Shown here: positions 1-64,000 of the stretch, piece by piece
Layout: every line of letters starts with the position of its first letter
Position numbering within the stretch: position 1 is the stretch's first letter
Assembly: GCA_012729655.1 (NCBI GenBank)
Contig: JAAYCS010000036.1
Location: 1 to 64,000, forward strand
Direction: 5' to 3'
Origin: Desulfovibrionales bacterium
GTDB lineage: Bacteria > Desulfobacterota > Desulfovibrionia > Desulfovibrionales > Desulfomicrobiaceae
Length of the DNA stretch: 64,000 nucleotides
Program-made: the position numbers and the translations under genes
The notes under the pieces: generated by a model
The model's database searches: none
Told to the model about the DNA's origin: nothing
Seen by the model: only the letters and a program-made list of their open reading frames with translations

Positions 1-925
<925 letters not shown>

Positions 926-1074
926 AGGGAATTGTGTGCTGCGCCTCATGGCCAAGGCTTTAACGGATTGGCTTGAAAACTCAAGGTCCAGGAAGCTCTT
1001 TACCGACTTGTAAGGCGTTTTTGATCAGGGTAAGTCGGGCTTCGACGACAACACGAACCATCCAGGGAGGCAGC

Positions 1075-1272
1075 ATGGCGCTGAACAATGAACTTCTGCA
1101 GATTTTGGCCTGTCCCAAATGCAAGGGCAGCCTGGAGCTTCTGGGCCAGGAAGAGGGGCTCAAATGCACGGCCTGCGCCGTGGTCTACCCCATTCGCGAA
1201 GAAATCCCGGTCATGCTCATCGACGAAGCCGTACCTGTGGCCAGATGGGACCAGGGCGTGCGCGAGGTCTGA
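1075..1272 (+). CDS. Trm112-like zinc-ribbon protein (UPF0434 family)
   Basis: This is a 65-residue protein. It begins MALNNELLQILACPKCKG and carries a CPKC pair and a CTAC pair, the four-cysteine ribbon of the Trm112/YcaR family, followed by the PIREEIPVML segment typical of bacterial members. The ATG at 1075 is preceded by GGGAGG at good spacing, so the longer frame from 973 is rejected. Eukaryotic Trm112 activates several methyltransferases; the bacterial role is not settled. The tatD start lies 2 bases after its stop, so they form an operon. The divergent 149-bp gap to coaX presumably holds both promoters. Confidence 0.85.
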   Translation: MALNNELLQILACPKCKGSLELLGQEEGLKCTACAVVYPIREEIPVMLIDEAVPVARWDQGVREV

Positions 1273-1274
1273 AG

Positions 1275-2093
1275 GTGGGCAGGAAAAAGGTGCGGGAACT
1301 GCCGGAATCCCTTGGCCTGGCCTGCGTAGGGGCCGACAGCCACGCCCACCTGGATGGACGTGACCTGGACCCCCTGGCGGTGCTGGCCCGGGCCAGGGCC
1401 TGTGGGGTGCGCACTGTGGGCAACGTCTTCCTGGGGCCTGACGCCTACCTCTCGTCCAGAGAGGTCTTTGAAAACGATCCGGACGTGTTTTTTCTGCTCG
1501 GCGTTCATCCGCACGAGGCTGGCACAATGGCCGAGGCCGATCTGCAGGCCATGGCCGCTGCCTTTGGGGCCGACGCGCGGCTGAAGGCGGTGGGGGAAGT
1601 CGGCTTGGACTACTACTACGACTTCTCCCCGCGCGACGCCCAGCAGTTTTGGTTCCGCCGACAGCTGGAACTGGCCCTGGAATTGAACCAACGCGTGGTC
1701 ATCCACTGCCGCGACGCCGAGGAAGACTGTCTGGATATACTTGACGAACTGGGCTTCTGCGGCCGGCCCGTGCTCTGGCACTGTTTCGGCCTGGGGCCGG
1801 ACTGGGTGAAAGAGCTCGTTGTCCGTGGCTGGCATCTGTCTGTGCCCGGCACCGTGACCTACGCCAAATCCGAGGCCCTGCGCCATGCCGTCCGGCTCAT
1901 CCCGGCAGACCGGCTTCTGCTCGAGACTGACGCACCCTACCTCGCCCCGGAACCCTACCGGGGCAAGACCAACGAACCCGCTCTGCTCGGCTTCACAGCC
2001 AGGGAGATCGCCCGCTTGCGGGGCGAGGATCTGGCCGGGTTCTGGGCCCGCGCAGGCGGCAATACGCGGCGATTTTTCGGGCTATCCCTCTGA
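1275..2093 (+). CDS. TatD-family metal-dependent hydrolase (first of two)
   Basis: A TIM-barrel metallohydrolase of the TatD/YcfH family (3'-5' exonuclease or D-aminoacyl-tRNA deacylase activities are known for members). Motifs in order: DSHAHLD (first metal-binding histidines), GVHPHEAG, GEVGLDYYYD (bridging Glu), HCRDAEED, WHCFG and ETDAPYLAPEPYRGK, all expected metal ligands and loops. I take the GTG at 1275 (GAGG seven bases upstream); GTG 1290 with AGGA five bases upstream is an equally good start and would shorten it by five residues. Its 3' end overlaps the convergent DUF4911 gene by 12 bases. A diverged paralogue lies at 59438-60247. Confidence 0.88.
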   Translation: MGRKKVRELPESLGLACVGADSHAHLDGRDLDPLAVLARARACGVRTVGNVFLGPDAYLSSREVFENDPDVFFLLGVHPHEAGTMAEADLQAMAAAFGADARLKAVGEVGLDYYYDFSPRDAQQFWFRRQLELALELNQRVVIHCRDAEEDCLDILDELGFCGRPVLWHCFGLGPDWVKELVVRGWHLSVPGTVTYAKSEALRHAVRLIPADRLLLETDAPYLAPEPYRGKTNEPALLGFTAREIARLRGEDLAGFWARAGGNTRRFFGLSL

Positions 2094-2384
2094 TCTCTTC
2101 GGCAGTTCGATGATGCTGGCGCCCTGGGCCTCAAGCAACCCGCGCAAGGTCTGCTCCGCTTCGGACAGAAAGCGCAGCCTGATCACTGCCCGATACCGGT
2201 CCACCACGCTCATGATGGCCAGATTGTCGTAGCCTTCGAGCAAAAAACGGCAGGGGCCGATCTGCCTGCGCGGAATTTCCGCATACAGTACCTTGCTGGC
2301 GAGTTCGGGGGGGCCGGGAAACGCGTTTGTCCTGCGGCCCCTCCTTGGGCGAGGGGAAACGGGCCCAGCCTCAGAGCACGTCAT
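2082..2384 (-). CDS. Small conserved protein, DUF4911-like
   Basis: A 100-residue frame that starts inside the last codons of the upstream M24 peptidase (14-base overlap) and ends 12 bases inside the convergent tatD. The first 30 residues look low-complexity (PRPRRGRR), while the rest (VLYAEIPRRQIGPCRFLLEGYDNLAIMS and onward) has the composition and spacing I associate with DUF4911, a short family found in Desulfovibrio relatives. The translated start may be further in. There is no functional assignment; tight packing with the peptidase suggests co-transcription. Confidence 0.55.
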   Translation of the reverse strand: MTCSEAGPVSPRPRRGRRTNAFPGPPELASKVLYAEIPRRQIGPCRFLLEGYDNLAIMSVVDRYRAVIRLRFLSEAEQTLRGLLEAQGASIIELPKRSEG

Positions 2385-3432
2385 GGCCGTTTTCGGTCAC
2401 CACGACCATGTGCTCCCAGCGCACCCCGCCCCACTCGGGGTAGTAGAGCCCGGGTTCCACGGTAATGACCATGCCTGGCTGCAGGATTGTCGGCCGGATG
2501 GGACCGACGCCCGGAGCCTCGTGGGTTTCCAGACCGATGCCGTGGCCCAGAGAATGGGTGAAGTGCTCGGCCACGCCGTGACAGCTGAAGTAGTCCTTGG
2601 CCGTGGCGTGCAGATCGTCCGTGGACACGCCCGGGGCAACCCTGGCGATGGCCAGTCTCTGTGCCTCCTGCACCAGGTCCAGGGTGCGGCGAAAGGCATC
2701 CGTAGGGGTACCGCCAATCCACCATGTCCGGGTCTGATCCGAACAATACCCGTGCAGCCGCCCCCCCATATCGATGAGCACCGGTGAGTCGGACGCAAGC
2801 CTGTCCTCTCCCGGTGTGGCATGGGGCAGCGCCCCATTGGGACCAAAGCCGACTATGGGCGGAAAACTCAGCGCCTCGGCCCCGTGCTCCCTGAATTCCC
2901 TCTCCAGCATCCAGGCCATGTCCTTTTCGGTCACCCCCGGCTTCAGATGCGGCCTGATCGTTTCGTACACCCTGTGGTTCAGGGCGCACGAGGCCCTGAT
3001 GGCTGCCAGTTCGTCAGGATCCTTGATCGTGCGCAGATTCTCAACCATACGAGGGGCCGGATGCAGATGCACACCCTTGCCCAGTTCCAGGTACATTTCC
3101 GCGCACATGGCATGGGTTTCGACCCACACATCCCGAATACCCAGAGTGGTGATGAACTCGGCAATTTTCTCCAGACGGGGCATTCCATGCACATGCACAA
3201 ATTCTGCCGGCCAGTGGCGGCGCGCCTCCTCGGTGAAGCGTGAATCGGTCAGCAGCCAATCCGGGCCGCTGGTCCGAATGAGCAGACAGCCTGAACTCTC
3301 GTTGCACTGCCCGTCATGCAGCGCAAAACCAGACAGGTAAAATCTGTTCGCCGGATGAAGAACCAGCAGGACCGGAATTTCCTCCCGCTCCATGTGGTCT
3401 TTGAGGGCGTCAAGGCGAGATGGATGGGACAT
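2371..3432 (-). CDS. M24 family Xaa-Pro aminopeptidase/dipeptidase
   Basis: A cytoplasmic proline peptidase with a 'pita-bread' C-terminal domain. An N-terminal creatinase-like domain of about 125 residues is followed by the catalytic part with all five dinuclear-metal ligands in place: VLIDMGG...CSDQTRTW (two Asp), HSLGHGIGLETHE (His), ITVEPGLYYP (Glu) and GVRWEHMV (Glu). At 353 residues it matches the short PepP/PepQ-like class of many bacteria, so I do not choose between pepP and pepQ. The ATG at 3432 has AAGGA eight bases upstream; the frame could be read from 3498 but without such a site. DUF4911 follows directly. Confidence 0.9.
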   Translation of the reverse strand: MSHPSRLDALKDHMEREEIPVLLVLHPANRFYLSGFALHDGQCNESSGCLLIRTSGPDWLLTDSRFTEEARRHWPAEFVHVHGMPRLEKIAEFITTLGIRDVWVETHAMCAEMYLELGKGVHLHPAPRMVENLRTIKDPDELAAIRASCALNHRVYETIRPHLKPGVTEKDMAWMLEREFREHGAEALSFPPIVGFGPNGALPHATPGEDRLASDSPVLIDMGGRLHGYCSDQTRTWWIGGTPTDAFRRTLDLVQEAQRLAIARVAPGVSTDDLHATAKDYFSCHGVAEHFTHSLGHGIGLETHEAPGVGPIRPTILQPGMVITVEPGLYYPEWGGVRWEHMVVVTENGHDVL

Positions 3433-3594
3433 GGCTGGGTTCCTTGTCAGCAGACGTGGTTCATGTTCGGTTCTGTACGCACGGGACGACATGGCCACCC
3501 TGTGGGCACATCCTGTCCAAGGATCGCCCCCGATGTGCTCGGCCGGTCAGTCGCCCGCATGGTCGGCACAAAACATGGCTGCGTCGAAATGGAC

Positions 3595-4608
3595 TTATTT
3601 CTTCTCCGGAACGGCAGCGCCAGGACAGCACGGCTGGGGTTGGGCATACACCTCCACCGGCTTGAAAAGCCTGCGGTAGAAAAACCCATCCCCGAGCCAG
3701 GTGACGATGCGCACCAGAGCCGCGATGACGATCAGGGTGAAGAAGATCCTCGCCCACAGCAATCCCGAGGTGTGGCCTCCGAGCACAGCCATGAGCAGGG
3801 TATCCTCGAAAACCGAATGACTCAGGCTCATGAGACTCAGGGACGAAAAAATGTCCTTGGAGGCAATCTTACCCGAATGGGCCTCGTGCATGATCAGCCC
3901 CCCACCGTAGGACAAGCCCATGACCATGCCGACGATGGTCAGGGTCCCGGCCTCCGGGCCGATGCCAAGGATTCTCAGCAACGGGGCCAGCAGACGCACG
4001 CACAAGGCCGTCAGGCCCACGGCCGTCAGCAGACGCATGACCACGTTGAGGATCAGGATGATGACAAAAATCATGGCCAGATTCTGCACCTGGCCAAGAC
4101 CCCATTGAAGAAGGCTGACACTCTCGGCCTTGGGTTGCCAGAGCAGGGCGCTGGGTTCCTGCAGCCACCCGCCCCAGGCATAGATCCGGGACAGCAGCCA
4201 GCCCAGCATCAGGGCCCCGCCGATACGCAGCAAGGCCTGGAACCCGATCCGCGGGCCGGATCGGCGCACGATCTGGAGTTCAAGTGGCAGGGCATGGGCC
4301 AGGAGGATCATGGTTCCGAGCACCGTGACTTGGGCCACGCTCAGAACGTGGTCTGCCGCCAGGGACACGAACACGATCATGCCGCTGTAGATGTTGTTGA
4401 TCATGGCCGTGGCCCAGACGAGACCCATCTCACCAGGCAGGCCCACAAGCTTCATGACCGGTGCAAGGGGGAGTGCCAACCACGAAATGAGTCCCAGCTC
4501 CTGCAAGAGCTTGACGCAGATGATGATGGGCACCATGATTTTGTAGAGTTCCAGGCTGATGCGCGTGGAACGCCGGAGAATTTCTTTAACTTCCGAAATC
4601 ATATTCAT
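3595..4608 (-). CDS. Nucleoside-recognition (Gate) domain membrane protein
   Basis: A 337-residue polytopic membrane protein. It begins with an amphipathic segment (ISEVKEILRRSTRISLELYKIM), as in SpmA/SpmB and other Gate-domain proteins, and then has about eight hydrophobic helices. Two repeated Gate halves can be made out, with a polar MGLSYGGGLIMHEAHSG loop in the second. The substrate is unknown; Gate proteins have been linked to nucleoside or small-molecule movement. The start is ATG 4608 or ATG 4602, and neither has a strong ribosome site. The cysteine-rich C-terminus (QPQPCCPGAA) is unusual. It lies 61 bases after the PBP1A gene and may belong to that transcript. Confidence 0.75.
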   Translation of the reverse strand: MNMISEVKEILRRSTRISLELYKIMVPIIICVKLLQELGLISWLALPLAPVMKLVGLPGEMGLVWATAMINNIYSGMIVFVSLAADHVLSVAQVTVLGTMILLAHALPLELQIVRRSGPRIGFQALLRIGGALMLGWLLSRIYAWGGWLQEPSALLWQPKAESVSLLQWGLGQVQNLAMIFVIILILNVVMRLLTAVGLTALCVRLLAPLLRILGIGPEAGTLTIVGMVMGLSYGGGLIMHEAHSGKIASKDIFSSLSLMSLSHSVFEDTLLMAVLGGHTSGLLWARIFFTLIVIAALVRIVTWLGDGFFYRRLFKPVEVYAQPQPCCPGAAVPEKK

Positions 4609-4669
4609 TATATTTGAATGTGCGCGAATGATGATGCCCCTGCCTTGCGAGCGCGGTTCTCGGAGAGGC

Positions 4670-7006
4670 CTAGAAGATCTGCTTGAGCAGGCTTTCGCCT
4701 CCGGCGTTGGATGAGCCGGGAGATGCGTCCAGTTCTTCAATCCCGGCTGTTTGTACCGGTTCGGTGCCGTTAGCAAAGGGCAACATGTATGCCTCGCCGG
4801 AGCCAGGGCCGGCCAATCGCCCTGTATGGGCATCCACCCTGACCATGACGACGCCGGGAGGGGCCTGGAAATCTTCAGACGGGTAGTTCGGCTCAACTTT
4901 CGCCCGGTAATCGATCCAGATTGGCAGTGCAGTCCGCGCTCCAGTTTCGTATTTGCCCATGGGCTGGACCTGATCGTAGCCCACCCACACCCCGGTCAGA
5001 AGATAGGGGGAAAAACCAATGAACCAGGCGTCCTGTTCGTCATTGGTCGTGCCGGTCTTGCCCGCCACGGGCCGCTTCAGGACCTTGGCCCTGGTGGCAG
5101 TGCCTTCCTGGACCACCTGCTGCAGCAGGTTGGTGACGATGTAGGCGGTCTCAGGCTTCATGGCCTCTTTGACTTCCTCGGTGCCCGTAAACAGCTGCTC
5201 GCCCCAAGGAGAGGTGACGCTCTCGATGAAGCGGGGTTCGATGACGCTCCCTCCCCGGGCAAACGCAGTGTAGGCCTGACACATGTTGAGAGGGGTGAAC
5301 TGGCCCGAACCCAAAGCCAGGGACAAATTCGGTTCCATGATCCCGGTCAGACCCAGGGATTTTCCCCGGTCGATGATTTTTTGCATGCCGATGCGCTGGG
5401 CAATGCGGATGGTCACCAGGTTGCGCGATTTGACCAGGGCCGTGCGCAACAGGGTCGGACCGTAAAAAATCCCCTCGAAGTTTTCTGGTTTCCAGGTCTT
5501 GCCGCTGCCGTCCTCAAAGACAATGGGCGCGTCGAGCACGATGCTCGCCGGCGTGAATCCGTTGTCCAAGGCCGCCGAATAGACGATGGGCTTGAACGCT
5601 GAACCCGGCTGGCGCAGGGCTTGAGTTGCTCTGTTGAACTGACTTCTGAAGAAATCGTATCCCCCGCAGAGGGCCAGGACCTCTCCGGTGCGCGGATCCA
5701 TGGACACCAAAGCCCCTTCAACCTTGGGTTCCTGCTCCAGGGCCAGCTTCCAGGGCTTCGATCCACCGACCTCTGACACCCTGGCCCAGACCAGATCCCC
5801 AGGGCGCAGGACTTTTTGCGCGTCGGATATCTGGGCCACCTCTTCCGGAGCATTTTTCGGGTTGGGGACCCTGGCCCACCCCATGGTGGACACGGGGATG
5901 GTGCCCGTATGCCTGCCGAAAGCGACCGCCGCCCCTCCCCTTTCCACCTTGGTGACCAGAACCTGCAGGAAGTCTCCAGGTTTCAGAACCCGAATGTCCT
6001 GGCTGGCCAGAAAAGAAGCATGCTCCTCTGGACCGACTCTTCTGACCGGCCCCTGCCAGCCGTGCCGTTTGGACGTCTCGCGCAGCCCGTCCCGCAGAGC
6101 CAGATCGGCAATGGCCTGATGATCAAGGTCCACGGTCGTGCGGACCTGCAGCCCGCCAGTGTAGACCTTGTCCTCGCCATAGCGTTCAACCAGCTGGCGC
6201 CGCACCTCCTCCAGATAATAGGGACCGATCTTCCATGACGGGTCCTCCTGGGACGAATATTCCAGCGGCTCATTCACGGCAGCCTCGAATTCGGCCTTGG
6301 TGACCCAGCCGAGTTCCAGTAACCGGTTGAGGACGTAGAGCTGGCGCTCCCTGGCCCGTTCAGGATTGCCGTAGGGGGAGTAGCGCGACGGCGCCTTGGG
6401 CAACCCGGCCAGGAGCGCGGCCTGGGCCGTGGTCAACTGGGAGGCACTGAGACCGAAGTACTCCCGGGCCGCCGCCTCCACACCATAGGACTTGGCTCCG
6501 AGAAAAATCTGGTTGAGGTAGATGGTCAGGATCTCGTCCTTGGACAGATATTTTTCGAGACGGTAGGCCAGGATGATTTCCTTGATCTTGCGCTCATAGC
6601 TGCGCTCTGGACTGAGCAGCATGGATTTGATGACCTGCTGGGTGATGGTGCTCCCCCCCTGGACAATGCCTCCGGCAACAAAGTTCTTGATCGCAGCCCG
6701 GAAAATGCCGGGCAGATCCACCCCTTCATGCTGGTAGAAACTTGAGTCCTCGGCCGCCAGAAAGGCTTTGATGGTGACCGGACTCATCATGGACAAAGGA
6801 ATCAGAAACCGCTTCTCGCGGTAGAAATATCCCAGAACCCGTCCATCCCTGGCCCGAACCGTGGTGGCCAGATGGGGAGAATAGTCGCTCAATTTGGTAA
6901 AACCGGGCAGATCCTGTTCGGCCCAGTAGTACAGACCGAAGCCGGCTCCGGTGGCCAGCACGGCCAGCAACACCACAAGGGCCGCAAATATTTTCAGTAC
7001 CTTCAT
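4670..7006 (-). CDS. mrcA: Penicillin-binding protein 1A, bifunctional peptidoglycan synthase
   Basis: A class A PBP of 778 residues that polymerises and cross-links peptidoglycan in the periplasm. One N-terminal membrane anchor (residues 4-28) is followed by a GT51 glycosyltransferase domain with catalytic Glu in EDSSFYQHEG (about residue 86) and the GGSTITQQ motif. Next comes a PBP1A-type insert (about 320-430) and then the transpeptidase domain with SAFK (Ser about 469), SRN (about 527) and KTGT (about 650). All catalytic residues are present. The ATG at 7006 has AAGGTGA upstream and overlaps the stop of ykgJ (TAATG), so it is the last gene of the purF-kdsD-ykgJ-mrcA run. Confidence 0.95.
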   Translation of the reverse strand: MKVLKIFAALVVLLAVLATGAGFGLYYWAEQDLPGFTKLSDYSPHLATTVRARDGRVLGYFYREKRFLIPLSMMSPVTIKAFLAAEDSSFYQHEGVDLPGIFRAAIKNFVAGGIVQGGSTITQQVIKSMLLSPERSYERKIKEIILAYRLEKYLSKDEILTIYLNQIFLGAKSYGVEAAAREYFGLSASQLTTAQAALLAGLPKAPSRYSPYGNPERARERQLYVLNRLLELGWVTKAEFEAAVNEPLEYSSQEDPSWKIGPYYLEEVRRQLVERYGEDKVYTGGLQVRTTVDLDHQAIADLALRDGLRETSKRHGWQGPVRRVGPEEHASFLASQDIRVLKPGDFLQVLVTKVERGGAAVAFGRHTGTIPVSTMGWARVPNPKNAPEEVAQISDAQKVLRPGDLVWARVSEVGGSKPWKLALEQEPKVEGALVSMDPRTGEVLALCGGYDFFRSQFNRATQALRQPGSAFKPIVYSAALDNGFTPASIVLDAPIVFEDGSGKTWKPENFEGIFYGPTLLRTALVKSRNLVTIRIAQRIGMQKIIDRGKSLGLTGIMEPNLSLALGSGQFTPLNMCQAYTAFARGGSVIEPRFIESVTSPWGEQLFTGTEEVKEAMKPETAYIVTNLLQQVVQEGTATRAKVLKRPVAGKTGTTNDEQDAWFIGFSPYLLTGVWVGYDQVQPMGKYETGARTALPIWIDYRAKVEPNYPSEDFQAPPGVVMVRVDAHTGRLAGPGSGEAYMLPFANGTEPVQTAGIEELDASPGSSNAGGESLLKQIF

Positions 7007-7533
7007 TATATCACCTTCGAATTTCCAAGTCCGAGCGCATGGCACATGGCCCGGAACAACGACCTGATTTCCCTCGCCTCGGCGTCCATGAACCTGAGCA
7101 TGTCCGCAATGCTATTGCACTGCTCATTGGCCAGACATTCCTCTGCCGTGAACCAGGTCAACTGGCCGCGATAAACCCAAAGGGGAAAGAGCCGGCAATA
7201 AAAGGGCCGGATGCTCCGTTCCAGGCCGCAGCCTGCCCCCCCCAGGAGAATGCACTGTCCCCCAGTGGTGGTGGCCAGTCTCCAGTGGGATCCGTTTGCC
7301 GGAAAAATATCCTTGACCGCATGGTCCGGTATGAGCTGGTCCAGCTGTTCCACAAAGGCCTGCGTGTTGGGGGCGGAAACAAAAGCCTCTGCCCCGATGC
7401 CCGAAGCCAGGATGGCCAGGCGTTCGGAAGCGGAAACAGGGAAGCAGAACTCCTCGTCCCCGCCGGACAGGGCACAGCAGGTCCGGCCACGGTCGGCACA
7501 GCGGACACAGACAAGGGGGCTGAAATCGCTCAT
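7006..7533 (-). CDS. YkgJ-family cysteine-cluster protein
   Basis: A 175-residue protein with the cysteine pattern of the YkgJ/UPF0153 (putative Zn- or Fe-chelating) family: CVRCADRGRTCC near the N-terminus, then CILL...GCGLERSIRPFYCRLFPLW and a late CLANEQC. The RPxxCRxFP block is the most recognisable signature. Its function is not established. It overlaps kdsD by ATGA at its start and mrcA by one base at its end, so it is translated within the envelope operon. Confidence 0.78.
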   Translation of the reverse strand: MSDFSPLVCVRCADRGRTCCALSGGDEEFCFPVSASERLAILASGIGAEAFVSAPNTQAFVEQLDQLIPDHAVKDIFPANGSHWRLATTTGGQCILLGGAGCGLERSIRPFYCRLFPLWVYRGQLTWFTAEECLANEQCNSIADMLRFMDAEAREIRSLFRAMCHALGLGNSKVI

Positions 7534-8534
7534 GACCGAGAAAATTTGACCCGGCCCTGACCCAGGACATCGTGCATATGCACCATGCCAATGAGAATGC
7601 CGTTCGTTTCGACCACTGGCAGTACTGTGATCGCCCTGGACTCCATGAGATCCAGCACCTCGCCCGCCTTTTGCCCAGGCATGGCCCGCAGCGGTTCGGT
7701 CTTCATGACCATGTCCACCACCGCGTCCATATCCATGTGCCCGGAACAGACCAACCGCCGGACATCACCATCGGTCAGGATACCGGCCAGGCGTCCACCC
7801 CGATCCAGAACGCAGACGCAACCCAGGCGGCCGCGGTTCAAACATTCCAGGGCCTGTCCCAGGGAAGCCCCGCGCGGAACCGTAGGCAGTCCGGTCGTGC
7901 GCATGAGCTCATCCACCTTCTGGGCCAGCCGTTGCCCCAGGGCACCTCCTGGGTGAAAGCGGCGAAAATCCTCGATGGCGAAAGACTTCCAGTCTATGAG
8001 GCAGACGGCCAGGGCGTCACCAACGGCCAGTGTGGCCGTGGTGCTGGACGTGGGGGCCACGCCCAGGGGGCAGGCCTCTGCCGGCACCGCAACGTCAATG
8101 ACCAGATCACACAACCCAGCCATGGTCGAGTTCACCCCTCCGGTCAGACCGATCACCCCGCCAGCGAGGGACTTGAGACTGGGCAGGATGTTGTTGAGTT
8201 CGTCGGTCTCGCCTGAATAGGAGATGGCCAGGATGACGTCCTCGGTCCTGATCATGCCCAGATCTCCGTGGGCCCCCTCCACCGGGTGCAGAAAAAAAGA
8301 CGGAGTGCCCGTACTGCTGAGGGTTGCGGCGATCTTGCGGCCGACCAAACCCGACTTGCCCAGCCCGCAGACCACAACTCGCCCGGTACAACGGGCCATG
8401 AGTTCCAGGGCCTGGACAAAGGAGTCACCCAGGCGGTTGCGCACGGCCTCCACTCCCTGGATCTCGACATCGAGGACATGTTTGGCCTTGATCAGCCAGT
8501 TTTCAGTGGATTGCGGGCTCGCTGCGGAACTCAT
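7530..8534 (-). CDS. kdsD: Arabinose-5-phosphate isomerase
   Basis: KdsD converts ribulose 5-phosphate to arabinose 5-phosphate, the first step to Kdo for lipopolysaccharide, and therefore points to a Gram-negative outer membrane. An N-terminal SIS domain (GLGKSGLVGRKIAATLSSTGTP and ISYSGETDE phosphosugar motifs, then APTSSTTATLAVGDALA) is followed by two CBS repeats (about 200-325). Length is 334 residues, standard for KdsD/GutQ. The start is ATG 8534, with GGAG upstream, overlapping the purF stop as TAATG; the possible upstream ATG lacks a ribosome site. Confidence 0.94.
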   Translation of the reverse strand: MSSAASPQSTENWLIKAKHVLDVEIQGVEAVRNRLGDSFVQALELMARCTGRVVVCGLGKSGLVGRKIAATLSSTGTPSFFLHPVEGAHGDLGMIRTEDVILAISYSGETDELNNILPSLKSLAGGVIGLTGGVNSTMAGLCDLVIDVAVPAEACPLGVAPTSSTTATLAVGDALAVCLIDWKSFAIEDFRRFHPGGALGQRLAQKVDELMRTTGLPTVPRGASLGQALECLNRGRLGCVCVLDRGGRLAGILTDGDVRRLVCSGHMDMDAVVDMVMKTEPLRAMPGQKAGEVLDLMESRAITVLPVVETNGILIGMVHMHDVLGQGRVKFSRS

Positions 8535-9925
8535 TAACAGCACTCCAGAGACAGTTTGCCCATGCCTGCATCGGGCAGAACAGGGTAGGCTCCATTGAAA
8601 CAGGCCAGGCAGAAATTCTCGGGCGCGCGCACGGATTTCAACAACCCACCAATGGTGATGTAATGGAGGCTGTCCAGGCCCAGATAGCGTCCGATATCAT
8701 CCACGGAATGGTTGGCGGCAATGAGTTCCCCCTTGGAGGAAAAATCGATGCCGTAGTAGCAGGGATAACGGATGGGCGGACAGCTGACCCGCATATGGAT
8801 CTCCTTGGCCCCCAATTCCCGCAACTGTTTGACCCGTGTGCGGATGGTCGTGCCACGGACGATGGAATCCTCGACGATGATGACCCGCTTGCCTTTGATC
8901 ATGTTCTTGACCGGGTTGAGCTTCACACGCACGGAAAAATCGCGCATGCCCTGGGTGGGCTGGATAAAGGTCCGTCCCACGTAGTGATTGCGGATCATGC
9001 AGGCCTCGAAGGGCAGACCTGACTCCTGGGCATAGCCCACGGCCGCGTACACTCCGGAGTCGGGGAAAGGCATGACAAAATCCCCGTCGGCCGGACATTC
9101 CCGAGCCAGAACCTGGCCCATGGTCTTGCGGGCGTTGTAGACCTCCTGGTCGAAAACCAGGGAGTCGGGCCGGGCGAAATAGATCAGCTCGAAGATGCAG
9201 GAGCTTTGCCTGTCCGCAGGCTCCATGTAGCGATGGGACATCATGCGGCCGTCTTCGATGACCAGCATCTCGCCCGGATCCAGACAACGCAGGTACTCGG
9301 CCTCCAGCAGGTCGAAGGCGCAGGTCTCCGAGGCCAAAACATAGGCGTCCCCCACGCGGCCCAGGGACAGGGGCCGGAAGCCCCAGGGGTCGCGGACTGC
9401 GATGAGTTTCTGATTGACCATGAAAAGCAGACTGAACGAGCCCTTGATGCGGGAACATGCCTTCGCGATGGCCTCTTCCGGCGTGCCCCCGTTCATGTAT
9501 TTGGCCACCAGATGCATGATGACCTCGCTGTCCATGGTGGTCTGGAAGATGGTGCCCTGGTTTTCCAGTTCCTCGCGCAGGCTGATGGTGTTGACCAGGT
9601 TGCCGTTGTGCGCCAGGGCCAGATTCATCCCCTTGTAGGTGACCTTGAATGGCTGAGCGTTGCGGATCAGCGAAGCGCCGGTGGTGGAGTAGCGGATATG
9701 GCCCAGGGCCACGCTGCCCTTGAGCTGGTGCCCGAGATGGCGTTCCTGGAACACGTCGGCCACCAGACCCATGCCCCGCTGTTCGCGGATGGTTTGGCCG
9801 TCCCAGGTGATGATGCCTGCACTCTCTTGCCCGCGGTGCTGAAGGGCATAGAGCCCGAAGTAGGTCATACGTGCCGCTTCGGGATGGCCGTAAATTCCAA
9901 ATAATCCGCAAGCTTCCTTTTTCAT
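8534..9925 (-). CDS. purF: Amidophosphoribosyltransferase
   Basis: First committed enzyme of purine synthesis: PRPP plus glutamine gives 5-phosphoribosylamine. The N-terminal glutaminase domain exposes its nucleophilic Cys after a short propeptide (MKKEACGLFG, cysteine 6), with HRGQES and HNGNLVN following. The C-terminal phosphoribosyltransferase domain has the PRPP-binding VIIVEDSIVRGTT. At 463 residues with NPVKNMIKGKR it resembles the Bacillus-type enzyme; a possible [4Fe-4S] cluster is suggested by cysteines in RVSCPPIRYPCYYG and the C-terminal FCLACFNG. ATG 9940 is an alternative start giving five more propeptide residues. The gap to carB upstream is 98 bases. Confidence 0.95.
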   Translation of the reverse strand: MKKEACGLFGIYGHPEAARMTYFGLYALQHRGQESAGIITWDGQTIREQRGMGLVADVFQERHLGHQLKGSVALGHIRYSTTGASLIRNAQPFKVTYKGMNLALAHNGNLVNTISLREELENQGTIFQTTMDSEVIMHLVAKYMNGGTPEEAIAKACSRIKGSFSLLFMVNQKLIAVRDPWGFRPLSLGRVGDAYVLASETCAFDLLEAEYLRCLDPGEMLVIEDGRMMSHRYMEPADRQSSCIFELIYFARPDSLVFDQEVYNARKTMGQVLARECPADGDFVMPFPDSGVYAAVGYAQESGLPFEACMIRNHYVGRTFIQPTQGMRDFSVRVKLNPVKNMIKGKRVIIVEDSIVRGTTIRTRVKQLRELGAKEIHMRVSCPPIRYPCYYGIDFSSKGELIAANHSVDDIGRYLGLDSLHYITIGGLLKSVRAPENFCLACFNGAYPVLPDAGMGKLSLECC

Positions 9926-10023
9926 GTCGCTGTTTTCCATGGCAGTGTTCTTGAACAGGCAAAGCCCAGGGCCTATGGCCCTGAGCTTTGCAGTGGCAAA
10001 TCCCTCTCCGTCGGGCATGGAGG

Positions 10024-13000
10024 TCAAAAATCCCGGCCCGAATTCCTGTAATATTCCTGCAAGCATTGCACATTCAAGCCCGCGCTGCCCCGCTCCTTGA
10101 TGGCCAGAGCCAGGGCCTTGGCCGCTGCGAGGTTGGTCGTGTACGGCAGTCCGTACAGCACCGTGGTCCGGCGCAACTCTGAGGAGTCTTCCTTGGTCCG
10201 CTTGCCCGAGGACGTGTTGATGACCAATTGGATGTCCCCGTTCTTGATGTGATCGATGACGTTGGGGCGGCCTTCGTACACCTTGTTGACGACCTGACAC
10301 TGCACCCCGTGACTGGCCAGATATGCAGCCGTGCCCCGGGTGGACATGATGGTGAAGCCCAGCTTCTGAAAGGTTCTGGCCGGGACGAGAATGCCGGGCT
10401 TGTCATGATCGTTGACCGAGATGAACACGCACCCGCTCGCAGGCAGGAACTGTCCGGCAGCGAGCTGGGACTTCATGAACGCCAGTCCCAGGGACGGATC
10501 GACGCCCATGACCTCCCCGGTGGAGCGCATTTCAGGCCCCAGCAGGGTATCCACGCCCGGAAAGCGGTTGAACGGCAGGACCGCCTCCTTGACCGCGTAA
10601 TACCCGCCCTTGCGCAGGGACCAGGGATCCAGGTCCTTGAGTTTCTGCCCCAGCATGACTCGGGTGGCGAGCTTGGCCAGGGGCACTCCCGTGGCCTTGG
10701 AAACGAAGGGGGATGTCCTTGAGGCACGGGGATTCACTTCAAGAATGTAAATCAACTCGTCCTTCAACGCGAACTGGATGTTCATGAGGCCTATGACGCC
10801 CAATTCTCTGGCCAGTGCCCTGGTCTGGCGCTCGATTTCCTGGATCCACATCTTGCCCACGGTGTGGGGGGGCAGCACGCAGGCCGAGTCGCCGGAGTGG
10901 ATGCCGGCCTCCTCAATGTGTTCCATGATCCCGGCCACATAGGTATCCTCGCCATCACTCAGAGCATCGACATCGATCTCGATGGCGTTCTCCAGGAACT
11001 TGTCGATGAGGATGGGATGTTCGGGGGCCACGGTCACGTGCTTGCCGAAATAGCCCTGCAAGTCCTTTTTATCGTAAACGATATCCATGGCCCTTCCGCC
11101 GAGAACGTACGAAGGCCTTACCACCACGGGGTAACCGACCCTCTCGGCCACAAGCACGGCCTCGTCCACATTCATGGCCGTGCCGTTGTCGGGCTGCAAC
11201 AGATCGAGCTTCTTCAGCAGGGCCTGAAACCGCTCCCGGTCTTCGGCCCGATCAATGGAATCCGGCGAAGTGCCCAGGATATTCACTCCCTCACGCAGGA
11301 GCGGCACTGCCAGATTGAGCGGGGTCTGGCCGCCGAACTGGACGATGACGCCCTCGGGCTTCTCCTGTTCAATGATGGCCAGCACGTCCTCGCGGGTCAG
11401 GGGCTCGAAGTAGAGGCGGTCTGAGGTGTCGTAGTCCGTGGACACGGTTTCGGGGTTGGAGTTGACCATAATGGACTCGATACCCATTTCGCGCAGCGCG
11501 TAGGAGGCGTGCACGCAGCAGTAGTCGAACTCGATACCCTGGCCAATGCGGTTGGGGCCGCCCCCGAGGATGACCACCTTGCGCTTGGAGGAAATACGGG
11601 CCTCATTTTCCGTCTCGTAGGTGGAGTAGTAGTAGGGGGTATAGGCCTCGAATTCTGCTGCGCAGGTGTCCACCAGCTTGTAGGTGGGCAGGATGTTCGC
11701 CTCCCTGCGCATGGACCTGATGTCTATTTCCTTGCGTTTCCACAACGTAGCCAGTTGACGGTCCGAGAAACCCATGGCCTTGGCCTGGCGCAGCACCGTC
11801 ACGAACTCGGGATTGTCCACAGAGAGGTTTCCCTGCAGGCCGACATTCTTGAGCACGGCCTCGAAGTCGACGATGTCCTTGAACTGGCGGATGAACCAGG
11901 GGTCGATGGCGGACAAGGCATAGATCTCCTCCTCGGTCACACCGGCCAGCAGGGCCTGACGGACCTGGAAGAGCCTCCGGGAATTGGGCCTACGCAATCC
12001 GGCCAGGATTTCCTCCACGTCTGGAAACTTCCCATCAAAATTCTTGCCCAGCCCGGGATAGCCGATCTCCAGGGAGCGAAGACCTTTTTGCAGGGCCTCC
12101 TTGAAGGTCCTCCCGATGGCCATGGTCTCGCCCACACTCTTCATGGCCGTGGTCAGAAAGTCTTCGGCGCCGGGGAATTTCTCGAATGTGAAGCGGGGGA
12201 TCTTGATGACCACGTAATCTATGGTCGGCTCGAAAGCGGCCATGGTCTCGCGGGTGATGTCGTTCTGCAGTTCGTCCAGGGTGTAGCCCACGGCCAGCTT
12301 GGCTGCGATCTTGGCGATGGGGAAACCCGTGGCCTTGGAGGCCAGGGCGGAAGACCGGGAAACCCGGGGGTTCATCTCGATGATCATCATCTCGCCGTTG
12401 GCCGGGTTCAGGGCGAACTGGACGTTGGAGCCACCTGTCTCCACCCCGATTTCGCGCATGATGGCCAGGGATGCATCGCGCATCTTCTGATACTCATCGT
12501 CGGTCAGGGTCTGGGCCGGGGCCACGGTCACGGAGTCGCCGGTATGCACACCCATGGGGTCCAGGTTCTCGATGGAGCAGATGATGACACAGTTGTCCTT
12601 CTTGTCCCGCACCACTTCGAGTTCGAATTCCTTCCAACCCAGGAGGGACTCCTCCAGCATGACTTCCGTGGTCAGACTGGCGGCCAGGCCCTGCTGGGCA
12701 ATGCGCTCAAGATCCTCCTTGTTGTAGGCCACACCGCCGCCCGTGCCGCCCAGGGTGAACGCCGGACGGACGATGATGGGGAAGGTGAGTTTCTCGCCCC
12801 ACTCCCGCGCATCGTTCAGGCTCCTGGCGATACCGCTTTTGGGCACCTTGAGACCTATCTTCTCCATGGCTTTGCGAAAGAGCTGACGGCTTTCGGCCTT
12901 CTTGATGGCCGGCAGGGACGCGCCGATGAGTTCCACGCCGTATTTTTCCAGGATTCCGTTCTCGGCCACGGCCACGGCTGTGTTCAGGCCTGTCTGACCA

Positions 13001-13272
13001 CCCAGGGTTGGCAGCAGGGCGCACGGCCGTTCTCGTTCGATGATGCGGGCCACAGTCTCTGGTTCGATGGGCTCGATGTAGGTCCGGTCGGCCAGGTCCG
13101 GATCGGTCATGATCGTAGCCGGATTGGAGTTGACCAGGACCACCTCATACCCCTCTTCCTTCAGGGCTTTCAGGGCTTGGGTGCCGGAATAGTCGAACTC
13201 ACAGGCCTGCCCGATGACAATGGGACCCGAACCGATGAGCATTATCTTCTTGAGATCTGTTCTCTTGGGCAT
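10024..13272 (-). CDS. carB: Carbamoyl-phosphate synthase large subunit
   Basis: This 1082-residue protein makes carbamoyl phosphate for arginine and pyrimidines. It shows the duplicated ATP-grasp arrangement: the first half begins [24 protein letters not shown], the second repeats as [20 protein letters not shown] near residue 560. A C-terminal MGS-like allosteric domain (from about residue 935) contains the [13 protein letters not shown] segment. carA is not adjacent in this window. The ATG at 13272 has no strong ribosome site. Upstream, a two-tier hairpin (13363-13395) may lie in its leader. Confidence 0.97.
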
Positions 13273-13362
13273 CTCTGGGTGGATGGGTTATATTTTGGGA
13301 TGGTTATCAAGGCCAATCCGGAATCTGCCACGCTCGATGGCTGATGGAGTCGGCGCACTCTA

Positions 13363-13395
13363 AACACAGCGACCTGGAAGGTCAAACACTGTGTT
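13363..13395. promoter_or_regulatory. Two-tier inverted repeat upstream of carB
   Basis: The outer arms AACACAG/CTGTGTT enclose an inner stem GACCT/AGGTC. The right part alone is also a short palindrome, AACAC-T-GTGTT. It sits about 90 bases before the carB start and about 130 bases after the end of the nucleoside phosphorylase gene, with no T-tract on the minus strand, so a leader structure or operator is more likely than a terminator. The regulator is unknown. The rest of 13273-13528 shows nothing recognisable. Confidence 0.35.
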
Positions 13396-13528
13396 CCAAA
13401 AACCGTGCCGGGATTCGCCCAGGCAACATGAACACGAGGGCGCATACCGCATTGCAGTCCTTGGCCTCGGTTCCAAATGACAGGTCAACCCGAGTTGCGG
13501 GTGGAAAAAGGGGGATGCACTGACCGTT

Positions 13529-14599
13529 CTATCCGCCCATGACGTCCGGAGCTTCCATGGACGGGCATCGCAACCGCGCATCGGGATACCGATTTCGCAG
13601 AGACGCCAATGTCCTCAAGCCCACCTCGGTGGCAAGTGCAATGGACTCCTGGTACTGGTGGTCAAAGGTGTTCCATCGTCGGTTGGCAATGGTCGGACAA
13701 ATGGCCCCGGCCCAATGCCCCAAGCCGCCAAGGAAGTGCAACAGAAAACTCGCTTCCATCTCCATGTTCTCAATCCGTTGCCCCCCAAGCCTGGGATCGA
13801 ATTCTGAAAATACCCTGTCGAGTTCTGGCACGCTGGGCTGAACCCGGGCGACATCGCGCCCCTGGCAGGCAAAAAAGCCGCTGTTGGAGGCAGTCAATCC
13901 AATCCTGGCCGGTACCCCAAGGCGTGCCGCAGTCTCCTCCAGCCCCTGGACCATGACGGGTTCGGAACGGGCGACATAGGGGTGGATCCTCCCCCAGAAC
14001 CGGGAGCCTGGTCTCATGGAATTGCGCATCAGATGCCCCAACTCCTGTTCAAGTCGCTGGCAGGTCCCATCAGGATGGGGAGTCTCGTAAAACAGACCCG
14101 TGTTGTCCATTCCGATGGCATACGAGGTGATGATGGGCGTGCCCAGCCTTGTCGATGCCTGCAGGGCTCCGGATGTGCCTATCCGCAGGACGTGCAAACG
14201 TGGGAAATCGGCTTTTCTCGTTCGTGTTGCGATGTCGATCTCGTTCATGGCCACCAGTTCGTTCACCACGATCTCAAGGGAGGGAGTTCCCATCCCGGAA
14301 GTCGTCACGGTGGTCTTCAGTGGCGAAATGATTGTGGCCCGCCCCCCTGTGCCCTCAAAAATTCCTGTGACCGTGACCAGCCCCCGGTGTTGATGCGCGA
14401 CCTCCACATCACGCAAGAACATTGACCCGACGGATTCTGCCCGCCCGGGATCCCCGACCAACAAAATATCAGGGGCGATCTGTTCCGGTTTGATCTGCAG
14501 ATGGTAAACGCGCCCCTGGTCGTCGATGGGTAGGTCCGCTTCCGAGAACGCTGGGGTGTGCTGCCCGGCCCCATCCGGACATCGCTTTGGGTCAGCCAT
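13529..14599 (-). CDS. Nucleoside phosphorylase family protein (uridine phosphorylase-like)
   Basis: A 356-residue member of the PNP/UDP phosphorylase superfamily. Recognisable blocks are VYHLQIKPEQIAPDILLVGDPGRAE (the phosphate-binding loop GDPGR), TTSGMGTPSLEIVVNEL (the GMG segment), RIGTSGAL, and the purine/pyrimidine-side ENMEMEASFL, in which the Met-Glu-x-Glu motif binds ribose. It is longer than Escherichia coli Udp (253) because of an N-terminal extension and insertions. It probably salvages nucleosides; the base specificity cannot be read by eye. The start is ATG 14599 with GGAGAGGG upstream; the TTG at 14617 lies in that ribosome site and is rejected. It may be co-transcribed with copA. 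Confidence 0.8.
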   Translation of the reverse strand: MADPKRCPDGAGQHTPAFSEADLPIDDQGRVYHLQIKPEQIAPDILLVGDPGRAESVGSMFLRDVEVAHQHRGLVTVTGIFEGTGGRATIISPLKTTVTTSGMGTPSLEIVVNELVAMNEIDIATRTRKADFPRLHVLRIGTSGALQASTRLGTPIITSYAIGMDNTGLFYETPHPDGTCQRLEQELGHLMRNSMRPGSRFWGRIHPYVARSEPVMVQGLEETAARLGVPARIGLTASNSGFFACQGRDVARVQPSVPELDRVFSEFDPRLGGQRIENMEMEASFLLHFLGGLGHWAGAICPTIANRRWNTFDHQYQESIALATEVGLRTLASLRNRYPDARLRCPSMEAPDVMGG

Positions 14600-14641
14600 G
14601 ATAACGTCCCTCTCCAATCTCGAAGCTCACCGACAAGAGCA

Positions 14642-17110
14642 TCACGCATCTGCCGGGGTGAAAAAACGCAGCCGCAGGGCGTTGGAAACGACAAAGACCG
14701 AACTCATGGCCATGGCCGTTCCGGCCAGCATGGGGCTCATGGTCGGTCCTCCGAAGAGGTGCAGGACGCCGGCCGCCACCGGGATGCCGATGGTATTGAA
14801 GGCGAAGGCCCAGAACAGGTTCTGGCGGATGTTGCGCATGACCGCGCGGCTCAGGGCCAGGGCCGTGAGCACGCCCAGGAGGTCCTCGCGTATGAGCACC
14901 ACGTCGCCGGACTCCATGGCCACATCCATGCCCGAGCCCATGGCCACGCCCAGGTCGGCCCGAGCCAGGGCCGGGGCGTCGTTGATCCCGTCGCCGACCA
15001 TGCCTACGGTGCGTCCCTCCCGCTGCAGGTTCTCGATCTCCTCGGCCTTGCGGTCCGGGAGCACGCCGGCCACCACCCGCCCGATGCCAAGCTGTGCGGC
15101 CACGGCCCGGGCCGCGCGCTCGGAATCCCCCGTCAGGAGCACGACGTCCAGGCCAAGATCGCGCATGTGCCTGATCGCCGCCCTGGACTCGGGCCGGACC
15201 TGGTCGCTGATGGCCAGCAGGCCAGCCAGCCGCCCGTCCACGGCCACATGCACCACCGTGGCCCCCTGCCCTTCCAGGCGCGCGCGGTGCGCAGCCGCAG
15301 CAGCAGGATCGATGCCCATGGAGCGCATCATCAGCTCGTTGCCGATGGCCACATGCCTGCCGTTTGCCTCGGCGCGCACGCCCTGCCCGGGCACGGCTGA
15401 AAAGCCCGAGGCCTTGGGCAAGGCCTCTCCGGCCGCGGCCACCACAGCCCGGGCCAGGGGGTGCTCGGACTGGACCTCCACGGCCGCGGCCAGCCGCACC
15501 AGGCCATCACGTCCGAAGCCCGATTCGGGAGCCGTCCAGACCTCGGCCAGCACGGGCCTGCCCACGGTCAGGGTCCCGGTCTTGTCGAAGACCAGGGTAT
15601 CCAGTTCCCCGGCCTTCTGCAGGGCCCGGCCGGACTTGATGAGCACGCCCAGCTGCGCACCGCGCCCCGTGCCGACCATGATGGACGTCGGCGTGGCCAG
15701 CCCCATGGCACAGGGGCAGGCGATGACCAGGACCGAGATGGCGATGCGCAGGGCGAAGACGAAGGGCTCGTCGCTGAACAGATGCCAGGCCAGGCCCGAA
15801 ACGAGGGCCAGGGCCATGACCACCGGAACGAAATAGTAGCTGACCGTGTCGGCCAGGCTGGCGATGGGGGCCTTGGAGCCCTGGGCGTCGCGCACCAGGC
15901 GCACGATGCGGGCCAGCATGGTGTCCTCGCCCACCAGGGAGGCGCGCATGACAAAGGAGCCTGTGGTGTTCAGGGTGCCGCCGAAGACCGTGTCGCCCGG
16001 GGCGCGGCGCACGGGCAGGGGCTCGCCCGTGAGCATGGACTCGTCCACGTGGCTCTGCCCTTCGGCCACCTCGCCGTCCACGGGCAGCCGTCCTCCGGGA
16101 CGGATGCGCAGCAGGTCGCCGGGTTCGATCTCCTCCACGGGAATCTCGCGCTCGGACTCGCCGTCCACCAGCAAGGCCGTATCCGGGGCCAGAGCCATGA
16201 GGGCCCGCACCGCTCCCGTTGTCCTGGACACAGACCGGGCCTCGAAGAACTTGCCGAGGGATATCATGGCGATGAGGATCGCTGCGGACTCGTAGTAGAG
16301 GTCCATGGCCCGGGCCATGGCGTCCACGCCCAGCCAGACCTCCACCGTGTTCCACAGGGAATAGACCAAGGCCGCGCCCGTGCCCACGGCCACCAGGGAG
16401 TCCATGTTGGGGGCCAGACGGACCAGGGCCGGGAAGCCCACGAGGTAGAAACTGCGGCCATTCCAGACCACGGGCAAGGTCAACAGGAGCTGGGTCAGGG
16501 CAAAGGTTCCCGGCGCGTGCATGGGGTCGAGCCAGTGCGGCAGGGGCAGGCCCCACATGTGCCCCATGGACAGGATCAGGAGCGGCAGGGCGAAGGCCAT
16601 AGACCAAGCCACGCTGCGCTTCTTCTCCGCCAGGCGGGCAGCGATGCGCGCCTCCTCTTCCCCGGCCTTCTCCCGGCGCGGCAGCTCCGTGCTGAATCCA
16701 ACGTCGTGGATGGCCTGGCGCAGGGCGCGCTGGGACACCTTCGACGGGTCGAAGACGAACCGCCCGCTCTCGGCCCCGAGGTTGACGCTGGCCTCCCGCA
16801 CTCCGTCCATGGCGGCCACGATGCGCTCGATGCGCGACGAGCAGGCCGCGCAGTGCATGCCGCCGATGCGCAATTCAAGCACCGTTTCGGAAACCGGCTC
16901 CTCCACGGAGAAGCCCATGTCCCGCACCCGTGCCAGAATCTGGCCCAAATCGACATTTTTCGCGTCGTAGCGCAAGTCCATCTCGCCCGTGGCCAGGTTG
17001 ACGGCAACCCCTTCCACGCCGGACATGGCGCCCACCACCTTCTCGATGCGCGACGAACAGGCAGCACAGTGCATGCCCCCCACCGGAAAACGTTTCGCGT
17101 CCGTACCCAT
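14642..17110 (-). CDS. copA: Copper-exporting P1B-type ATPase with two metal-binding domains
   Basis: An 822-residue inner-membrane ATPase that extrudes Cu(I). Two N-terminal HMA domains each carry [12 protein letters not shown] (a His replaces the more common Thr before the Cys). Eight transmembrane helices include the CPC metal site ([15 protein letters not shown]). Further motifs are the actuator TGEP, the phosphorylation motif DKTGT, SEHPLA in the nucleotide domain and [10 protein letters not shown]. The ATG at 17110 has GGAG five bases upstream, so the longer frame to 17191 is not used. No copper chaperone or CueR-type regulator is adjacent. It is divergent from frdC, sharing a 231-bp promoter region. 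Confidence 0.95.
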
Positions 17111-17206
17111 GTCCACTCCGAATTCTTTACCCCTATTTTCTCGAGACGTTTTGCGTACTGCATCACGCCCCTGATGCATCAACCCACGCACATGATTGAC
17201 TGATCA

Positions 17207-17224
17207 ATTTTAATCGATTAACAA
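17207..17224. promoter_or_regulatory. Candidate Rex-like operator upstream of fumarate reductase
   Basis: The sequence ATTTTAA-TCGA-TTAACAA matches the general Rex consensus TTGTTAA-N4-TTAACAA at 12 of 14 half-site positions and contains a perfect TTAATCGATTAA palindrome. It lies 117 bases before the frdC start and about 97 bases before copA. Rex senses the NADH/NAD+ ratio and controls respiratory and fermentative genes in many bacteria, which would suit a fumarate reductase operon. The consensus in this order may differ, so this is inference. Confidence 0.35.
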
Positions 17225-17341
17225 GTTTGTCTACAAAAATCCATTTCCGAAATACTTCGGAGCTTCATCGTTTCGAGACAAGCGAATTGGTTGTTCAACC
17301 AGGGGCCGGTACCGCATTGGCTCCGCAACTTCGGAGGAAGT

Positions 17342-17986
17342 ATGTCCGTTGATGCCACCATGCATGTCGTGCGCCCCGGGCGCCGGGATGCGTATCTCGA
17401 CTGGCTCCAGATGCTGACCGGCGCCGGTCTCGTCCTGTTCATGTGGTGCCACATGCTCCTGGTCTCATCCGTGGTTCTTTCGCCGCGGATCATGGACGCC
17501 ATCGCTTGGTTCTTCGAGGCCACGTACTTGGCCCAAGTCGGCGGCCCGATCATTTTCCTAACCATGATCACCCACTTTGTCCTGGCCGCTCGCAAAATTC
17601 CTTTCCGCGCCGAGGGCCAGAAAACCATCTGGAAACACGCCCGCATGATGCACCACACCGATACTTGGCTGTGGGTGGTCCAGGCCGTTACGGCCATGAT
17701 CGTGCTGATCATGGGTTCCGTACACCTCTTTGTGGTCCTCACTGATCTGCCCATCACCGCCGCCAAGTCCGCCGCCCGCGTGCAGGCCGGCTGGGGTTGG
17801 TTCTATCTCGTCCTGCTGCCCTGCATCGAGGTCCACGTCTCAGTGGGCTTCTACCGCATCGGCGTGAAGTGGGGCTTCATCAGGACCGAGAACCGTCCCC
17901 AGGCCAAGAAGGCCGAGAACATTATGTTCGCAGTGTTCATGGGCATCGGTCTGATCACCTTGTTGCGTTTCGCATTCTTGGGCTAA
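17342..17986 (+). CDS. frdC: Fumarate reductase/succinate dehydrogenase cytochrome b subunit
   Basis: The 214-residue membrane anchor of a Wolinella-type quinol:fumarate reductase. Five hydrophobic helices can be drawn. Histidines 37, 77, 127 and 164 fall in helices and match the four axial ligands of the two b hemes of this family. It carries electrons between the quinone pool and FrdB. The ATG at 17342 is preceded by GGAGGAAGT; an upstream in-frame ATG at 17291 lacks a ribosome site. It is the first gene of frdCAB-fum and starts 231 bases from divergent copA. Confidence 0.93.
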   Translation: MSVDATMHVVRPGRRDAYLDWLQMLTGAGLVLFMWCHMLLVSSVVLSPRIMDAIAWFFEATYLAQVGGPIIFLTMITHFVLAARKIPFRAEGQKTIWKHARMMHHTDTWLWVVQAVTAMIVLIMGSVHLFVVLTDLPITAAKSAARVQAGWGWFYLVLLPCIEVHVSVGFYRIGVKWGFIRTENRPQAKKAENIMFAVFMGIGLITLLRFAFLG

Positions 17987-17998
17987 AGGGGGGAAGGC

Positions 17999-19855
17999 AT
18001 GCAAACATACTATTCCGATCTTCTGGTCATCGGCGCAGGCCTGGCCGGCGAACGCGTCGCCGTGGAATCGGCCCTGGCCGGCTTCAACGTCATCTGCCTG
18101 TCCATCGTCCCGGCCCGACGCTCCCACTCCTCGGCGGCCCAGGGCGGGATGCAGGCGGCCTTGGGCAATTGCGCCATGGGAGAAGGCGACAACCCGGACG
18201 TCCATTTCATGGACACGGTCAAGGGTTCCGACTGGGGATGCGACCAGGAAGTGGCCCGCCTCTTCGCCGACGCCGCGCCCATCGAGATGCGCCGCCTGGC
18301 CCACTGGGGCGTACCGTGGAACCGCGTGGTGCCGGGTTCGTCCACCTATTTCAAGGGCGGTGAGCAGTTCGAGAAGTTCGAGAAGCCCGAGAAGGAGGGC
18401 CTCATCACGGCCCGCTCCTTTGGCGGCACGGCCAAGTGGCGCACCTGCTACACCTCTGACGGCACGGGCCACGCGGTCATGTGCACCATGGACAACAAGT
18501 GCGCCGAGCTCGGCATCAATGTTCTGGACCGCAAGGAGGCCATTTCCCTCATCCATGACGGTCAGCAGTGCATGGGTGCCATCGTGCGCTGTCTGCGTAC
18601 CGGCAGACTCGAAACCTTTCTGGCCAAGGCCACGGCCATCTGCACCGGCGGATTCGGCCGCATATACAAGGCCACGACCAATGCCGTCATCTGCGATGGC
18701 GGCGGCCACGTCATCGCCCAGGACACAGGACTGGTGCCCATCGGCAACCCCGAGGCCATCCAGTTTCACCCCACGGGCATCGTGCCCACTGACATCCTGG
18801 TCACCGAGGGCTGCCGCGGCGACGGGGGAACCCTCCTGGATGTCAACGAAGAGCGCTTCATGCACACCTACGAGCCCGAGAAGGCCGAACTGGCCTCCCG
18901 TGACGTGGTCTCCCGCCGCATGACCGAGCATATGCGCGCCGGCAAGGGCGTGCCATCGGCCTATGGGGAACACCTCTGGCTCGACATCCGTCACCTGGGG
19001 GACAAACACATCTCCACCAAGCTGCGCGAAGTGGACGAGATCTGCCAGAACTTCCTGGGCGTGGACCCGCGCACCCAGCTCATCCCTGTGCGTCCGACCC
19101 AGCACTACACCATGGCCGGCGTGCGCACGGACAAGAACGGAGCGGCCTATGGCCTGAAGGGCCTCTATTCGGCTGGCGAGGCGGCCTGCTGGGACATGCA
19201 CGGCTTCAACCGCCTGGGCGGCAACTCCCTGGCCGAGACCGTGGTGGCCGGCGGCATCATTGGCGCCAAGATCGTCGAATTTTTGAAGGGTTACGAGACG
19301 ACCTTCAACACCGCCGTCATCAACGCGGAATGCCGGCGCCAGCAGGGGCGCATCGACAACCTGATCAGCGGCCGCCTGGGCAGGGAAAACGTCTACAAGG
19401 TCCGCGCCGAGATGCAGGAGGCCCTCATGCAGGGCTGCTTCGTTTTCCGCAACGAAAAGGACCTGACCGAGTGTGTGGCCGTCCTGCAGGGTCTGCTGGA
19501 GCGCTCCGAACGCATCGGCCTGCTCTCCAAGGGCCTGGGCGCCAACCACGAAGTGGCGGCTGCCCTGAAGATCCGCGGGCAGGTCCGTCTGGCCCTGTGC
19601 ATTGCCCAGGCCGCCCTGGTCCGCCGCGAGAGCCGCGGCAGCCACAACCGTGAGGACTACCCGGCCCGCGATGACAAGAACTGGCTGAACCGCACCCTGG
19701 CCTACTGGCCCGAAGGCCGCAACCTGCCGGAGCTGAAATACGAGCACGCCACGCCTCATTTCGAGATTCCCCCGGGCGAGCGTGGCTACGGTGGCGGAAA
19801 AATCATCCACGCCGATCCGCAGGAAATCGAAGCCAAGACCATCAAGCGCACGTAA
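17999..19855 (+). CDS. frdA: Fumarate reductase flavoprotein subunit
   Basis: Catalytic subunit, 618 residues, interconverting fumarate and succinate on covalent FAD. Visible elements: the dinucleotide-binding start (DLLVIGAGLAGERVA), the FAD-linking histidine in RRSHSSAAQGGMQAALGN, the active-site stretch FHPTGIVPTDILVTEGCRGDGG, the SRDVVSRRM arginine loop and the C-terminal GENPY-equivalent HGFNRLGGNSLAE. Length and order fit the Wolinella/Desulfovibrio type. The start has GGGGGGAAGG just upstream, 12 bases after frdC. Confidence 0.96.
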   Translation: MQTYYSDLLVIGAGLAGERVAVESALAGFNVICLSIVPARRSHSSAAQGGMQAALGNCAMGEGDNPDVHFMDTVKGSDWGCDQEVARLFADAAPIEMRRLAHWGVPWNRVVPGSSTYFKGGEQFEKFEKPEKEGLITARSFGGTAKWRTCYTSDGTGHAVMCTMDNKCAELGINVLDRKEAISLIHDGQQCMGAIVRCLRTGRLETFLAKATAICTGGFGRIYKATTNAVICDGGGHVIAQDTGLVPIGNPEAIQFHPTGIVPTDILVTEGCRGDGGTLLDVNEERFMHTYEPEKAELASRDVVSRRMTEHMRAGKGVPSAYGEHLWLDIRHLGDKHISTKLREVDEICQNFLGVDPRTQLIPVRPTQHYTMAGVRTDKNGAAYGLKGLYSAGEAACWDMHGFNRLGGNSLAETVVAGGIIGAKIVEFLKGYETTFNTAVINAECRRQQGRIDNLISGRLGRENVYKVRAEMQEALMQGCFVFRNEKDLTECVAVLQGLLERSERIGLLSKGLGANHEVAAALKIRGQVRLALCIAQAALVRRESRGSHNREDYPARDDKNWLNRTLAYWPEGRNLPELKYEHATPHFEIPPGERGYGGGKIIHADPQEIEAKTIKRT

Positions 19856-19867
19856 GAGGGACACGAC

Positions 19868-20605
19868 ATGGGACGACTGCTACAATTCGAAATATTCCGC
19901 TACAACCCTGAGGACAAGGATTCCACTCCGCACATGCAGGCCTTTGTGCTGGAGGAGACCACCAACATGACCCTGTTCATCGCCCTCAATCGCCTGCGCG
20001 AGGAACAGGACCCGGGCCTGATCTTCGACTTCTGCTGCCGGGCCGGCATCTGCGGCGCATGTGCCATGGTCATCAACGGCCGTCCTGGCCTGGCCTGCCA
20101 GACCAAGACCAAGGAACTGCCCGAGGCCATCACCCTCCTGCCCCTGCCCGTCTTCAAGCTCATCGGTGACCTTTCCGTGGACACGGGCGTATGGTTCCGC
20201 GAAATGTATCAGAAGACCGAATCCTGGATCCACACCGCCAAGGAGTTCGATCCGGCCAAGGAAGAGGAGCGCATGGACAACGCCGTGGCCGAGGAGATCT
20301 ACGAGCTCGAGCGTTGCATCGAGTGCGGCTGCTGCATCGCGGCATGCGGCACGGCCCGCATGCGGGACGACTTCCTGGGCGCGGCGGCCCTGAACCGCAT
20401 CGCCCGCTTCGTCATCGACCCCCGCGACCAGCGCACGGACAAACAGTATTTCGACATCATCGGCAACGATTACGGCATCTTCGGCTGCATGGGTCTCTTG
20501 GCCTGCGAGGATGTCTGCCCCAAGAAGCTGCCCCTGCAGAACCAGCTCGGGTTCCTGCGACGCAAAATGGGAATCACCGCCCTCAAACAACTCTTCAGGA
20601 AATAG
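19868..20605 (+). CDS. frdB: Fumarate reductase iron-sulfur subunit
   Basis: The 245-residue electron-transfer subunit between the flavin and the cytochrome. An N-terminal ferredoxin fold holds a [2Fe-2S] cluster (CCRAGICGACAMVINGRPGLAC). The C-terminal dicluster region has CIECGCCIAACG and CMGLLACEDVCPK for the [4Fe-4S] and [3Fe-4S] clusters. It follows frdA by 12 bases and precedes the fumarase gene by 2 bases, consistent with one transcript and stoichiometric synthesis. Confidence 0.96.
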   Translation: MGRLLQFEIFRYNPEDKDSTPHMQAFVLEETTNMTLFIALNRLREEQDPGLIFDFCCRAGICGACAMVINGRPGLACQTKTKELPEAITLLPLPVFKLIGDLSVDTGVWFREMYQKTESWIHTAKEFDPAKEEERMDNAVAEEIYELERCIECGCCIAACGTARMRDDFLGAAALNRIARFVIDPRDQRTDKQYFDIIGNDYGIFGCMGLLACEDVCPKKLPLQNQLGFLRRKMGITALKQLFRK

Positions 20606-20607
20606 CC

Positions 20608-21447
20608 ATGAGAACGATCCAAGCCACACAGATCATCGATGCCGTGGCCAACCTGTGCATCGACTCCAACCGCTACCTGCCCAGGGACGTGCGGGAGCGC
20701 TTCACTCAGTGCGCAGCCACCGAGGAATCCCCGGCGGCCAGGGAGGTCTTCCGCCAGTTGACGGAGAACTACATGCTGGCCGAAGAGACAGGACTGCCCC
20801 TGTGCCAGGATACGGGTCTGGCCATCTTCTTCGTGGACGTGGGCGAGGACCTGCGTGTCGAGGGCATGAACATCCGCGAGGCCATCAACAAAGGTGTGCG
20901 CAAGGGCTACGCCGAGGGCTTCCTGCGCAAGTCCGCCTGCGACCCCTTCACCCGCGCCAACACGGGGGACAACACCCCGGCCATCATCCACTTTGACATT
21001 GTACCCGGCGACAAGCTGAAAATAGCCTTCATGGCCAAGGGGGGAGGCAGCGAGAACATGTCCCGCGTGACCATGCTCTCTCCGGCTCAGGGCTGGGCCG
21101 GCATCAGGAAATTTGTCATCGAACGCGTGGCCGAGGCCGGCCCCAACCCCTGCCCGCCCACCGTGGTGGGTATCGGCGTGGGTGGCACCTTCGACTTCGC
21201 CCCCATCCTGGCCAAGAAGGCCCTGCTACGTAAACTCGACGATGTGAACCCCGATCCCAAGCTCGCGGCCATGGAGGACGAACTCCTGGAGGCCCTGAAC
21301 CGGCTTGGCATCGGACCCATGGGCCTGGGCGGCAAGACCACGTGCCTGGGCGTCAAGATCGCCGTGAGCCCCTGTCACATCGCGAGCCTCCCCCTGGCCG
21401 TGAATATCCAGTGTCATTCCTCCAGGCATCAGGAGGTGGAGATCTGA
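20608..21447 (+). CDS. Class I fumarate hydratase, alpha subunit
   Basis: The iron-sulfur half (279 residues) of an oxygen-sensitive two-subunit fumarase that hydrates fumarate to malate. The three cluster cysteines are visible in LPLCQDTG, GPNPCPPTVVGIGVGGT and GGKTTCLG. The family also includes the tartrate dehydratase alpha chain, but position directly after frdB makes fumarase far more likely. The ATG at 20608 follows the frdB stop by 2 bases. Its stop TGA overlaps the beta-subunit ATG (TGATG). Confidence 0.94.
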   Translation: MRTIQATQIIDAVANLCIDSNRYLPRDVRERFTQCAATEESPAAREVFRQLTENYMLAEETGLPLCQDTGLAIFFVDVGEDLRVEGMNIREAINKGVRKGYAEGFLRKSACDPFTRANTGDNTPAIIHFDIVPGDKLKIAFMAKGGGSENMSRVTMLSPAQGWAGIRKFVIERVAEAGPNPCPPTVVGIGVGGTFDFAPILAKKALLRKLDDVNPDPKLAAMEDELLEALNRLGIGPMGLGGKTTCLGVKIAVSPCHIASLPLAVNIQCHSSRHQEVEI

Positions 21448-22004
21448 TGGCCGAATACAATCTGCAAACTCCCCTGACGGACGAGGACATCTACCAGCTC
21501 AGAGCCGGTGACGTGGTCAGGCTGACGGGCACCATCTACACGGCCCGCGACGCGGCCCACAAGCGGCTCATCGACCTGCTGGACAAATCAGAGCCGCTGC
21601 CCTTCGAACTGAAAGGCTCTGTCATCTACTACGTAGGCCCCAGCCCCGCGCCTCCCGGCCGCCCCATCGGCGCGGCCGGCCCGACCACCAGCTACCGCAT
21701 GGACACCTACGCCCCGCGCCTGCACTCCCTGGGCTGCAAGGCCTCGGTGGGCAAGGGCAAAAGAAATGATGCCGTCAAGCAGGCATTGAAGGACCACAAG
21801 GCCGTCTACTTCGGCGCAACGGGCGGGGCCGGAGCCCTCCTGTCCAAATGCATCAGCTCCGCAAGGGTCATTGCCTTCGACGAACTGGGGCCCGAGGCCA
21901 TCCGCGAGCTGACCGTGGTTGACTTTCCGCTGCTGGTCATCAACGACTGCCACGGCGGCGAACTGTACGTGCAGCCGGACCGGAAGGCGGCCGGGCTGGA
22001 ATAG
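21447..22004 (+). CDS. Class I fumarate hydratase, beta subunit
   Basis: The 185-residue swivel-domain half of the two-subunit class I fumarase. It has the typical LRAGDVVRLTGTIYTARDAAHKR start, the YYVGPSPAPPG loop and GPTTSYRMD, which bind substrate in the family. An AGGAGGTGGAGATCTG ribosome site lies within the end of the alpha gene. It is translationally coupled to alpha through TGATG. The two subunits together equal one chain of the fused E. coli FumA. Confidence 0.94.
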   Translation: MAEYNLQTPLTDEDIYQLRAGDVVRLTGTIYTARDAAHKRLIDLLDKSEPLPFELKGSVIYYVGPSPAPPGRPIGAAGPTTSYRMDTYAPRLHSLGCKASVGKGKRNDAVKQALKDHKAVYFGATGGAGALLSKCISSARVIAFDELGPEAIRELTVVDFPLLVINDCHGGELYVQPDRKAAGLE

Positions 22005-22316
22005 GAGGATGAGAGATGCGGGACGGCCCCCCGCACCCCGCAATGGGCTCAGCCCCTTGCCCCGGTTAGGGGAAAGGAAAGCGAAAGCATAGATCCCCGC
22101 CTACTGAAGGGCACATGCGCAGGGATGACATCGAGGAAGAACAACGGCTTTTGTGGCCCTCTGATCGTCCGAACGTCAGAACATTTACCCTCGCGCCCTG
22201 CTACCTTGTCCTTCCCGCGCACATGTGCCCTTCAGTAGGCGGGCTTGTGCCCGAAAGGGTGAATCCATCTTCTTCTTGGCAAATAACCCGCCGCAAAAGC
22301 GGTATTGGAGGACAAC
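22005..22316. other. Intergenic region between fumarase and malic enzyme
   Basis: There is no gene here. Just after the fumarase stop a GC-rich hairpin can form from TGCGGG (22017-22022) and CCCGCA (22037-22042), without a T-tract. The main feature is the long inverted repeat at 22096-22243. A GGAGG ribosome site for malic enzyme lies at the right end. Whether malic enzyme has its own promoter or is read from frd cannot be told. Confidence 0.7.
22096..22243. repeat. Long inverted repeat, 22-bp perfect arms
   Basis: The arm CCCGCCTACTGAAGGGCACATG (22096-22117, described here by its ends CCCGCC and CACATG) is repeated exactly in inverse orientation at 22222-22243. The pairing continues inward through GCGC and GGGA/TCCC with small bulges, to about 29 bp. 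The 104-base interior has no coding frame of note. It could be a transcribed structured element, a processing or attenuation site between fumarase and malic enzyme, or a small non-autonomous repeat. No target-site duplication is evident. Confidence 0.8.
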
Positions 22317-23639
22317 ATGGCTCTTTTCACACCCCAGGAAGCCCTGGATTATCATTCCGAAGTCCGTCCCGGCAAAATCGAGGTCGTGCCGGTCAAACCC
22401 TATGCCACCCAGAAGCACCTGACCATGGCCTACAGCCCGGGCGTGGCCGAGTCCTGCCTGGCCATCGCCAAGGACCCGGACCTGACTTACAAATACACGG
22501 GTCGGGGCAATCTCGTGGCCGTGGTCTCCAACGGCACGGCTGTCCTGGGCCTGGGCAACATCGGTGCTTATGCCGGAAAGCCCGTCATGGAAGGCAAAGG
22601 ATTCCTTTTCAAAATCTTTGCCGACATCGACGTCTACGACATCAACCTGGACGTGACCGACCCGGACAAGCTCTGCGAGATCGTCAAGGCCCTGGAGCCG
22701 ACCTTCGGCGGCATCAATCTCGAAGACATCAAAGCGCCAGAATGCTTCTACATTGAGGACAAGCTCAAAAAAGAGATGAACATTCCGGTCTTTCATGACG
22801 ACCAGCACGGCACGGCCATCATCTCCGCCGCCGGCCTGCTCAACGCCCTGGAGATCACCGGCAAGAAAATCGAGGACCTGCGCATGGTCGTGTCCGGCGC
22901 CGGCTCCGCCGCCATCTCCTGCACTCGCCTCTATGTGGCCCTGGGCATGCGATCCGAAAACATCGCCATGTTTGACTCCCGCGGCCACCTGCACCTGGGC
23001 CGCACGGACCTGAACGACCAGAAGCGCGAGTTCGCCACCCAAAAAGCCTTCGGCTCCCTGGCCGAAGCCATGGTCGAAGCCGACGTCTTCCTGGGTCTGT
23101 CCAAGGGTGGCGTGGTCAACCAGGACATGGTCAAAGGAATGGCCAAGGACCCCATCATCTTTGCCTGTGCCAACCCCGTGCCGGAAATCTCCTACACCGA
23201 CGCCAAGGAAGCCCGTCCCGATGCCATCATGGCCACGGGCCGCTCAGACTTCCCCAACCAGATCAACAACGTCCTGGGCTTCCCCTTCATCTTCCGCGGC
23301 GCCCTCGACGTCATGGCCACGAACATCAACGAGGAGATGAAGATGGCAGCCGCCCGGGCCCTGGCCGACCTGGCCAAGCAGCCTGTGCCGGAATACGTCC
23401 TGCAGGCCTACGACGTGGAGAAGCTGGAATTCGGCATCGACTATATCATCCCCACGCCGGTGGACCTGCGCCTCTTCGAATTCGAGTCCGCCGCCGTGGC
23501 CCAGGCCGCCATGGACACGGGCGTGGCCAAGAAGCCCATCGCCGACATGGACGCCTACCGCGCGTCCTTGCGCGAAAGGATCAAAAAGTCCCGTCAGCGC
23601 CTGGATGCCTTTGTACAGTCCTACCCCCAGATTTTCTAA
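22317..23639 (+). CDS. Malic enzyme (malate dehydrogenase, oxaloacetate-decarboxylating)
   Basis: A 440-residue short-type malic enzyme that oxidatively decarboxylates malate to pyruvate (or the reverse) and links the frd-fum genes upstream to pyruvate metabolism. Seen are [12 protein letters not shown] with the catalytic Tyr, the [17 protein letters not shown] lysine region, the metal-binding [11 protein letters not shown], the NAD(P)-binding [12 protein letters not shown] and the CANPVPE block. The ATG at 22317 has TTGGAGGACAAC just upstream; the ATG at 22305 would lie in front of this site and is rejected. Cofactor preference is not assigned. It ends before a strong hairpin. Confidence 0.94.
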
Positions 23640-23654
23640 ACTGTGACAGACAAA

Positions 23655-23696
23655 GCCACATCGCCCTTTCAGCACAGGCTGAAAGGGCGATGTGGC
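23655..23696. terminator. Bidirectional hairpin terminator
   Basis: Perfect 19-bp arms (GCCACATCGCCCTTTCAGC and its complement) are separated by the loop ACAG, between the convergent ends of malic enzyme (23639) and the M16 protease (23739). There is no long T-tract, but the stem is very stable. Confidence 0.8.
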
Positions 23697-23738
23697 TGAA
23701 CCTTCTCGCGGCCGACGGATAATCATGCGCTTCCCGGT

Positions 23739-26579
23739 CTACAACCCCCGGTACCTCTGCTCCCCCATCAACCGGTGGAATGCATCCGAACCCGGGGTCT
23801 GCACGGCTCCCGACTTTTTCGCCCAACCAAAACTCGCAAAACGCGTGCCCTGAACCTGAACGCGGACCCGCGTCCCCCCGGGACCGGCAACCAGTGTCTC
23901 ATACCTACGCACCACCTCGGCAAGGCTGGCCTTTTCCACGGCCTGAACGAGCCTGTTCCTCCCATCGAATGCGGCGTTACCCAGGCGCAGATCTGTTTCC
24001 AGCCAACCGAACTCCTCGTCCAGCGTGTCTGGGGTCTTTTGCAGGGAGGCCAGAACCCCTTGGCGCACTCCCTCGAATTCCTGGGGAGTGATCTCGCGCA
24101 TCTGGGTAAGGGCTCGGAAATAAAAAGAATCAAAGCGGTCGGCCAGGCCCGCCGTGCCCTGTACGGGGCTCTGCACCCCAAAGCCTATTCCCGCGCAATG
24201 CGCGAACATGACCGGAAGCGTGGTGGCCACGTACCCCAGTTGTTCCACTGTACGCAACTGACTGTAGAAACGGATCGAAAGAAGCCCTTCCAGAAGCAGC
24301 ACATGGGCCTTGGACCGTGGGCCGGGCTCGGGGTCGAGAAAGAGTTCGACCAGAGCGCTGTCCTCCAGCACGCTGTCCTTTTGGTAATCCGCGACCACCC
24401 CAGGCCTGGGCAAAATGCGCCGTGCAATGGGCTGTTGACCCGCCTCGGGACCGACATAGGGTCTGACCGACAACGCCATGGCCAGCATGTCGTTGGGCGC
24501 AACATTGCCAAACCCGAACATGGTCACGCGCAGATCCCGGCGCATGGCGTGCAGATACTGCCGAAATCCTTCCATTGTCGCGTGACGCGTGGTCTCTCCC
24601 ACGGCCTCATCGTCCCAGGACGGGACAGTGACCAGGGTCTGTATGACACTCATGGCTTGTCCGAAGACGCCTTGTTTTTTTTTGTTGGCCAGGGCCCGCA
24701 ACTGCTCGGCTTTGGCCTGTTCGAAATCGAGATGGGAGACAGGCTGGTCCAGAAGTGACAAGACCCGGGGCAATAGATCAGCCTGGTGCTGGCTGAACCC
24801 GTCGATGCGGATGACCAGGCCCTCATCCCCTGAGACGGACAGGTCGAGCCCGGCCTCCTGTGCCTGATAGCGCAGGCCTGCCTGCTTCTGATCCCAGAGT
24901 TCGAGCAACACCCCCTGCATGGCTTTCTGCTCCAGGGTGGAGGCAATGTTTGCGGATTGCAGCCGGGTCATGAGAATGGCTCTGGGCTCCCGGCGCAGTT
25001 CAGACTGCGCGTGCCAGACTGCCAGGCCCCGCTCGTCTGCGACCTTTCGTGGGAGACCCTGCCCGCCAACGGTCACCAGGGAGAAATCGTCAGGAACGAA
25101 CGGGTTGAGGTCCGGCAGGGCCAGTTCCATGCCCCTCCCCAGCTCGACCCAGCGGGCCTTGTCAGCCTCGGTGATGGGCCGCACACTGAAGGGTGTCTGG
25201 TAGAAAAAGGACTCTTTGTCCGCGGGCTGGTCCGGACCCACATGGAAGATTCGGGCATTGGCCGGGGTCAGTTCGGCCAGGAGAGCGGAGACGGCCTCGC
25301 GGTCAAAGGAGTCCAGGCGGTAGTCGGCGTAATGCACGTCCTCGACCGGGTAGAGCAGCATCTGCCCGGCGGCCCGGGACACGAAGTCGAACCCGCTGTC
25401 CAGGGGGGAGAAGCGGAATTCCATGGCCAGCATGTCCTTGAGCTGCTCGAAATACTCCTGCCCGACGCCTTTCGTCCGCAACAGATCGAGATAGGCGAAG
25501 ACCGCGGCCGTGACCTCGTCCCGATGCCGGTCGCCCTCCTCCGTCAACTGCAGGAAGAGGGACAGGGTCACCCCGTTGCGCAGGCTCGAGGTGTCGCCGC
25601 CAGCAGACAGTCCCAGCACCCAGCCCCTGCCGCGCAGGGTCTCGACCAGGGAATGCCCGGTCTCCGTGCCGAGCACTGCGGCCACGACCTGCATCGGCTT
25701 GGTGGCCGGGTCGTCGAACCGCTTGGGAAGAACGAACTCCATGGTCATGCTGCGGGTCTCACGCACCGGGCGTACGCCGAAAATCAGCCCCCGCTCACCG
25801 TCCGTGACCGGCGGGACCACTGGCCCGCGGACCTGTGACCCCCGGTCGGGGATGACGGACAGCTCGGTCCGGGCCAGGCGTTCCAACTCGTCCAGGCCCT
25901 GGGGTCCGTAGAGCACCCCCCTCATCAGGTTGGCCGAGTACCAGGCCTGGTGGAAGCGGACCAGTTCGTCGTGCAGGGGGCTGCCCGGTTTGTCCGACAG
26001 GGTCTCCAAGTTGCCGCCCGTGAAGCGCGAGGCCGGGTGGGCCGGGTTGAGGGTCGAGAGGGTCAGCATGGCCAGCCGGCGTCCGTCACTGTGCTTTTTG
26101 GACTCCATCTCGGCGTTGACAGCATTGCGCTCCTTCTCGGCATAGACCGGATCCAGGAGGGGCCGGGCCAGGGTATCGGCCATACGCCGTAGGGCCTCAG
26201 CAAAAGCCGGCGGGTCGACCTCCATCATGTACGTGGTGGACGTGTAACCCGTGGCCGCGTTGGTCTGTCCGCCGTTGGCGGTGATGAATGACTGGTACTC
26301 CTCAGGGCCGGGGTAGGACTCGGAGCCCAGGAAGAGCATGTGCTCCAGATAATGGGCCAGGCCCGGCTGGGAGTCGGGGTCGTCGATGCTGCCCACTGGC
26401 AGGGCCAGGGCCGCCGCGGCCTTGGAGGCGCGCTCGTCGTGCACCAGCAGGACTGTAAGCCCCGTGTCCAGGGTCAGGGTCCGGTAGGCGCGGTAATCCG
26501 TGTCGGAGACGCGGACCTGCGCGGCCAGGGCCTGGGTGGCGACAAAGAGGAAAAAAAGGAAGAAGCGCAATATGGGCAT
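23739..26579 (-). CDS. Secreted M16 (pitrilysin/insulinase-like) metalloprotease
   Basis: A 946-residue periplasmic peptidase with a signal peptide (MPILRFFLFFLFVATQALA). The inverted zinc motif is in LAHYLEHMLFLGS (HxxEH, residues 76-80), with the third ligand Glu further on in ERNAVNAEMESKKHSD. Four M16 domains are implied by the length, as in E. coli protease III (PtrA), which degrades peptides in the periplasm. The ATG at 26579 has GAGGAG upstream; the longer frame to 26804 is rejected because the signal peptide begins here. Patatin gene upstream, 22 bases away. Confidence 0.92.
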   Translation of the reverse strand: MPILRFFLFFLFVATQALAAQVRVSDTDYRAYRTLTLDTGLTVLLVHDERASKAAAALALPVGSIDDPDSQPGLAHYLEHMLFLGSESYPGPEEYQSFITANGGQTNAATGYTSTTYMMEVDPPAFAEALRRMADTLARPLLDPVYAEKERNAVNAEMESKKHSDGRRLAMLTLSTLNPAHPASRFTGGNLETLSDKPGSPLHDELVRFHQAWYSANLMRGVLYGPQGLDELERLARTELSVIPDRGSQVRGPVVPPVTDGERGLIFGVRPVRETRSMTMEFVLPKRFDDPATKPMQVVAAVLGTETGHSLVETLRGRGWVLGLSAGGDTSSLRNGVTLSLFLQLTEEGDRHRDEVTAAVFAYLDLLRTKGVGQEYFEQLKDMLAMEFRFSPLDSGFDFVSRAAGQMLLYPVEDVHYADYRLDSFDREAVSALLAELTPANARIFHVGPDQPADKESFFYQTPFSVRPITEADKARWVELGRGMELALPDLNPFVPDDFSLVTVGGQGLPRKVADERGLAVWHAQSELRREPRAILMTRLQSANIASTLEQKAMQGVLLELWDQKQAGLRYQAQEAGLDLSVSGDEGLVIRIDGFSQHQADLLPRVLSLLDQPVSHLDFEQAKAEQLRALANKKKQGVFGQAMSVIQTLVTVPSWDDEAVGETTRHATMEGFRQYLHAMRRDLRVTMFGFGNVAPNDMLAMALSVRPYVGPEAGQQPIARRILPRPGVVADYQKDSVLEDSALVELFLDPEPGPRSKAHVLLLEGLLSIRFYSQLRTVEQLGYVATTLPVMFAHCAGIGFGVQSPVQGTAGLADRFDSFYFRALTQMREITPQEFEGVRQGVLASLQKTPDTLDEEFGWLETDLRLGNAAFDGRNRLVQAVEKASLAEVVRRYETLVAGPGGTRVRVQVQGTRFASFGWAKKSGAVQTPGSDAFHRLMGEQRYRGL

Positions 26580-26601
26580 AAGTGCTCCTCGGGATGGCGG
26601 T

Positions 26602-27540
26602 TTAGGCAAATTCAGATTCGGGTCTGTGATGCCCCAGAACGTGTTCGATCTCGGGCAGCATGCGCTGCACGCATCTGCGCCCCTCCTCGATGGCCTCGCC
26701 GGCCCGGAAGAACTCCAGCAGGCCGATATGCGAAAGTTTGGGCGAAAGCAGAATATCCGGGGGATCGCCGGCCAGGCGGCTGCGTGTGATGCGCTCCTGG
26801 GCAATGTTCACGGACCCGGCGATGGCGTCGAAGAGACCGGGCGGCTCGTCTTCCTCGGCGTCGAAGGAAAAGAGCGACCCAGCGTACTCCCGGACCAGGT
26901 TCGAGAAGGCCTCGGTCACCCCGTTCTTTTTTTCGCCCTGCTTCTCGATCTTGACGAAATGCTTGCCCACGATGTCCCCGTTCAGGTTCACGGCGATGAC
27001 CACGTCGGCCCCCAGGGCCCGGCAGACCGTGACCGGCACGGGATTGACCAGGCCGCCGTCAACCAGCCAGCGCTTTTCGTGCCGGATGGCCGGAAAGAGG
27101 CCAGGCAGGGAGATGGACGCCCAGACGGCCTCCTGCATGGGTCCTCTGGTGAACCAGACCTCGCGGCCCGACTCCAGGTCCGTGGCCACCGCCCCGAACT
27201 GCCTAGTGAAATCCTCGATCCGGGCCTCCTCGGGGACGACGTGCTCATGCAGGAACCTGCGCAGCCGCGCGGTGTTGACGAAGCCCGAAAAAGAGGTGTT
27301 GATCTCGAAAAAGCTCGCGGTCTCGAGCCGGGTCAGGGAACGGATCCAGCCCTCCAGGCGGTCCAGGTTGCCCGCCACGTGGGCGGCCGCGACCATGGCG
27401 CCGATGGAGGTGCCGCAGACGATGGCGGGCTCGATGCCCCGCTCGGCCAGGGCCCTGATGACCCCGATGTGCGCCCAGCCTCTGGAGGAACCACTGCCCA
27501 GGGCCAGACCGATCTTCAAATGCGAATCGATTGGGTTCAT
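26602..27540 (-). CDS. Patatin-like phospholipase, RssA-type
   Basis: A 312-residue cytosolic serine hydrolase. The oxyanion loop (GSGSSRGWAHIGVI), the nucleophile elbow GTSIG and the aspartate of the catalytic dyad (LVDGGLVNPVP, DGG) are all present. RssA/NTE-like patatins deacylate phospholipids; the substrate here is unknown. The start ATG 27540 has GAGGTGAG upstream. It precedes the M16 protease on the same strand and is divergent from the uracil-DNA glycosylase gene. Confidence 0.9.
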   Translation of the reverse strand: MNPIDSHLKIGLALGSGSSRGWAHIGVIRALAERGIEPAIVCGTSIGAMVAAAHVAGNLDRLEGWIRSLTRLETASFFEINTSFSGFVNTARLRRFLHEHVVPEEARIEDFTRQFGAVATDLESGREVWFTRGPMQEAVWASISLPGLFPAIRHEKRWLVDGGLVNPVPVTVCRALGADVVIAVNLNGDIVGKHFVKIEKQGEKKNGVTEAFSNLVREYAGSLFSFDAEEDEPPGLFDAIAGSVNIAQERITRSRLAGDPPDILLSPKLSHIGLLEFFRAGEAIEEGRRCVQRMLPEIEHVLGHHRPESEFA

Positions 27541-27658
27541 CCGCTCACCTCATGAAATTGCGCAGAAAATCCAGACACTGGGAGTAAGCCCGCGACGCGC
27601 GCCGTCAAGCCCCGCCCGAACCCTTGCGCCAAGTCCGGCCAGCGTGTAGCGCGTGCCC

Positions 27659-28330
27659 ATGCGCACCTTCCTGAGACTCCTCGACAACGCCCCGGCCGGG
27701 GCCGTCTTCAACCCCTGGCGCCACCGCGACCCCCTGCACGACGCCGGGCCGGACGGGCCGGCCATCCGGCGGGATCAGCTCCGGGCCTATCTCGGCGAAC
27801 GCCAAAAAGCCACCCTCATTCTCCTGGCCGAGGCCCTGGGCTACCAGGGCGGCCACTTCTCGGGCATCGCCATGACCTCCGAGCGTCTGCTGCTGGGCCA
27901 CCTGCGCCACAAAGGTCTGGGGCCGGAGATGGTCTTCGCGGACACGCCGCGGCGCACCAGCCGCGAGGACGTCCGCCCGGACGGCTTCACCGAGCCAACG
28001 GCCACCATCGTCTGGGGCGCCATGCACGAACTGGGCATCGACCCGCGCAGCGTCATCCTGTGGAACGCCTTCCCCTGGCACCCCTACAAGCCGAACAAGG
28101 GGCTTCTGAGCAACCGCACGCCATCGGAAGACGAGGTCCTGCTGGGCAGGCCCGCGCTCCTGGCCCTGAAATCCCTTTTCCCGCAGGCCGAAGTCCTGGC
28201 CGTGGGGCAGAAATCGGCGGCACTGCTGGCGGCCATGGGCATCGCCGCCCCGGCCCTGCGGCACCCGGCCAACGGCGGGGCTGGTCAGTTCCGCTCACAA
28301 CTGAAAAAAATCCTGTCACACAGCATCTAA
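27659..28330 (+). CDS. Uracil-DNA glycosylase family protein
   Basis: 223 residues with the UDG-superfamily pattern: a water-activating/loop segment SVILWNAFPWHPY (motif 1 equivalent) and the C-terminal HPANGG (motif 3, in which His contacts the substrate). Between them lie the PEMVFADTPRRTSRED block and GQKSAALL. Such enzymes remove uracil from DNA in base-excision repair, though this branch may have other substrates. The start is ATG 27659 or GTG 27653; neither has a clear ribosome site. Confidence 0.75.
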   Translation: MRTFLRLLDNAPAGAVFNPWRHRDPLHDAGPDGPAIRRDQLRAYLGERQKATLILLAEALGYQGGHFSGIAMTSERLLLGHLRHKGLGPEMVFADTPRRTSREDVRPDGFTEPTATIVWGAMHELGIDPRSVILWNAFPWHPYKPNKGLLSNRTPSEDEVLLGRPALLALKSLFPQAEVLAVGQKSAALLAAMGIAAPALRHPANGGAGQFRSQLKKILSHSI

Positions 28331-28337
28331 AACTGCG

Positions 28338-28365
28338 TTGACACTCCTGACAACGGGGTTAATTT
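28338..28365 (+). promoter_or_regulatory. Sigma70-like promoter of the nitroreductase gene
   Basis: TTGACA (28338-28343), a 16-base spacer and TAATTT (28360-28365), about 50 bases before the nitroreductase start. The consensus -35 and the AT-rich surroundings in a GC-rich genome support the call. Confidence 0.55.
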
Positions 28366-28413
28366 TTTAGATTGTATCAACATACACCGCACCCTTACCC
28401 CCTTGGAGGTTTC

Positions 28414-29010
28414 ATGAAGTACATATCCCCATATGCTCCTGATTTCAGTAAACGCGACCCCCTGGCCGGCGTGGCCGACGAATTCCCGAGCCGCTGGTCC
28501 CCGCGCTCCTTCGTCAAGACCCCCATTCCGGCCGAGGACCTGGCCATCATCTTTGACGCGGCCCGCTGGGCCCCCTCGGCCTACAACGAGCAGCCCTGGC
28601 GCATCCTGACCTCCACCCCCGAGACCTTCGAGACCTTCCTGGGGCTTCTGGTCGACGCCAACCAGAAATGGGCCGTGAACGCCTCCCTCATCGGCTTCAT
28701 GGTCGCCAAACGGAACTTCGCCCACAACGGCAAGCCCAACCCCACGGCCGTGTACGACTGCGGCTCGGCCTGGATGTCCCTGACCCTGCAGGCCCGCAAG
28801 CTCGGCCTCTACACCCACGGCATGTCGGGCATCAGAAAGGAGGCCATCTACGACGCTTTCGGCATCGACCGGGAAGAATTCGAGGTCGTGGCCGGTTTCA
28901 CCATCGGCATCCTGGACGCGACGGAAAACCTGGACAAACCCTATATCGATTGGGAAAGCCCCTCCCCGCGCAAGACCCTGGCCGAAGTCTGGAAACAGGG
29001 CGCCTGGTGA
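28414..29010 (+). CDS. Nitroreductase-family FMN oxidoreductase
   Basis: A 198-residue flavoprotein of the nitroreductase fold. FMN-binding features are SRWSPRSF (Arg-Ser-Arg-like phosphate loop), FDAARWAPSAYNEQPWR and, near the C-terminus, the GFTIG segment. These enzymes reduce nitro compounds, quinones or enones with NAD(P)H; the physiological substrate cannot be assigned. The ATG at 28414 has TTGGAGG upstream, so the ATG at 28372 is rejected. It has its own promoter and terminator and is thus monocistronic. Confidence 0.88.
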   Translation: MKYISPYAPDFSKRDPLAGVADEFPSRWSPRSFVKTPIPAEDLAIIFDAARWAPSAYNEQPWRILTSTPETFETFLGLLVDANQKWAVNASLIGFMVAKRNFAHNGKPNPTAVYDCGSAWMSLTLQARKLGLYTHGMSGIRKEAIYDAFGIDREEFEVVAGFTIGILDATENLDKPYIDWESPSPRKTLAEVWKQGAW

Positions 29011-29017
29011 AAACGAA

Positions 29018-29050
29018 GGGCCGCGCTCCCGAAGATGCGCGGCCCTTTTT
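29018..29050 (+). terminator. Intrinsic terminator of the nitroreductase gene
   Basis: GGGCCGCGC and GCGCGGCCC form a perfect 9-bp stem with a 10-base loop, followed by TTTTT. It can also act on the converging ABC cassette that ends at 29069. Confidence 0.9.
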
Positions 29051-29068
29051 GCTCGTCGGTACGAAAAC

Positions 29069-29734
<666 letters not shown>

Positions 29735-29740
29735 GGTTCC

Positions 29741-30904
29741 TCACAGGGAAATGAGCGCCGTGGACGGCTCGATGGAGGCGGCCTTCCAGGACGGGAAAAA
29801 GGCGGCCAGGACCGAGACGCCAACGATCAGCAGGCAGGTCAGGGCCAGATGGACGGGGTGCAGGGCCAGCTCGGCCTCCCCGGCCATGTCGAGCAGGGCC
29901 AGGACCTTGAGGCTCAAGGCGTACCCGCCGAAATAGCCGATGACCCCGGCGGCCATGCCGATGAGCACGGCCTCGAAACAGAAGATCCCGAAAATCCCGC
30001 CCCGCGAGAAACCCAGGGAGCGCAACAGGCCGATCTCCTTGATCCGCTCGTTGACCGAGGAGAGCATGGTCGCCCCGACCATGCAGCAGGCGATGAAGAG
30101 GATGACCAGGCTCACGGTCAGAATGAGATGCTCCACGAAATGGACCGAATACATGCGCTGCTTGACGATGGACTGCAGGGCCTGGATCTCGACATCGGGG
30201 AGTTTCTCCGCGATCTGGGCCACGATCTCGTCGATGGGGCAACCCGCGCACAGGGCCGAGACCTCCACGAAGCTGACGTGGTCGGCCTGGCCGAAGGCCG
30301 CCTGGGCGAAGTCCATGCCCACGAAGAGGACCGAGTCGTCGTCGCTGCCCGTGGGCTGAAGCACGCCCGAGACCAGGGCGATCCGGCCGCCCAGGTCGAC
30401 GGTCCCGCCCGCCCAGAGCCCGAGCTTCTCGGCCGCCTTGGCCCCGGCCAGGATCTCGTTCTCCGCGACCGGAAAGGCGCCGTCCACGGCCCAATAGCCC
30501 TTGAGCACCTTCTCCCGCTCGAAGCGCACCCCGACCACGCCCACGGCCGCGCCGCCGACCCTGGTCATGGCCACCAGTTTGGGCGCCACGACGCTGATGC
30601 GGTCGCGGTAGCCGATGGACTGTATCTTTTCCTCCACCTCGCTCTCGCGCAGGTCCGTGACGCCCATGAGCATGTCGCCCATGGAGAAGCCGCCGTAGCT
30701 GACGGTCAGCTTCTCGCTTCTGGGCATGACCAGGATATTGGCCCCGTAGGCGGTCAGCTTTTTCTCCAGCGACTCGCCCACCACCCTGGACACGTAGTTG
30801 AGGGAGACGATGGAGACCACGCTCAGGGTGAAGACCAGGAGCAGAAGCAGGGTCTTGACCCACTTCTTGCGCATGGTCCGCAGCGGGATGGTCAGGATGT
30901 TCAC
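29741..30904 (-). CDS. FtsX-like ABC permease
   Basis: 387 residues: one N-terminal helix, a large periplasmic (MacB-PCD) domain of about 220 residues and three C-terminal helices, the MacB/LolC layout. The periplasmic domain has CAGC (in SALCAGCPIDE). The start is GTG 30904, directly after the TAG of the DUF2318 gene, with GAAGGGG upstream. A single permease is present, so the transporter is probably a homodimer. Confidence 0.88.
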   Translation of the reverse strand: MNILTIPLRTMRKKWVKTLLLLLVFTLSVVSIVSLNYVSRVVGESLEKKLTAYGANILVMPRSEKLTVSYGGFSMGDMLMGVTDLRESEVEEKIQSIGYRDRISVVAPKLVAMTRVGGAAVGVVGVRFEREKVLKGYWAVDGAFPVAENEILAGAKAAEKLGLWAGGTVDLGGRIALVSGVLQPTGSDDDSVLFVGMDFAQAAFGQADHVSFVEVSALCAGCPIDEIVAQIAEKLPDVEIQALQSIVKQRMYSVHFVEHLILTVSLVILFIACCMVGATMLSSVNERIKEIGLLRSLGFSRGGIFGIFCFEAVLIGMAAGVIGYFGGYALSLKVLALLDMAGEAELALHPVHLALTCLLIVGVSVLAAFFPSWKAASIEPSTALISL

Positions 30905-31354
30905 CTAGAAATACCCCTTCCCGGCGACGAGATCGGACACGGCGACGACCACGGCGTCGCCCTCGACGGACCGCTTCAGGGGCGAGGGGTTGCACCCACC
31001 CGCGACCTCGTTGATGCGCGAGGAGTGGAATTTCATGCCGCAGTTGTTGCAGACCATGAAGTCCTTGTCCTGGGAATAGCCCTTCTTCTCGCGGAAGCAG
31101 ACGTCGCAGGCGTCGAAGGCGGCCCGGATCACGCCGTCGGAGCTCTTGAGCACGAAGAACTTGAGCTCGGTTCCGCCATCCTGGAACCGGAAATAGTGGG
31201 CCTTGCCGTCGGACACCCGGTCGACCGGGATGGTCACGCGGCCGTTTTCGGCCCTGACCTCCTCATGCTTGGCGAACATGCCGAGAAAGGCCGAAGCCGG
31301 GGCTGCGGCCGTCAGGACAAGGGCGGCCAGAAGAAAAACACGGAAAAATTTCAT
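30905..31354 (-). CDS. DUF2318 periplasmic cysteine-rich protein
   Basis: 149 residues with a signal peptide (MKFFRVFLLAALVLTAAAPASA) and the DUF2318 core: FDACDVCFREKKGYSQ, VCNNCGMKF, then the conserved GGCNPSPL. In Campylobacter the homologous periplasmic protein sits in the p19/Ftr1 iron locus together with similar permeases and an ATPase (family knowledge). Here neither p19 nor an Ftr1 permease is in the window. The ATG at 31354 has GGAGG five bases upstream. It probably binds a metal or heme; not proven. Confidence 0.82.
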   Translation of the reverse strand: MKFFRVFLLAALVLTAAAPASAFLGMFAKHEEVRAENGRVTIPVDRVSDGKAHYFRFQDGGTELKFFVLKSSDGVIRAAFDACDVCFREKKGYSQDKDFMVCNNCGMKFHSSRINEVAGGCNPSPLKRSVEGDAVVVAVSDLVAGKGYF

Positions 31355-31470
31355 GATGCCTCCAAATTGTGGGACTGGCGCATTGCACGGCACATGCAGC
31401 AAAGCACAGGCCATACCAAATCGCTTACCAAGTATTTTCAGAATTATTGGTGTAAAAACTGCATAAGAAT

Positions 31471-31486
31471 GCACATACCGATGTGC
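31471..31486. promoter_or_regulatory. Palindrome upstream of the DUF2318/ABC cassette
   Basis: GCACAT-ACCG-ATGTGC, perfect 6-bp arms with a 4-base centre, located 117 bases before the DUF2318 start in an AT-rich stretch (31380-31510). It may be a repressor site for the cassette, possibly metal-responsive; the regulator is unknown. Confidence 0.4.
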
Positions 31487-31546
31487 AAATCGGACTATTT
31501 CACTCAATAATGCACAATTGCGGGAAGGAAAGGGGGCGGACAGGAT

Positions 31547-33049
31547 TCAGCGCGGCAGCAGGGCCAGGGAGTAGCGCTCCACCGGCGCGAAATCGTCGCG
31601 CAGGGGCGGCGCGGACGGGACGGGCGCGGTGACGCGGGCCGCCAGGATCGGTGCCAGGGCCGGGTCGTCGGAACCCGCCAGGGTTCGCGCCAGGTCCGGC
31701 CGCGGGACGGGCAGGGCCAGGAGCATGAGGTTCTGGATGGTCTCGGGGTCGGCCGGATCGGTCACGGCGAAGACGAGCACCTCGGCGAAGTGCCGGGCCA
31801 GGCCGGCGTGGATGGACCGGAACAGGCGTCCCGCCCCGCCGTCCAGGGAGGCGATGACGTTCATGACCAGCGCCCCGTTTTCTTTCACCGCCCGGCGCAT
31901 GGCTGCGGCGGCCTCCTCGGTGCCGGCCTGGAAGGGGATGGTGTAGCAGGAGCCGAAGACGTCGACGAAGACGAGGTCGTAGCGCTCGGTGTTGCGGTTG
32001 CAGAAGGTGCGGGCGTCCTCGTGCACCACGCGCAGGCGCGGGTCCTCGGCCAGGCCGAAATGCTCCCGGGCCGCGCGGGTCATGCCCGGGTCCAGCTCGA
32101 CGACGTCCACGCCGAGGGTGGACGGGTCCAGGGCGCTGCGCCCGGCCAGGAGCCAGCGCGGCACGGAAAATGCCCCGCCGCCGAGCATGAGCACGCGCCG
32201 GGCGTCCGGGACCAGGGCCGGGCCAAGGGCGAAAAAGCGGGTGTAGGGCAGGGCCAGGCCGGCCGGGTCGTCGACGTACATGGCCGACTGGAAGCGCCCG
32301 GGGTCCGTGGCCAGGCACAGGAGCTCGCGGCCTTCGTGGTCCAGGCCGCGCACGATGCGGATGTGGTTGTAGGGTGTCTCCACGGTGCGTGCCCCGCTGG
32401 CCGCCTCCTCGAAGGCCTGGTAGGAGGCTGACGCCCAGCCGCCCAGGCAGATCAGGGCGAGCAGGGCCGACCGGACCTTCGCCGGGCTGGGGCAGGCCAG
32501 CAGCGACAGGAGGAGCATGCCCGCGCCCGTGCCGAGCAGGATGTGGGTGCTCCCGAACCAGGAGACGAGCACGAACCCGCCCAGGAACGTCCCGGCGATG
32601 CTGCCGACAGTCGACAGGGCGTAGAGAGTGCCCACGGTCCTTCCGGACGAGGACACGTCCTCCATGCGCAGGCGGATGACGTACGGCGTGACCATGCCGA
32701 AGAAGGTGGCGGGCAGGGACAGGAGCAGGATGGCGCAGAGCACGGCGGCCATGTGCAGGCTGGACACGGAGGCGGCCACGGCATCGGCCACGGTCGAATG
32801 CAGCAAACCCGTCAGGGCCGTCCCGCACCCGGCCAAGGCCAGAATGGCGGCCAGCCGTGCCCGCGAGACCGTGCGGTCGGCCATGCGCCCGCCAAGCCAG
32901 GCACCCAGGGCCAGGCAGGCCAGGACCACGCCGATGAGGCTGGTCCAGACGATGACCGAGGTCCCGAGGTGCGGGGCCATGACCCTGGCCCCGACCATCT
33001 CCAGGACCATGACCAGGGCGCCGCTGACCAGGGCGATCAGTTCGAGCAT
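31547..33049 (-). CDS. Membrane-fused spermidine-synthase-like protein
   Basis: 500 residues. The first 200 or so form about six to seven hydrophobic helices (LVMVLEMVGARVMAP, then a GMVTPYVIRL segment), as in MFS-like anchors. The rest is a Rossmann methyltransferase/aminopropyltransferase domain with VLMLGGGAFSVPRWLL, VDVVELDPGM and YDLVFVDVFG. Such fused proteins are annotated as spermidine synthases, but many lack proven activity. The ATG at 33049 has GGGAGG seven bases upstream. The DUF486 gene precedes it by 27 bases. Confidence 0.85.
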   Translation of the reverse strand: MLELIALVSGALVMVLEMVGARVMAPHLGTSVIVWTSLIGVVLACLALGAWLGGRMADRTVSRARLAAILALAGCGTALTGLLHSTVADAVAASVSSLHMAAVLCAILLLSLPATFFGMVTPYVIRLRMEDVSSSGRTVGTLYALSTVGSIAGTFLGGFVLVSWFGSTHILLGTGAGMLLLSLLACPSPAKVRSALLALICLGGWASASYQAFEEAASGARTVETPYNHIRIVRGLDHEGRELLCLATDPGRFQSAMYVDDPAGLALPYTRFFALGPALVPDARRVLMLGGGAFSVPRWLLAGRSALDPSTLGVDVVELDPGMTRAAREHFGLAEDPRLRVVHEDARTFCNRNTERYDLVFVDVFGSCYTIPFQAGTEEAAAAMRRAVKENGALVMNVIASLDGGAGRLFRSIHAGLARHFAEVLVFAVTDPADPETIQNLMLLALPVPRPDLARTLAGSDDPALAPILAARVTAPVPSAPPLRDDFAPVERYSLALLPR

Positions 33050-33076
33050 GGGCCTCCCGTGAATGGGCCGCCGCGG

Positions 33077-33433
33077 TTACGCGCCCATCAGTTTTTTGCG
33101 GAACATGAAGAAGGCCGCGCCGAGGATGCACAGGCCGGCCCAGACATAGTCCATGCTGGGCTTCTCCTTCATGTACAGGATGGAGAAGGGGATGAAGATC
33201 GACAGGGCAATGCACTCCTGCAGGATCTTGAGCTGGCCGACGTTCATGACCTGATGGCCGATGCGGTTGGCCGGGACCTGCAGCAGATACTCCATGAGCG
33301 CGATGCCCCAGCTGGCGAAGGCCGCGATGATCCAGGGGGTGTGGGACAGGTTGCGGAGATGCCCGTACCAGGCGAAGGTCATGAAAATGTTGCTGAGGGA
33401 GAGCAGGATGACGGTGGACAGATAAAAGCGCAT
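33077..33433 (-). CDS. DUF486 family small membrane protein
   Basis: 118 residues with four predicted helices, the topology of small multidrug-resistance-like DMT proteins. The block FMTFAWYGHL, the WGIALMEYLLQVPANRIG segment and LKILQEC are the DUF486 hallmarks I recognise. Its function is unknown. It starts at ATG 33433 and is followed by the spermidine-synthase-like gene on the same strand. Confidence 0.85.
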   Translation of the reverse strand: MRFYLSTVILLSLSNIFMTFAWYGHLRNLSHTPWIIAAFASWGIALMEYLLQVPANRIGHQVMNVGQLKILQECIALSIFIPFSILYMKEKPSMDYVWAGLCILGAAFFMFRKKLMGA

Positions 33434-33746
33434 GGTTGATTCCGCCTTGCCCGCAGAGGGCGACTATGACGCGCGTCAAAAACAGCCGTGCATGTAGCAG
33501 GATGGCGTAAAAAACAATAGGGTTACGAACACAAAAATATCTTTTAATTTCAGATTATTGAAAATTTCATCAGGAAACTGACCAAGCAAGAGGCATGAGC
33601 ATGGGCTGCATTGACCATTCTGCCTTGACTTGCCGGAAGTTGGTTCTAGTAACAACACTTGAAACTTTGTTTCAGAGATCCCCTTCATGTGTTCCGCGCT
33701 TTTACAACATAACCCCGTGGCCTTACGTGGCCACTTGGAGGCCACC
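33434..33746. other. Divergent intergenic region DUF486 / wrbA
   Basis: There is no gene in these 313 bases. On the plus strand a promoter can be placed with TTGACT (33625-33630), a 16-base spacer and TAGTAA (33647-33652), followed at once by the palindrome at 33660-33674. The left part (33500-33560) is AT-rich and may hold the promoter of the minus-strand genes. Confidence 0.5.
33660..33674. promoter_or_regulatory. Candidate operator at the wrbA promoter
   Basis: TGAAAC-TTT-GTTTCA is a perfect 6-3-6 inverted repeat starting 8 bases downstream of the predicted -10 box, so it overlaps the probable transcription start, a typical repressor position. The cognate regulator is not in the window. 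Confidence 0.45.
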
Positions 33747-34355
33747 ATGAAAATGCTCATCGTCTATCATTCGACGTATGGCCACATCAAAACCATGGCT
33801 GAAGCCGCAGCTGCCGTGGTCCGCGAAATACCGGGTGTGGAAGTGCTGCTGCGCCGCGTCCCGGAAACCCTGAGTGACGAGGTCCTGGCCAAAATGGGAG
33901 CCCTGGACCAAGCTAAGGCCCAGGCCCACGTCCCTGTGGCCACGGTGGAGGATCTGGCCGAAGCCGATGCCGTGCTTTTTGGCACCCCGACCCGTTTCGG
34001 GAATATGAGCGGCCAGATGCGCCAGTTTCTGGATTCCACTGGCGGACTGTGGGCAAAAGGCGCGCTTGTCGGCAAGCCTGGTGGGGTATTTGTGTCCTCC
34101 GCCACACAGCACGGAGGTCAGGAGTCGACCATCCTCACTTTTCACACCTATCTTCTGCATCAGGGCATGATCGTGGTGGGACTGCCTTACTCCTTCCAGG
34201 GACAGACCCGCATGGATGAAATCACCGGAGGGTCCCCCTACGGGGCGAGTACCATTGCCGGCGGCGACGGGTCCCGACAACCTTCGGAAACCGAGCTTGA
34301 AGGCATGCGCTACCAAGCCAAGCACATAGCTGGCATTGCACTGAAGCTGAAATAG
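33747..34355 (+). CDS. wrbA: NAD(P)H:quinone oxidoreductase, WrbA type
   Basis: A 202-residue flavodoxin-like protein that reduces quinones by two electrons. The phosphate loop is in [37 protein letters not shown], the [10 protein letters not shown] loop and the [21 protein letters not shown] block are diagnostic of WrbA. The ATG at 33747 has TTGGAGGCC upstream; the frame could extend to 33687 but without support. A strong terminator follows, so it is probably monocistronic. Confidence 0.95.
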
Positions 34356-34395
34356 TTCTCTCTCCTTGCCTTCCCTTGGGATGCAAAGGATAAAT

Positions 34396-34429
34396 GCCCC
34401 GGAGCCTTGGGGCTCCGGGGCGGATTTTT
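34396..34429 (+). terminator. Intrinsic terminator of wrbA
   Basis: GCCCCGGAGCC and GGCTCCGGGGC form a perfect 11-bp stem around TTGG, followed by GGATTTTTC. Confidence 0.9.
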
Positions 34430-34473
34430 CTCGACCATTCTCAAAAGGGCAACAACAGAACCCAGCCCCCTCC

Positions 34474-35478
34474 ATGAACATTCTTCAGCGCATCCAACGT
34501 CTGATCAGCCCTGTGCACCATGACGCCGCAATCTGCCCGAGTGCAGACGTGGATCGCCTGGTGGATCGCATTCTGGCGGAACTTCCCCTGCTCCTGTCCA
34601 TCCCTGGTCATAGGCAAAAAATGACGATCCCGGTGTCTACGGCCCTCGCTTTTGCCGGGGCGCTGGCAGACGAGCTCGGACCCCCTAAGCGGATGGAGAA
34701 GAGCCTGTGGCGGAGGGACCCCCTTTTTCCACTCCTTTTTGCCACCCCGCAGGAGGGCTTCGACCTGTTCCGCGAGAGCCATGACCTGCGCGCGACCTTT
34801 GCAGACCAAACCGTACAGGAGTGCTTTTTTCTGCTGACCATGCAGCGGCACGAATTCGAGATCCTGGGGAGCGATCTGCAGGGGGAGATGGTCCTGCACG
34901 GGGTCCTGCAAACAGTACTCAGCTTTGAACACCAGCGCGTCACCATTTCTGCAGCCTCCCAGACCTGCATCCGAGCCGCTGTCGTCGAGGAACTGGTCAT
35001 GCACTTGGCCGGAGTGGTCCCGGAAAGGTTGCGTCGCGCCGAGGAGTTGCGTCGAACCTTGCTCGAGTCAGAGACATTGCTTGAAGCCCAGCAGCACACC
35101 CTGGAGCTGACCAGAAAAGAAGTCCGTACCATGGACGTTTCCCCGACGTTGAGGGACCAGTTGCGCAGGGCCCGGAATGAACTGTCCCGCATCGATGCCC
35201 AGCTGGCCGCTCTGCCTCAGCCCCCTGAACCCGAGACATACCTTGTGCAGGTCTGCGACGTGCTGATGCATCCCCAGGACCACATCAAGACCGAAATGGT
35301 GACCATGCACGTAGAGGAATTCGGCATCAAGTCTGACCGGAAAGAGGGCAAGGAGATCTCCTTTTTGGAACTCTCCTCCCCGGACTCCAGGCCCCTAACC
35401 CTGGTTCTCGCCAGCTTGACCCGCGACACGGCCCGCCAGATCTGGCCCGAACTCAAGGGCCACCCGATTCAGTCGTGA
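34474..35478 (+). CDS. Hypothetical protein with a central coiled coil
   Basis: 334 residues, not recognised. There is no signal peptide and no membrane helix. A region of about 190 residues, rich in Leu and Phe, is followed by a strongly charged heptad-like stretch (ERLRRAEELRRTLLESETLLEAQ to about residue 255) and a small C-terminal domain (TYLVQVCDVLMHPQDHIKTEM...). The ATG at 34474 is chosen because earlier codons run through the wrbA terminator; no clear ribosome site precedes it. Codon use matches the neighbours. Its end overlaps nikO by 10 bases on the other strand. Confidence 0.7.
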   Translation: MNILQRIQRLISPVHHDAAICPSADVDRLVDRILAELPLLLSIPGHRQKMTIPVSTALAFAGALADELGPPKRMEKSLWRRDPLFPLLFATPQEGFDLFRESHDLRATFADQTVQECFFLLTMQRHEFEILGSDLQGEMVLHGVLQTVLSFEHQRVTISAASQTCIRAAVVEELVMHLAGVVPERLRRAEELRRTLLESETLLEAQQHTLELTRKEVRTMDVSPTLRDQLRRARNELSRIDAQLAALPQPPEPETYLVQVCDVLMHPQDHIKTEMVTMHVEEFGIKSDRKEGKEISFLELSSPDSRPLTLVLASLTRDTARQIWPELKGHPIQS

Positions 35479-36197
35479 TGGTGGTGCGGCTCATCGCCCA
35501 GGGGGTGGGCGTGCACGTGGCGATGAGGAAGGAATGGCGCGTCGGAAACAAGCCTGCCTTCCTTGATGGTCATGTACTCTGTTGTGGTCTGGGCCAGGAA
35601 ATCCCAGTCATGGGAGATGATGATGCGGGAAGTGGGCAGCTGGCAGAGGATCTCGATGATCCGCGCCCTGGTCTGCGGATCCAGGCCGTTGGTCGGCTCG
35701 TCAAGGAGCAGCACCTTGGGCTGCATGGAGAGAATGGTGGCCAGGGAGACGAGTTTCTTTTCCCCCCCGGACAGGCGGTGGGTCAACCGATCCTCGAATC
35801 CTGTCAGTCCAAGGGCGTGCAGGGTTTCCACGGCCCGATCCCGGGCATCATCGGCTGACAACCCCAGATTCAGGGGGCCGAAAGCCACGTCGTCGAGAAC
35901 CGTGGGGTTGAACAGCTGATCCTCCGCGTTCTGCAGCACCAGGCCGATTTCACGACGGAGAGCGCGGAAACCCTTTTCATCATGTACAGGCCGGCCGTGA
36001 AAAAGCACACGACCTTGCACTGGGGTCACCAGCCCCGTGATGACGTGAAACAGCGTGGTCTTCCCGCTGCCGTTGGATCCATAAAGACCGATCTGCTGCC
36101 CGGAAGAAAAACTCAAATTGACCCCTCTCAACACTTCTTGTCCCGGGGGATAGGCAAAATAGACATCTTCCAGAGTGAAAAGAGAGGGTTCAGACAC
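35469..36197 (-). CDS. nikO: ECF transporter ATPase for nickel/cobalt, with His-rich tail
   Basis: A 242-residue ATP-binding subunit of a group I energy-coupling-factor importer. Walker A GSNGSGKTT, the Q-loop LVLQNAEDQLFNPTVLDDVAFGP (typical of CbiO/EcfA), LSGGEKK and LLLDEPTNGLD are present. The last 20 residues contain HRHVHAHP and DEPHHHHD, a likely metal-binding or storage tail. The GTG at 36197 overlaps the nikQ stop; the TTG at 36212 is less likely. It is the last gene of the nik operon. Nickel rather than cobalt is inferred from nikK and nikL. Confidence 0.92.
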   Translation of the reverse strand: MSEPSLFTLEDVYFAYPPGQEVLRGVNLSFSSGQQIGLYGSNGSGKTTLFHVITGLVTPVQGRVLFHGRPVHDEKGFRALRREIGLVLQNAEDQLFNPTVLDDVAFGPLNLGLSADDARDRAVETLHALGLTGFEDRLTHRLSGGEKKLVSLATILSMQPKVLLLDEPTNGLDPQTRARIIEILCQLPTSRIIISHDWDFLAQTTTEYMTIKEGRLVSDAPFLPHRHVHAHPLGDEPHHHHD

Positions 36198-36957
36198 GCA
36201 GAACCCCCGCAAAGCATTCCATGAAGATCATGAGGATATGGGCCGCCAATCCGCACAGGACAAACAGCCCATCGCGAGGCCGGATCGTGAAGCGGCACAC
36301 GGACGCAAATCGGCCATCGAATCCGCGCAGGATCATGGCCCTGTAGACCCGGGCAGAACGGTCTAAACTCCTGACCAGGACCATGGCGAAAAGGTGGCCG
36401 ACAGTCGCGTATGTGCGCATGTCAGTGCGGGGAACAAACCCGCGCAACCTGGCTGCAGTCCTCAGACGCTGCCATTCATCGGCGATGACGTGCACGTAGC
36501 GGTACGTAAAGAGAAAAAGAAACACCAGCTTGGAGGGCACGCCCAGCCTTGCCATGGCGTGTCCGATGGTGGGGGAATCCATGCTCGCCACCAAGGCCAG
36601 GAAGGCCAGCAGGATGGCGTTGGATTTCAGGGTGACCATTCCAACCAGTTCGAGGCCCTCCCGACTGACCCCGACGGCACCCAAAGTCCACAGGGTCTCT
36701 CCAGGCATGGTCAGCGGGACGGTCAGCCACAGGAACAGGATGAACACATTCACCAGAACCACCCTGCGCAAAAGCGCCCTCTTGGGCGGAAGGCTGGCGC
36801 ACAGGGCGATCATGGCCATCAGAAGCCCTGCGGCGGCCGTACCTGGATGCCGGACCATGGCCACTGTCACGGAGAAAGCAGCGGCCATGCACAGGCGGAC
36901 CCTGGGATCCAGCCCATGGACAGGAGAAGGTCCGCAGGCAAAAGGCTCGTCAAACAC
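36190..36957 (-). CDS. nikQ: ECF transporter T component for nickel/cobalt
   Basis: 255 residues, four to six hydrophobic helices and the EcfT coupling helices, with the Ala-Arg-Gly-type motif in RTAARLRGF and SARVYRAMILRGF. The N-terminus from GTG 36957 reads (M)FDEPFACGPSPVHGLDPRVRL, which matches CbiQ proteins closely, and AAGGGG precedes it. The frame extends to 37020 but that would lie 70 bases inside nikL. It overlaps both neighbours, so it is translationally coupled. Confidence 0.92.
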   Translation of the reverse strand: MFDEPFACGPSPVHGLDPRVRLCMAAAFSVTVAMVRHPGTAAAGLLMAMIALCASLPPKRALLRRVVLVNVFILFLWLTVPLTMPGETLWTLGAVGVSREGLELVGMVTLKSNAILLAFLALVASMDSPTIGHAMARLGVPSKLVFLFLFTYRYVHVIADEWQRLRTAARLRGFVPRTDMRTYATVGHLFAMVLVRSLDRSARVYRAMILRGFDGRFASVCRFTIRPRDGLFVLCGLAAHILMIFMECFAGVLRV

Positions 36958-37561
36958 GCGGTCGCCCCTTGAAATACGCTGCAACGCCAACCAGACCAAA
37001 GATCCAGCCGATTCCGCCAAGAATTTCCTGCAGTCCTGGCCCCTTTTCCTGCCGCTCCAGAACGGCGCGTTTTATGGGCGCAAGCTTGGCATCCAAGGCT
37101 GCGTTGACGACCTCCTCCACCTCGGCCCTGGTCAATCCCGCAGTGGACAAAGTCGCGACGTCCCCTTGCTGTGAGGCGGGATTCGGGGCAACCGGGAGTG
37201 CCTGGGATCCGACGGGTGTAGGCGGCGACGCCATGAATTCGGCCGCCTCCACGGTCCACTCATTCTGATGCCCTTCTCCTGCCTGCAGCAGGATACGCAG
37301 ATCTGAACCGCGTTGGCGGGCCTGCTCAGGCACGCGAAACCTGAACATGCCCTGTTCATCGGTCTCGCCGTGCAACAGCATGACCCCGCTGTCGGCTTCA
37401 AGGACCTGGATCGTTCCACGGATGACCCTTTTGGATTTGCTGTAGCTGCACTCCGCGACGATCTCTTCGCCGTCCACATAGGCGAAGATATTGACGCGAT
37501 GCGCCAGGGCCAGGGAATGGACCATGATGGCCGTGAGAAAAAATACAAGCAGGGCACGCAT
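36950..37561 (-). CDS. nikL: NikL-like accessory membrane protein of the nickel importer
   Basis: 203 residues: a signal peptide or helix (MRALLVFFLTAIMVHSLALA), then HRVNIFAYVDGEEIVAECSYS, a periplasmic beta domain of carboxypeptidase-regulatory type, a helical linker (TRAEVEEVVNAALDAKLAPIKRA) and a C-terminal helix (ILGGIGWIFGLVGVAAYF). This two-helix layout with an extracellular domain is that of NikL, which together with NikM is needed for nickel uptake in the family. The His after signal cleavage may take part in metal delivery. Confidence 0.85.
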   Translation of the reverse strand: MRALLVFFLTAIMVHSLALAHRVNIFAYVDGEEIVAECSYSKSKRVIRGTIQVLEADSGVMLLHGETDEQGMFRFRVPEQARQRGSDLRILLQAGEGHQNEWTVEAAEFMASPPTPVGSQALPVAPNPASQQGDVATLSTAGLTRAEVEEVVNAALDAKLAPIKRAVLERQEKGPGLQEILGGIGWIFGLVGVAAYFKGRPRV

Positions 37562-37577
37562 ACCCGACTCCTAGGAT

Positions 37578-38177
37578 TCAGGAAATCGAAAAAACTTCTG
37601 GCCGGACTCTGATCAGAAAAGACACCGCCAAGACTGTCACAACTCCTTCCACCACCATGACGGGGACATGGGCCAGAAAGAGAAGCTGCGCGGCCCGCAA
37701 GAACCCTTCAGCGGTGAAGGCCAGGGACAAGGCCGTCAAAAGCCCTGCCCCTGCCACGGACAGTGCCCCGCAGCAGAAGGCGGCAACGGATCGCGCTCTG
37801 CCCGAACCGACCATGGCCGGCCGCAGCAGATAAAACCCCAGGACAGCTGGAAAGGCCATATTGAAGGTATTGACGCCCAGGACCGTGATGCCCCCATATT
37901 GAAAGAGGACGGCTTGCAACATGAGCCCCACCAGAATGGCCGGAAAGGCGGCCCAGCCAAGAATGGCCCCGAGGAGACCGTTCAGTATCAGGTGGGCATT
38001 GGATGGCCCGATGGGCACATGGATCAGGGATCCAACGAAAAATGCCGCAGCCAGAATGGCCACGGTCATCAGCCGGTCGTAATCCAGTCGGCGCAGGCCG
38101 ATGGCCGTGCCTACGGCCGTGAGCGCGGCGCCAAGTCCAAGAATGGCGGGAGAGAGGACGCCTTCGGAGATATGCAT
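37578..38177 (-). CDS. nikM: ECF nickel/cobalt substrate-binding membrane component
   Basis: 199 residues with six or seven helices. The N-terminal MHISEG is the signature of CbiM/NikM, in which His2 and the terminal amine bind the metal; the second metal-binding His lies in IGPSNAHLILNGLLG. The gene starts 79 bases after nikK, with an intrinsic terminator between them, and is 16 bases from nikL. Confidence 0.95.
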   Translation of the reverse strand: MHISEGVLSPAILGLGAALTAVGTAIGLRRLDYDRLMTVAILAAAFFVGSLIHVPIGPSNAHLILNGLLGAILGWAAFPAILVGLMLQAVLFQYGGITVLGVNTFNMAFPAVLGFYLLRPAMVGSGRARSVAAFCCGALSVAGAGLLTALSLAFTAEGFLRAAQLLFLAHVPVMVVEGVVTVLAVSFLIRVRPEVFSIS

Positions 38178-38201
38178 GCTGCCATCGCCTCCGTTCAGCT
38201 C

Positions 38202-38233
38202 AAAAAAGTGCCGGGCATGGGTCCATGCCCGGC
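38202..38233 (-). terminator. Intrinsic terminator between nikK and nikM
   Basis: On the minus strand GCCGGGCATGG and CCATGCCCGGC pair in an 11-bp stem with a minimal loop (AC), followed by ACTTTTTTG. It stands 24 bases after the nikK stop and 24 bases before nikM, so part of the transcripts probably end after nikK. Confidence 0.85.
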
Positions 38234-38256
38234 TTCATCAGGCCGGCACCGTACCC

Positions 38257-39027
38257 CTACTTGCGCACGGGCTCAAGAAATTCCGTCCACAACACGGCGC
38301 CCAGCTCCACGTCCTTGGCTTTGCCTTGGTGGTCCATCTTGGCTTCAGATGTGTTCAGGGCCGCGAATCCCCACCAGCCGGCCCAGGGTACCGCATACGT
38401 GAACACGCCGTTGTCGTCACCCTTGACCACCTGGGTGACCATGTAGTCGTTAGGCGCTTTGTACGCGCCTTTCTGGTTGTAGAACTCAACTTCGACCACC
38501 GCGCCTGGCACGGGCTTGCCATCCAGCAGAACCTGACCAGTGAACACGTTGCCCGCGTAATTGCCAAAAGGCCTGCTCAGGGGCACGATTTCCGTCTTCA
38601 CGCCGACAGGTTCTTCCCATCCTTCCTCCTCGCCGAAGGCCGCGACAACGGTCTTGGTGTAGTGGACGATGAAGCAATCCTCGGCCGGCTCCCAATACGG
38701 CTTGGGCTCCATCACGAACTGATATACCCCTGGTTTCTTCATCGTGTAGAGGAGCTTCCAGGCCTCATGGTTCATGATCTTCGCCGGCTTGAGAGCCGAC
38801 AGCAGGTCCTCGGCCTGACCGTTCACGAAAACCCTGACGGAGGTCGGGCTGTCCAAAGGCATTCCGACCCCTTGCATGGGGTGAGAAAATGACAGTGCCA
38901 GCTCGATTGCCGCCTCTTTCTTGTCCATGGCCGTGCTTGCGGATGGTATGACCATCCCGAAATGACCCAGGGCGGTGTTGGCGACAAGAAGGATCGCACA
39001 AGCACAGAATAGGAAAACTTTTTTCAT
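38257..39027 (-). CDS. nikK: DUF4198 periplasmic protein of the nickel system (NikK-like)
   Basis: 256 residues with a signal peptide (MKKVFLFCACAILLVANTALG) and a mature N-terminus HFGMVIPS, where the first His is likely a metal ligand as in NikK-type proteins. The body is a DUF4198 beta-sandwich with GQVLLDGKPVPGAVVEVEFYN and the late PWAGWWGFAALN block. In ECF nickel operons such proteins are thought to pass metal to NikM. The ATG at 39027 has GGAGTG upstream. It is the first gene of the operon. Confidence 0.88.
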   Translation of the reverse strand: MKKVFLFCACAILLVANTALGHFGMVIPSASTAMDKKEAAIELALSFSHPMQGVGMPLDSPTSVRVFVNGQAEDLLSALKPAKIMNHEAWKLLYTMKKPGVYQFVMEPKPYWEPAEDCFIVHYTKTVVAAFGEEEGWEEPVGVKTEIVPLSRPFGNYAGNVFTGQVLLDGKPVPGAVVEVEFYNQKGAYKAPNDYMVTQVVKGDDNGVFTYAVPWAGWWGFAALNTSEAKMDHQGKAKDVELGAVLWTEFLEPVRK

Positions 39028-39348
39028 GACGAACACTCCTGCATGCTTGAGTTTTTCGACTACGAATTTTTTGAAACAATTCGATTAAAAAAACAAAAAA
39101 AAGTCTCTATAAATAATACGAAAACAAAAAAAATAATACACGCCCATTTACAAAGGTGAACACGTTTCTGTCAAGGTGCAGTTCTGGGGAATGATTTCTC
39201 TCTGTACCCCGGCTCCGTTTCGCCTATGGTTGCCGGACAGAAAAACCTATTTTCCGGTGGACGGACTCAAGAGCTTTTCCTATTTTTCTGCCACACCACA
39301 CCCCGCACTCCACCCATCCAGGCCCTAGGCCACCTCAAGGACAACATC
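39028..39348. other. AT-rich divergent region upstream of nikK
   Basis: 321 bases without a gene. The section 39058-39160 is strikingly A/T-rich. It carries AATAATAC twice (39112-39119 and 39132-39139), 20 bases apart (two helical turns), which could be an operator for the nik operon. I do not find a clear NikR box or a cobalamin riboswitch. The right end holds the AAGGA site for the methyltransferase start. Confidence 0.45.
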
Positions 39349-40530
39349 GTGGACCCACAACTCATCATATCCAAAGGTCGCGAAAAATCGCTGCGCAGAC
39401 GGCACCCATGGATCTTTTCCGGAGCCGTGGCCCGCGTCATTGGCAACCCGAAACCAGGACAGACTGTGGATGTGCGAGCAGAAAACGGCGACTGGCTCGG
39501 TCGGGCCGCTTTTTCGCCCGCGTCCCAGATCCAGGCCCGGATCTGGACCTTTGATACGGACGAACGGATTGACGAACAGTTCTTTTTGCGGAGCATCAGG
39601 AACGCCGCTCGCCAGCGCCACGGACTGGAAGGATCAGGCACTGCCCTGCGCCTGGTTCATTCCGAGTCCGATGGCCTGCCCGGATTGATCCTGGACCGCT
39701 ACAACGGAGTGCTCGTTTTCCAGTTGCTGACCGCGGGCGCGGAGTTCTGTCGCAAGGCAGTTGTTGATGCACTGCGCCAACTCTACCCTGACGACGCCAT
39801 CCTGGAGCGGTCGGACGTGGAAGTGCGGGCCAAGGAAGGCCTCCAGGAGCGGATCGGGGTCGTTCATGGTCGGATCCCGGAGCTTGTCCCGATCCTTGAG
39901 AATGGACTTGAATACCTGGTTGATGTGCGTGGTGGTCACAAGACCGGTTTTTACCTGGACCAGCGCGACAACCGACTGGCAGTGGGCCGGGTTGCGGCTG
40001 GAGCTGAAATGCTGAACTGCTTCTGCTACACCGGGGGCTTCGGACTCGCCGCCCTGGGCGGTGGCGCGGCCCGCGTAACCCAGCTGGATGCATCAGCCCA
40101 GGCCCTGGCTTTGGCCGATCGCAACCGGGAAAAAAATGGCTTCCCGACGGAACGCATGACCACTGTCTGCGGCGACGCATTCCAAATCCTGCGCGCCTGG
40201 CACAGAGAAGGCCGCCGCTATGACATCATTGTGCTGGACCCCCCCAAGTTCGCCGACTCCAAGGCCAGCCTGAACCGGGCCTGCCGGGGCTACAAGGACA
40301 TCAACCTGTGTGCGTTCCGGCTCTTGCAGCCCGGTGGACGGCTCTTCACCTTTTCCTGCTCCGGATTGATGGAAGACGGATTGTTCCAGAAAATCGTGGC
40401 CGATGCGGCCCTGGATGCCGGACGCAACGGCCGCATTCTTCACCGTCTGAGCCAGGCGGCAGATCATCCCGTGGCCCTGCCTTTTCCCGAAGGGTCCTAC
40501 CTGAAGGGACTGGAAATTCTCGTGGAGTAG
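39349..40530 (+). CDS. RlmI-like class I rRNA cytosine methyltransferase
   Basis: 393 residues. The N-terminal PUA domain (ISKGREKSLRRRHPWIFSGAV) is followed by an EEHEE-like domain and a Rossmann SAM-binding domain with NCFCYTGGFGLAAL (motif I), LDASAQALALA (motif II) and the catalytic region VLDPPKFADS. This is the RlmI/RlmK-like architecture that methylates C5 of 23S rRNA cytosines. The start is GTG 39349 with AAGGA upstream; the longer frame to 39226 encodes unrelated sequence. lplA follows after 34 bases. Confidence 0.92.
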   Translation: MDPQLIISKGREKSLRRRHPWIFSGAVARVIGNPKPGQTVDVRAENGDWLGRAAFSPASQIQARIWTFDTDERIDEQFFLRSIRNAARQRHGLEGSGTALRLVHSESDGLPGLILDRYNGVLVFQLLTAGAEFCRKAVVDALRQLYPDDAILERSDVEVRAKEGLQERIGVVHGRIPELVPILENGLEYLVDVRGGHKTGFYLDQRDNRLAVGRVAAGAEMLNCFCYTGGFGLAALGGGAARVTQLDASAQALALADRNREKNGFPTERMTTVCGDAFQILRAWHREGRRYDIIVLDPPKFADSKASLNRACRGYKDINLCAFRLLQPGGRLFTFSCSGLMEDGLFQKIVADAALDAGRNGRILHRLSQAADHPVALPFPEGSYLKGLEILVE

Positions 40531-40564
40531 GCTCCCCGCCAACTGACCCTCATAGGAGACATCC

Positions 40565-41542
40565 ATGCGGTACATGCACAACAGGCACACCGATCCAGCC
40601 TTCAACCTTGCGGCCGAGGAGTGGCTCCTGCGCAACACACACACGGACATCTTCATGCTCTGGCGCAACGCTCCGGCCGTCATCGTCGGCCGCAACCAGA
40701 ATACCACGGCAGAGATTGACCAGGAATTCGTCCGCCAGCGCGGCATCGCGGTCATCCGTCGTCTGACCGGCGGCGGGGCCGTGTTCCATGATCTGGGCAA
40801 CGTCAACTTCTCTTTCATCCAGCTGGGCAACCAGAGCAGACATCTCGATTTCCACCGCTTCACCACGCCCATTCTGGAAGCCCTGCGGGCCATGGGGGTG
40901 AACTGCCAGTTCGAGGGCCGCAACGACCTGGTCATTGACGGCCATAAGTTCTCCGGCAACGCCCAGTTCATGGAGAAGGATCGGGTCCTTCATCACGGGA
41001 CCCTGCTTTTTTCGGCCCAGATGACTGACCTGTCCGGAGCGCTCAAGGTCAACCCGGTCAAGTACGCGGACAAGGCGGTCAAAAGCGTCAAGAAGCGGGT
41101 GACCAATATCGCCAGCCACCTGCCCCAACCCATGGCGGTTGAAGATTTCATTCACCGGGTCATGGACCACGTGTCCGGCGGGGCCTCCACGGCCGAGCTG
41201 GGACTCAGGCCAGATGAAGAAGCCGGCATTGCAGACCTGGTGCGCACAAAATACGGGACATGGGAATGGAATTTCGGGGCCTCTCCGGACTACGGGTTCA
41301 CACGTGGCACGCGCACCCAGGGCGGGGTGGTCGAGGTGCATCTCGACGTCCATCACGGGCATATCCGCGGGGCGCGCATTTTCGGAGATTTCTTCGGAAC
41401 CCGGCCTGTGGCTGAGCTGGAGAAGATCCTGGCCGGAGTACGGCACGAGCCGGGAGCCATCCTGGATGCGTTGAGGGGCGTTGCTGTCTGCGAATTCATC
41501 CGCGACGTTGACGCTGCGGACTTTGTGGGTTGCCTGTTCTGA
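40565..41542 (+). CDS. lplA: Lipoate-protein ligase
   Basis: 325 residues that attach lipoate to proteins such as glycine-cleavage H protein. The lipoyl-AMP-binding RRLTGGGAVFHDLGN and the catalytic lysine segment GRNDLVIDGHKFSGNAQ are intact, and an accessory C-terminal domain (from about 245) is present. An AGGAGA site precedes ATG 40565. Adjacent genes offer no further hint of the target. Confidence 0.94.
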   Translation: MRYMHNRHTDPAFNLAAEEWLLRNTHTDIFMLWRNAPAVIVGRNQNTTAEIDQEFVRQRGIAVIRRLTGGGAVFHDLGNVNFSFIQLGNQSRHLDFHRFTTPILEALRAMGVNCQFEGRNDLVIDGHKFSGNAQFMEKDRVLHHGTLLFSAQMTDLSGALKVNPVKYADKAVKSVKKRVTNIASHLPQPMAVEDFIHRVMDHVSGGASTAELGLRPDEEAGIADLVRTKYGTWEWNFGASPDYGFTRGTRTQGGVVEVHLDVHHGHIRGARIFGDFFGTRPVAELEKILAGVRHEPGAILDALRGVAVCEFIRDVDAADFVGCLF

Positions 41543-41555
41543 CCCCTGAATCGAA

Positions 41556-41582
41556 ATAAAAAAGGCAGGGACGGCCCTGCCT
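41556..41582 (-). terminator. Intrinsic terminator of metG
   Basis: On the minus strand AGGCAGGG-CCGT-CCCTGCCT is followed by TTTTTATTTCG. It lies 22 bases after the metG stop. The stem can also stop lplA transcripts coming from the other side. Confidence 0.88.
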
Positions 41583-41604
41583 CAAAAGCTTCTTTTCCTG
41601 ATCT

Positions 41605-43551
41605 TTACGACACCTTGCTGCCGTTTTTAACTATTGCACTCGGCACGAGCAGCTGCATCCCGCCTTCCTGCTTGAGGGCCAGGACCATGCCCTGGGAAAC
41701 CTGCCCCCGCAGCTTGCGGGGCTTCAGATTGGCCACCACAACCACCTGCCGTCCAAGCAGGGCCTCCGGCGACCAGTGCTCTGCAATGCCGGCCACCACT
41801 TGCCGGAGGTCTTCCTCACCCGTGTCGACCTTCAGGATCAGCAGGCGGTCCGCCTCAGGATGCTGCTCCACAGCCAGCACCGTGCCCACGCGCAGGTCGA
41901 CCTTGGCAAAATCCTCAAACTCGATGCACTCCGGACAGGCCATCTCGATCTTGGGACCGGACTCTGCCTCCTTGGGCGTCTTGACCTTCCTGGACACAGC
42001 GGGCCTTTCCCCCCTGGACTCCAGATCCTGGCGGGGGAAGAGGTTGGAACGCTCGGCCACGGCTGTACCCGGAGCCAAACCGAACCAGGATGAGGTTTCG
42101 GCCTCCAGGTCCGCTCCTTCCAGGGAGAACTTCACGCCGAGCTGGGCGAGCATGGTCTCGCTGGTTGATGGCATGACGGGCCACAGGTGCACGGCCACCT
42201 TGCGCATCCCTTCCAGAATGACATAGATGACTGTTCCCAGCCGGATTAGATCCTGGTTCTTGAACAGCGTCCAGGGAGCCGCCGTGTCGATGTATTTGTT
42301 CAGATACCGGACCAGGTCCCACAGGGATTTCATGGCCCGGGAAAATTGAAAATGCTCGAATTGAATCTGGAAATTGGCTATGGCGTTGTGTCCAATCTCA
42401 AGTACCTCCCGATCCAGCTCCATCAACTGGCCGCACTCGGGCACTTTGCCACCGAAATACTTGTGGGTCATGGACAGACTGCGCGAAAACAGGTTGCCCA
42501 GGTCGTTGGCCAAATCGGCATTGAAGCGACCCGCCAGGGCCTCCTCGCTGAAGGAGGAATCCTGGCCGAAACTCATCTCCGACAGCAGGAAATAGCGGAA
42601 TGCACTGAGGCCGTATTTTTCGGCCATGTCCAGAGGGGCGATGACGTTGCCCAGGCTCTTGGACATCTTGGTCTCGTTGACCGTCCAGTACCCATGCACC
42701 CGCAGACCCTTGTAGAGCGGGATGCCCGCGGACATGAGCATGGTCGGCCAGAATACGGCGTGGGGCTTGAGGATGTCCTTGGCCACCAAGTGGTGCGCTC
42801 CAGTCCAGTATCTGCGGTACTTCTCCCCCTCGGGATAGCCCAGGGCCGAAATGTAGTTGATAAGGGCATCGAACCAGACATACGTCACGAAATCCGTGTC
42901 AAAGGGAAGCTCAATACCCCAGGTCAGCCGCGTCTTGGGCCGGGAGATGCACAAATCTCCCAGGTCCTCTTTGAGCATGGACAGAACTTCGTTGCGATAG
43001 CGTTCGGGCTGGATGAACTCCGGGTTGGCCTCGATGTGCTGACGCAGCGGCTCCAGATACTTGCTCATGCGGAAGAAATAGTTCTTCTCCTTGATAAAGG
43101 TCGGCACGGTCTGATGGTCCGGGCATTTGCCATCCACCAGCTCCTTGTCCGTGTAGAACCGCTCGCACCCGAAACAGTAGTGCCCGCCATACTCGTCGAA
43201 ATAGATGTCGCCCTTGTCGAACACGGCTTGCAGCACGTGCTGCACACAAGCCTTGTGTTCAGGATCCGTGGTCCGGATGAAATGATCGTTGGAAATCTCC
43301 AGCCGGGGCCAGAGCTCCTGAAACAACCGGCTGATTGCGTCGGAATAGGTCTTGGGATCCTGGCCGCTCGCCTCTGCGGCCTGTACGATCTTGTCGCCGT
43401 GCTCGTCCGTGCCGGTCAAAAAAAACGTCGCATCGCCTTTCAGGCGATGAAAACGGCTGATACTGTCCGCGACGATTGTCGTGTAGCCATGCCCCAGATG
43501 GGGCCGGGCATTCACGTAATAGATGGGTGTGGATATAAAAAACGGTTTCAA
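41605..43551 (-). CDS. metG: Methionyl-tRNA synthetase with C-terminal tRNA-binding domain
   Basis: 648 residues. The class I signatures HLGHG and KMSKSLGN, a zinc knuckle (CFGCERFYTDKELVDGKCPDH) and an anticodon-binding helical domain are followed by a C-terminal EMAP/Trbp111-like domain (FAKVDLRVGTVLAVEQHPEADRLL). I choose TTG 43551 as start: AAGGAG lies seven bases upstream and the protein then begins (M)KPFFISTPIYYVN, as family members do. The GTG at 43587 would overlap the upstream gene's stop. The charged segment at about 490-530 links the domains. Confidence 0.95.
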   Translation of the reverse strand: MKPFFISTPIYYVNARPHLGHGYTTIVADSISRFHRLKGDATFFLTGTDEHGDKIVQAAEASGQDPKTYSDAISRLFQELWPRLEISNDHFIRTTDPEHKACVQHVLQAVFDKGDIYFDEYGGHYCFGCERFYTDKELVDGKCPDHQTVPTFIKEKNYFFRMSKYLEPLRQHIEANPEFIQPERYRNEVLSMLKEDLGDLCISRPKTRLTWGIELPFDTDFVTYVWFDALINYISALGYPEGEKYRRYWTGAHHLVAKDILKPHAVFWPTMLMSAGIPLYKGLRVHGYWTVNETKMSKSLGNVIAPLDMAEKYGLSAFRYFLLSEMSFGQDSSFSEEALAGRFNADLANDLGNLFSRSLSMTHKYFGGKVPECGQLMELDREVLEIGHNAIANFQIQFEHFQFSRAMKSLWDLVRYLNKYIDTAAPWTLFKNQDLIRLGTVIYVILEGMRKVAVHLWPVMPSTSETMLAQLGVKFSLEGADLEAETSSWFGLAPGTAVAERSNLFPRQDLESRGERPAVSRKVKTPKEAESGPKIEMACPECIEFEDFAKVDLRVGTVLAVEQHPEADRLLILKVDTGEEDLRQVVAGIAEHWSPEALLGRQVVVVANLKPRKLRGQVSQGMVLALKQEGGMQLLVPSAIVKNGSKVS

Positions 43552-43583
43552 AGCATATCTCCTTGCTGCGCTCCGGGTCCTGT

Positions 43584-44765
43584 TCACTCTTTGACTTTTG
43601 CCCCTGTTTCACGGGGGGAAGGTGCAGGCTTGCGCCGCTTATCCCGGTATCGCTGTTCCCTGCGGTCCCGCGGCTGGCCCGTCTGATCCCGGTCTTCAGT
43701 ACGTTCGCCCGATTCCCCACGTAAGCCTTCACGCAGGGATCGCCCGTGGTGTTCAGGCCGGTCCGGCCGTTCGCGCCTGTCCATGCGCGGACCATGCCCT
43801 GCTGCCCCATGGCGAAGACGCTGGTCCTTGCGCTGGTGCCTGGAGGCCTGGCTTTCGGATCGTTGGCCGCTTTGGGCGCGTAATTCCGGATCGACCAGAG
43901 CTTCCAGTTCCGCAGGAACATCATCCGGGCAGTCTTCTGAGGTCTGCCCCCTGGGTTGATCCGGCAAGAGCATGACGGCCCAATCGCTCAGAGAGAAGTC
44001 CACCTCCTCCCCCGCTTCGGTCAGCACGGTGACCGAGTCGCGAAACATGTTGGCCCGCAACGTCTTCATCCCTCCCTGGGAGGTCATATACCTGCGGCCT
44101 ATCTTGGGAGCCCGGTTCTGGAAATCCGAGTAGTTATCCTTCTCGTAGGCCAGACAACACAAAAGTCGACCACAGACTCCGGATATTTTGGCCGGGTTTA
44201 AAAACAGATTTTGATCCTTGGCCATCTTGATGGTCACAGGCTCAAAGCGACGCAGATAGCGGCGGCAGCAACAGACCTGTCCGCAGTTACCCAGGGCGCC
44301 GAGCATCTGGGTCTCGTGACGCACGCCGATCTGGCGCAGCTCGATGCGGGTGCGGTAGTTGCGGACCAGGTCCTTGACCAATTCGCGGAAATCCACTCGC
44401 CCCGGTGCCGTAAAGTAAAAGATCATCTTACTGCGGTCGAAGTAGATCTCCACTTCCACCAGCTTCATGTCCAGGCCGAGCCGATCTACGCACTGCTGGC
44501 AGAACTTCCGGGCCTCCTTGGCCAGGGCGAGATTTTCTCGTCCAATCTCCAAGTCCTCTTGGGTGGCCGGTCGATAGATGGGCTTGACGGCCTCAGGGTC
44601 GACGCCGTCAGGCAGAGCGTCCCGCAAGGTCACAATCTGACCGAAACCTATCCCTTCTTCGGTCTTGACCAGGACCATGTCCTGCAGAGAGAGAACGAAA
44701 GGAGTGGCCTGGAAATAGTAGACCTGACCCTGCCTCCTGAAGGAAACTCCAACAAATTGAGCCAT
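43584..44765 (-). CDS. PSP1/RicT-like protein with an Arg-rich tail
   Basis: 393 residues. The PSP1 domain is clear: LVKTEEGIGFGQIV, then CGQVCCCRRYLRRFEPVTIKMAK, followed by SGVCGRLLCCLAYE; cysteines at these positions hold Fe-S clusters in Bacillus RicT (YaaT). RicT affects RNA processing and biofilm switches there; the role in Gram-negatives is unknown. The last 100 residues are Arg/Asp/Glu-rich (RHQRKDQRLRHG, REQRYRDKRRK) and look disordered and RNA-binding. The ATG at 44765 has AGGA upstream. It lies 32 bases before metG. Confidence 0.88.
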   Translation of the reverse strand: MAQFVGVSFRRQGQVYYFQATPFVLSLQDMVLVKTEEGIGFGQIVTLRDALPDGVDPEAVKPIYRPATQEDLEIGRENLALAKEARKFCQQCVDRLGLDMKLVEVEIYFDRSKMIFYFTAPGRVDFRELVKDLVRNYRTRIELRQIGVRHETQMLGALGNCGQVCCCRRYLRRFEPVTIKMAKDQNLFLNPAKISGVCGRLLCCLAYEKDNYSDFQNRAPKIGRRYMTSQGGMKTLRANMFRDSVTVLTEAGEEVDFSLSDWAVMLLPDQPRGQTSEDCPDDVPAELEALVDPELRAQSGQRSESQASRHQRKDQRLRHGAAGHGPRMDRRERPDRPEHHGRSLREGLRGESGERTEDRDQTGQPRDRREQRYRDKRRKPAPSPRETGAKVKE

Positions 44766-44834
44766 ATATATCCTAAAAACCCCTGATTCAGAAAGCCGGG
44801 AACGATCGTGAATGCAAGCCACCACGCCGGGTTG

Positions 44835-44873
44835 AAAAAAAAACCGGCTCCGAGCCAGTGCCCGGAACCGGTT
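44835..44873 (-). terminator. Intrinsic terminator of the nfnAB operon
   Basis: On the minus strand AACCGGTTCCG and CGGAGCCGGTT pair (one T-G wobble), followed by nine T residues. It lies 30 bases after the nfnB stop. Confidence 0.9.
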
Positions 44874-44902
44874 GTGTAGCGGGAGAAGCCATAACTGACA
44901 AG

Positions 44903-46318
44903 CTAGAGAAGGCCGAGCCTGCGGGCGATTTCCCGGGCGGATTTGCGCCCGGCGCCCATGGCCAGGACCACCGTGGCCGCGCCTGTGACGATGTCGCCGC
45001 CGGCGAAGACCATGGGGATCTCCGTTTCGCCGGTTTCTGGGTCGGCCTGGATGTAGCCCCATTTGTTCAGCGTCAGCTCCGGAGTTTCGCGCAGCAGGAC
45101 CTGATTGGGCCCCGTACCGATACCGAGGATGGCCAGATCCGTGGGAATGTCGAAGAACGCCCCCGCCACCGGGACAGGCTTGCGCCGCCCCGAGGCATCG
45201 GGTTCTCCCAGTTCCATGCGCTGCACGGTCAAGCCCGTCAAGTGGCCCTTCTCGTCGCCGTTGAAGGACACCGGGGCCGCCAGATTCTCCAGGCAGACCC
45301 CCTCCTCCAGGGCGTGTTCAAGCTCTTCGAGACGGGCCGGCATCTCCTCCTTGGTGCGGCGGTAGACGATGGTCACCTTCTCGGCACCCAGGCGCAGGGC
45401 CGTGCGGGCCGCGTCCATGGCCACGTTGCCGCCGCCCAGGACTGTGACCTGCCGGCCGGCGGCCACGGGCGTGTCCACTTCAGGGAACTTGTAGCCACGC
45501 ATGAGGTTGACGCGGGTCAGATACTCGTTGGCGCTGTAAACGCCCAGCAGGCTCTCCCCGGGGATGTTCAGGAACTTGGGCAGCCCCGCTCCCACACCGA
45601 TGAACACCGCCTTGTAGCCCTGGGTAAAAAAATCCTGGATGGAGACGGTCTTGCCCACGACCCAGTTGGTTTTGAAGACCACTCCCATGCGCTTCAGGAA
45701 CTCCACTTCCGTGTGCACGATGGACTTGGGCAGGCGGAACTCCGGGATGCCGTAGGTCAGTACGCCGCCCACCTCGTGCAGGGCCTCGAACACCGTCACG
45801 GACACGCCTAGGGCGGCCAGATAACCGGCGGCCGTAAGGCTGCTCGGGCCCGAGCCGACACAGGCGACCTTCAAGTCCTCGCGCAGGAGCTTGCAGTCGT
45901 CCCCGCCGGTGACGGCATCGCACGGATTCACGGCATAGTAGGAATCGGCCACGAAGCGCTCCAGGCGGCCGATGGCGACAGGCTGGCCTGTGGGGTTCAG
46001 CTTGCACCTGGCCTCACACTGCTTTTCCTGGGGGCAGACCCGGCCGCAGACCGCCGGCAGGCTGTTGGTGGCCTTGATGACCTTGTAGGCCTCGTCGAGG
46101 CGCCCCTCGACCACTTCGTGAATGAAGGCCTTGCAGTCCACCTCGACCGGGCAGCCGGCCTGGCAGGTGGGGTTCTTGCATTGCAGACAGCGCCGGGCCT
46201 CGGCCTGCGCCTGCTCCAGGGTGTAGCCCAGAGCGACCTCGTTGAAATTGCCGCTGCGGACATGGGGGTCCTGCATGGGCATGGACACGCGGGGGAGGAG
46301 TTTAGCTTTCTTTGCCAT
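44903..46318 (-). CDS. nfnB: NfnB/GltD-like subunit of NADH-dependent ferredoxin:NADP+ oxidoreductase
   Basis: 471 residues. An N-terminal domain with two cysteine clusters (RCLQCKNPTCQAGCPVEVDC and CGRVCPQEKQCEARC, for [4Fe-4S] centres) is followed by two nucleotide-binding domains with FAD motif VACVGSGPSSLTAAGYLA and NADP-type VTVLGGGNVAMDAARTALR. Alone it would be called glutamate synthase small subunit, but the NfnA-like gene directly upstream (17-base overlap) makes NfnB the better name. The complex bifurcates electrons between NADPH, ferredoxin and NAD+ in the cytoplasm. The start is ATG 46318; GTG 46327 is possible. Confidence 0.9.
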   Translation of the reverse strand: MAKKAKLLPRVSMPMQDPHVRSGNFNEVALGYTLEQAQAEARRCLQCKNPTCQAGCPVEVDCKAFIHEVVEGRLDEAYKVIKATNSLPAVCGRVCPQEKQCEARCKLNPTGQPVAIGRLERFVADSYYAVNPCDAVTGGDDCKLLREDLKVACVGSGPSSLTAAGYLAALGVSVTVFEALHEVGGVLTYGIPEFRLPKSIVHTEVEFLKRMGVVFKTNWVVGKTVSIQDFFTQGYKAVFIGVGAGLPKFLNIPGESLLGVYSANEYLTRVNLMRGYKFPEVDTPVAAGRQVTVLGGGNVAMDAARTALRLGAEKVTIVYRRTKEEMPARLEELEHALEEGVCLENLAAPVSFNGDEKGHLTGLTVQRMELGEPDASGRRKPVPVAGAFFDIPTDLAILGIGTGPNQVLLRETPELTLNKWGYIQADPETGETEIPMVFAGGDIVTGAATVVLAMGAGRKSAREIARRLGLL

Positions 46319-47144
46319 GGCACTCACAGTAGCACTTGTAGGACTGTTTTTCCTGCGGAACGTACGACCCCAGCCGCATCATCAGCTCGCCGAAATCCAC
46401 CTTGTGGGCGTCGAACTCGGGCCCGTCCACGCAGGCGAAGCGGATGGAATCGTCCACCCGCACCCGGCAGGCGCCGCACATGCCGATGCCGTCGACCATG
46501 ATGGAGTTCAGGCTGACCACCGTCTTCACGCCGAAGGGGCGGGTCACTTCGGCCACTGCGCGCATCATGGGCACCGGCCCCACGGCCACGACCTCCTTGA
46601 CGTCCGGGTCGGACTCCAGGCGCTCCTTAAGGACCTGGGTCACGAAGCCCTTCTGCCCCTTGCTGCCGTCGTCGGTGGCGATCAGAACCTCGTGGCTGAA
46701 TTTCGAGAGCTCCTCCTCGAAGAGCAGCAGATCTGCCGAACGCGCGCCGATGATGGACACCACCTTGTTCCCGGCCTGGGCGTGGCCCTTGGCGATGTGG
46801 TGCATGGCAGCGATGCCCGTGCCGCCCCCGACGCAGATCACAGTGCCGACCTTGCGGATGTCCGTGGCCCGGCCCAGGGGGCCGCACAGATCAAGAACCG
46901 CATCGCCTTCGCCCAGCGTGTCCAGCATGGCCGTGCTCTTGCCCAGGACAAGGTAGACGATGGTGATGGTCCCTTTTCCGGCATCGGCGTCGGCGATGGT
47001 CAGCGGAAAGCGCTCGCCGTCCTCCGCCACGCGGAGGATGACGAAATTGCCCGGTTTGGCCTTGACCGCGATTTCGGGTGCGTCCAGGATCATCTCCGTG
47101 ACCCGTCCGGGGATGAGGACCCGTTTTTTCAGAATTGTACTCAC
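46302..47144 (-). CDS. nfnA: NfnA/ferredoxin-NADP reductase-like subunit
   Basis: 280 residues. An FAD-binding barrel (RFPLTIADADAGKGTITIVY) and NAD-binding fold (VICVGGGTGIAAMHHIA) are followed by the cysteine motif MCGACRV...FACVDGPEF near the C-terminus that holds a [2Fe-2S] cluster in NfnA and in dihydroorotate dehydrogenase PyrK relatives. I choose GTG 47144, because GGAGG lies five bases in front of it and the product then begins (M)STILKKRVLIPG. Upstream in-frame ATGs lie before this site. It overlaps nfnB. Confidence 0.9.
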   Translation of the reverse strand: MSTILKKRVLIPGRVTEMILDAPEIAVKAKPGNFVILRVAEDGERFPLTIADADAGKGTITIVYLVLGKSTAMLDTLGEGDAVLDLCGPLGRATDIRKVGTVICVGGGTGIAAMHHIAKGHAQAGNKVVSIIGARSADLLLFEEELSKFSHEVLIATDDGSKGQKGFVTQVLKERLESDPDVKEVVAVGPVPMMRAVAEVTRPFGVKTVVSLNSIMVDGIGMCGACRVRVDDSIRFACVDGPEFDAHKVDFGELMMRLGSYVPQEKQSYKCYCECHGKES

Positions 47145-47232
47145 CAATGCCTCCATGCCCGTCATGGGCGAACAGTTACCCTGAGACACTCATCGTCTTT
47201 ATTTTTCAAGTATCTCAAATTATCCTCCCAAT

Positions 47233-47248
47233 CGTAAAGTACTTTACG
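47233..47248. promoter_or_regulatory. Perfect 16-bp palindrome upstream of nfnA
   Basis: CGTAAAGTACTTTACG, fully self-complementary, 89 bases before the nfnA start. It may be an operator. It does not match the usual Rex or HcpR consensus, so the regulator is not assigned. The rest of 47145-47411 shows no gene. Confidence 0.5.
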
Positions 47249-47411
47249 CCCAACGATCGGAGTCTGCTGACCACCAACTCACCAAATCCTCACGTATGTG
47301 GCTCAGGCAGTGCCAGTGCCTTTGGAAACACAAAAGGAGCTCCCATGACCAGATTCTGGTTTCATACAGGGTCATCAACCGAACGAAAACAGCCGCCATT
47401 TGGCGACCCTT

Positions 47412-50048
47412 TTATGCCAAAATCTCCTCCAACTTGGCCAGGGCCCGTTCGATACCCTCAGGTTCTGACCCTCCGGCCTGGGCCAGATCGGGTCGTCCGC
47501 CCCCGCCGCCCCTGATTTCGGAAGAAACTTCCCTGATCAGTGCCGGGGCCGTGAATCGGCCATGCAGATCCTTACTCACGGACAAGACCAGCATGGCCTT
47601 GCCATCGATCTCAGCCGCCAGAGCGATGACGCCGCTGCCGATCTTGGAACGCAGGTCGTCCATGAGATTTCTGAGGGCGTTCACGTCGGGGGCCTCGACC
47701 TTCCTGGCCAGCACCTTCATGCCGGCGATGTCCTTGGCCTCGGAGGCCAGGTCCTTGCCGCTTTCGGACATGACCCTGGCCTGCAGGGCCTGCAGTTCCT
47801 TGGACAGGGCCTTGGCCTGGTCCTGCAGGACCGCGATCTTCTTCGAAACCTCGGTCGGGGCGGCCTTGAGCAGGACGGCCGCGGCGCGGACCTCCTCGCG
47901 CTGGGCCTGCCAGTGGCGCAGGGCGTCCCAGCCCGTCAGGGCTTCGATGCGGCGCACGCCCGCGGCGATGCCGGCCTCGGACAGGATGGCGAAGGAACCG
48001 GCCTGGCCCGTGGACTCCAGGTGCGTCCCGCCGCACAGCTCCACGGATTCGCCGGCCATCTCGACCACGCGCACGTCGGCCTCGTACTTCTCGCCGAACA
48101 GGGCCATGGCCTGTTTCTCGTTCACGGCCGCGTCGTAGGACATGACCTGCGTGGTGATGGGCGCGTCGGCCAGGATGACGCGGTTGACCTCATCCTCGAC
48201 CCGCTGCAACTCCTCGGCCGTGAGGCCCGAGATGTGGGTGAAGTCGAAGCGCAGGCGCGAGGGTCCCACCAAGGAGCCGGCCTGCTTGACGTGATCGCCC
48301 AGCACCCGGCGCAGGGCCGCGTGCAGCAGGTGGGTGCAGGAGTGGTTGCGGGCTGTGGCCACGCGCTCGCCTTCCTCCACGAAAAGCTCCACTTCCTGGT
48401 CGGCCAGGATCTCGCCGCCGGTGACCTCGACCTTGTGCACGAGGAGCGTCGGCGCGGGCTTGAGTGTATCGATCACGCGGGCCGCACCCGTGGGGGCCTG
48501 CACCCGCCCCGTGTCACCCATCTGCCCGCCGGATTCGCCGTAGAACGGGGTCTTCAGCGTGACCATAAAGCCGGTGCCGCCGTTCAGGCGATCCACGGGC
48601 TGGCCTTCGGCGTCCAGCAGGGCGACAATGCGGCTCACGGCGGACAGGCAGTCGTAGCCGATGAAGGCGGACTCAAGGCCCGAACCCATGAGGGCCGCGA
48701 ACTGCCCGGCCAGCCCCTTGTCCCCGGAGCCGGCCCAGGCTTCCTTGGACTTCTTCTTCTGCACAGCCATATGCTCGCGAAAACCGGGCTCATCCACGGC
48801 AAAACCCTGCTTTTCGGCAATGTCGTTGACGATATCGAGGGGAAATCCATACGTGTCGTACAGCCTGAAGGCCGTCTCGCCGCCGATGGTTTTGCTCCCC
48901 GAAGCGGTCAGGGTCGCCATCTCGTCCTCGAGAATGCGCAGACCTTTGTCCAGGGTCTCTCCGAAACGCTCTTCTTCCTGACGTACCACACGGACCATGA
49001 AGTTCTTGTTTGCAATGAGCTCCGGAAAAGTTCCACCCATCTCGTCAGCCACCTGGGCCGTGGACTCACACAGAAAAGGTTCATTGAAGCCCAGCATCTT
49101 GCCGAAGCGGTAGGCCCGGCGGATCAGCCGGCGCAGGACGTAGCCCCGGCCCTCGTTGGAGGGCAGCATGCCATCGGCCAGCAAAAAGGCGATGGCCCGG
49201 CTGTGGTCGGCGATGACCCTGAGGGCCGTGTCCGATTCCTCGTCCTGGCGGTAGGCCACGCCGGCCTTTTTGGCCATGGTCTGGATCAGACCCTGGAAGA
49301 GGTCCGTGTCGAAGTTGGAACGTTTCCCCTGACAGACTGCAGTGATGCGCTCCAGGCCCATGCCCGTGTCAATGCTCGGCTTGGGAAGGGGGGTCATGGT
49401 CCCGTCGGCCGAGCGGTTGAACTGCATGAAGACCAGGTTCCAGATTTCTAGGAACCGGTCGCAGTCGCACTTGCCGATGCCGCAGTCGGGCCCGCAGGCC
49501 ATGTCTGCGCCCTGGTCCACGTAGATCTCGGAGCAGGGGCCGCAGGGGCCCGTGTCGCCCATGGCCCAGAAGTTGTCCTTCTCGCCGAGGCGGAAGATGC
49601 GCTCTGTCGGTACGCCGGCCACCTTCCGCCACAGCTCGCTGGCTTCGTCGTCGTCTCGGAAGATGGAGATATAGAGTCGGTCCTTGTCCAGACCCAGCTC
49701 CTTGGTCGCGAAATTCCAGGCCAGGCGAATGGCCTCCTCCTTGAAATAATCCCCGAAGGAGAAATTCCCGAGCATTTCGAAAAAAGTGTGATGGCGGGCC
49801 GTGCGGCCCACATTCTCTAAATCGTTGTGCTTGCCGCCCACCCTCAGGCATTTCTGGGAGGTTGTGGCCCGGAAATACTCCCTCTTTTCCTGCCCCTGAA
49901 AAATCTTCTTGAACTGGACCATGCCTGCGTTGGTGAAGAGCAAGGTCGGGTCATCCTGGGGCACCAGAGAGGAGCTGGGCAGCACGGTATGCCAATGTTC
50001 CTTAAAATATTCCAGAAATCGTTTGCGAATCTCGTCAGCGCTGATCAC
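47412..50048 (-). CDS. alaS: Alanyl-tRNA synthetase
   Basis: 878 residues, close to E. coli AlaS (876). Class II catalytic domain ([20 protein letters not shown]-type motif in [25 protein letters not shown]), the editing domain with [13 protein letters not shown] and [10 protein letters not shown] zinc motif, and a C-Ala domain at the end. The GTG at 50048 has GAGG six bases upstream and the product then begins (M)[14 protein letters not shown]; the frame's extension to 50312 runs through recA on the same strand and is not used. It lies 37 bases after recA. Confidence 0.97.
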
Positions 50049-50085
50049 GTTGTACCTCGTTATTTTTGGCCCATGGAGGGCGGGA

Positions 50086-51144
50086 TTAGTCTTCCGAAAC
50101 CTCGGGCGCAGCCGAAGCCTGCTCAGGCACCGGCATGCCCAGGTGTTCGAGCAGAGCCCGCTCGATCTGCAGACGCAGATCGTCGTTATCCTGCAAAAAT
50201 GCGCGCACATTTTCCTTGCCCTGACCCAGGCGCTCAGATCCAAAAGCGAACCACGCCCCGCTCTTGTCAACAATGCCATTGTCCACGCCCAGATCCAGCA
50301 GTTCGCCCACACGAGAGATCCCGGTGCCGAACAGAATATCGTATTCGGCCTCGCGGAAGGGCGGAGCCATCTTATTCTTGACGACCTTCACACGCACCCG
50401 GTTGCCGTACGACTCTTCCTTGTCCTTCAGAGTCTGGATGCGGCGCACGTCCAGGCGCACCGAAGCGTAGAACTTGAGGGCATTGCCGCCGGTCGTGGTT
50501 TCCGGGCTGCCGTAGCCGGTCATGCCGATCTTCATGCGCAGCTGGTTGATAAAGATGATGGCGGTGCGGGATTTGTGGATGGTGCCGGTCAGCTTGCGCA
50601 TGGCGTGGGACATGAGCCGGGCCTGTGTTCCGACCTGGGTCTCGCCCATGCTTCCTTCCAGCTCGGCCTGCGGGATGAGGGCGGCAACAGAGTCCACAAC
50701 GACCACGTCCACGGCCCCGGAACGGACGAGCATGTCCGCGATTTCAAGGGCCTGTTCGCCATAGTCAGGCTGGGAGATGAGGAGATCCTCGGTTTTGACC
50801 CCGAGTCGACGGGCATAGTTGATGTCCAACGCATGTTCAGCGTCGATGAATGCCGCTACGCCTCCGAGCTTCTGGGCCTCGGCGATGATGTGCAGGGCCT
50901 GGGTGGTCTTGCCCGAGGACTCAGGACCGAAAATTTCCGTCACCCGGCCGCGCGGAATGCCGCCGACGCCCAGGGCCAGGTCCAGCCCGATGGAACCTGT
51001 GGGAATAACCGGCACGACCTGGTGAGTGGTGTCGGAGAGACGCATGACCGAGCCCTGGCCGTAACGCCGCTCGATGGTGGCCAGCGCGGTTTCCAACGCC
51101 TCGCGGCGGGCGTCCTCAGGGGAAGAAGTTTTGGGTCGGGCCAT
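50086..51144 (-). CDS. recA: Recombinase A
   Basis: 352 residues. Walker [20 protein letters not shown] (Walker B), the L2 loop region ([21 protein letters not shown]) and the C-terminal acidic tail (EVSED) are present. It directs homologous recombination and LexA cleavage. The ATG at 51144 has GGAG upstream. The 294-base region before it, shared with the divergent PP-loop gene, has two AAATATGGG copies near 51174 and 51201 but no SOS box that I can recognise with confidence. Confidence 0.98.
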
Positions 51145-51438
51145 GGCGTGCTCCGTGAAAGTTGGGGGTTCGAAAATATGGGAAGGCAATGGCTCGTAGC
51201 AAATATGGGGTTGGAAGACAATTCTCCAGATACCCCTGGACTGAGAACATTCCTCAACCAATCCAGACCAGAAACCAAACCCCGGATGATTTTCTTCCGC
51301 CGAAACTGACGTGCCATCCAGGGCGGCCTTGCCTGAATCCGCGGTCTTGAGACAGGCATTCCGGATCACCCTTCTGCAAGCGGTACACCCGACAATGCCT
51401 CTTGCCTCGCATCCCGCCATTGTCTAGGCAGCTTGGGC

Positions 51439-52611
51439 ATGAATGAACAGTATGATGCCCTGTCCCTTTTTTCCGGCGGCCTGGATGGCATTCTTGCCAG
51501 CAAACTGATCCAGGGTCTTGGGCACAAGGTCCTGGGATTGCATTTTATCAGCCCTTTTTTCGGGCGTCCCGAACGTGTCCCCGGATGGGTGCGCACTTAC
51601 GGACTGCCCATTGACATCATCGACATCGGCCAGGAATTCGTGGACCTCATGGCCGCCTTTCCCCCCCACGGCTTCGGCAAAGTCATGAATCCCTGCGTGG
51701 ACTGCAAGATTCTCATGCTGCGCCTGGCCAAAAAACTTTTGCCACAGTACGGCGCCAAATTCCTGATCACCGGAGAAGTTCTAGGCCAGCGTCCCATGTC
51801 CCAACGCGCCGACACTCTGAACGTCATCCGCAACGAGGCCCAGGTTCACGACATTCTCCTGCGGCCTTTGAGTGCGGGGCTGCTCCCGCCTACACCGATG
51901 GAAGAATCTGGCGTGGTGGACCGCGCTAAACTCCCCGCCCTGTGTGGCCGGGGTCGAAAGAGTCAATATCAGCTTGCCAAGATCCTGGGGGTGACCACGA
52001 TTCCGCCCCAGGCCGGAGCCTGCCGCCTGGGAGAACGGGAATCGGCCCGGCGCTACTGGCCTGTCATGCAAACCTTCCCCAATCCGCAATCAGGAGATTT
52101 TGTCCTGGCCAATGTCGGCCGCCAGCTCTGGCGCAGGCTGGCAGGACATGCCACCGGTCACTGGCTGGTCATGGGTCGGGAGCAAAAGGACAACGAAAGG
52201 CTGCAGGAGCTGACCAGGTCCGATGACTACGTCTTCATGCTGAAGAGCTTCCCCGGCCCCCATGCCGTCGGACGGCAGGTGCCGGGTCAGGTGTGGAGGG
52301 AAGATGTCCTGCACGAAGCCGCGACCTGTCTGGCCTGTTTCTCAGCCAAGGCCAGGAGACACGGCGGCATGGTTGAGGTCGTGGTGCGGCAAGGGGAAGC
52401 TGAGTGGACCGTTACGGTCAATCCTGCCTCCCCGCACAATTTCACGGACAACCTGACCTGGGCGGAAACGCGCGAAGCGCAGAAGGACTGGGAAAAAAGC
52501 GTCCTGCTGAACCGGGACGAAGCGCTGACCCCGGCCCAGGTCCGGAAAGACCAGACCAACACTCAAGGAGGGCTTCATGGCTGCGCAGACAAAACCGATG
52601 GTATCTTTTGA
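51439..52611 (+). CDS. ThiI/MnmA-like PP-loop protein with C-terminal NFACT-R-like domain
   Basis: 390 residues. The N-terminus has the ATP-pyrophosphatase loop FSGGLDGILASKL (residues 11-23) and a NPCVDCKILM cysteine pair, then LITGEVLGQRPMSQ, all as in tRNA thiouridine synthases of the ThiI/MnmA type. The C-terminal part (from about 215) resembles the NFACT-R RNA-binding domain, with FMLKSFPGPHAVGRQ and an EAATCLACFSAKAR helix. It probably modifies tRNA; the target base is unknown. The start is ATG 51439 (TTG 51433 possible). It overlaps the next gene by 35 bases. Confidence 0.72.
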   Translation: MNEQYDALSLFSGGLDGILASKLIQGLGHKVLGLHFISPFFGRPERVPGWVRTYGLPIDIIDIGQEFVDLMAAFPPHGFGKVMNPCVDCKILMLRLAKKLLPQYGAKFLITGEVLGQRPMSQRADTLNVIRNEAQVHDILLRPLSAGLLPPTPMEESGVVDRAKLPALCGRGRKSQYQLAKILGVTTIPPQAGACRLGERESARRYWPVMQTFPNPQSGDFVLANVGRQLWRRLAGHATGHWLVMGREQKDNERLQELTRSDDYVFMLKSFPGPHAVGRQVPGQVWREDVLHEAATCLACFSAKARRHGGMVEVVVRQGEAEWTVTVNPASPHNFTDNLTWAETREAQKDWEKSVLLNRDEALTPAQVRKDQTNTQGGLHGCADKTDGIF

Positions 52612-52936
52612 CAACTCTTTTTCCTTGCTGGACATTCGATTGGGGCGCGTCGTTTCTGCGGAGCCCTGCGCGAAGACACCCAAGCCGACGTACAGGATGG
52701 ACATTGATTTCGGAAAATTCGGCCTGCGCACCGGCTATGGGCGGTTCACTTCCCATCCCCTGGACGAGGTCGTGGGACGGCTGGTGCTGGGTGTGCTCAA
52801 TTTCCCTCCCAGGCCCATGGGGGAGGTTGTTTCGGAAGTGCTGGTGCTGGGCGTGCAGTTTCCGGGCAAGGAGAGTGGGGAGGCGACCTTCGTCAGCCCG
52901 GCGGTTGACGCCAAGCTCGGCTGCAAGCTCTTCTAG
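52577..52936 (+). CDS. CsaA-like small tRNA-binding protein
   Basis: 119 residues forming a stand-alone EMAP-II/Trbp111 OB-fold: SFSLLDIRLGRVVSAEPCAKTPKP, then YRMDIDFGKFGLRTGYGRF and LVLGVLNFPPRPMG, as in CsaA. Members bind tRNA as dimers and have chaperone-like activity in vivo. An AGGAGG site lies inside the end of the PP-loop gene, with which it overlaps, which suggests a shared role in tRNA handling. Confidence 0.88.
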   Translation: MAAQTKPMVSFDNSFSLLDIRLGRVVSAEPCAKTPKPTYRMDIDFGKFGLRTGYGRFTSHPLDEVVGRLVLGVLNFPPRPMGEVVSEVLVLGVQFPGKESGEATFVSPAVDAKLGCKLF

Positions 52937-52951
52937 GATAGCGGGGAGGCA

Positions 52952-53797
52952 ATGAAGCCGTACGTGTACGCCCTGGGTGCTGTCCTTTGCTGGGCAAGCC
53001 TTCCCGCAGCCACGGGCAGCGGCCTGGAAGGACTCGCGGTGCCCGAGCTTCTTTTCTTCAGCTTTGTTCCGGCCGCGGTCTATCTCTCGGCCCAGGAAAT
53101 GGTCCTCTCCCGCCGCCTGTCCATCCCCTGGCCCGACCTCAAGCTGGCGGGTCTGGGACTATGCGGAATCTTTGGCTACCACGCGGTCTACTACCTGGCC
53201 CTGGACCATGCCCCGCTGGTGGAGGGGGCCATCCTGACCACGACGTGGTCCTTCTGGATCGTGGTCTTTTCCTCCGTCCTGGCCGCGAGACGCCTGTCGT
53301 GGCCCGTTCTGGCCGTGGCCCTGGCCGGCCTTTTCGGCGCCGGCCTGGTGGTTTCGGGGGGGCGCGACCTGCACTTCGATCCCCGCTTTCTCCCCGGATA
53401 TCTACTGGCCCTTTCCTGCGGTCTGATCTGGAGCGGCTTCTCCGTGGCCCTTTCGCGCCTTAAGCCGCAACGCGACTACATGCCCGCCTTCACTGTGCTG
53501 GCGGCCCTGGCCTCGACCTTGGTCTTCGCAACCAGCGCCCCCGATCACTTGCCCGATCCCAAAGCCCTGCTTTCGGCTGTGTACCTGGGACTGGTGCCTC
53601 TGGGCCTGTCCTTCACCCTCTGGAACCGCGCCGTAACCACCGGGAGCATGGTCCTCATCGGGTATCTGTCCTATTTAACCCCACCCCTGGCCGTACTGCT
53701 GGCGGCCGTGGTCCGCGGATCAGCCGTGACCGCCCACGCCGTGGCGGGCATGACCATCATCCTCGGCGCGGCCTTCTTCGGCCGCCGCATGCGCTGA
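52952..53797 (+). CDS. EamA/DMT-family transporter
   Basis: 281 residues with ten predicted helices in two EamA repeats (the first ends near residue 135). Typical segments are HAVYYLALDHAPLVEGAILTTT and, in the second half, SFTLWNRAVTTGSMVLIGYLSYLTPPLAVL. It exports or imports a small metabolite not identifiable here. The ATG at 52952 follows the CsaA-like gene by 15 bases. The last 78 bases overlap the convergent RND gene. Confidence 0.88.
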   Translation: MKPYVYALGAVLCWASLPAATGSGLEGLAVPELLFFSFVPAAVYLSAQEMVLSRRLSIPWPDLKLAGLGLCGIFGYHAVYYLALDHAPLVEGAILTTTWSFWIVVFSSVLAARRLSWPVLAVALAGLFGAGLVVSGGRDLHFDPRFLPGYLLALSCGLIWSGFSVALSRLKPQRDYMPAFTVLAALASTLVFATSAPDHLPDPKALLSAVYLGLVPLGLSFTLWNRAVTTGSMVLIGYLSYLTPPLAVLLAAVVRGSAVTAHAVAGMTIILGAAFFGRRMR

Positions 53798-56700
53798 CGC
53801 ATCCCTGCGGCCGAAAATCCTGCCCACCAGGCGGCCCATTTTGTCCAGATACATGTAATAGACCGGCGTGATGTACAGTGTCAGCAACTGGGAGGTGACC
53901 AGCCCGCCGACCACGCAAAGTCCCAGCGGCTGGCGGGACTCTCCGCCTGCGCCATAGCCTACCGCGATGGGCAGGGTGCCCATGATGGCGGCCATGGTCG
54001 TCATCATGATGGGCCGAAAACGGACCAGGCAACCCTGAAAGATGGCCTCGACAGGACTCTTTCCGGCCTCGCGCTGGGCTTCCAGGGCGAAGTCGATCAT
54101 CATGATGGCGTTCTTCTTGACAATGCCGATGAGCATGATGATGCCGACAAACCCGTAGATGTTCAGGTCCATGCCAAAAAACTTGAGGGTCAGCAGCGCC
54201 CCGAATCCAGCCGAGGGCAGACCCGAGAGAATGGTCAGGGGATGGATGAAGGATTCGTAAAGGATGCCCAGCACGATGTAGATGACGAACACAGCCAGGA
54301 TCAGGAGCAGGCTCATGTTCTGCAACGAACTCTGAAAGGCCTGGGCCGTACCCTGAAAACTGGCGCTGATGGTATCCGGCAGGATATTGGCCGCCACGGC
54401 TTCCACAGCAGCCGTGGCCTCACCCAGGGAAACTCCGGGCCGGAGGTTGAAAGAAATGGTCACCGAAGGCAGCTGCCCGGAATGGTTGACCGAAAGCGGA
54501 CCGACGCCAAGGGTGGAGTCGACCACGGTCTCGATGGGGGCAAGAGTCCCGCCCGAGGTCCGCACGTACAGCAGGGACAGATCCGAGGGATCGCGCCGAT
54601 ACTCAGGGGCCAGCTCCATGATCACGGAATAATTGTTGGTTGGAGCGTAGATGGTCGAGACCTCCCGCGTACCAAAGGCGGATTGCAGGGCCAGTTCAAC
54701 CTGTCGTGGAGTGACACCCAGGCTGGCAGCCTTGTCGCGGTTGATCTGAAGGCGCACTTCGGGATTCTTGAGCTGAAGGTCGCTGGTCACGTCCTGGAGT
54801 TGGGACAGGCCCTTGAGGTTCTCCTCCATGACCACGGCTTGGCGGTACAGTTCCGCTGTGTCAGGGCTTTGCAGTGTATACTGATACAGGCTCTTGGAAC
54901 TGCGACCGCCGACGTTGATGGCCGGAGGATTGACCAGAAAGGTCTGGATGCCCGGCAGGGTGTTCAACTTGGGGCGGAGCTTGGCGATGATCTGGTCCGC
55001 TGTCTCGTTGCGCTCGTCCAGATTCTTCAGGCGGACCATCAACCGGCCCGAATTGCCGGCCGAGTTGGGGCCACCGCCGCCGACCACGGACATGAACGTG
55101 GCCACGGTCGGCTCATTGCGCAGGACCTCGTGCAAGGCGAGCTGCTGGCTAACCATGTGATCGTAGCTGATGCCCTGCACCGCCTCTGTCACGCCGGTGA
55201 TCTGCCCGGTGTCCTGGCTGGGGAGAAAGCCCTTGGGCATGTCGCGGAACAGGACGACTGTCGCACCCAGCACGGCCAGGGACACCCCAAAGGTCAGCAC
55301 GTGATGGCGCAGACAGGCGCTGAGGCTCCAGCGGTAAAGGGCCAGAAGCCCGTCAAAAATCTTTTCCGAGGCCCTGAACATGAGACTGTGCCGGACCTCA
55401 TGCTTTTCCTTCAGGAACAGGGAACAGAGCATGGGGGTCAAGCTCAGGGAGATGAAGCCGGAAATGAGGATGGCCACGGAAATGACCACGGCGAACTCCC
55501 TGAACAGCCGGCCCACGATCCCGCCCATGAACAGAACCGGGATGAAAACTGCGGCCAGGGAGATAGTCATGGACAAAATGGTGAAAGAAATCTCCCTGGA
55601 CCCATCAAAAGCCGCCTTGAGCACGGGCTTGCCCATTTCCAGATGGCGAACAATATTTTCCAGCATGACGATGGCATCATCGACCACAAAGCCCACGGCC
55701 AGGGTCAGGGCCATGAGGGACAGATTGTCCAGGGAAAAGCCGAACAGGTGCATGACCGCGAAGGTCCCTATCACGGACATGGGCAGGGCCAGGCTGGGAA
55801 TGACGGTGGCCCGCACGTTGCGCAGGAAGACGAAGATGACCCCCACCACCAGGCACATGGTCAGGACCAGGGTGAATTTCACGTCCTCCACGGACTCGCG
55901 GATGGACTCGGAGCGGTCGTAAATCACGGACAGACCCACTGCCGCAGGGATCTGCTCCGCAAATGTCGGCAGGAGCTTGCGGATGTTGTCCACCACTTCC
56001 ACGGTATTGGTTCCGGGCTGACGCTGCACGGCCAGGGTGATGGATCTGGTGTCAACACGCCAGCTGGCGATCTTGTCGTTCTCAACACTGTCCAGGACCT
56101 GACCCAGATCGGCCAAACGAACAGGTGCGCCGTTGCGCCAGGCGACAATGAGCGGCCTGTAGGCGGCCGCATCCATGAGCTTGCCGCTGGCCTGCACGTT
56201 CAGGGCCGTGTGGGGTCCGTAGAGAGTGCCCGTGGGCAGATTGACGTTGGCGTGGTCAATGGCCGTGGCCACTTCGTCCAGTCCCACGTCGCGGCTGGCC
56301 AGGGACTTGGGATCGAGTTGGACCCGCACCGCATATTTCTTGGCCCCGTAGATCGATACCTGGGCCACGCCACTGATCATGGAGATGCGCGGAGCAATGA
56401 TGGTGTCTGCGTATTCGTTGATCTGGGACATGGGCAGGGTGTTGGACGCCAGGCTCAGGTAGAAGATGGGTGAATCGGCAGGATTGATCTTCTGATAGGA
56501 CGGCGGGCTGGTCATGTCGTCCGGGAGCTGGCGCTGAACCTTGGAAATGGCTGCCTGCACGTCCTGGGCCGCTGCGTCAATGTCCCTCTCCAGGGCGAAC
56601 TGCAAAGTGATGCGGGTGGAGCCCAGTGTATTGGTTGAACTGATGAAATCAATGCCCGCGATGGTCGCAAACTGGCGTTCCAGGGGGGTTGCCACGCTGG

Positions 56701-56881
56701 AGGCCATGGTTTCCGGACTGGCCCCGGGCAGGTTGGCCGAGACCTGAATGGTCGGGAAATCCACATTGGGCAGGTCGCTAACCGGCAGGATACGGTAGCT
56801 CATGACCCCAAAGAGAAGGATGGCCAGCATGACCAGGGTCGTGGTCACCGGTCTGCGGATGAAAAGCGCGGCAATATTCAT
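53720..56881 (-). CDS. RND multidrug efflux transporter, HAE1/MdtB type
   Basis: 1053 residues, the inner-membrane pump of a tripartite exporter. It starts MNIAALFIRRPVTTTLVMLAILLFGVMSYR; the proton-relay Asp pair lies in VGFVVDDAIVMLEN; GYGAGGESRQPLG precedes the last helix. About 12 helices and two large periplasmic loops are implied. The last 28 or so residues (ASAHAAAEEGRAEDD...) are a polar tail encoded opposite the EamA gene. ATGA overlap with the adaptor gene upstream. No TolC-like outer-membrane gene is in the window. Confidence 0.93.
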   Translation of the reverse strand: MNIAALFIRRPVTTTLVMLAILLFGVMSYRILPVSDLPNVDFPTIQVSANLPGASPETMASSVATPLERQFATIAGIDFISSTNTLGSTRITLQFALERDIDAAAQDVQAAISKVQRQLPDDMTSPPSYQKINPADSPIFYLSLASNTLPMSQINEYADTIIAPRISMISGVAQVSIYGAKKYAVRVQLDPKSLASRDVGLDEVATAIDHANVNLPTGTLYGPHTALNVQASGKLMDAAAYRPLIVAWRNGAPVRLADLGQVLDSVENDKIASWRVDTRSITLAVQRQPGTNTVEVVDNIRKLLPTFAEQIPAAVGLSVIYDRSESIRESVEDVKFTLVLTMCLVVGVIFVFLRNVRATVIPSLALPMSVIGTFAVMHLFGFSLDNLSLMALTLAVGFVVDDAIVMLENIVRHLEMGKPVLKAAFDGSREISFTILSMTISLAAVFIPVLFMGGIVGRLFREFAVVISVAILISGFISLSLTPMLCSLFLKEKHEVRHSLMFRASEKIFDGLLALYRWSLSACLRHHVLTFGVSLAVLGATVVLFRDMPKGFLPSQDTGQITGVTEAVQGISYDHMVSQQLALHEVLRNEPTVATFMSVVGGGGPNSAGNSGRLMVRLKNLDERNETADQIIAKLRPKLNTLPGIQTFLVNPPAINVGGRSSKSLYQYTLQSPDTAELYRQAVVMEENLKGLSQLQDVTSDLQLKNPEVRLQINRDKAASLGVTPRQVELALQSAFGTREVSTIYAPTNNYSVIMELAPEYRRDPSDLSLLYVRTSGGTLAPIETVVDSTLGVGPLSVNHSGQLPSVTISFNLRPGVSLGEATAAVEAVAANILPDTISASFQGTAQAFQSSLQNMSLLLILAVFVIYIVLGILYESFIHPLTILSGLPSAGFGALLTLKFFGMDLNIYGFVGIIMLIGIVKKNAIMMIDFALEAQREAGKSPVEAIFQGCLVRFRPIMMTTMAAIMGTLPIAVGYGAGGESRQPLGLCVVGGLVTSQLLTLYITPVYYMYLDKMGRLVGRIFGRRDASAHAAAEEGRAEDDGHARHGVGGHG

Positions 56882-58047
56882 TGCTTGGCTCCGGGCATCG
56901 CGGCCGTGCCCTTGCTGTCTGCCGGGGTTCCCGCTGTAGCCTGGCCGTCGCCCGAACGAATGGCCACTGCAGCGCCTGGCGCAAGGCGCAGATGTCCTTC
57001 CAGGACGACCCGTTCCCCGCCGTCGAGACCAGATGTTACCACCACATGGCCGTCATGGCGCTGCCCGGTTTTGACCACCCGGTACTCCACGGTGTTGTCC
57101 GGCCGGATGATATAGACGAATTCCCCTTCAGCCCCAGGGGTCACGGCCTGGGCCGGCACGAGCACGGCGTCCTGCAGGGCCCCCACCTCCAGGGTTACAT
57201 CGGCAAACTGTCCTGGCCACAGCAGCCGTTTGGCATTGGCGAAGCGGGCCTTGAGGGCGATCGTGCCAGTCCCTGCATCCACGCTGCTGTCAATGAAATA
57301 GAGAACGCCGGGAACGGTTTCATCCGCACCGGCTGGTTTGGTCTGAACCTTTAAAGGGCCAGCGTTCTGTCCCTTCATGATGGTCGCAAGGTGCATCTCG
57401 GGCAGGGAAAAGCGCACGTTGACTGGTTCCACGCAGTACAGGACGACCATGGCCGTATCGGCGTTGGCCTTGACCATGTTTCCGGCATGGAGCTGGAGTG
57501 CTCCGGCGCGGCCATTGATGGGTGAGCGGATTTCCGCATGGGACAGTTCGACCTTTGCCGCCTCCACTGACGCCTCCCCTGCACGGATCTCTGCCTGCAG
57601 GGCGGACAGCGCCGTAGCGGTGGTTTCCTGCTGGTCCCGGCTGATGATGCCCTTGTCAAGCAGCCTGTCAAACCGGCGCTTGTCCTCCTCGGCCTTGGCC
57701 AGCTTGGCCCGGCTGCGATCCAGATCAGCCCTGGCCGATCGAAGTTTTGCCTCCAGGTCGCGAGAGTCAATGGAAAAAAGGAGGTCCCCCCTGTGCACGT
57801 CCTGGCCTTCCACAAAGTGGACTTTCTGCAACAACCCGCTGATGCGGGCTTTGATTTCGACCACCTCGCTGGCCTCCACCGTGCCAATGGCCGCAAGCAG
57901 CACGGGCACGCTCCTGCGCACGGTCTCTCCGGCCACCACCGGAGCGGCCTTGGGTGCCGGTTTGCCGGTGGATTTTTCCTGTGCCGAAGCCGGCAGGGTG
58001 ATCAAGAGCAGGAACAGGGCGCATAGGATGAACAACCTGGGCGGCAT
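56878..58047 (-). CDS. RND periplasmic adaptor (membrane fusion protein)
   Basis: 389 residues. After a signal peptide (MPPRLFILCALFLLLITLPASA) come a lipoyl-like half (IGTVEASEVVEIKARISGLLQKVHF), a coiled-coil hairpin (about 95-165), the second lipoyl half and beta-barrel (AVTPGAEGEFVYII). It links the RND pump to an outer-membrane channel. The first in-frame TTG (58065) is possible; ATG 58047 gives a better signal peptide. The C-terminus is Gly/Ala/Thr-rich. Confidence 0.93.
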   Translation of the reverse strand: MPPRLFILCALFLLLITLPASAQEKSTGKPAPKAAPVVAGETVRRSVPVLLAAIGTVEASEVVEIKARISGLLQKVHFVEGQDVHRGDLLFSIDSRDLEAKLRSARADLDRSRAKLAKAEEDKRRFDRLLDKGIISRDQQETTATALSALQAEIRAGEASVEAAKVELSHAEIRSPINGRAGALQLHAGNMVKANADTAMVVLYCVEPVNVRFSLPEMHLATIMKGQNAGPLKVQTKPAGADETVPGVLYFIDSSVDAGTGTIALKARFANAKRLLWPGQFADVTLEVGALQDAVLVPAQAVTPGAEGEFVYIIRPDNTVEYRVVKTGQRHDGHVVVTSGLDGGERVVLEGHLRLAPGAAVAIRSGDGQATAGTPADSKGTAAMPGAKQ

Positions 58048-58152
58048 GGGATTCTCGTGGTTCAAGGGTGCTGGGAAAGCGCAAAATTATTCAGGAAGCG
58101 AAATACGGCAGTTCTTTTGAAATCGTCAATGACGCTTCCGCGCCCATTCCGG

Positions 58153-58680
58153 TCAATCCACATACCCGCTGCCAATAGCCGAAAAAGGCAGATCAAGGCC
58201 CAACTGCGGCACGTGCTTGCCGATCCAGGCCACGAAGGTGTTGCTGTTCGGGCCGGGGAAAGCCCTGTACTCGCTCTGCCAGGGATAGTTTCGCGCTGCG
58301 AGGTCCACAGCCTCGATCAGGCCGTCCACACCCTCCCCGCGATGCTCCCTGAGCAACTTGGGACGGGCACCGTACCAATGCCTGTCGGGGGCGTCCTGGG
58401 CGATCCTCGTGACAGGCAGACCCCGGGAAGCGCGCCAGCCAATGACTTCATAGACGGTGTAAGCTGCTTCCCCGGTTCGTTTGGCCGCGACCCACGTGTG
58501 GATGGCGAACCAGCCCCTCCAGCCCCAGGCGTCCGCCCCATAAACCTGCAAAACGGCTTCATGTGTTACGGCAGGATCAGGTGCGATTCCGGCAGGCTCG
58601 CGGCTGGCGGTGCGCCAATCCTGAGTTGAGGAACAGCCAGCCAGCTGGATAAGCACAAGGACAACAAGCGTTCGCATCAT
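58153..58680 (-). CDS. DUF3750 lipoprotein
   Basis: 175 residues with a lipobox (MMRTLVVLVLIQLAGCSS, lipidated Cys at 16). DUF3750 features: HTWVAAKRTGEAAYTVYEVIGW, the YGARPKLLREHRG block and NYPWQSEYRAFPGPNSNTFVAWI with the conserved PGPNSNTF motif. Function unknown. ATG 58680 and 58677 are both possible; AAGGAG lies before the first. TcdA gene upstream, 11 bases away. Confidence 0.88.
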   Translation of the reverse strand: MMRTLVVLVLIQLAGCSSTQDWRTASREPAGIAPDPAVTHEAVLQVYGADAWGWRGWFAIHTWVAAKRTGEAAYTVYEVIGWRASRGLPVTRIAQDAPDRHWYGARPKLLREHRGEGVDGLIEAVDLAARNYPWQSEYRAFPGPNSNTFVAWIGKHVPQLGLDLPFSAIGSGYVD

Positions 58681-58691
58681 TCTGGACTCCT

Positions 58692-59441
58692 TCAACACCG
58701 GACAGATGGCTGCACATCAAGCAGGATACGTATGACCTCACTGGCCACATAGAGCCCAAACATGCCCGTGAGATAGGATATGGACCCTATGGGTGCGCGC
58801 GGACGACCGCTCAGCCCTTGCTCCGGGGCCTCCTCGACAACAGGTTCGTTCTTGTTTTGCGCCGGTTCGGTGGAGAACACACAGCGAACCCCGCTCACCA
58901 CACCCCGACGACGCAGGCGTTTGCGGATGATCTGGGCCAGGGGGCACATGTACGACTTGGAAATGTCTGCAGCGACGATCTTGGAAGGATCGAGCTTGGC
59001 CGCGGCCCCCATGCTGGACACCACGGGAATTCCCAATTCCCGGGCTGCAACAATCAGATTAACCTTGGAATTGACCCCGTCAATAGCGTCCACCAGCACG
59101 TTGAAGCGCTGCTCCAGCAGTCCGGCCACGTTTTCGCCATCCACAAACTGCACTCGGGCTTCCACCCGGCAATTCGGGTTGATGTCCAAAATCCGGTCCC
59201 TGGCCACACGGACCTTGGCCTGGCCGATGGTTGATTCCAGAGCCAGAAGCTGCCGGTTCATATTCGAGAGGCTGACCACGTCGTGATCGAAAAGGACCAG
59301 GCTCCCAACTCCGGCCCTGGCCAAGGCCTCCACCACGTAGGAACCCACCGCGCCCAAACCGAACACGGCCACCGTGGACTCGCCCAGTCGGGAAAGACCG
59401 TCCTCGCCGATGAGTTGCATGGTCCGGGCAAAACGCATCAT
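58692..59441 (-). CDS. tcdA: tRNA threonylcarbamoyladenosine dehydratase
   Basis: A 249-residue E1-like enzyme that cyclises t6A at tRNA position 37 to ct6A using ATP. The nucleotide loop VAVFGLGAVGSYVVEALARAG, the SNMNRQ motif and VDAIDGVNSKVNLI are as in TcdA (CsdL/YgdL), which distinguishes it from ThiF/MoeB (no CxxC zinc pairs). It overlaps the second tatD by ATGA at its start. A CsdE/CsdA sulfur partner is not in the window. Confidence 0.93.
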   Translation of the reverse strand: MMRFARTMQLIGEDGLSRLGESTVAVFGLGAVGSYVVEALARAGVGSLVLFDHDVVSLSNMNRQLLALESTIGQAKVRVARDRILDINPNCRVEARVQFVDGENVAGLLEQRFNVLVDAIDGVNSKVNLIVAARELGIPVVSSMGAAAKLDPSKIVAADISKSYMCPLAQIIRKRLRRRGVVSGVRCVFSTEPAQNKNEPVVEEAPEQGLSGRPRAPIGSISYLTGMFGLYVASEVIRILLDVQPSVRC

Positions 59442-60247
59442 GGTTTCGGCCTCCCGCAGCAGGCGAAAAACTTTCGGGCATTGGCCGCAGTGTACCCGGC
59501 CACCTCTGCCGGATCTTCACCCCGCAACCCGGCCAAGGCTTCGACAATGAGCGGCAGATAGGCCGGTTCATTGCGCTCGAAATCAACTCCCATGGGGGCG
59601 ATGGCCGGACTGTCGGATTCGACCAGCAGACGGTCCCTGGAGACGCGGGCGCAGGCCGCTCGGGCCTTGCGGTTCGCAGGGCGGGTGATGGAGGCACAGA
59701 TGGAAATGTGGCAGCCCGCCTTTTCCAGTACAGGGACCATCTCATGGGATCCGGCGTAGGCGTGCAGCATCATGAACGGCGGGCGCTCACGCATGCCTTG
59801 CAGCAGATCCACCAAGCGCCCGAAGGCCTTCCGACAATGGATGGTCACCGGCCGCCCGTATCGCACGGCCAGATCCATCTGTGCCAGAAAAACCTCCTCC
59901 TGTGCAGCGTCGTTGCGTTCCTCCAGGGCATTGTCCAGTCCAATTTCACCAACACCCACTGGATGGGTGGCCACCAACTCCTCCAATTTTTCCAGCCAGT
60001 CTGAACCACGCCCACGCACGTACCAGGGATGCAGGCCCAGGGAAACGCAGATGTCCGCATGATTTTTTCCAAGACCTAGCACATAGGGCCAATCCCCCTG
60101 GTGGGTTCCGTTACAACACATCATGCGTACCCCGGCCGCCCTGGCCCGGATCAGGGCGGGCTCAAGGGCATGGCGCAGAAACCCGTCCTGCAGGTGGCAA
60201 TGGGCATCGACCAGATCCAGGTCTTGCAGAACACTCCAATCTGTCAC
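59438..60247 (-). CDS. TatD-family metal-dependent hydrolase (second)
   Basis: 269 residues with the TatD metal sites: VDAHCHLQD, SLGLHPWYV, VGEIGLDNALE, TIHCRKAFGRL, MLHAYAGSHE and LLVESDSPAIAP. It differs from the paralogue at 1275-2093 in the third motif (GEIGLDNALEE instead of GEVGLDYYYD). The start is GTG 60247 with a G-rich site upstream, or GTG 60256. It is coupled to tcdA and divergent from the sirtuin gene. Confidence 0.88.
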   Translation of the reverse strand: MTDWSVLQDLDLVDAHCHLQDGFLRHALEPALIRARAAGVRMMCCNGTHQGDWPYVLGLGKNHADICVSLGLHPWYVRGRGSDWLEKLEELVATHPVGVGEIGLDNALEERNDAAQEEVFLAQMDLAVRYGRPVTIHCRKAFGRLVDLLQGMRERPPFMMLHAYAGSHEMVPVLEKAGCHISICASITRPANRKARAACARVSRDRLLVESDSPAIAPMGVDFERNEPAYLPLIVEALAGLRGEDPAEVAGYTAANARKFFACCGRPKP

Positions 60248-60340
60248 GAAAAACACCCCCCTTTTCCCTTTTGCAGCCCCTTGCCCTGTGCTATGCGAAA
60301 CACATGGGGCAGCGGCCAGCCCTCATCCGCAGGAACATTC

Positions 60341-61030
60341 ATGGACTATAAACACGTCGTGGTTTTGACCGGCGCTGGGATCAGCGCCGAGAGCGGCATC
60401 CCCACATTTCGGGGTGCCGGTGGCTTGTGGTTCAAGCACCGCATCGAGGACGTGGCCACAACAGAAGCCTTTGCCCGGAGTCCGGCACTGGTCCTGGAGT
60501 TCTACAACCAGCGCCGGGCCCAACTGGAAATCGCGCAGCCCAACAAGGCCCATACGGCCCTTGCCCGTCTGGAGCAAGGGTACCGGGTCACAATAGTCAC
60601 CCAGAACGTGGACAATCTGCATGAACGGGCCGGCTCAACCAATGTCCTGCACCTGCACGGCCAGCTGTGCCAGGCACGCAGCTCCGCGGACCCGGACCTA
60701 GTCGTGGACATCGGATACAGACCCATCCGCATGGGTGACACCTGTCCCCTGGGCAGCCAGCTCCGGCCCGACGTGGTTTGGTTCGGGGAACCCGTACCCA
60801 TGATGCACAAAGCGAGCGCAGTGGTGGCCACGGCAGACACGCTCCTGATCATCGGAACGTCCCTGGCCGTATATCCCGCGGCATCCCTGGCCCATGAGGC
60901 CCCGGCACGGGCGGTGGTATTCGTCATTGATCCCGAGGCCGAACCGGGGTGGATCCCGGGAGCCAGGGTGTTCCGTGAAAAGGCCACCCGGCGCGTGCCG
61001 CTTCTCGTGGATGAACTGCTTGGAATGTGA
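60341..61030 (+). CDS. NAD-dependent protein deacylase (sirtuin)
   Basis: 229 residues. The NAD-binding GAGISAESGIPTFRG (residues 11-25), TQNVDNLHERAG (88-99), the catalytic His106 in LHLHGQL, PDVVWFGE and GTSLAVYPAASL are intact, so it should remove acetyl, succinyl or similar groups from lysines. The zinc ribbon is reduced: only Cys110 and Cys135 remain of the usual four cysteines. The ATG at 60341 has AGGA seven bases upstream. The candidate selenoprotein gene starts 12 bases after its stop. Confidence 0.92.
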   Translation: MDYKHVVVLTGAGISAESGIPTFRGAGGLWFKHRIEDVATTEAFARSPALVLEFYNQRRAQLEIAQPNKAHTALARLEQGYRVTIVTQNVDNLHERAGSTNVLHLHGQLCQARSSADPDLVVDIGYRPIRMGDTCPLGSQLRPDVVWFGEPVPMMHKASAVVATADTLLIIGTSLAVYPAASLAHEAPARAVVFVIDPEAEPGWIPGARVFREKATRRVPLLVDELLGM

Positions 61031-61042
61031 GGAGGGAGAAAT

Positions 61043-61186
61043 ATGGAAGATCTGTTGTATGTCTTGCTTATCGTCGGCGTATGGATCGTGCTGGTCAAGG
61101 TCGTATTCCCGAAAATCGGGATTCATGGCTGAGGCCCAGCCACCAAGGGCTGCAGTTGGCAGCCCAGAGACAAGGACAAATCATGA
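61043..61186 (+). CDS. Tiny membrane protein; possible selenoprotein with in-frame UGA
   Basis: The sirtuin stop is followed by GGAGGGAG and an ATG. Up to the TGA at 61130-61132 the product is 29 residues: a charged start, one hydrophobic helix (LLYVLLIVGVWIVLVKVVF) and PKIGIHG. If the UGA is read as selenocysteine the frame continues as G-P-A-T-K-G-C-S-W-Q-P-R-D-K-D-K-S to a second TGA (61184-61186), a 47-residue protein with Sec30 and Cys37 on one side of the membrane. A perfect hairpin lies at bacterial-SECIS distance (61147-61165). If not read through, it is a 29-residue one-helix protein ending at 61132. The strong ribosome site and tight spacing make translation likely either way. Confidence 0.6.
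61147..61165 (+). promoter_or_regulatory. Candidate bacterial SECIS hairpin
   Basis: GGGCTGC and GCAGCCC form a perfect 7-bp stem with the loop AGTTG. The loop begins 21 bases after the UGA, and its second base is G. Both agree with what is known of bacterial SECIS elements (loop about 16-37 bases from the UGA, a G among the first two loop bases). No T-tract follows, so it is not an ordinary terminator. Confidence 0.5.
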
Positions 61187-61588
61187 CTCACGCAGTTCGG
61201 TCATGATGAGACCCACAAACCTGTCCGACCGGCTTTGATATTCCCAGCCAAGTTGGACGGAGCACTGGCGGCAGAAGGCAAAACGCCATGCATATCCCGC
61301 AAACCAAGTGAAGGCGAGGGTGGAATCCCCACCGAAGCCGCACCCCCCGGCTTGGGCAAAGCAACCGACCTCGAAAAGAATGCCCATAGGGTTGAAGAGG
61401 GCATGGATGTGTCTACCGCCCACCTCGATCCGGTCCCTGGGGCTGGCGATGGGCTGGCCGCAGGCCCGACAGAGCAGCATTCTCTGGCCGGATGACTCCA
61501 AGTCGGCCCTGCTCTCGTCAACCAGAAAAGGATCATGGCCGGGACATTCCAGCCGCCGGCAGCTGATGAACAAGTGGCCCTGAAACAT
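61181..61588 (-). CDS. Bacterial CULT-domain (cereblon-like) protein
   Basis: 135 residues. From Cys40 on it follows the CULT domain, the thalidomide-binding part of cereblon: zinc ligands in LCRAC (Cys40, Cys43) and FCRQC (Cys106, Cys109), FNPMG (66-69) and the aromatic cage Trp95, Trp101 and Trp115 in TWFAGYAW and LGWEYQ. It lacks the Lon-like domain of eukaryotic cereblon, as do the known stand-alone bacterial proteins. The native ligand and role are unknown. The first 35 residues are less conserved, and the ATG at 61588 has only a weak ribosome site. Its 3' end overlaps the candidate selenoprotein frame. Confidence 0.85.
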   Translation of the reverse strand: MFQGHLFISCRRLECPGHDPFLVDESRADLESSGQRMLLCRACGQPIASPRDRIEVGGRHIHALFNPMGILFEVGCFAQAGGCGFGGDSTLAFTWFAGYAWRFAFCRQCSVQLGWEYQSRSDRFVGLIMTELRES

Positions 61589-61632
61589 GGCGTATCAATT
61601 ATCCCACTCCAATCTGAAAGCAAAGAGACCCC

Positions 61633-62091
61633 ATGCACATGCTTGCCATTCGTATCGCCCAGGCCGGACTTGTCGCCCGCATCTGGGAATCCTTGAGACA
61701 GGAGGTCGGCACTGAGCGGGCCAGTGCGATCCTGGTCGCAGCCATCGCAGCCGACGCCCGATGTGCGGGGGAAACGTTTGCCCGCACGGCCCCGGGCCGA
61801 GCGAGCCTGCACCATTTTGCCACGGTCCTGGACCGCTGGCAGGACGGAGGTGCGCTGAATATAAAAGACATCCGCCTGACTGAGACGGCCCTGCATTTCG
61901 CCGTGACGGCCTGCGGCTATGCCCAATCCTATGCTGACATGGGCCTGGCACCGGAACTTGGGTCCATCCTGTCCTGTTCCCGGGATGAACCCTTTGCCCA
62001 GGGCTACAGCCCAAACCTGTCCATGTACCGCTCCAGGACCATCATGCAGGGGGCGCCCGCATGCCTTTTTACCTTCACATGGGCTTCATAA
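61633..62091 (+). CDS. L-2-amino-thiazoline-4-carboxylate hydrolase family protein
   Basis: 152 residues. The C-terminal half has VTACGYAQSYADMGLAPELGSILSCSRDEPFAQGYSPNLSMYRSRTIMQG, of which the C-x-R-D and F-x-x-G-Y-x-P-x-L features are those I associate with the ATC hydrolase family (cysteine synthesis from thiazolines in Pseudomonas; other roles elsewhere). There is no signal peptide or helix. The start is ATG 61633 or 61639. It is divergent from the CULT gene with a 44-base gap. Confidence 0.65.
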   Translation: MHMLAIRIAQAGLVARIWESLRQEVGTERASAILVAAIAADARCAGETFARTAPGRASLHHFATVLDRWQDGGALNIKDIRLTETALHFAVTACGYAQSYADMGLAPELGSILSCSRDEPFAQGYSPNLSMYRSRTIMQGAPACLFTFTWAS

Positions 62092-62626
62092 GTCGTGCTG
62101 TTCACAACTAATCCCTTTAATTCAATATAATATCCATGGAAGGAACTTAACAGACCCCCTTCTCGGCATGCACACTGCGGCACGTCTTCCCGCCTGCAAG
62201 CAAGACTCCGACAGTCTCAGTCCCTGTTCTTCTCAACCCGCGCCGGCGATCGTTGGAGCCCGCTCAATGGCCCGCCCCCCCGCCAACACAAGGTTACATT
62301 TTCGCAGATGCTGATGTTCGTAATCCCCGAAAACTCTGCCTCGGCTGGTGTGTTCCTAAATGGGCCGATAATCCGGCTGGCTTTGCCCAATAAAAGTTAC
62401 TGACACCCACTAGTTGATATTTTATTCTATTATTTCAGAATATTAATATCAATCCGAACATTGCAATAATACTTTTGCGAACACATCAACCATTTTCCCT
62501 GCGGCTGATAATTCTGTTCATTGCCTGTTCAAAAAATGAATTCAGGTGTTTGTCTTGACGGTTTTATAAACTGGGGATTGACGAACAAAAAAAAGAACAG
62601 CACCGAGAAACAAGCAGGAGGTGAAT
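62092..62626. other. 535-bp intergenic region
   Basis: I find no gene, tRNA or clear terminator. The part 62405-62530 is AT-rich for this genome and holds TTGATATT (62414-62421) and its inverse AATATCAA (62445-62452), probably promoter DNA for the DUF4126 gene. TTGACG occurs at 62554. The left part is ordinary GC-rich DNA without a frame that looks coding. Confidence 0.5.
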
Positions 62627-63268
62627 ATGGACCAACTCTCGCATGTCGCCACCATCATCGCCCTGACCATGGGCACGGCCTGGGCCAGCGGCATCAATCT
62701 CTACGCAGCGGTGCTCATGCTCGGCATCATGGGCATGAGCGGGGGCGTACAACTTCCTCCGGATCTGCAGATCCTGGCCCACCCGGCCGTACTGCTGGCC
62801 GCTGGCTTCATGTATGTTGTTCAATTCGTGGCCGACAAAATCCCTGGGGTGGACACGGGCTGGGATACCCTGCACACCTTTGTGCGCATCCCGGCAGGAG
62901 CGGTGCTGGCGGCAGGAGCGGCTGGTGCCGTGGATCCGTCGCTATCCCTGGCTGCGGCCCTGGTTGGCGGGGGTGTGGCTGCTGTTTCCCACGCAGCCAA
63001 ATCAGGAACCCGGATCGTCATCAACGCCTCCCCCGAGCCCTTCAGCAACTGGGCCGCCTCGGTGAGCGAGGACGTCATGGTCGTGGGCGGACTGTGGATG
63101 GCTCTGAACCATCCCTTCCTTTTCCTGGCCCTCTTCGTGTGCTTCATTGCCCTCATGATTTGGCTTTTGCCCAAAATCTGGAGTGGCGTGAAAAAGGTCT
63201 TCCGTTTTATCTTCAACCTGTTCCGCAGCAAGGAACATATGCCCCATCAACCCCCACGCCAGGAATAA
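62627..63268 (+). CDS. DUF4126 membrane protein
   Basis: 213 residues with about six hydrophobic helices. The N-terminal ALTMGTAWASGINLYAAVLMLGIMG and FVADKIPGVDTGWDTLHTFVRIPAGA are the recognisable DUF4126 blocks, with SHAAKSGTRIVINASPEPFSNW in the middle. Function unknown. The ATG at 62627 has AGGAGG at five bases; the GTG at 62621 lies inside the site. It ends before an intrinsic terminator. Confidence 0.85.
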   Translation: MDQLSHVATIIALTMGTAWASGINLYAAVLMLGIMGMSGGVQLPPDLQILAHPAVLLAAGFMYVVQFVADKIPGVDTGWDTLHTFVRIPAGAVLAAGAAGAVDPSLSLAAALVGGGVAAVSHAAKSGTRIVINASPEPFSNWAASVSEDVMVVGGLWMALNHPFLFLALFVCFIALMIWLLPKIWSGVKKVFRFIFNLFRSKEHMPHQPPRQE

Positions 63269-63271
63269 AGA

Positions 63272-63304
63272 AAGGTCATCCCGTTCTGGGATGGCCTTCT
63301 TTTC
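63272..63304. terminator. Intrinsic terminator between DUF4126 and mscS
   Basis: AAGGTCATCCC and GGGATGGCCTT form an 11-bp stem (one T-G pair) around GTTCT, followed by CTTTT. It lies between convergent genes and may serve both. Confidence 0.85.
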
Positions 63305-63316
63305 CATAAAATACGA

Positions 63317-64000
63317 TCAGTCCTCCCGCTTTATCCGAACGAACCCCTCCCCGGATCGGACGTGGAGATCCATCTGTGGAAACGGGATTTCAATGCCGTT
63401 CTCCCGGAACTTGGCATCGATGGCCTCCCGGATTTCAGAAGGGGCAGATGCGGACAGATCCACGTGCCGGACCCAGAAGCGGGCGATAAAATCCAGAGAG
63501 TTCACCCCAAAATTACTGAAAATGACCCAGGGCGCAGGCGCGGAGAGCACAGCAGGATGTTCAGTGACTGCCTCCAGCAGGAGCTGCTTGACCAGCTGCA
63601 CATCCGAACCATAGGCCACGCCCACGGCCACGTCGCGACGGATGCGCACATCGTTGCGGTGCGTCCAGTTGGTGACTTGGTTGGCGATAAGGGTCGAATT
63701 GGGCAGGAATATCTTGGCATTTTCGAATGTCTGCACCTCGGTATTGCGGATGTTGACGCTCATGACCTTGGCCCAGACCCCGTTCACCTCGATGACATCG
63801 CCGGGCTGGATGGCGCGGTCGAAGAGAAGGATGAGGCCGCTGATGAAATTGCTGATAATGGTCTGCATGCCGAAGCCGATGCCAACGGAAAGGCCCCCGG
63901 CGATGACCGCGAAGCTGGTCAGACTGATGCCCAGTAAATTCAGGCTGACAAGTGCATACAGCAGCCACAGGCAGTAGATACCGATACGCTGCAGGGAAGC
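63317..64000 (-). CDS. MscS-family mechanosensitive channel, C-terminal part
   Basis: The gene enters from beyond 64000; 227 codons plus the stop are visible. They cover the pore helix and vestibule: LTSFAVIAGGLSVGIGFGMQTIISNFISGLILLFDRAI (TM3 with Gly/Ala packing), PGDVIEVNGVWAKVMSVNIRNTEV and the beta domain FLPNSTLIANQVTNWT, the classic MscS signature, then a C-terminal alpha/beta domain ending VRIKRED. It releases solutes under osmotic downshock. The N-terminal part, possibly with extra helices as in MscK/YbdG types, is outside the window. Confidence 0.93.
   Translation of the reverse strand, partial: ASLQRIGIYCLWLLYALVSLNLLGISLTSFAVIAGGLSVGIGFGMQTIISNFISGLILLFDRAIQPGDVIEVNGVWAKVMSVNIRNTEVQTFENAKIFLPNSTLIANQVTNWTHRNDVRIRRDVAVGVAYGSDVQLVKQLLLEAVTEHPAVLSAPAPWVIFSNFGVNSLDFIARFWVRHVDLSASAPSEIREAIDAKFRENGIEIPFPQMDLHVRSGEGFVRIKRED

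Follow-up and report, generated by a model that had tools for sequence, protein, structure and literature searches.

A predicted family of small single-pass membrane selenoproteins in bacteria

Small selenoproteins and a candidate gene in a Desulfovibrionales contig

SELENOK and SELENOS (VIMP) of eukaryotes are small single-pass membrane proteins that carry selenocysteine (Sec, U) near the C-terminus, in a cytosol-facing tail; their SECIS elements lie in the 3'-UTR, they have longer tails or coiled coils, and in SELENOS a Cys-Sec selenenylsulfide is reduced by thioredoxin. The family that we describe here resembles them by analogy only, and no homology is claimed: the new protein has about 47 residues, its SECIS is within the coding region, and its Cys comes after Sec.

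Among bacterial selenoproteins, KCU-star (DUF466, NF033934, Cj0916c of Campylobacter) is also small, and its function is given as unknown in the 2026 catalogue of 119 prokaryotic selenoprotein families; it has a CU motif (PMC13188914), whereas the new family has a transmembrane helix followed by PKxGxxxU and no NCBIfam match to KCU-star. Bacterial Trx, Prx-like and Trx-like selenoproteins share with it a Sec with a nearby Cys and, for part of the new family, a thioredoxin-system neighbourhood. However, the new family spaces these residues as U-x4-C or U-x6-C, and neither Pfam nor AlphaFold gave a thioredoxin-like fold with UxxC or CxxU. DG, DW and DF (deep-Sep 2025; from Desulfobacterota) and GOS_A-C are likewise selenoproteins predicted from sequence, with no function assigned; of these, DG, DW, DF, GOS_B and GOS_C have NCBIfam models in the catalogue, none of which matches the new family, and GOS_A has no model there. 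More generally, no model of Pfam or NCBIfam 20.0 (June 2026) scored above its cut-off for any member scanned, the PDB held no relative of our family profile A3, no such protein is listed for Geobacter or Desulfovibrio in the selenoproteome tables of 2006, and in the open-licence literature the 2026 catalogue's table of families has no entry with this architecture (PMC13188914).

Candidates in the deep-Sep search had to have Cys homologues; its authors point out that the method may discard selenoproteins without them, and that every known selenoprotein now appears to have a Cys homologue. Applied to Desulfomicrobium orale (2,783,374 bp), the method returned six known and no new selenoproteins (PMC12013277). 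Existing searches would miss the present family because its Cys form almost never occurs.

The gene lies at positions 61043-61186 of the forward strand of the window, by which we mean the whole 64,000-nucleotide stretch of contig JAAYCS010000036.1 that was analysed. A sequence-only reading had proposed here a new 47-residue membrane selenoprotein behind a sirtuin gene, and each element that it described was found in place. The sirtuin, a Sir2-family deacylase (60341-61030, forward strand; PF02146, 3e-42), ends with its stop codon at 61028-61030, the last base of which is shared with a Shine-Dalgarno sequence AGGAGG (61030-61035), and the selenoprotein ATG follows at 61043, 12 bases beyond that stop. 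The 47-codon frame runs through a TGA at 61130-61132 (codon 30) to a second TGA at 61184-61186 and translates as MEDLLYVLLIVGVWIVLVKVVFPKIGIHG-U-GPATKGCSWQPRDKDKS*, with Cys37 (61151-61153) seven residues after the predicted Sec. The Cys37 codon is itself within the 5' strand of a hairpin at 61147-61165, whose 7-bp stem GGGCTGC/GCAGCCC encloses the loop AGTTG (61154-61158); the loop lies 21 nt after the UGA and has G as its second base, just as had been claimed.

Coding signal and SECIS hairpin after the UGA codon

If the UGA is sense, coding conservation should continue beyond it. Eleven congeneric sequences were compared pairwise, so that the resulting counts are not independent, although the contrast is large. 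Substitutions at codon positions 1/2/3 number 460/64/710 in the stretch upstream of the UGA, 184/96/277 between the UGA and the terminal stop, and 680/590/605 beyond that stop. Codons that differ are synonymous in 132 cases against 230 non-synonymous downstream of the UGA, and in 42 against 845 beyond the terminal stop. Lack of conservation downstream of the UGA, which would have told against a selenoprotein, was thus not what we saw: among homologues, conservation runs on as GPxxxSCSWQP or MSxSC.

Bacterial SECIS elements have been summarised as a loop of 3-9 nt with G among its first two bases, on a stem of at least 4 bp, 16-37 nt from the UGA and with a minimum free energy of -7.5 kcal/mol or lower (PMC13188914). 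Such an element was present in 179 of 206 unique members, compared with 30.4 +/- 4.7 when the downstream codons were shuffled (maximum 40 in 20 rounds), and the window gene has one with a 7-bp stem at 21 nt and -17.8 kcal/mol. A simpler stem score gave 10.57 against 4.73 +/- 0.23. Furthermore, gapless pairing anchored at the UGA peaks at one register, reaching 60% in members with Cys at U+5 (34-47% when slid) and 80% in those with Cys at U+7 (16-61% when slid). Stem sequences vary widely, so it is the structure that has been kept and not the sequence. The hairpin after the UGA is a bacterial SECIS.

One mark of a bacterial selenoprotein gene is a UGA that its homologues retain, flanked before and after by sequence conserved as protein, and this is what we find here; another sign, a Cys homologue aligned at Sec, comes from one sequence only. 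Judged on this comparative evidence, decoding of codon 30 as selenocysteine seems to us very nearly certain.

Distribution, variants and association with SelB

When 101 related genomes were searched, about 45 homologues came up (E < 0.003), nearly all of them aligned across exactly one TGA. Their alignment (A1) has the pattern MxxLLxLLLxVxxWxVLVKVVFPKLGIxG-U-GPxxxSCSWQPKDK; the position of the UGA and the following Cys are invariant in all 30 rows, and the terminal stop may be TGA, TAA or TAG. Profile matches were found in 137 of 348 genomes of the class and 167 of 395 genomes of the phylum, and about 70 of these loci, with the weakest matches not all among them, were inspected by sequence; nearly all of those inspected are members. 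Within the phylum a second subtype, PKLGVPT-U-MSxSCEIGDR, was recognised. In Acidobacteriota, about 41 of 174 genomes hold a member with TGA, and the profile search of these 174 returned no Cys form.

To look further afield, one genome of each GTDB species was scanned with a degenerate DNA pattern that describes the second subtype, and at least 117 contigs matched; among the 117 listed, translation shows about 114 to be members (79 in the first 80 and 35 in the other 37). By their record labels, the matches listed come from Desulfobacterota lineages, Acidobacteria, Planctomycetes (including Gemmatales and Ca. Kuenenia), KSB1, KSB3, Armatimonadetes, Spirochaetes, Verrucomicrobia, a 'Cyanobacteria' MAG, Chloroflexi, Zixibacteria, Krumholzibacteriota, Margulisbacteria and Ca. 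Solincola, and cover more than 10 further phyla, where any single label carries little weight because most records are MAGs. One member (L017) is in a genome that consists of a single contig (G011), and no plasmid copy of the family was found.

The sequence-only reading had called for a search of related genomes for TGA or Cys at the Sec position. Among members inspected, about 230 have TGA there and one has TGC, and no homologue inspected has TAA or TAG. The sole Cys homologue seen (G124, L068) reads PKLGIKNCG at the Sec position (PKLGIKNCGSLPGSC; PKLGIKNCGSLPGSCKW). As the profiles write U as C, Cys forms would outscore TGA forms, so that Cys forms are simply rare; entries without a stop in the class and phylum searches are mostly alignments that end before the TGA, and not Cys forms. 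The DNA pattern, which requires TGA, carries no information on this point.

The window's genome, a draft that is 88.6% complete, encodes tRNA-Sec (83 bits), SelB (367 bits) and SelA (628 bits). The expectation that Sec machinery would be present was thus borne out for these three; selD gave only a sub-threshold match and is either missing from the draft or not recognised. The family is tied to SelB. Among 36 member genomes of many phyla from the pattern scan, 32 encode a SelB that passes the cut-off, and in another the SelB is truncated at a contig end; SelB is absent from the genome of the single chance match to the pattern (L190, Bacteroidales), which also lacks the membrane helix. In Acidobacteriota, members occur in 39 of 120 SelB-positive and 2 of 54 SelB-negative genomes (Fisher p = 1.2e-5), the latter two being small assemblies. 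The same co-occurrence test has little power in Desulfobacterota because nearly all genomes there carry selB; no SelB match was obtained in 5 of 167 member genomes. Taken together, the comparative data indicate that the gene almost certainly belongs to a previously unlisted family of widespread bacterial selenoproteins, in agreement with what had been proposed for the window; its range goes well beyond what that reading could show.

Several variants stand somewhat apart. Two tandem selenoprotein genes occur in three genomes (G025, G083 and G230; L083, L084 and L085), and the second copy (MWDNILFLL...PKFGMRGUMPRPPDVWETPDK) is conserved and has no Cys after Sec. In one genus of the class (L069-L075) the sequences are divergent (PKMGISPUQIGK...GGGCGG), with a Cys far downstream in a glycine-rich tail, and an FmdB zinc-ribbon gene follows several of them. 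Matches at G509:C444 (L127) and in G856, G924, G817 and G860 were rejected as non-members; G860:C98:5576-5656 and G817:C141:663-743 belong to 388-aa open frames that lack the TGA and begin with a segment resembling the family helix.

Protein architecture, neighbouring genes and proposed function

AlphaFold2 places a helix at residues 2-24 (61046-61114), with a mean pLDDT above 90 over residues 1-20, and models the tail with low confidence. The hydrophobic composition of this segment and its conservation in alignments A1-A3 agree with a single transmembrane helix. Mean net charge is -0.6 on the N-terminal side of the helix and +2.6 in the tail and, applying the positive-inside rule to this difference, we infer that Sec and Cys are on the cytoplasmic side. 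The product is thus probably a single-pass protein, N-out/C-in, with a short, basic and probably disordered cytoplasmic tail. Of 206 members, 149 have the Cys at U+5 and 31 have it at U+7; in a few it comes 12-19 residues after Sec, and six have none in the stretch read.

Clustering of the nearest genes and Pfam counts of neighbours revealed no common partner. Gene-by-gene lists missed FmdB because its small ORFs are dropped in greedy gene calls. When all six-frame ORFs around 169 member loci were searched with profiles, an FmdB-type zinc ribbon was found near 32 loci, on the same strand in 31, compared with three matches beyond 3 kb; thioredoxin is near 19 loci (one match beyond 3 kb) and CcdA near six (none beyond 3 kb). 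Gene orders vary (FmdB-SEL, SEL-FmdB, Trx-SEL, SEL-Trx, Trx-FmdB-SEL, SEL-FmdB-Trx, FmdB-SEL-Trx and SEL-Trx-FmdB, SEL being the selenoprotein gene), and the shuffled orders are seen in Desulfobacterota, Acidobacteriota, Chloroflexi, KSB1, KSB3, Armatimonadota and others. About 70% of the 169 loci have no FmdB, Trx or CcdA nearby; other immediate neighbours, some of them identified from sequence by eye, include fabI, purC, gltX, rpsF, histidine kinases and ECF sigma factors, and a few loci have sulfur-related genes (TauE with an SQR-like oxidoreductase at L247, a YgaP-like TM protein, DUF302, ArsR). At five Desulfobacteria-type loci (L154, L160, L183, L194 and L202), the called start of an ECF sigma factor gene overlaps the end of the selenoprotein gene by about 38 bases.

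In a Pirellulales MAG (L155:1145-1800), a member shares one stop-free frame with a thioredoxin domain (PF00085, 2.7e-32), possibly a TM-Sec-thioredoxin fusion, as read from this single MAG sequence. Two other long frames were rejected as fusions: the in-frame run into the SQR-like oxidoreductase at L247, where a Shine-Dalgarno-like GGGAGA precedes the start, and an AraC/DJ-1-like frame at L241, where a terminator-like repeat separates the genes.

From these associations a mechanism can be proposed. Once the UGA has been decoded with the help of SelB, tRNA-Sec and the hairpin just downstream, the N-terminal helix would anchor the protein and hold Sec just beyond the membrane, at the cytoplasmic face, with Cys 5-7 residues on. 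At the membrane the selenol would react with an oxidised thiol or some other oxidant, candidate substrates being peroxides, persulfides and protein disulfides; oxidised Sec would then form a selenenylsulfide with the following Cys (Sec30-Cys37), which thioredoxin may re-reduce, and the cysteine-rich FmdB-type zinc ribbon may be a partner or a target. We consider it fairly probable that the selenoprotein is, as a whole, a Sec/Cys redox centre that is anchored in the membrane, faces the cytoplasm and is served by thioredoxin; a thioredoxin-linked redox role, considered for itself, is one that the gene neighbourhoods make reasonably likely.

Other explanations can be weighed against this. One, which the sequence-only reading had kept as its alternative, is that the UGA is an ordinary stop and that the similarity downstream is incidental or regulatory. 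A 29-residue transmembrane peptide would be viable, but homologues inspected have TGA at that position, never TAA or TAG; the codon-position bias and synonymous changes downstream are gone after the terminal stop; and the SECIS statistics, the SelB association and a Cys homologue that reads through all argue against termination, which we therefore regard as scarcely credible.

The remaining explanations accept the selenoprotein and assign it another role. At the membrane, Sec and Cys could serve to bind or detect persulfide, or a metal or metalloid such as mercury, arsenic or copper, a role suggested by loci that adjoin ArsR, RND/HlyD efflux, YgaP-like TM, DUF302 or rhodanese genes, or TauE with the SQR-like oxidoreductase, and in line with a 2026 review that proposes metal roles for several selenoproteins (PMC13188914). 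Such neighbours are nevertheless rarer than FmdB and thioredoxin (8 ArsR, 7 YgaP-TM and 5 DUF302 loci), and both the CcdA neighbours and the fusion to thioredoxin speak for thiol-disulfide chemistry, so we hold metal or persulfide binding to be unlikely. It is also conceivable, and in our view quite improbable, that the protein is a small structural or regulatory subunit whose Sec acts as redox sensor, for instance for an ECF sigma factor or within an electron-transport complex: ECF sigma factor genes directly follow it in about nine loci, mostly of Desulfobacteria type, and at others it has genes for cytochrome c7, a histidine kinase or cytochrome b beside it, yet no neighbour of this kind returns from phylum to phylum in the way that FmdB and thioredoxin do.

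Returning to the thioredoxin-served redox centre, we lean towards seeing in the family an overlooked one, among the most widespread of bacterial selenoproteins: a minimal selenol relay, tethered to the membrane, whose partners are thioredoxin and the FmdB zinc ribbon, and a bacterial counterpart of the single-pass eukaryotic selenoproteins. Its near-exclusive use of Sec and its length of only about 45-65 residues would explain why it was overlooked. Selenoprotein discovery leans on Cys homologues, and a Sec-dominated family across about a dozen phyla marks a blind spot; if the reading is right, the rule of thumb by which a selenoprotein is accompanied by many Cys homologues is largely broken, and further Sec-dominated families are likely still unseen. 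A tiny selenoprotein would be added to many gene lists, the unexplained FmdB zinc ribbon would gain a candidate partner, and the family would offer a minimal case for asking why sulfur cannot replace selenium.

In the window's genus the gene lies between the sirtuin and a Yippee-like gene instead of beside thioredoxin or FmdB. The sirtuin had been correctly identified, yet it is not the family's usual neighbour, and we do not count it as part of the system; it also matches NF040867 (CobB) at 1.3e-61 and 208 bits, under that model's cut-off of 320 bits, and its set of zinc-ligand cysteines is apparently reduced. On the opposite strand, a convergent 135-aa ORF (61181-61588) has a stop that overlaps the distal stop of the selenoprotein gene (TCATGA). 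It matches Yippee-Mis18 weakly (E 1.8e-4, under the gathering threshold) and has some resemblance to a cereblon CULT domain, and a similar C-terminus is encoded downstream of the gene in several congeners (L003, L005, L007). Beyond it, on the forward strand at 61633-62091, is a gene of the L-2-amino-thiazoline-4-carboxylic acid hydrolase family (PF14196, 4.5e-24).

Follow-up and report, generated by a model that had tools for sequence, protein, structure and literature searches.

How does a CULT domain, the drug-binding domain of cereblon, work on its own in a bacterium, and which ligand and which partner would it serve? This question is raised by a 135-residue protein encoded in the window, by which we mean the whole stretch of 64,000 nucleotides that was analysed (positions 1 to 64,000 of contig JAAYCS010000036.1, assembly GCA_012729655.1, from a Desulfovibrionales bacterium). 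The gene lies on the minus strand and begins with ATG, and the plus-strand reading of the same interval is interrupted by stops. Its features are given below with the evidence in brackets; papers marked "in part" are cited for particular sections or passages.

61181..61588, minus strand: CULT-domain protein, 135 aa (ORF; MsCI4 match 4e-22; fold Z 20.3)
61484..61588, minus strand: N-terminal tail, residues 1-35, predicted to be of low confidence or disordered (block pLDDT 51-57 over residues 1-30)
61550..61567, minus strand: residues 8-13, ISCRRL, diverged copy of the tail motif (EM motif search)
61469..61471, minus strand: zinc ligand C40 (invariant in 101 sequences)
61460..61462, minus strand: zinc ligand C43 (invariant in 101 sequences)
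61382..61393, minus strand: N66-P67-M68-G69, NPMG (N66 invariant, P67 and G69 each 100/101)
61304..61306, minus strand: cage W95, equivalent to MsCI4 W79 and human W380 (PDB match, alignment; PMC8900816, in part)
61286..61288, minus strand: cage W101, equivalent to MsCI4 W85 and human W386 (PDB match, alignment; PMC8900816, in part)
61271..61273, minus strand: zinc ligand C106 (invariant in 101 sequences)
61262..61264, minus strand: zinc ligand C109 (invariant in 101 sequences)
61244..61246, minus strand: cage W115, equivalent to MsCI4 W99 and human W400 (PDB match, alignment; PMC8900816, in part)

When the protein was compared with all PDB sequences (phmmer), the best matches were chains of Magnetospirillum cereblon isoform 4 (MsCI4; E = 4e-22), followed by "Protein cereblon" chains with E-values of 6e-8 to 8e-6, and judging from these E-values the matches are far past chance level. 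No Pfam or NCBIfam model exceeded its cut-off; Yippee-Mis18 (PF03226) scored 22.0 bits against a cut-off of 26.6 and GFA (PF04828) 15.3 bits against 24.3, so that the protein is assigned to neither family. A LON domain preceding CULT was not found (Pfam), and with an ORF of 135 aa, a stop codon just upstream and a low-confidence tail, the layout of the cereblon E3 receptor is absent from this gene. Outside the CULT domain the protein has just a tail of low pLDDT.

An AlphaFold2 (AF2) model built with a 101-sequence alignment has a core (residues 36-135) with block pLDDT values of about 96-99 (~97 for the core), while the values are 51-57 for residues 1-30 of the tail. Foldseek placed the MsCI4 entries first for this model, and VIA-align superposed the core on MsCI4 with a Z of 20.3 (0.8 A over 100 residues, 41-42% identity), as expected of the beta-tent fold of the CULT family. 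The overlay on the human cereblon (CRBN) CULT domain, proposed as a check along with the original prediction, was also close (Z 18.4, 1.1 A over 99 residues, 26% identity). Because W95, W101 and W115 align with MsCI4 W79, W85 and W99 and the AF2 core superposes closely, it follows that the three cage Trp share one predicted pocket.

Conservation across the family is consistent with this placement. C40, C43, H62, N66, W95, F96, W101, C106, C109, G114, W115 and F124 are invariant in the 101 aligned bacterial CULTs, so that both CxxC zinc motifs (C40/C43 and C106/C109) and the three Trp that characterize the family are present. The NPxG letters, which we take to be the hairpin-tip motif of CULT domains, occur as NPMG at residues 66-69, and N, P and G are kept in 100 or 101 of the 101 sequences. 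Since 80 of the 101 homologues had been retrieved with a WFxG-type pattern that itself contains two of the Trp, the 20 sequences retrieved without this pattern were checked separately, and they also keep all of the Cys and Trp. The four zinc Cys, the NPxG loop and the three cage Trp are thus all at the positions originally predicted, and sequence, predicted fold and the alignment of the family all back a stand-alone bacterial CULT with an intact cage: the protein is a free-standing member of the CULT family with the family fold, an intact cage and an intact zinc site. Two substitutions, judging from the alignment, count against the reader explanation given below. Where MsCI4 has its cage acid, Glu76, the window protein has A92 (this column contains E in 79/101, D in 13, and A in 7), and Gln is found at position 112, where 97/101 sequences have His.

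Free-standing bacterial CULTs have been in print since 2015, mainly from delta-proteobacteria and including a sequence from Desulfonatronospira (PMC4287342, in part), and the window protein is therefore one more member of a known family. The closest studied relative, MsCI4 (MGR_0879) of Magnetospirillum gryphiswaldense (PDB 4v2y and others), is likewise free-standing and has the same fold, zinc site and three-Trp cage. The two proteins also share a Phe at the position of human His378 (F93, equivalent to MsCI4 Phe77) and a Tyr (Y117, equivalent to Tyr101), which contributes an extra hydrogen bond in MsCI4 (PMC8900816, in part). In contrast, the window protein replaces Glu76 by Ala and the conserved His112 by Gln, and it has an extra C83 and a longer tail, in which 39 residues precede the first zinc Cys versus ~23 in MsCI4 (C40 corresponds to chain residue 24). 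The thalidomide-binding domain of human CRBN has the fold and the cage Trp in common with the window protein, but the latter lacks the LON domain and any E3-ligase context. Bacterial CULTs serve as a crystallography model for a drug target that is used across targeted protein degradation.

Bacterial CULT tails share a conserved motif, Phi-x-[LCF]-[LFY]-R, which in most cases is separated from the first zinc Cys by 32-37 residues. An EM search of these tails in the 101-sequence set reached a log-likelihood ratio (LLR) of 252.9, compared with 108.6-129.5 in 12 shuffles. After removal of L141 and of tails shorter than 24 residues, the 101 sequences were clustered to 61 with <65% core identity, and the LLR of this de-duplicated set was 105.5 against a mean of 66.0 (sd 4.0, max 72.3) in 40 shuffles; masking the best motif sites in these 61 sequences lowered it to 62.3, the level of the shuffles. 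The test is this comparison with shuffles; a single site of >3 bits does not discriminate on its own. The Arg column contains R in 46/61, K in 7 and Q in 7 in a 65-sequence alignment that was chosen and aligned on the tails and may favour the motif. In the larger set, motif and Cys lie a median of 33.5 residues apart (middle half 32-36); the distances scatter more in the de-duplicated set (10th-90th percentile 30-53). The linker is acidic, being net negative in 54/65. Because only ~23 residues precede the first zinc Cys of MsCI4, that protein lacks the position of the motif, and its structures could not have revealed it.

Short conserved motifs in disordered tails are often docking sites, and the conserved tail motif suggests a protein partner. 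Docking of the tail within its own molecule was rejected, on weak evidence, from the AF2 model of L120, a relative with a strong motif, in which the tail blocks have pLDDT values of 47-55. The window copy, ISCRRL, deviates from the consensus in that Arg replaces the hydrophobic residue at position 4, and this degeneration counts against the explanation that we give below. That MsCI4, which has no motif position, still binds ligands counts against it as well. None of the papers listed in our literature searches appears to describe an N-terminal motif or adaptor role for a bacterial CULT, and PMC4287342 mentions neither ClpX nor an adaptor nor an N-terminal tail. The motif would thus offer a concrete handle on partners, beyond the reach of the shorter-tailed MsCI4 structures, and may show how CULT proteins work without ubiquitin.

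A bacterial homologue binds glutarimides and uridine (PMC4449219 and PMC4287342, both in part), only the ring edge of the ligand being recognized by the bacterial CULT cage, and cereblon binds C-terminal cyclic imides (PMC13001092, in part). We propose that the zinc-pinned beta-tent, carrying a flexible N-terminal tail, would hold small cyclic imides or uracil-like rings by their edge in its three-Trp cage, and that CULT would act as a reader and not as an enzyme. The likeliest natural targets would be proteins, perhaps damaged ones, whose C-terminus has been cyclised to an imide, which is the degron recognized by human cereblon, with free uracil- or uridine-type ligands in second place. The family tail motif would recruit an effector and, with no ubiquitin involved, the bound protein might be passed on, for instance to an AAA+ protease, although we hold this last step more weakly. 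We give an even chance to the explanation as a whole, in which bacterial CULT reads cyclic-imide or uracil-like rings and uses its tail to dock a partner, possibly an AAA+ protease.

A more specific form of this proposal, in which CULT is a ubiquitin-free protease adaptor whose cage takes proteins with a C-terminal cyclic imide and whose tail motif docks a ClpXP-type AAA+ protease, seems unlikely to us. ClpX is encoded in the same genome, which we count in favour of the broader proposal, and the consensus bound by the ClpX zinc-binding domain (ZBD) is reported to be LKxh (PMC7226468, in part), to which the tail motif bears a likeness that may serve as a lead. SspB and other ClpX adaptors resemble CULT proteins in layout only, with a small folded binding domain, a flexible tail and a short hydrophobic-plus-basic motif; the likeness of the CULT motif to the SspB tail is likewise a lead and no more. 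The family motif lies in a tail of low pLDDT and the window copy deviates from it. SspB has an unrelated fold and carries its motif at the opposite terminus, and docking by CULT, like an SspB-like role, is putative. In the phylum SspB was found in only 5/390 genomes. PCMT-family proteins are also encoded in the genome, but we discarded co-occurrence with PCMT as a way of testing the cyclic-imide proposal because PCMT-family hits, found in 395/395 genomes, cannot discriminate. If the adaptor proposal were true, bacteria would own a protein-damage reader homologous to cereblon, and quality control of the cereblon kind would run via proteases instead of ubiquitin.

The gene neighbourhood was examined for further hints. 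An ATC_hydrolase-family gene (61633-62091, plus strand; PF14196, 4.5e-24) is divergent from CULT across a gap of 44 bp, and a candidate selenoprotein gene is convergent with CULT, overlapping it by 6 bp, so that both of the predicted neighbours are really there. Among 13 related loci (12 from the genus and 1 from the family), the ATC hydrolase adjoins CULT in 9 and the convergent small selenoprotein gene in 11. CULT itself is 44-62% identical in the related loci, below the 76-85% of the neighbouring TatD and ThiF (one 31% TatD hit, in L168, aside). Among the best 80 of 472 relatives (L071-L150), the commonest neighbour was cobA/hemD, directly upstream of CULT in 16 loci. In those 16 loci, mostly from Desulfobulbaceae, a cobA/hemD-type gene precedes CULT in the same orientation with a median gap of 92 bp, and 11 of them have a large gene downstream on the opposite strand that we judged by eye to be an SNF2-type helicase. 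When Pfam families were counted over the 80 loci, with ORFs of >900 aa and missing neighbours omitted, the 76 upstream and 62 downstream genes had no theme in common. A protease or protein-repair theme was not seen among the CULT neighbours either, which counts against our explanation; a single convergent gene (L115), which carries two Walker-A motifs, was the only sign of protease neighbours, which were rejected as a theme. Because the neighbours differ between lineages, the neighbourhood points to no single ligand, and the comparison of neighbourhoods suggested with the original prediction leaves its hint of a cyclic-amide or thiazoline ligand unsupported: among the loci searched, the ATC hydrolase was found beside CULT only in the genus, and the selenoprotein is a matter of genus-level synteny.

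These comparisons bear directly on the idea that CULT and the divergent ATC-hydrolase-like gene form a context-specific pair, with CULT binding the thiazoline or cyclic-amide substrate or product of the enzyme. Apart from the adjacency in 9/13 related loci, the two genes occur together in 21/395 genomes (40 with CULT, 113 with the ATC hydrolase; 19 with CULT only, 92 with the ATC hydrolase only and 263 with neither), with an odds ratio of 3.2 and a Fisher p of 8e-4, uncorrected for phylogeny. However, among 120 loci (L031-L150; single-sequence tblastn) the adjacency was found only in the window's locus and three genus relatives, none of the PF14196 places listed for the 20 other co-occurring genomes is adjacent to CULT, and even within the genus L165 and L169 have CULT with no ATC hydrolase alongside. 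We therefore regard such a partnership as extremely improbable. It is scarcely easier to believe that CULT is an enzyme of the beta-tent superfamily, with GFA or MsrB-like chemistry, and not a reader. The Yippee-Mis18 and GFA hits would favour it, but both are below their cut-offs and such weak hits are explained by the shared fold. C76 (96/101) and C83 (95/101) are near-invariant in bacteria and could be taken for catalytic residues, but 11 sequences lack exactly one of them and none of the 101 lacks both, although co-loss would be expected of a catalytic or disulphide pair. A C76-C83 disulphide was rejected for the same want of co-loss; the two Cys lie at the ends of an inter-strand loop (61340-61363, minus strand).

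A better case can be made for a small-molecule sensor or buffer, in which the cage binds free uracil, uridine, dihydrouracil or another cyclic amide and no protein target exists. Uracil and uridine bind MGR_0879/MsCI4, a deoxyuridine co-crystal is available (PDB 4v31; PMC4287342 and PMC4449219, both in part), and recognition of the ring edge alone would suit such ligands. On the other hand, the authors of PMC4449219, in the part available, could give uridine recognition no biological context, no pyrimidine-metabolism family is among the 25 families listed for the upstream-side neighbours (one cytidylate-kinase-like gene lies downstream), and the conserved tail motif suggests a protein partner. 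We consider a sensor possible, though rather doubtful, and we prefer the reader with a docking tail.

CULT is widespread in the genus and scattered across the phylum: it was matched in 40/395 genomes of the phylum sample, in 40/61 relatives (the genome's own included) and in 13/16 genomes of the genus. Of the 472 relatives confirmed in the genome collection we kept the best 80, and the nearest named genus is Desulfomicrobium. CULT was not found in 3/16 genus genomes, one of which is just 63% complete. In L169 (G405, around 7947), a genus relative, CULT has lost its NPxG hairpin and the first of its CxxC zinc motifs but keeps the Trp region in frame; judging from the sequence, this is a decayed or shortened copy. 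Because CULT was not found in these three genomes and is truncated in L169, it is not essential. A mobile or phage origin was rejected, as no relative of CULT was found among viral contigs, plasmids, phage records or PHROGs, and a defence role was rejected, as PADLOC gave no hit for CULT. The promoter and terminator scan of 61000-62200 returned no more signals than shuffled sequence.

The selenoprotein neighbour is well supported. The candidate gene (61043-61186, plus strand) encodes 47 residues of membrane type, MEDLLYVLLIVGVWIVLVKVVFPKIGIHG-U-GPATKGC..., with no NCBIfam family over its cut-off. Its in-frame TGA (61130-61132) is kept in 11/11 relatives, a SECIS-like hairpin is located at 61147-61165, and the genome encodes a tRNA-Sec (83.4 bits). 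A SIR2-family gene (60344-61030, plus strand; PF02146, 2.9e-42) precedes it and, judged by eye, shows only two Cys where the zinc site usually lies.
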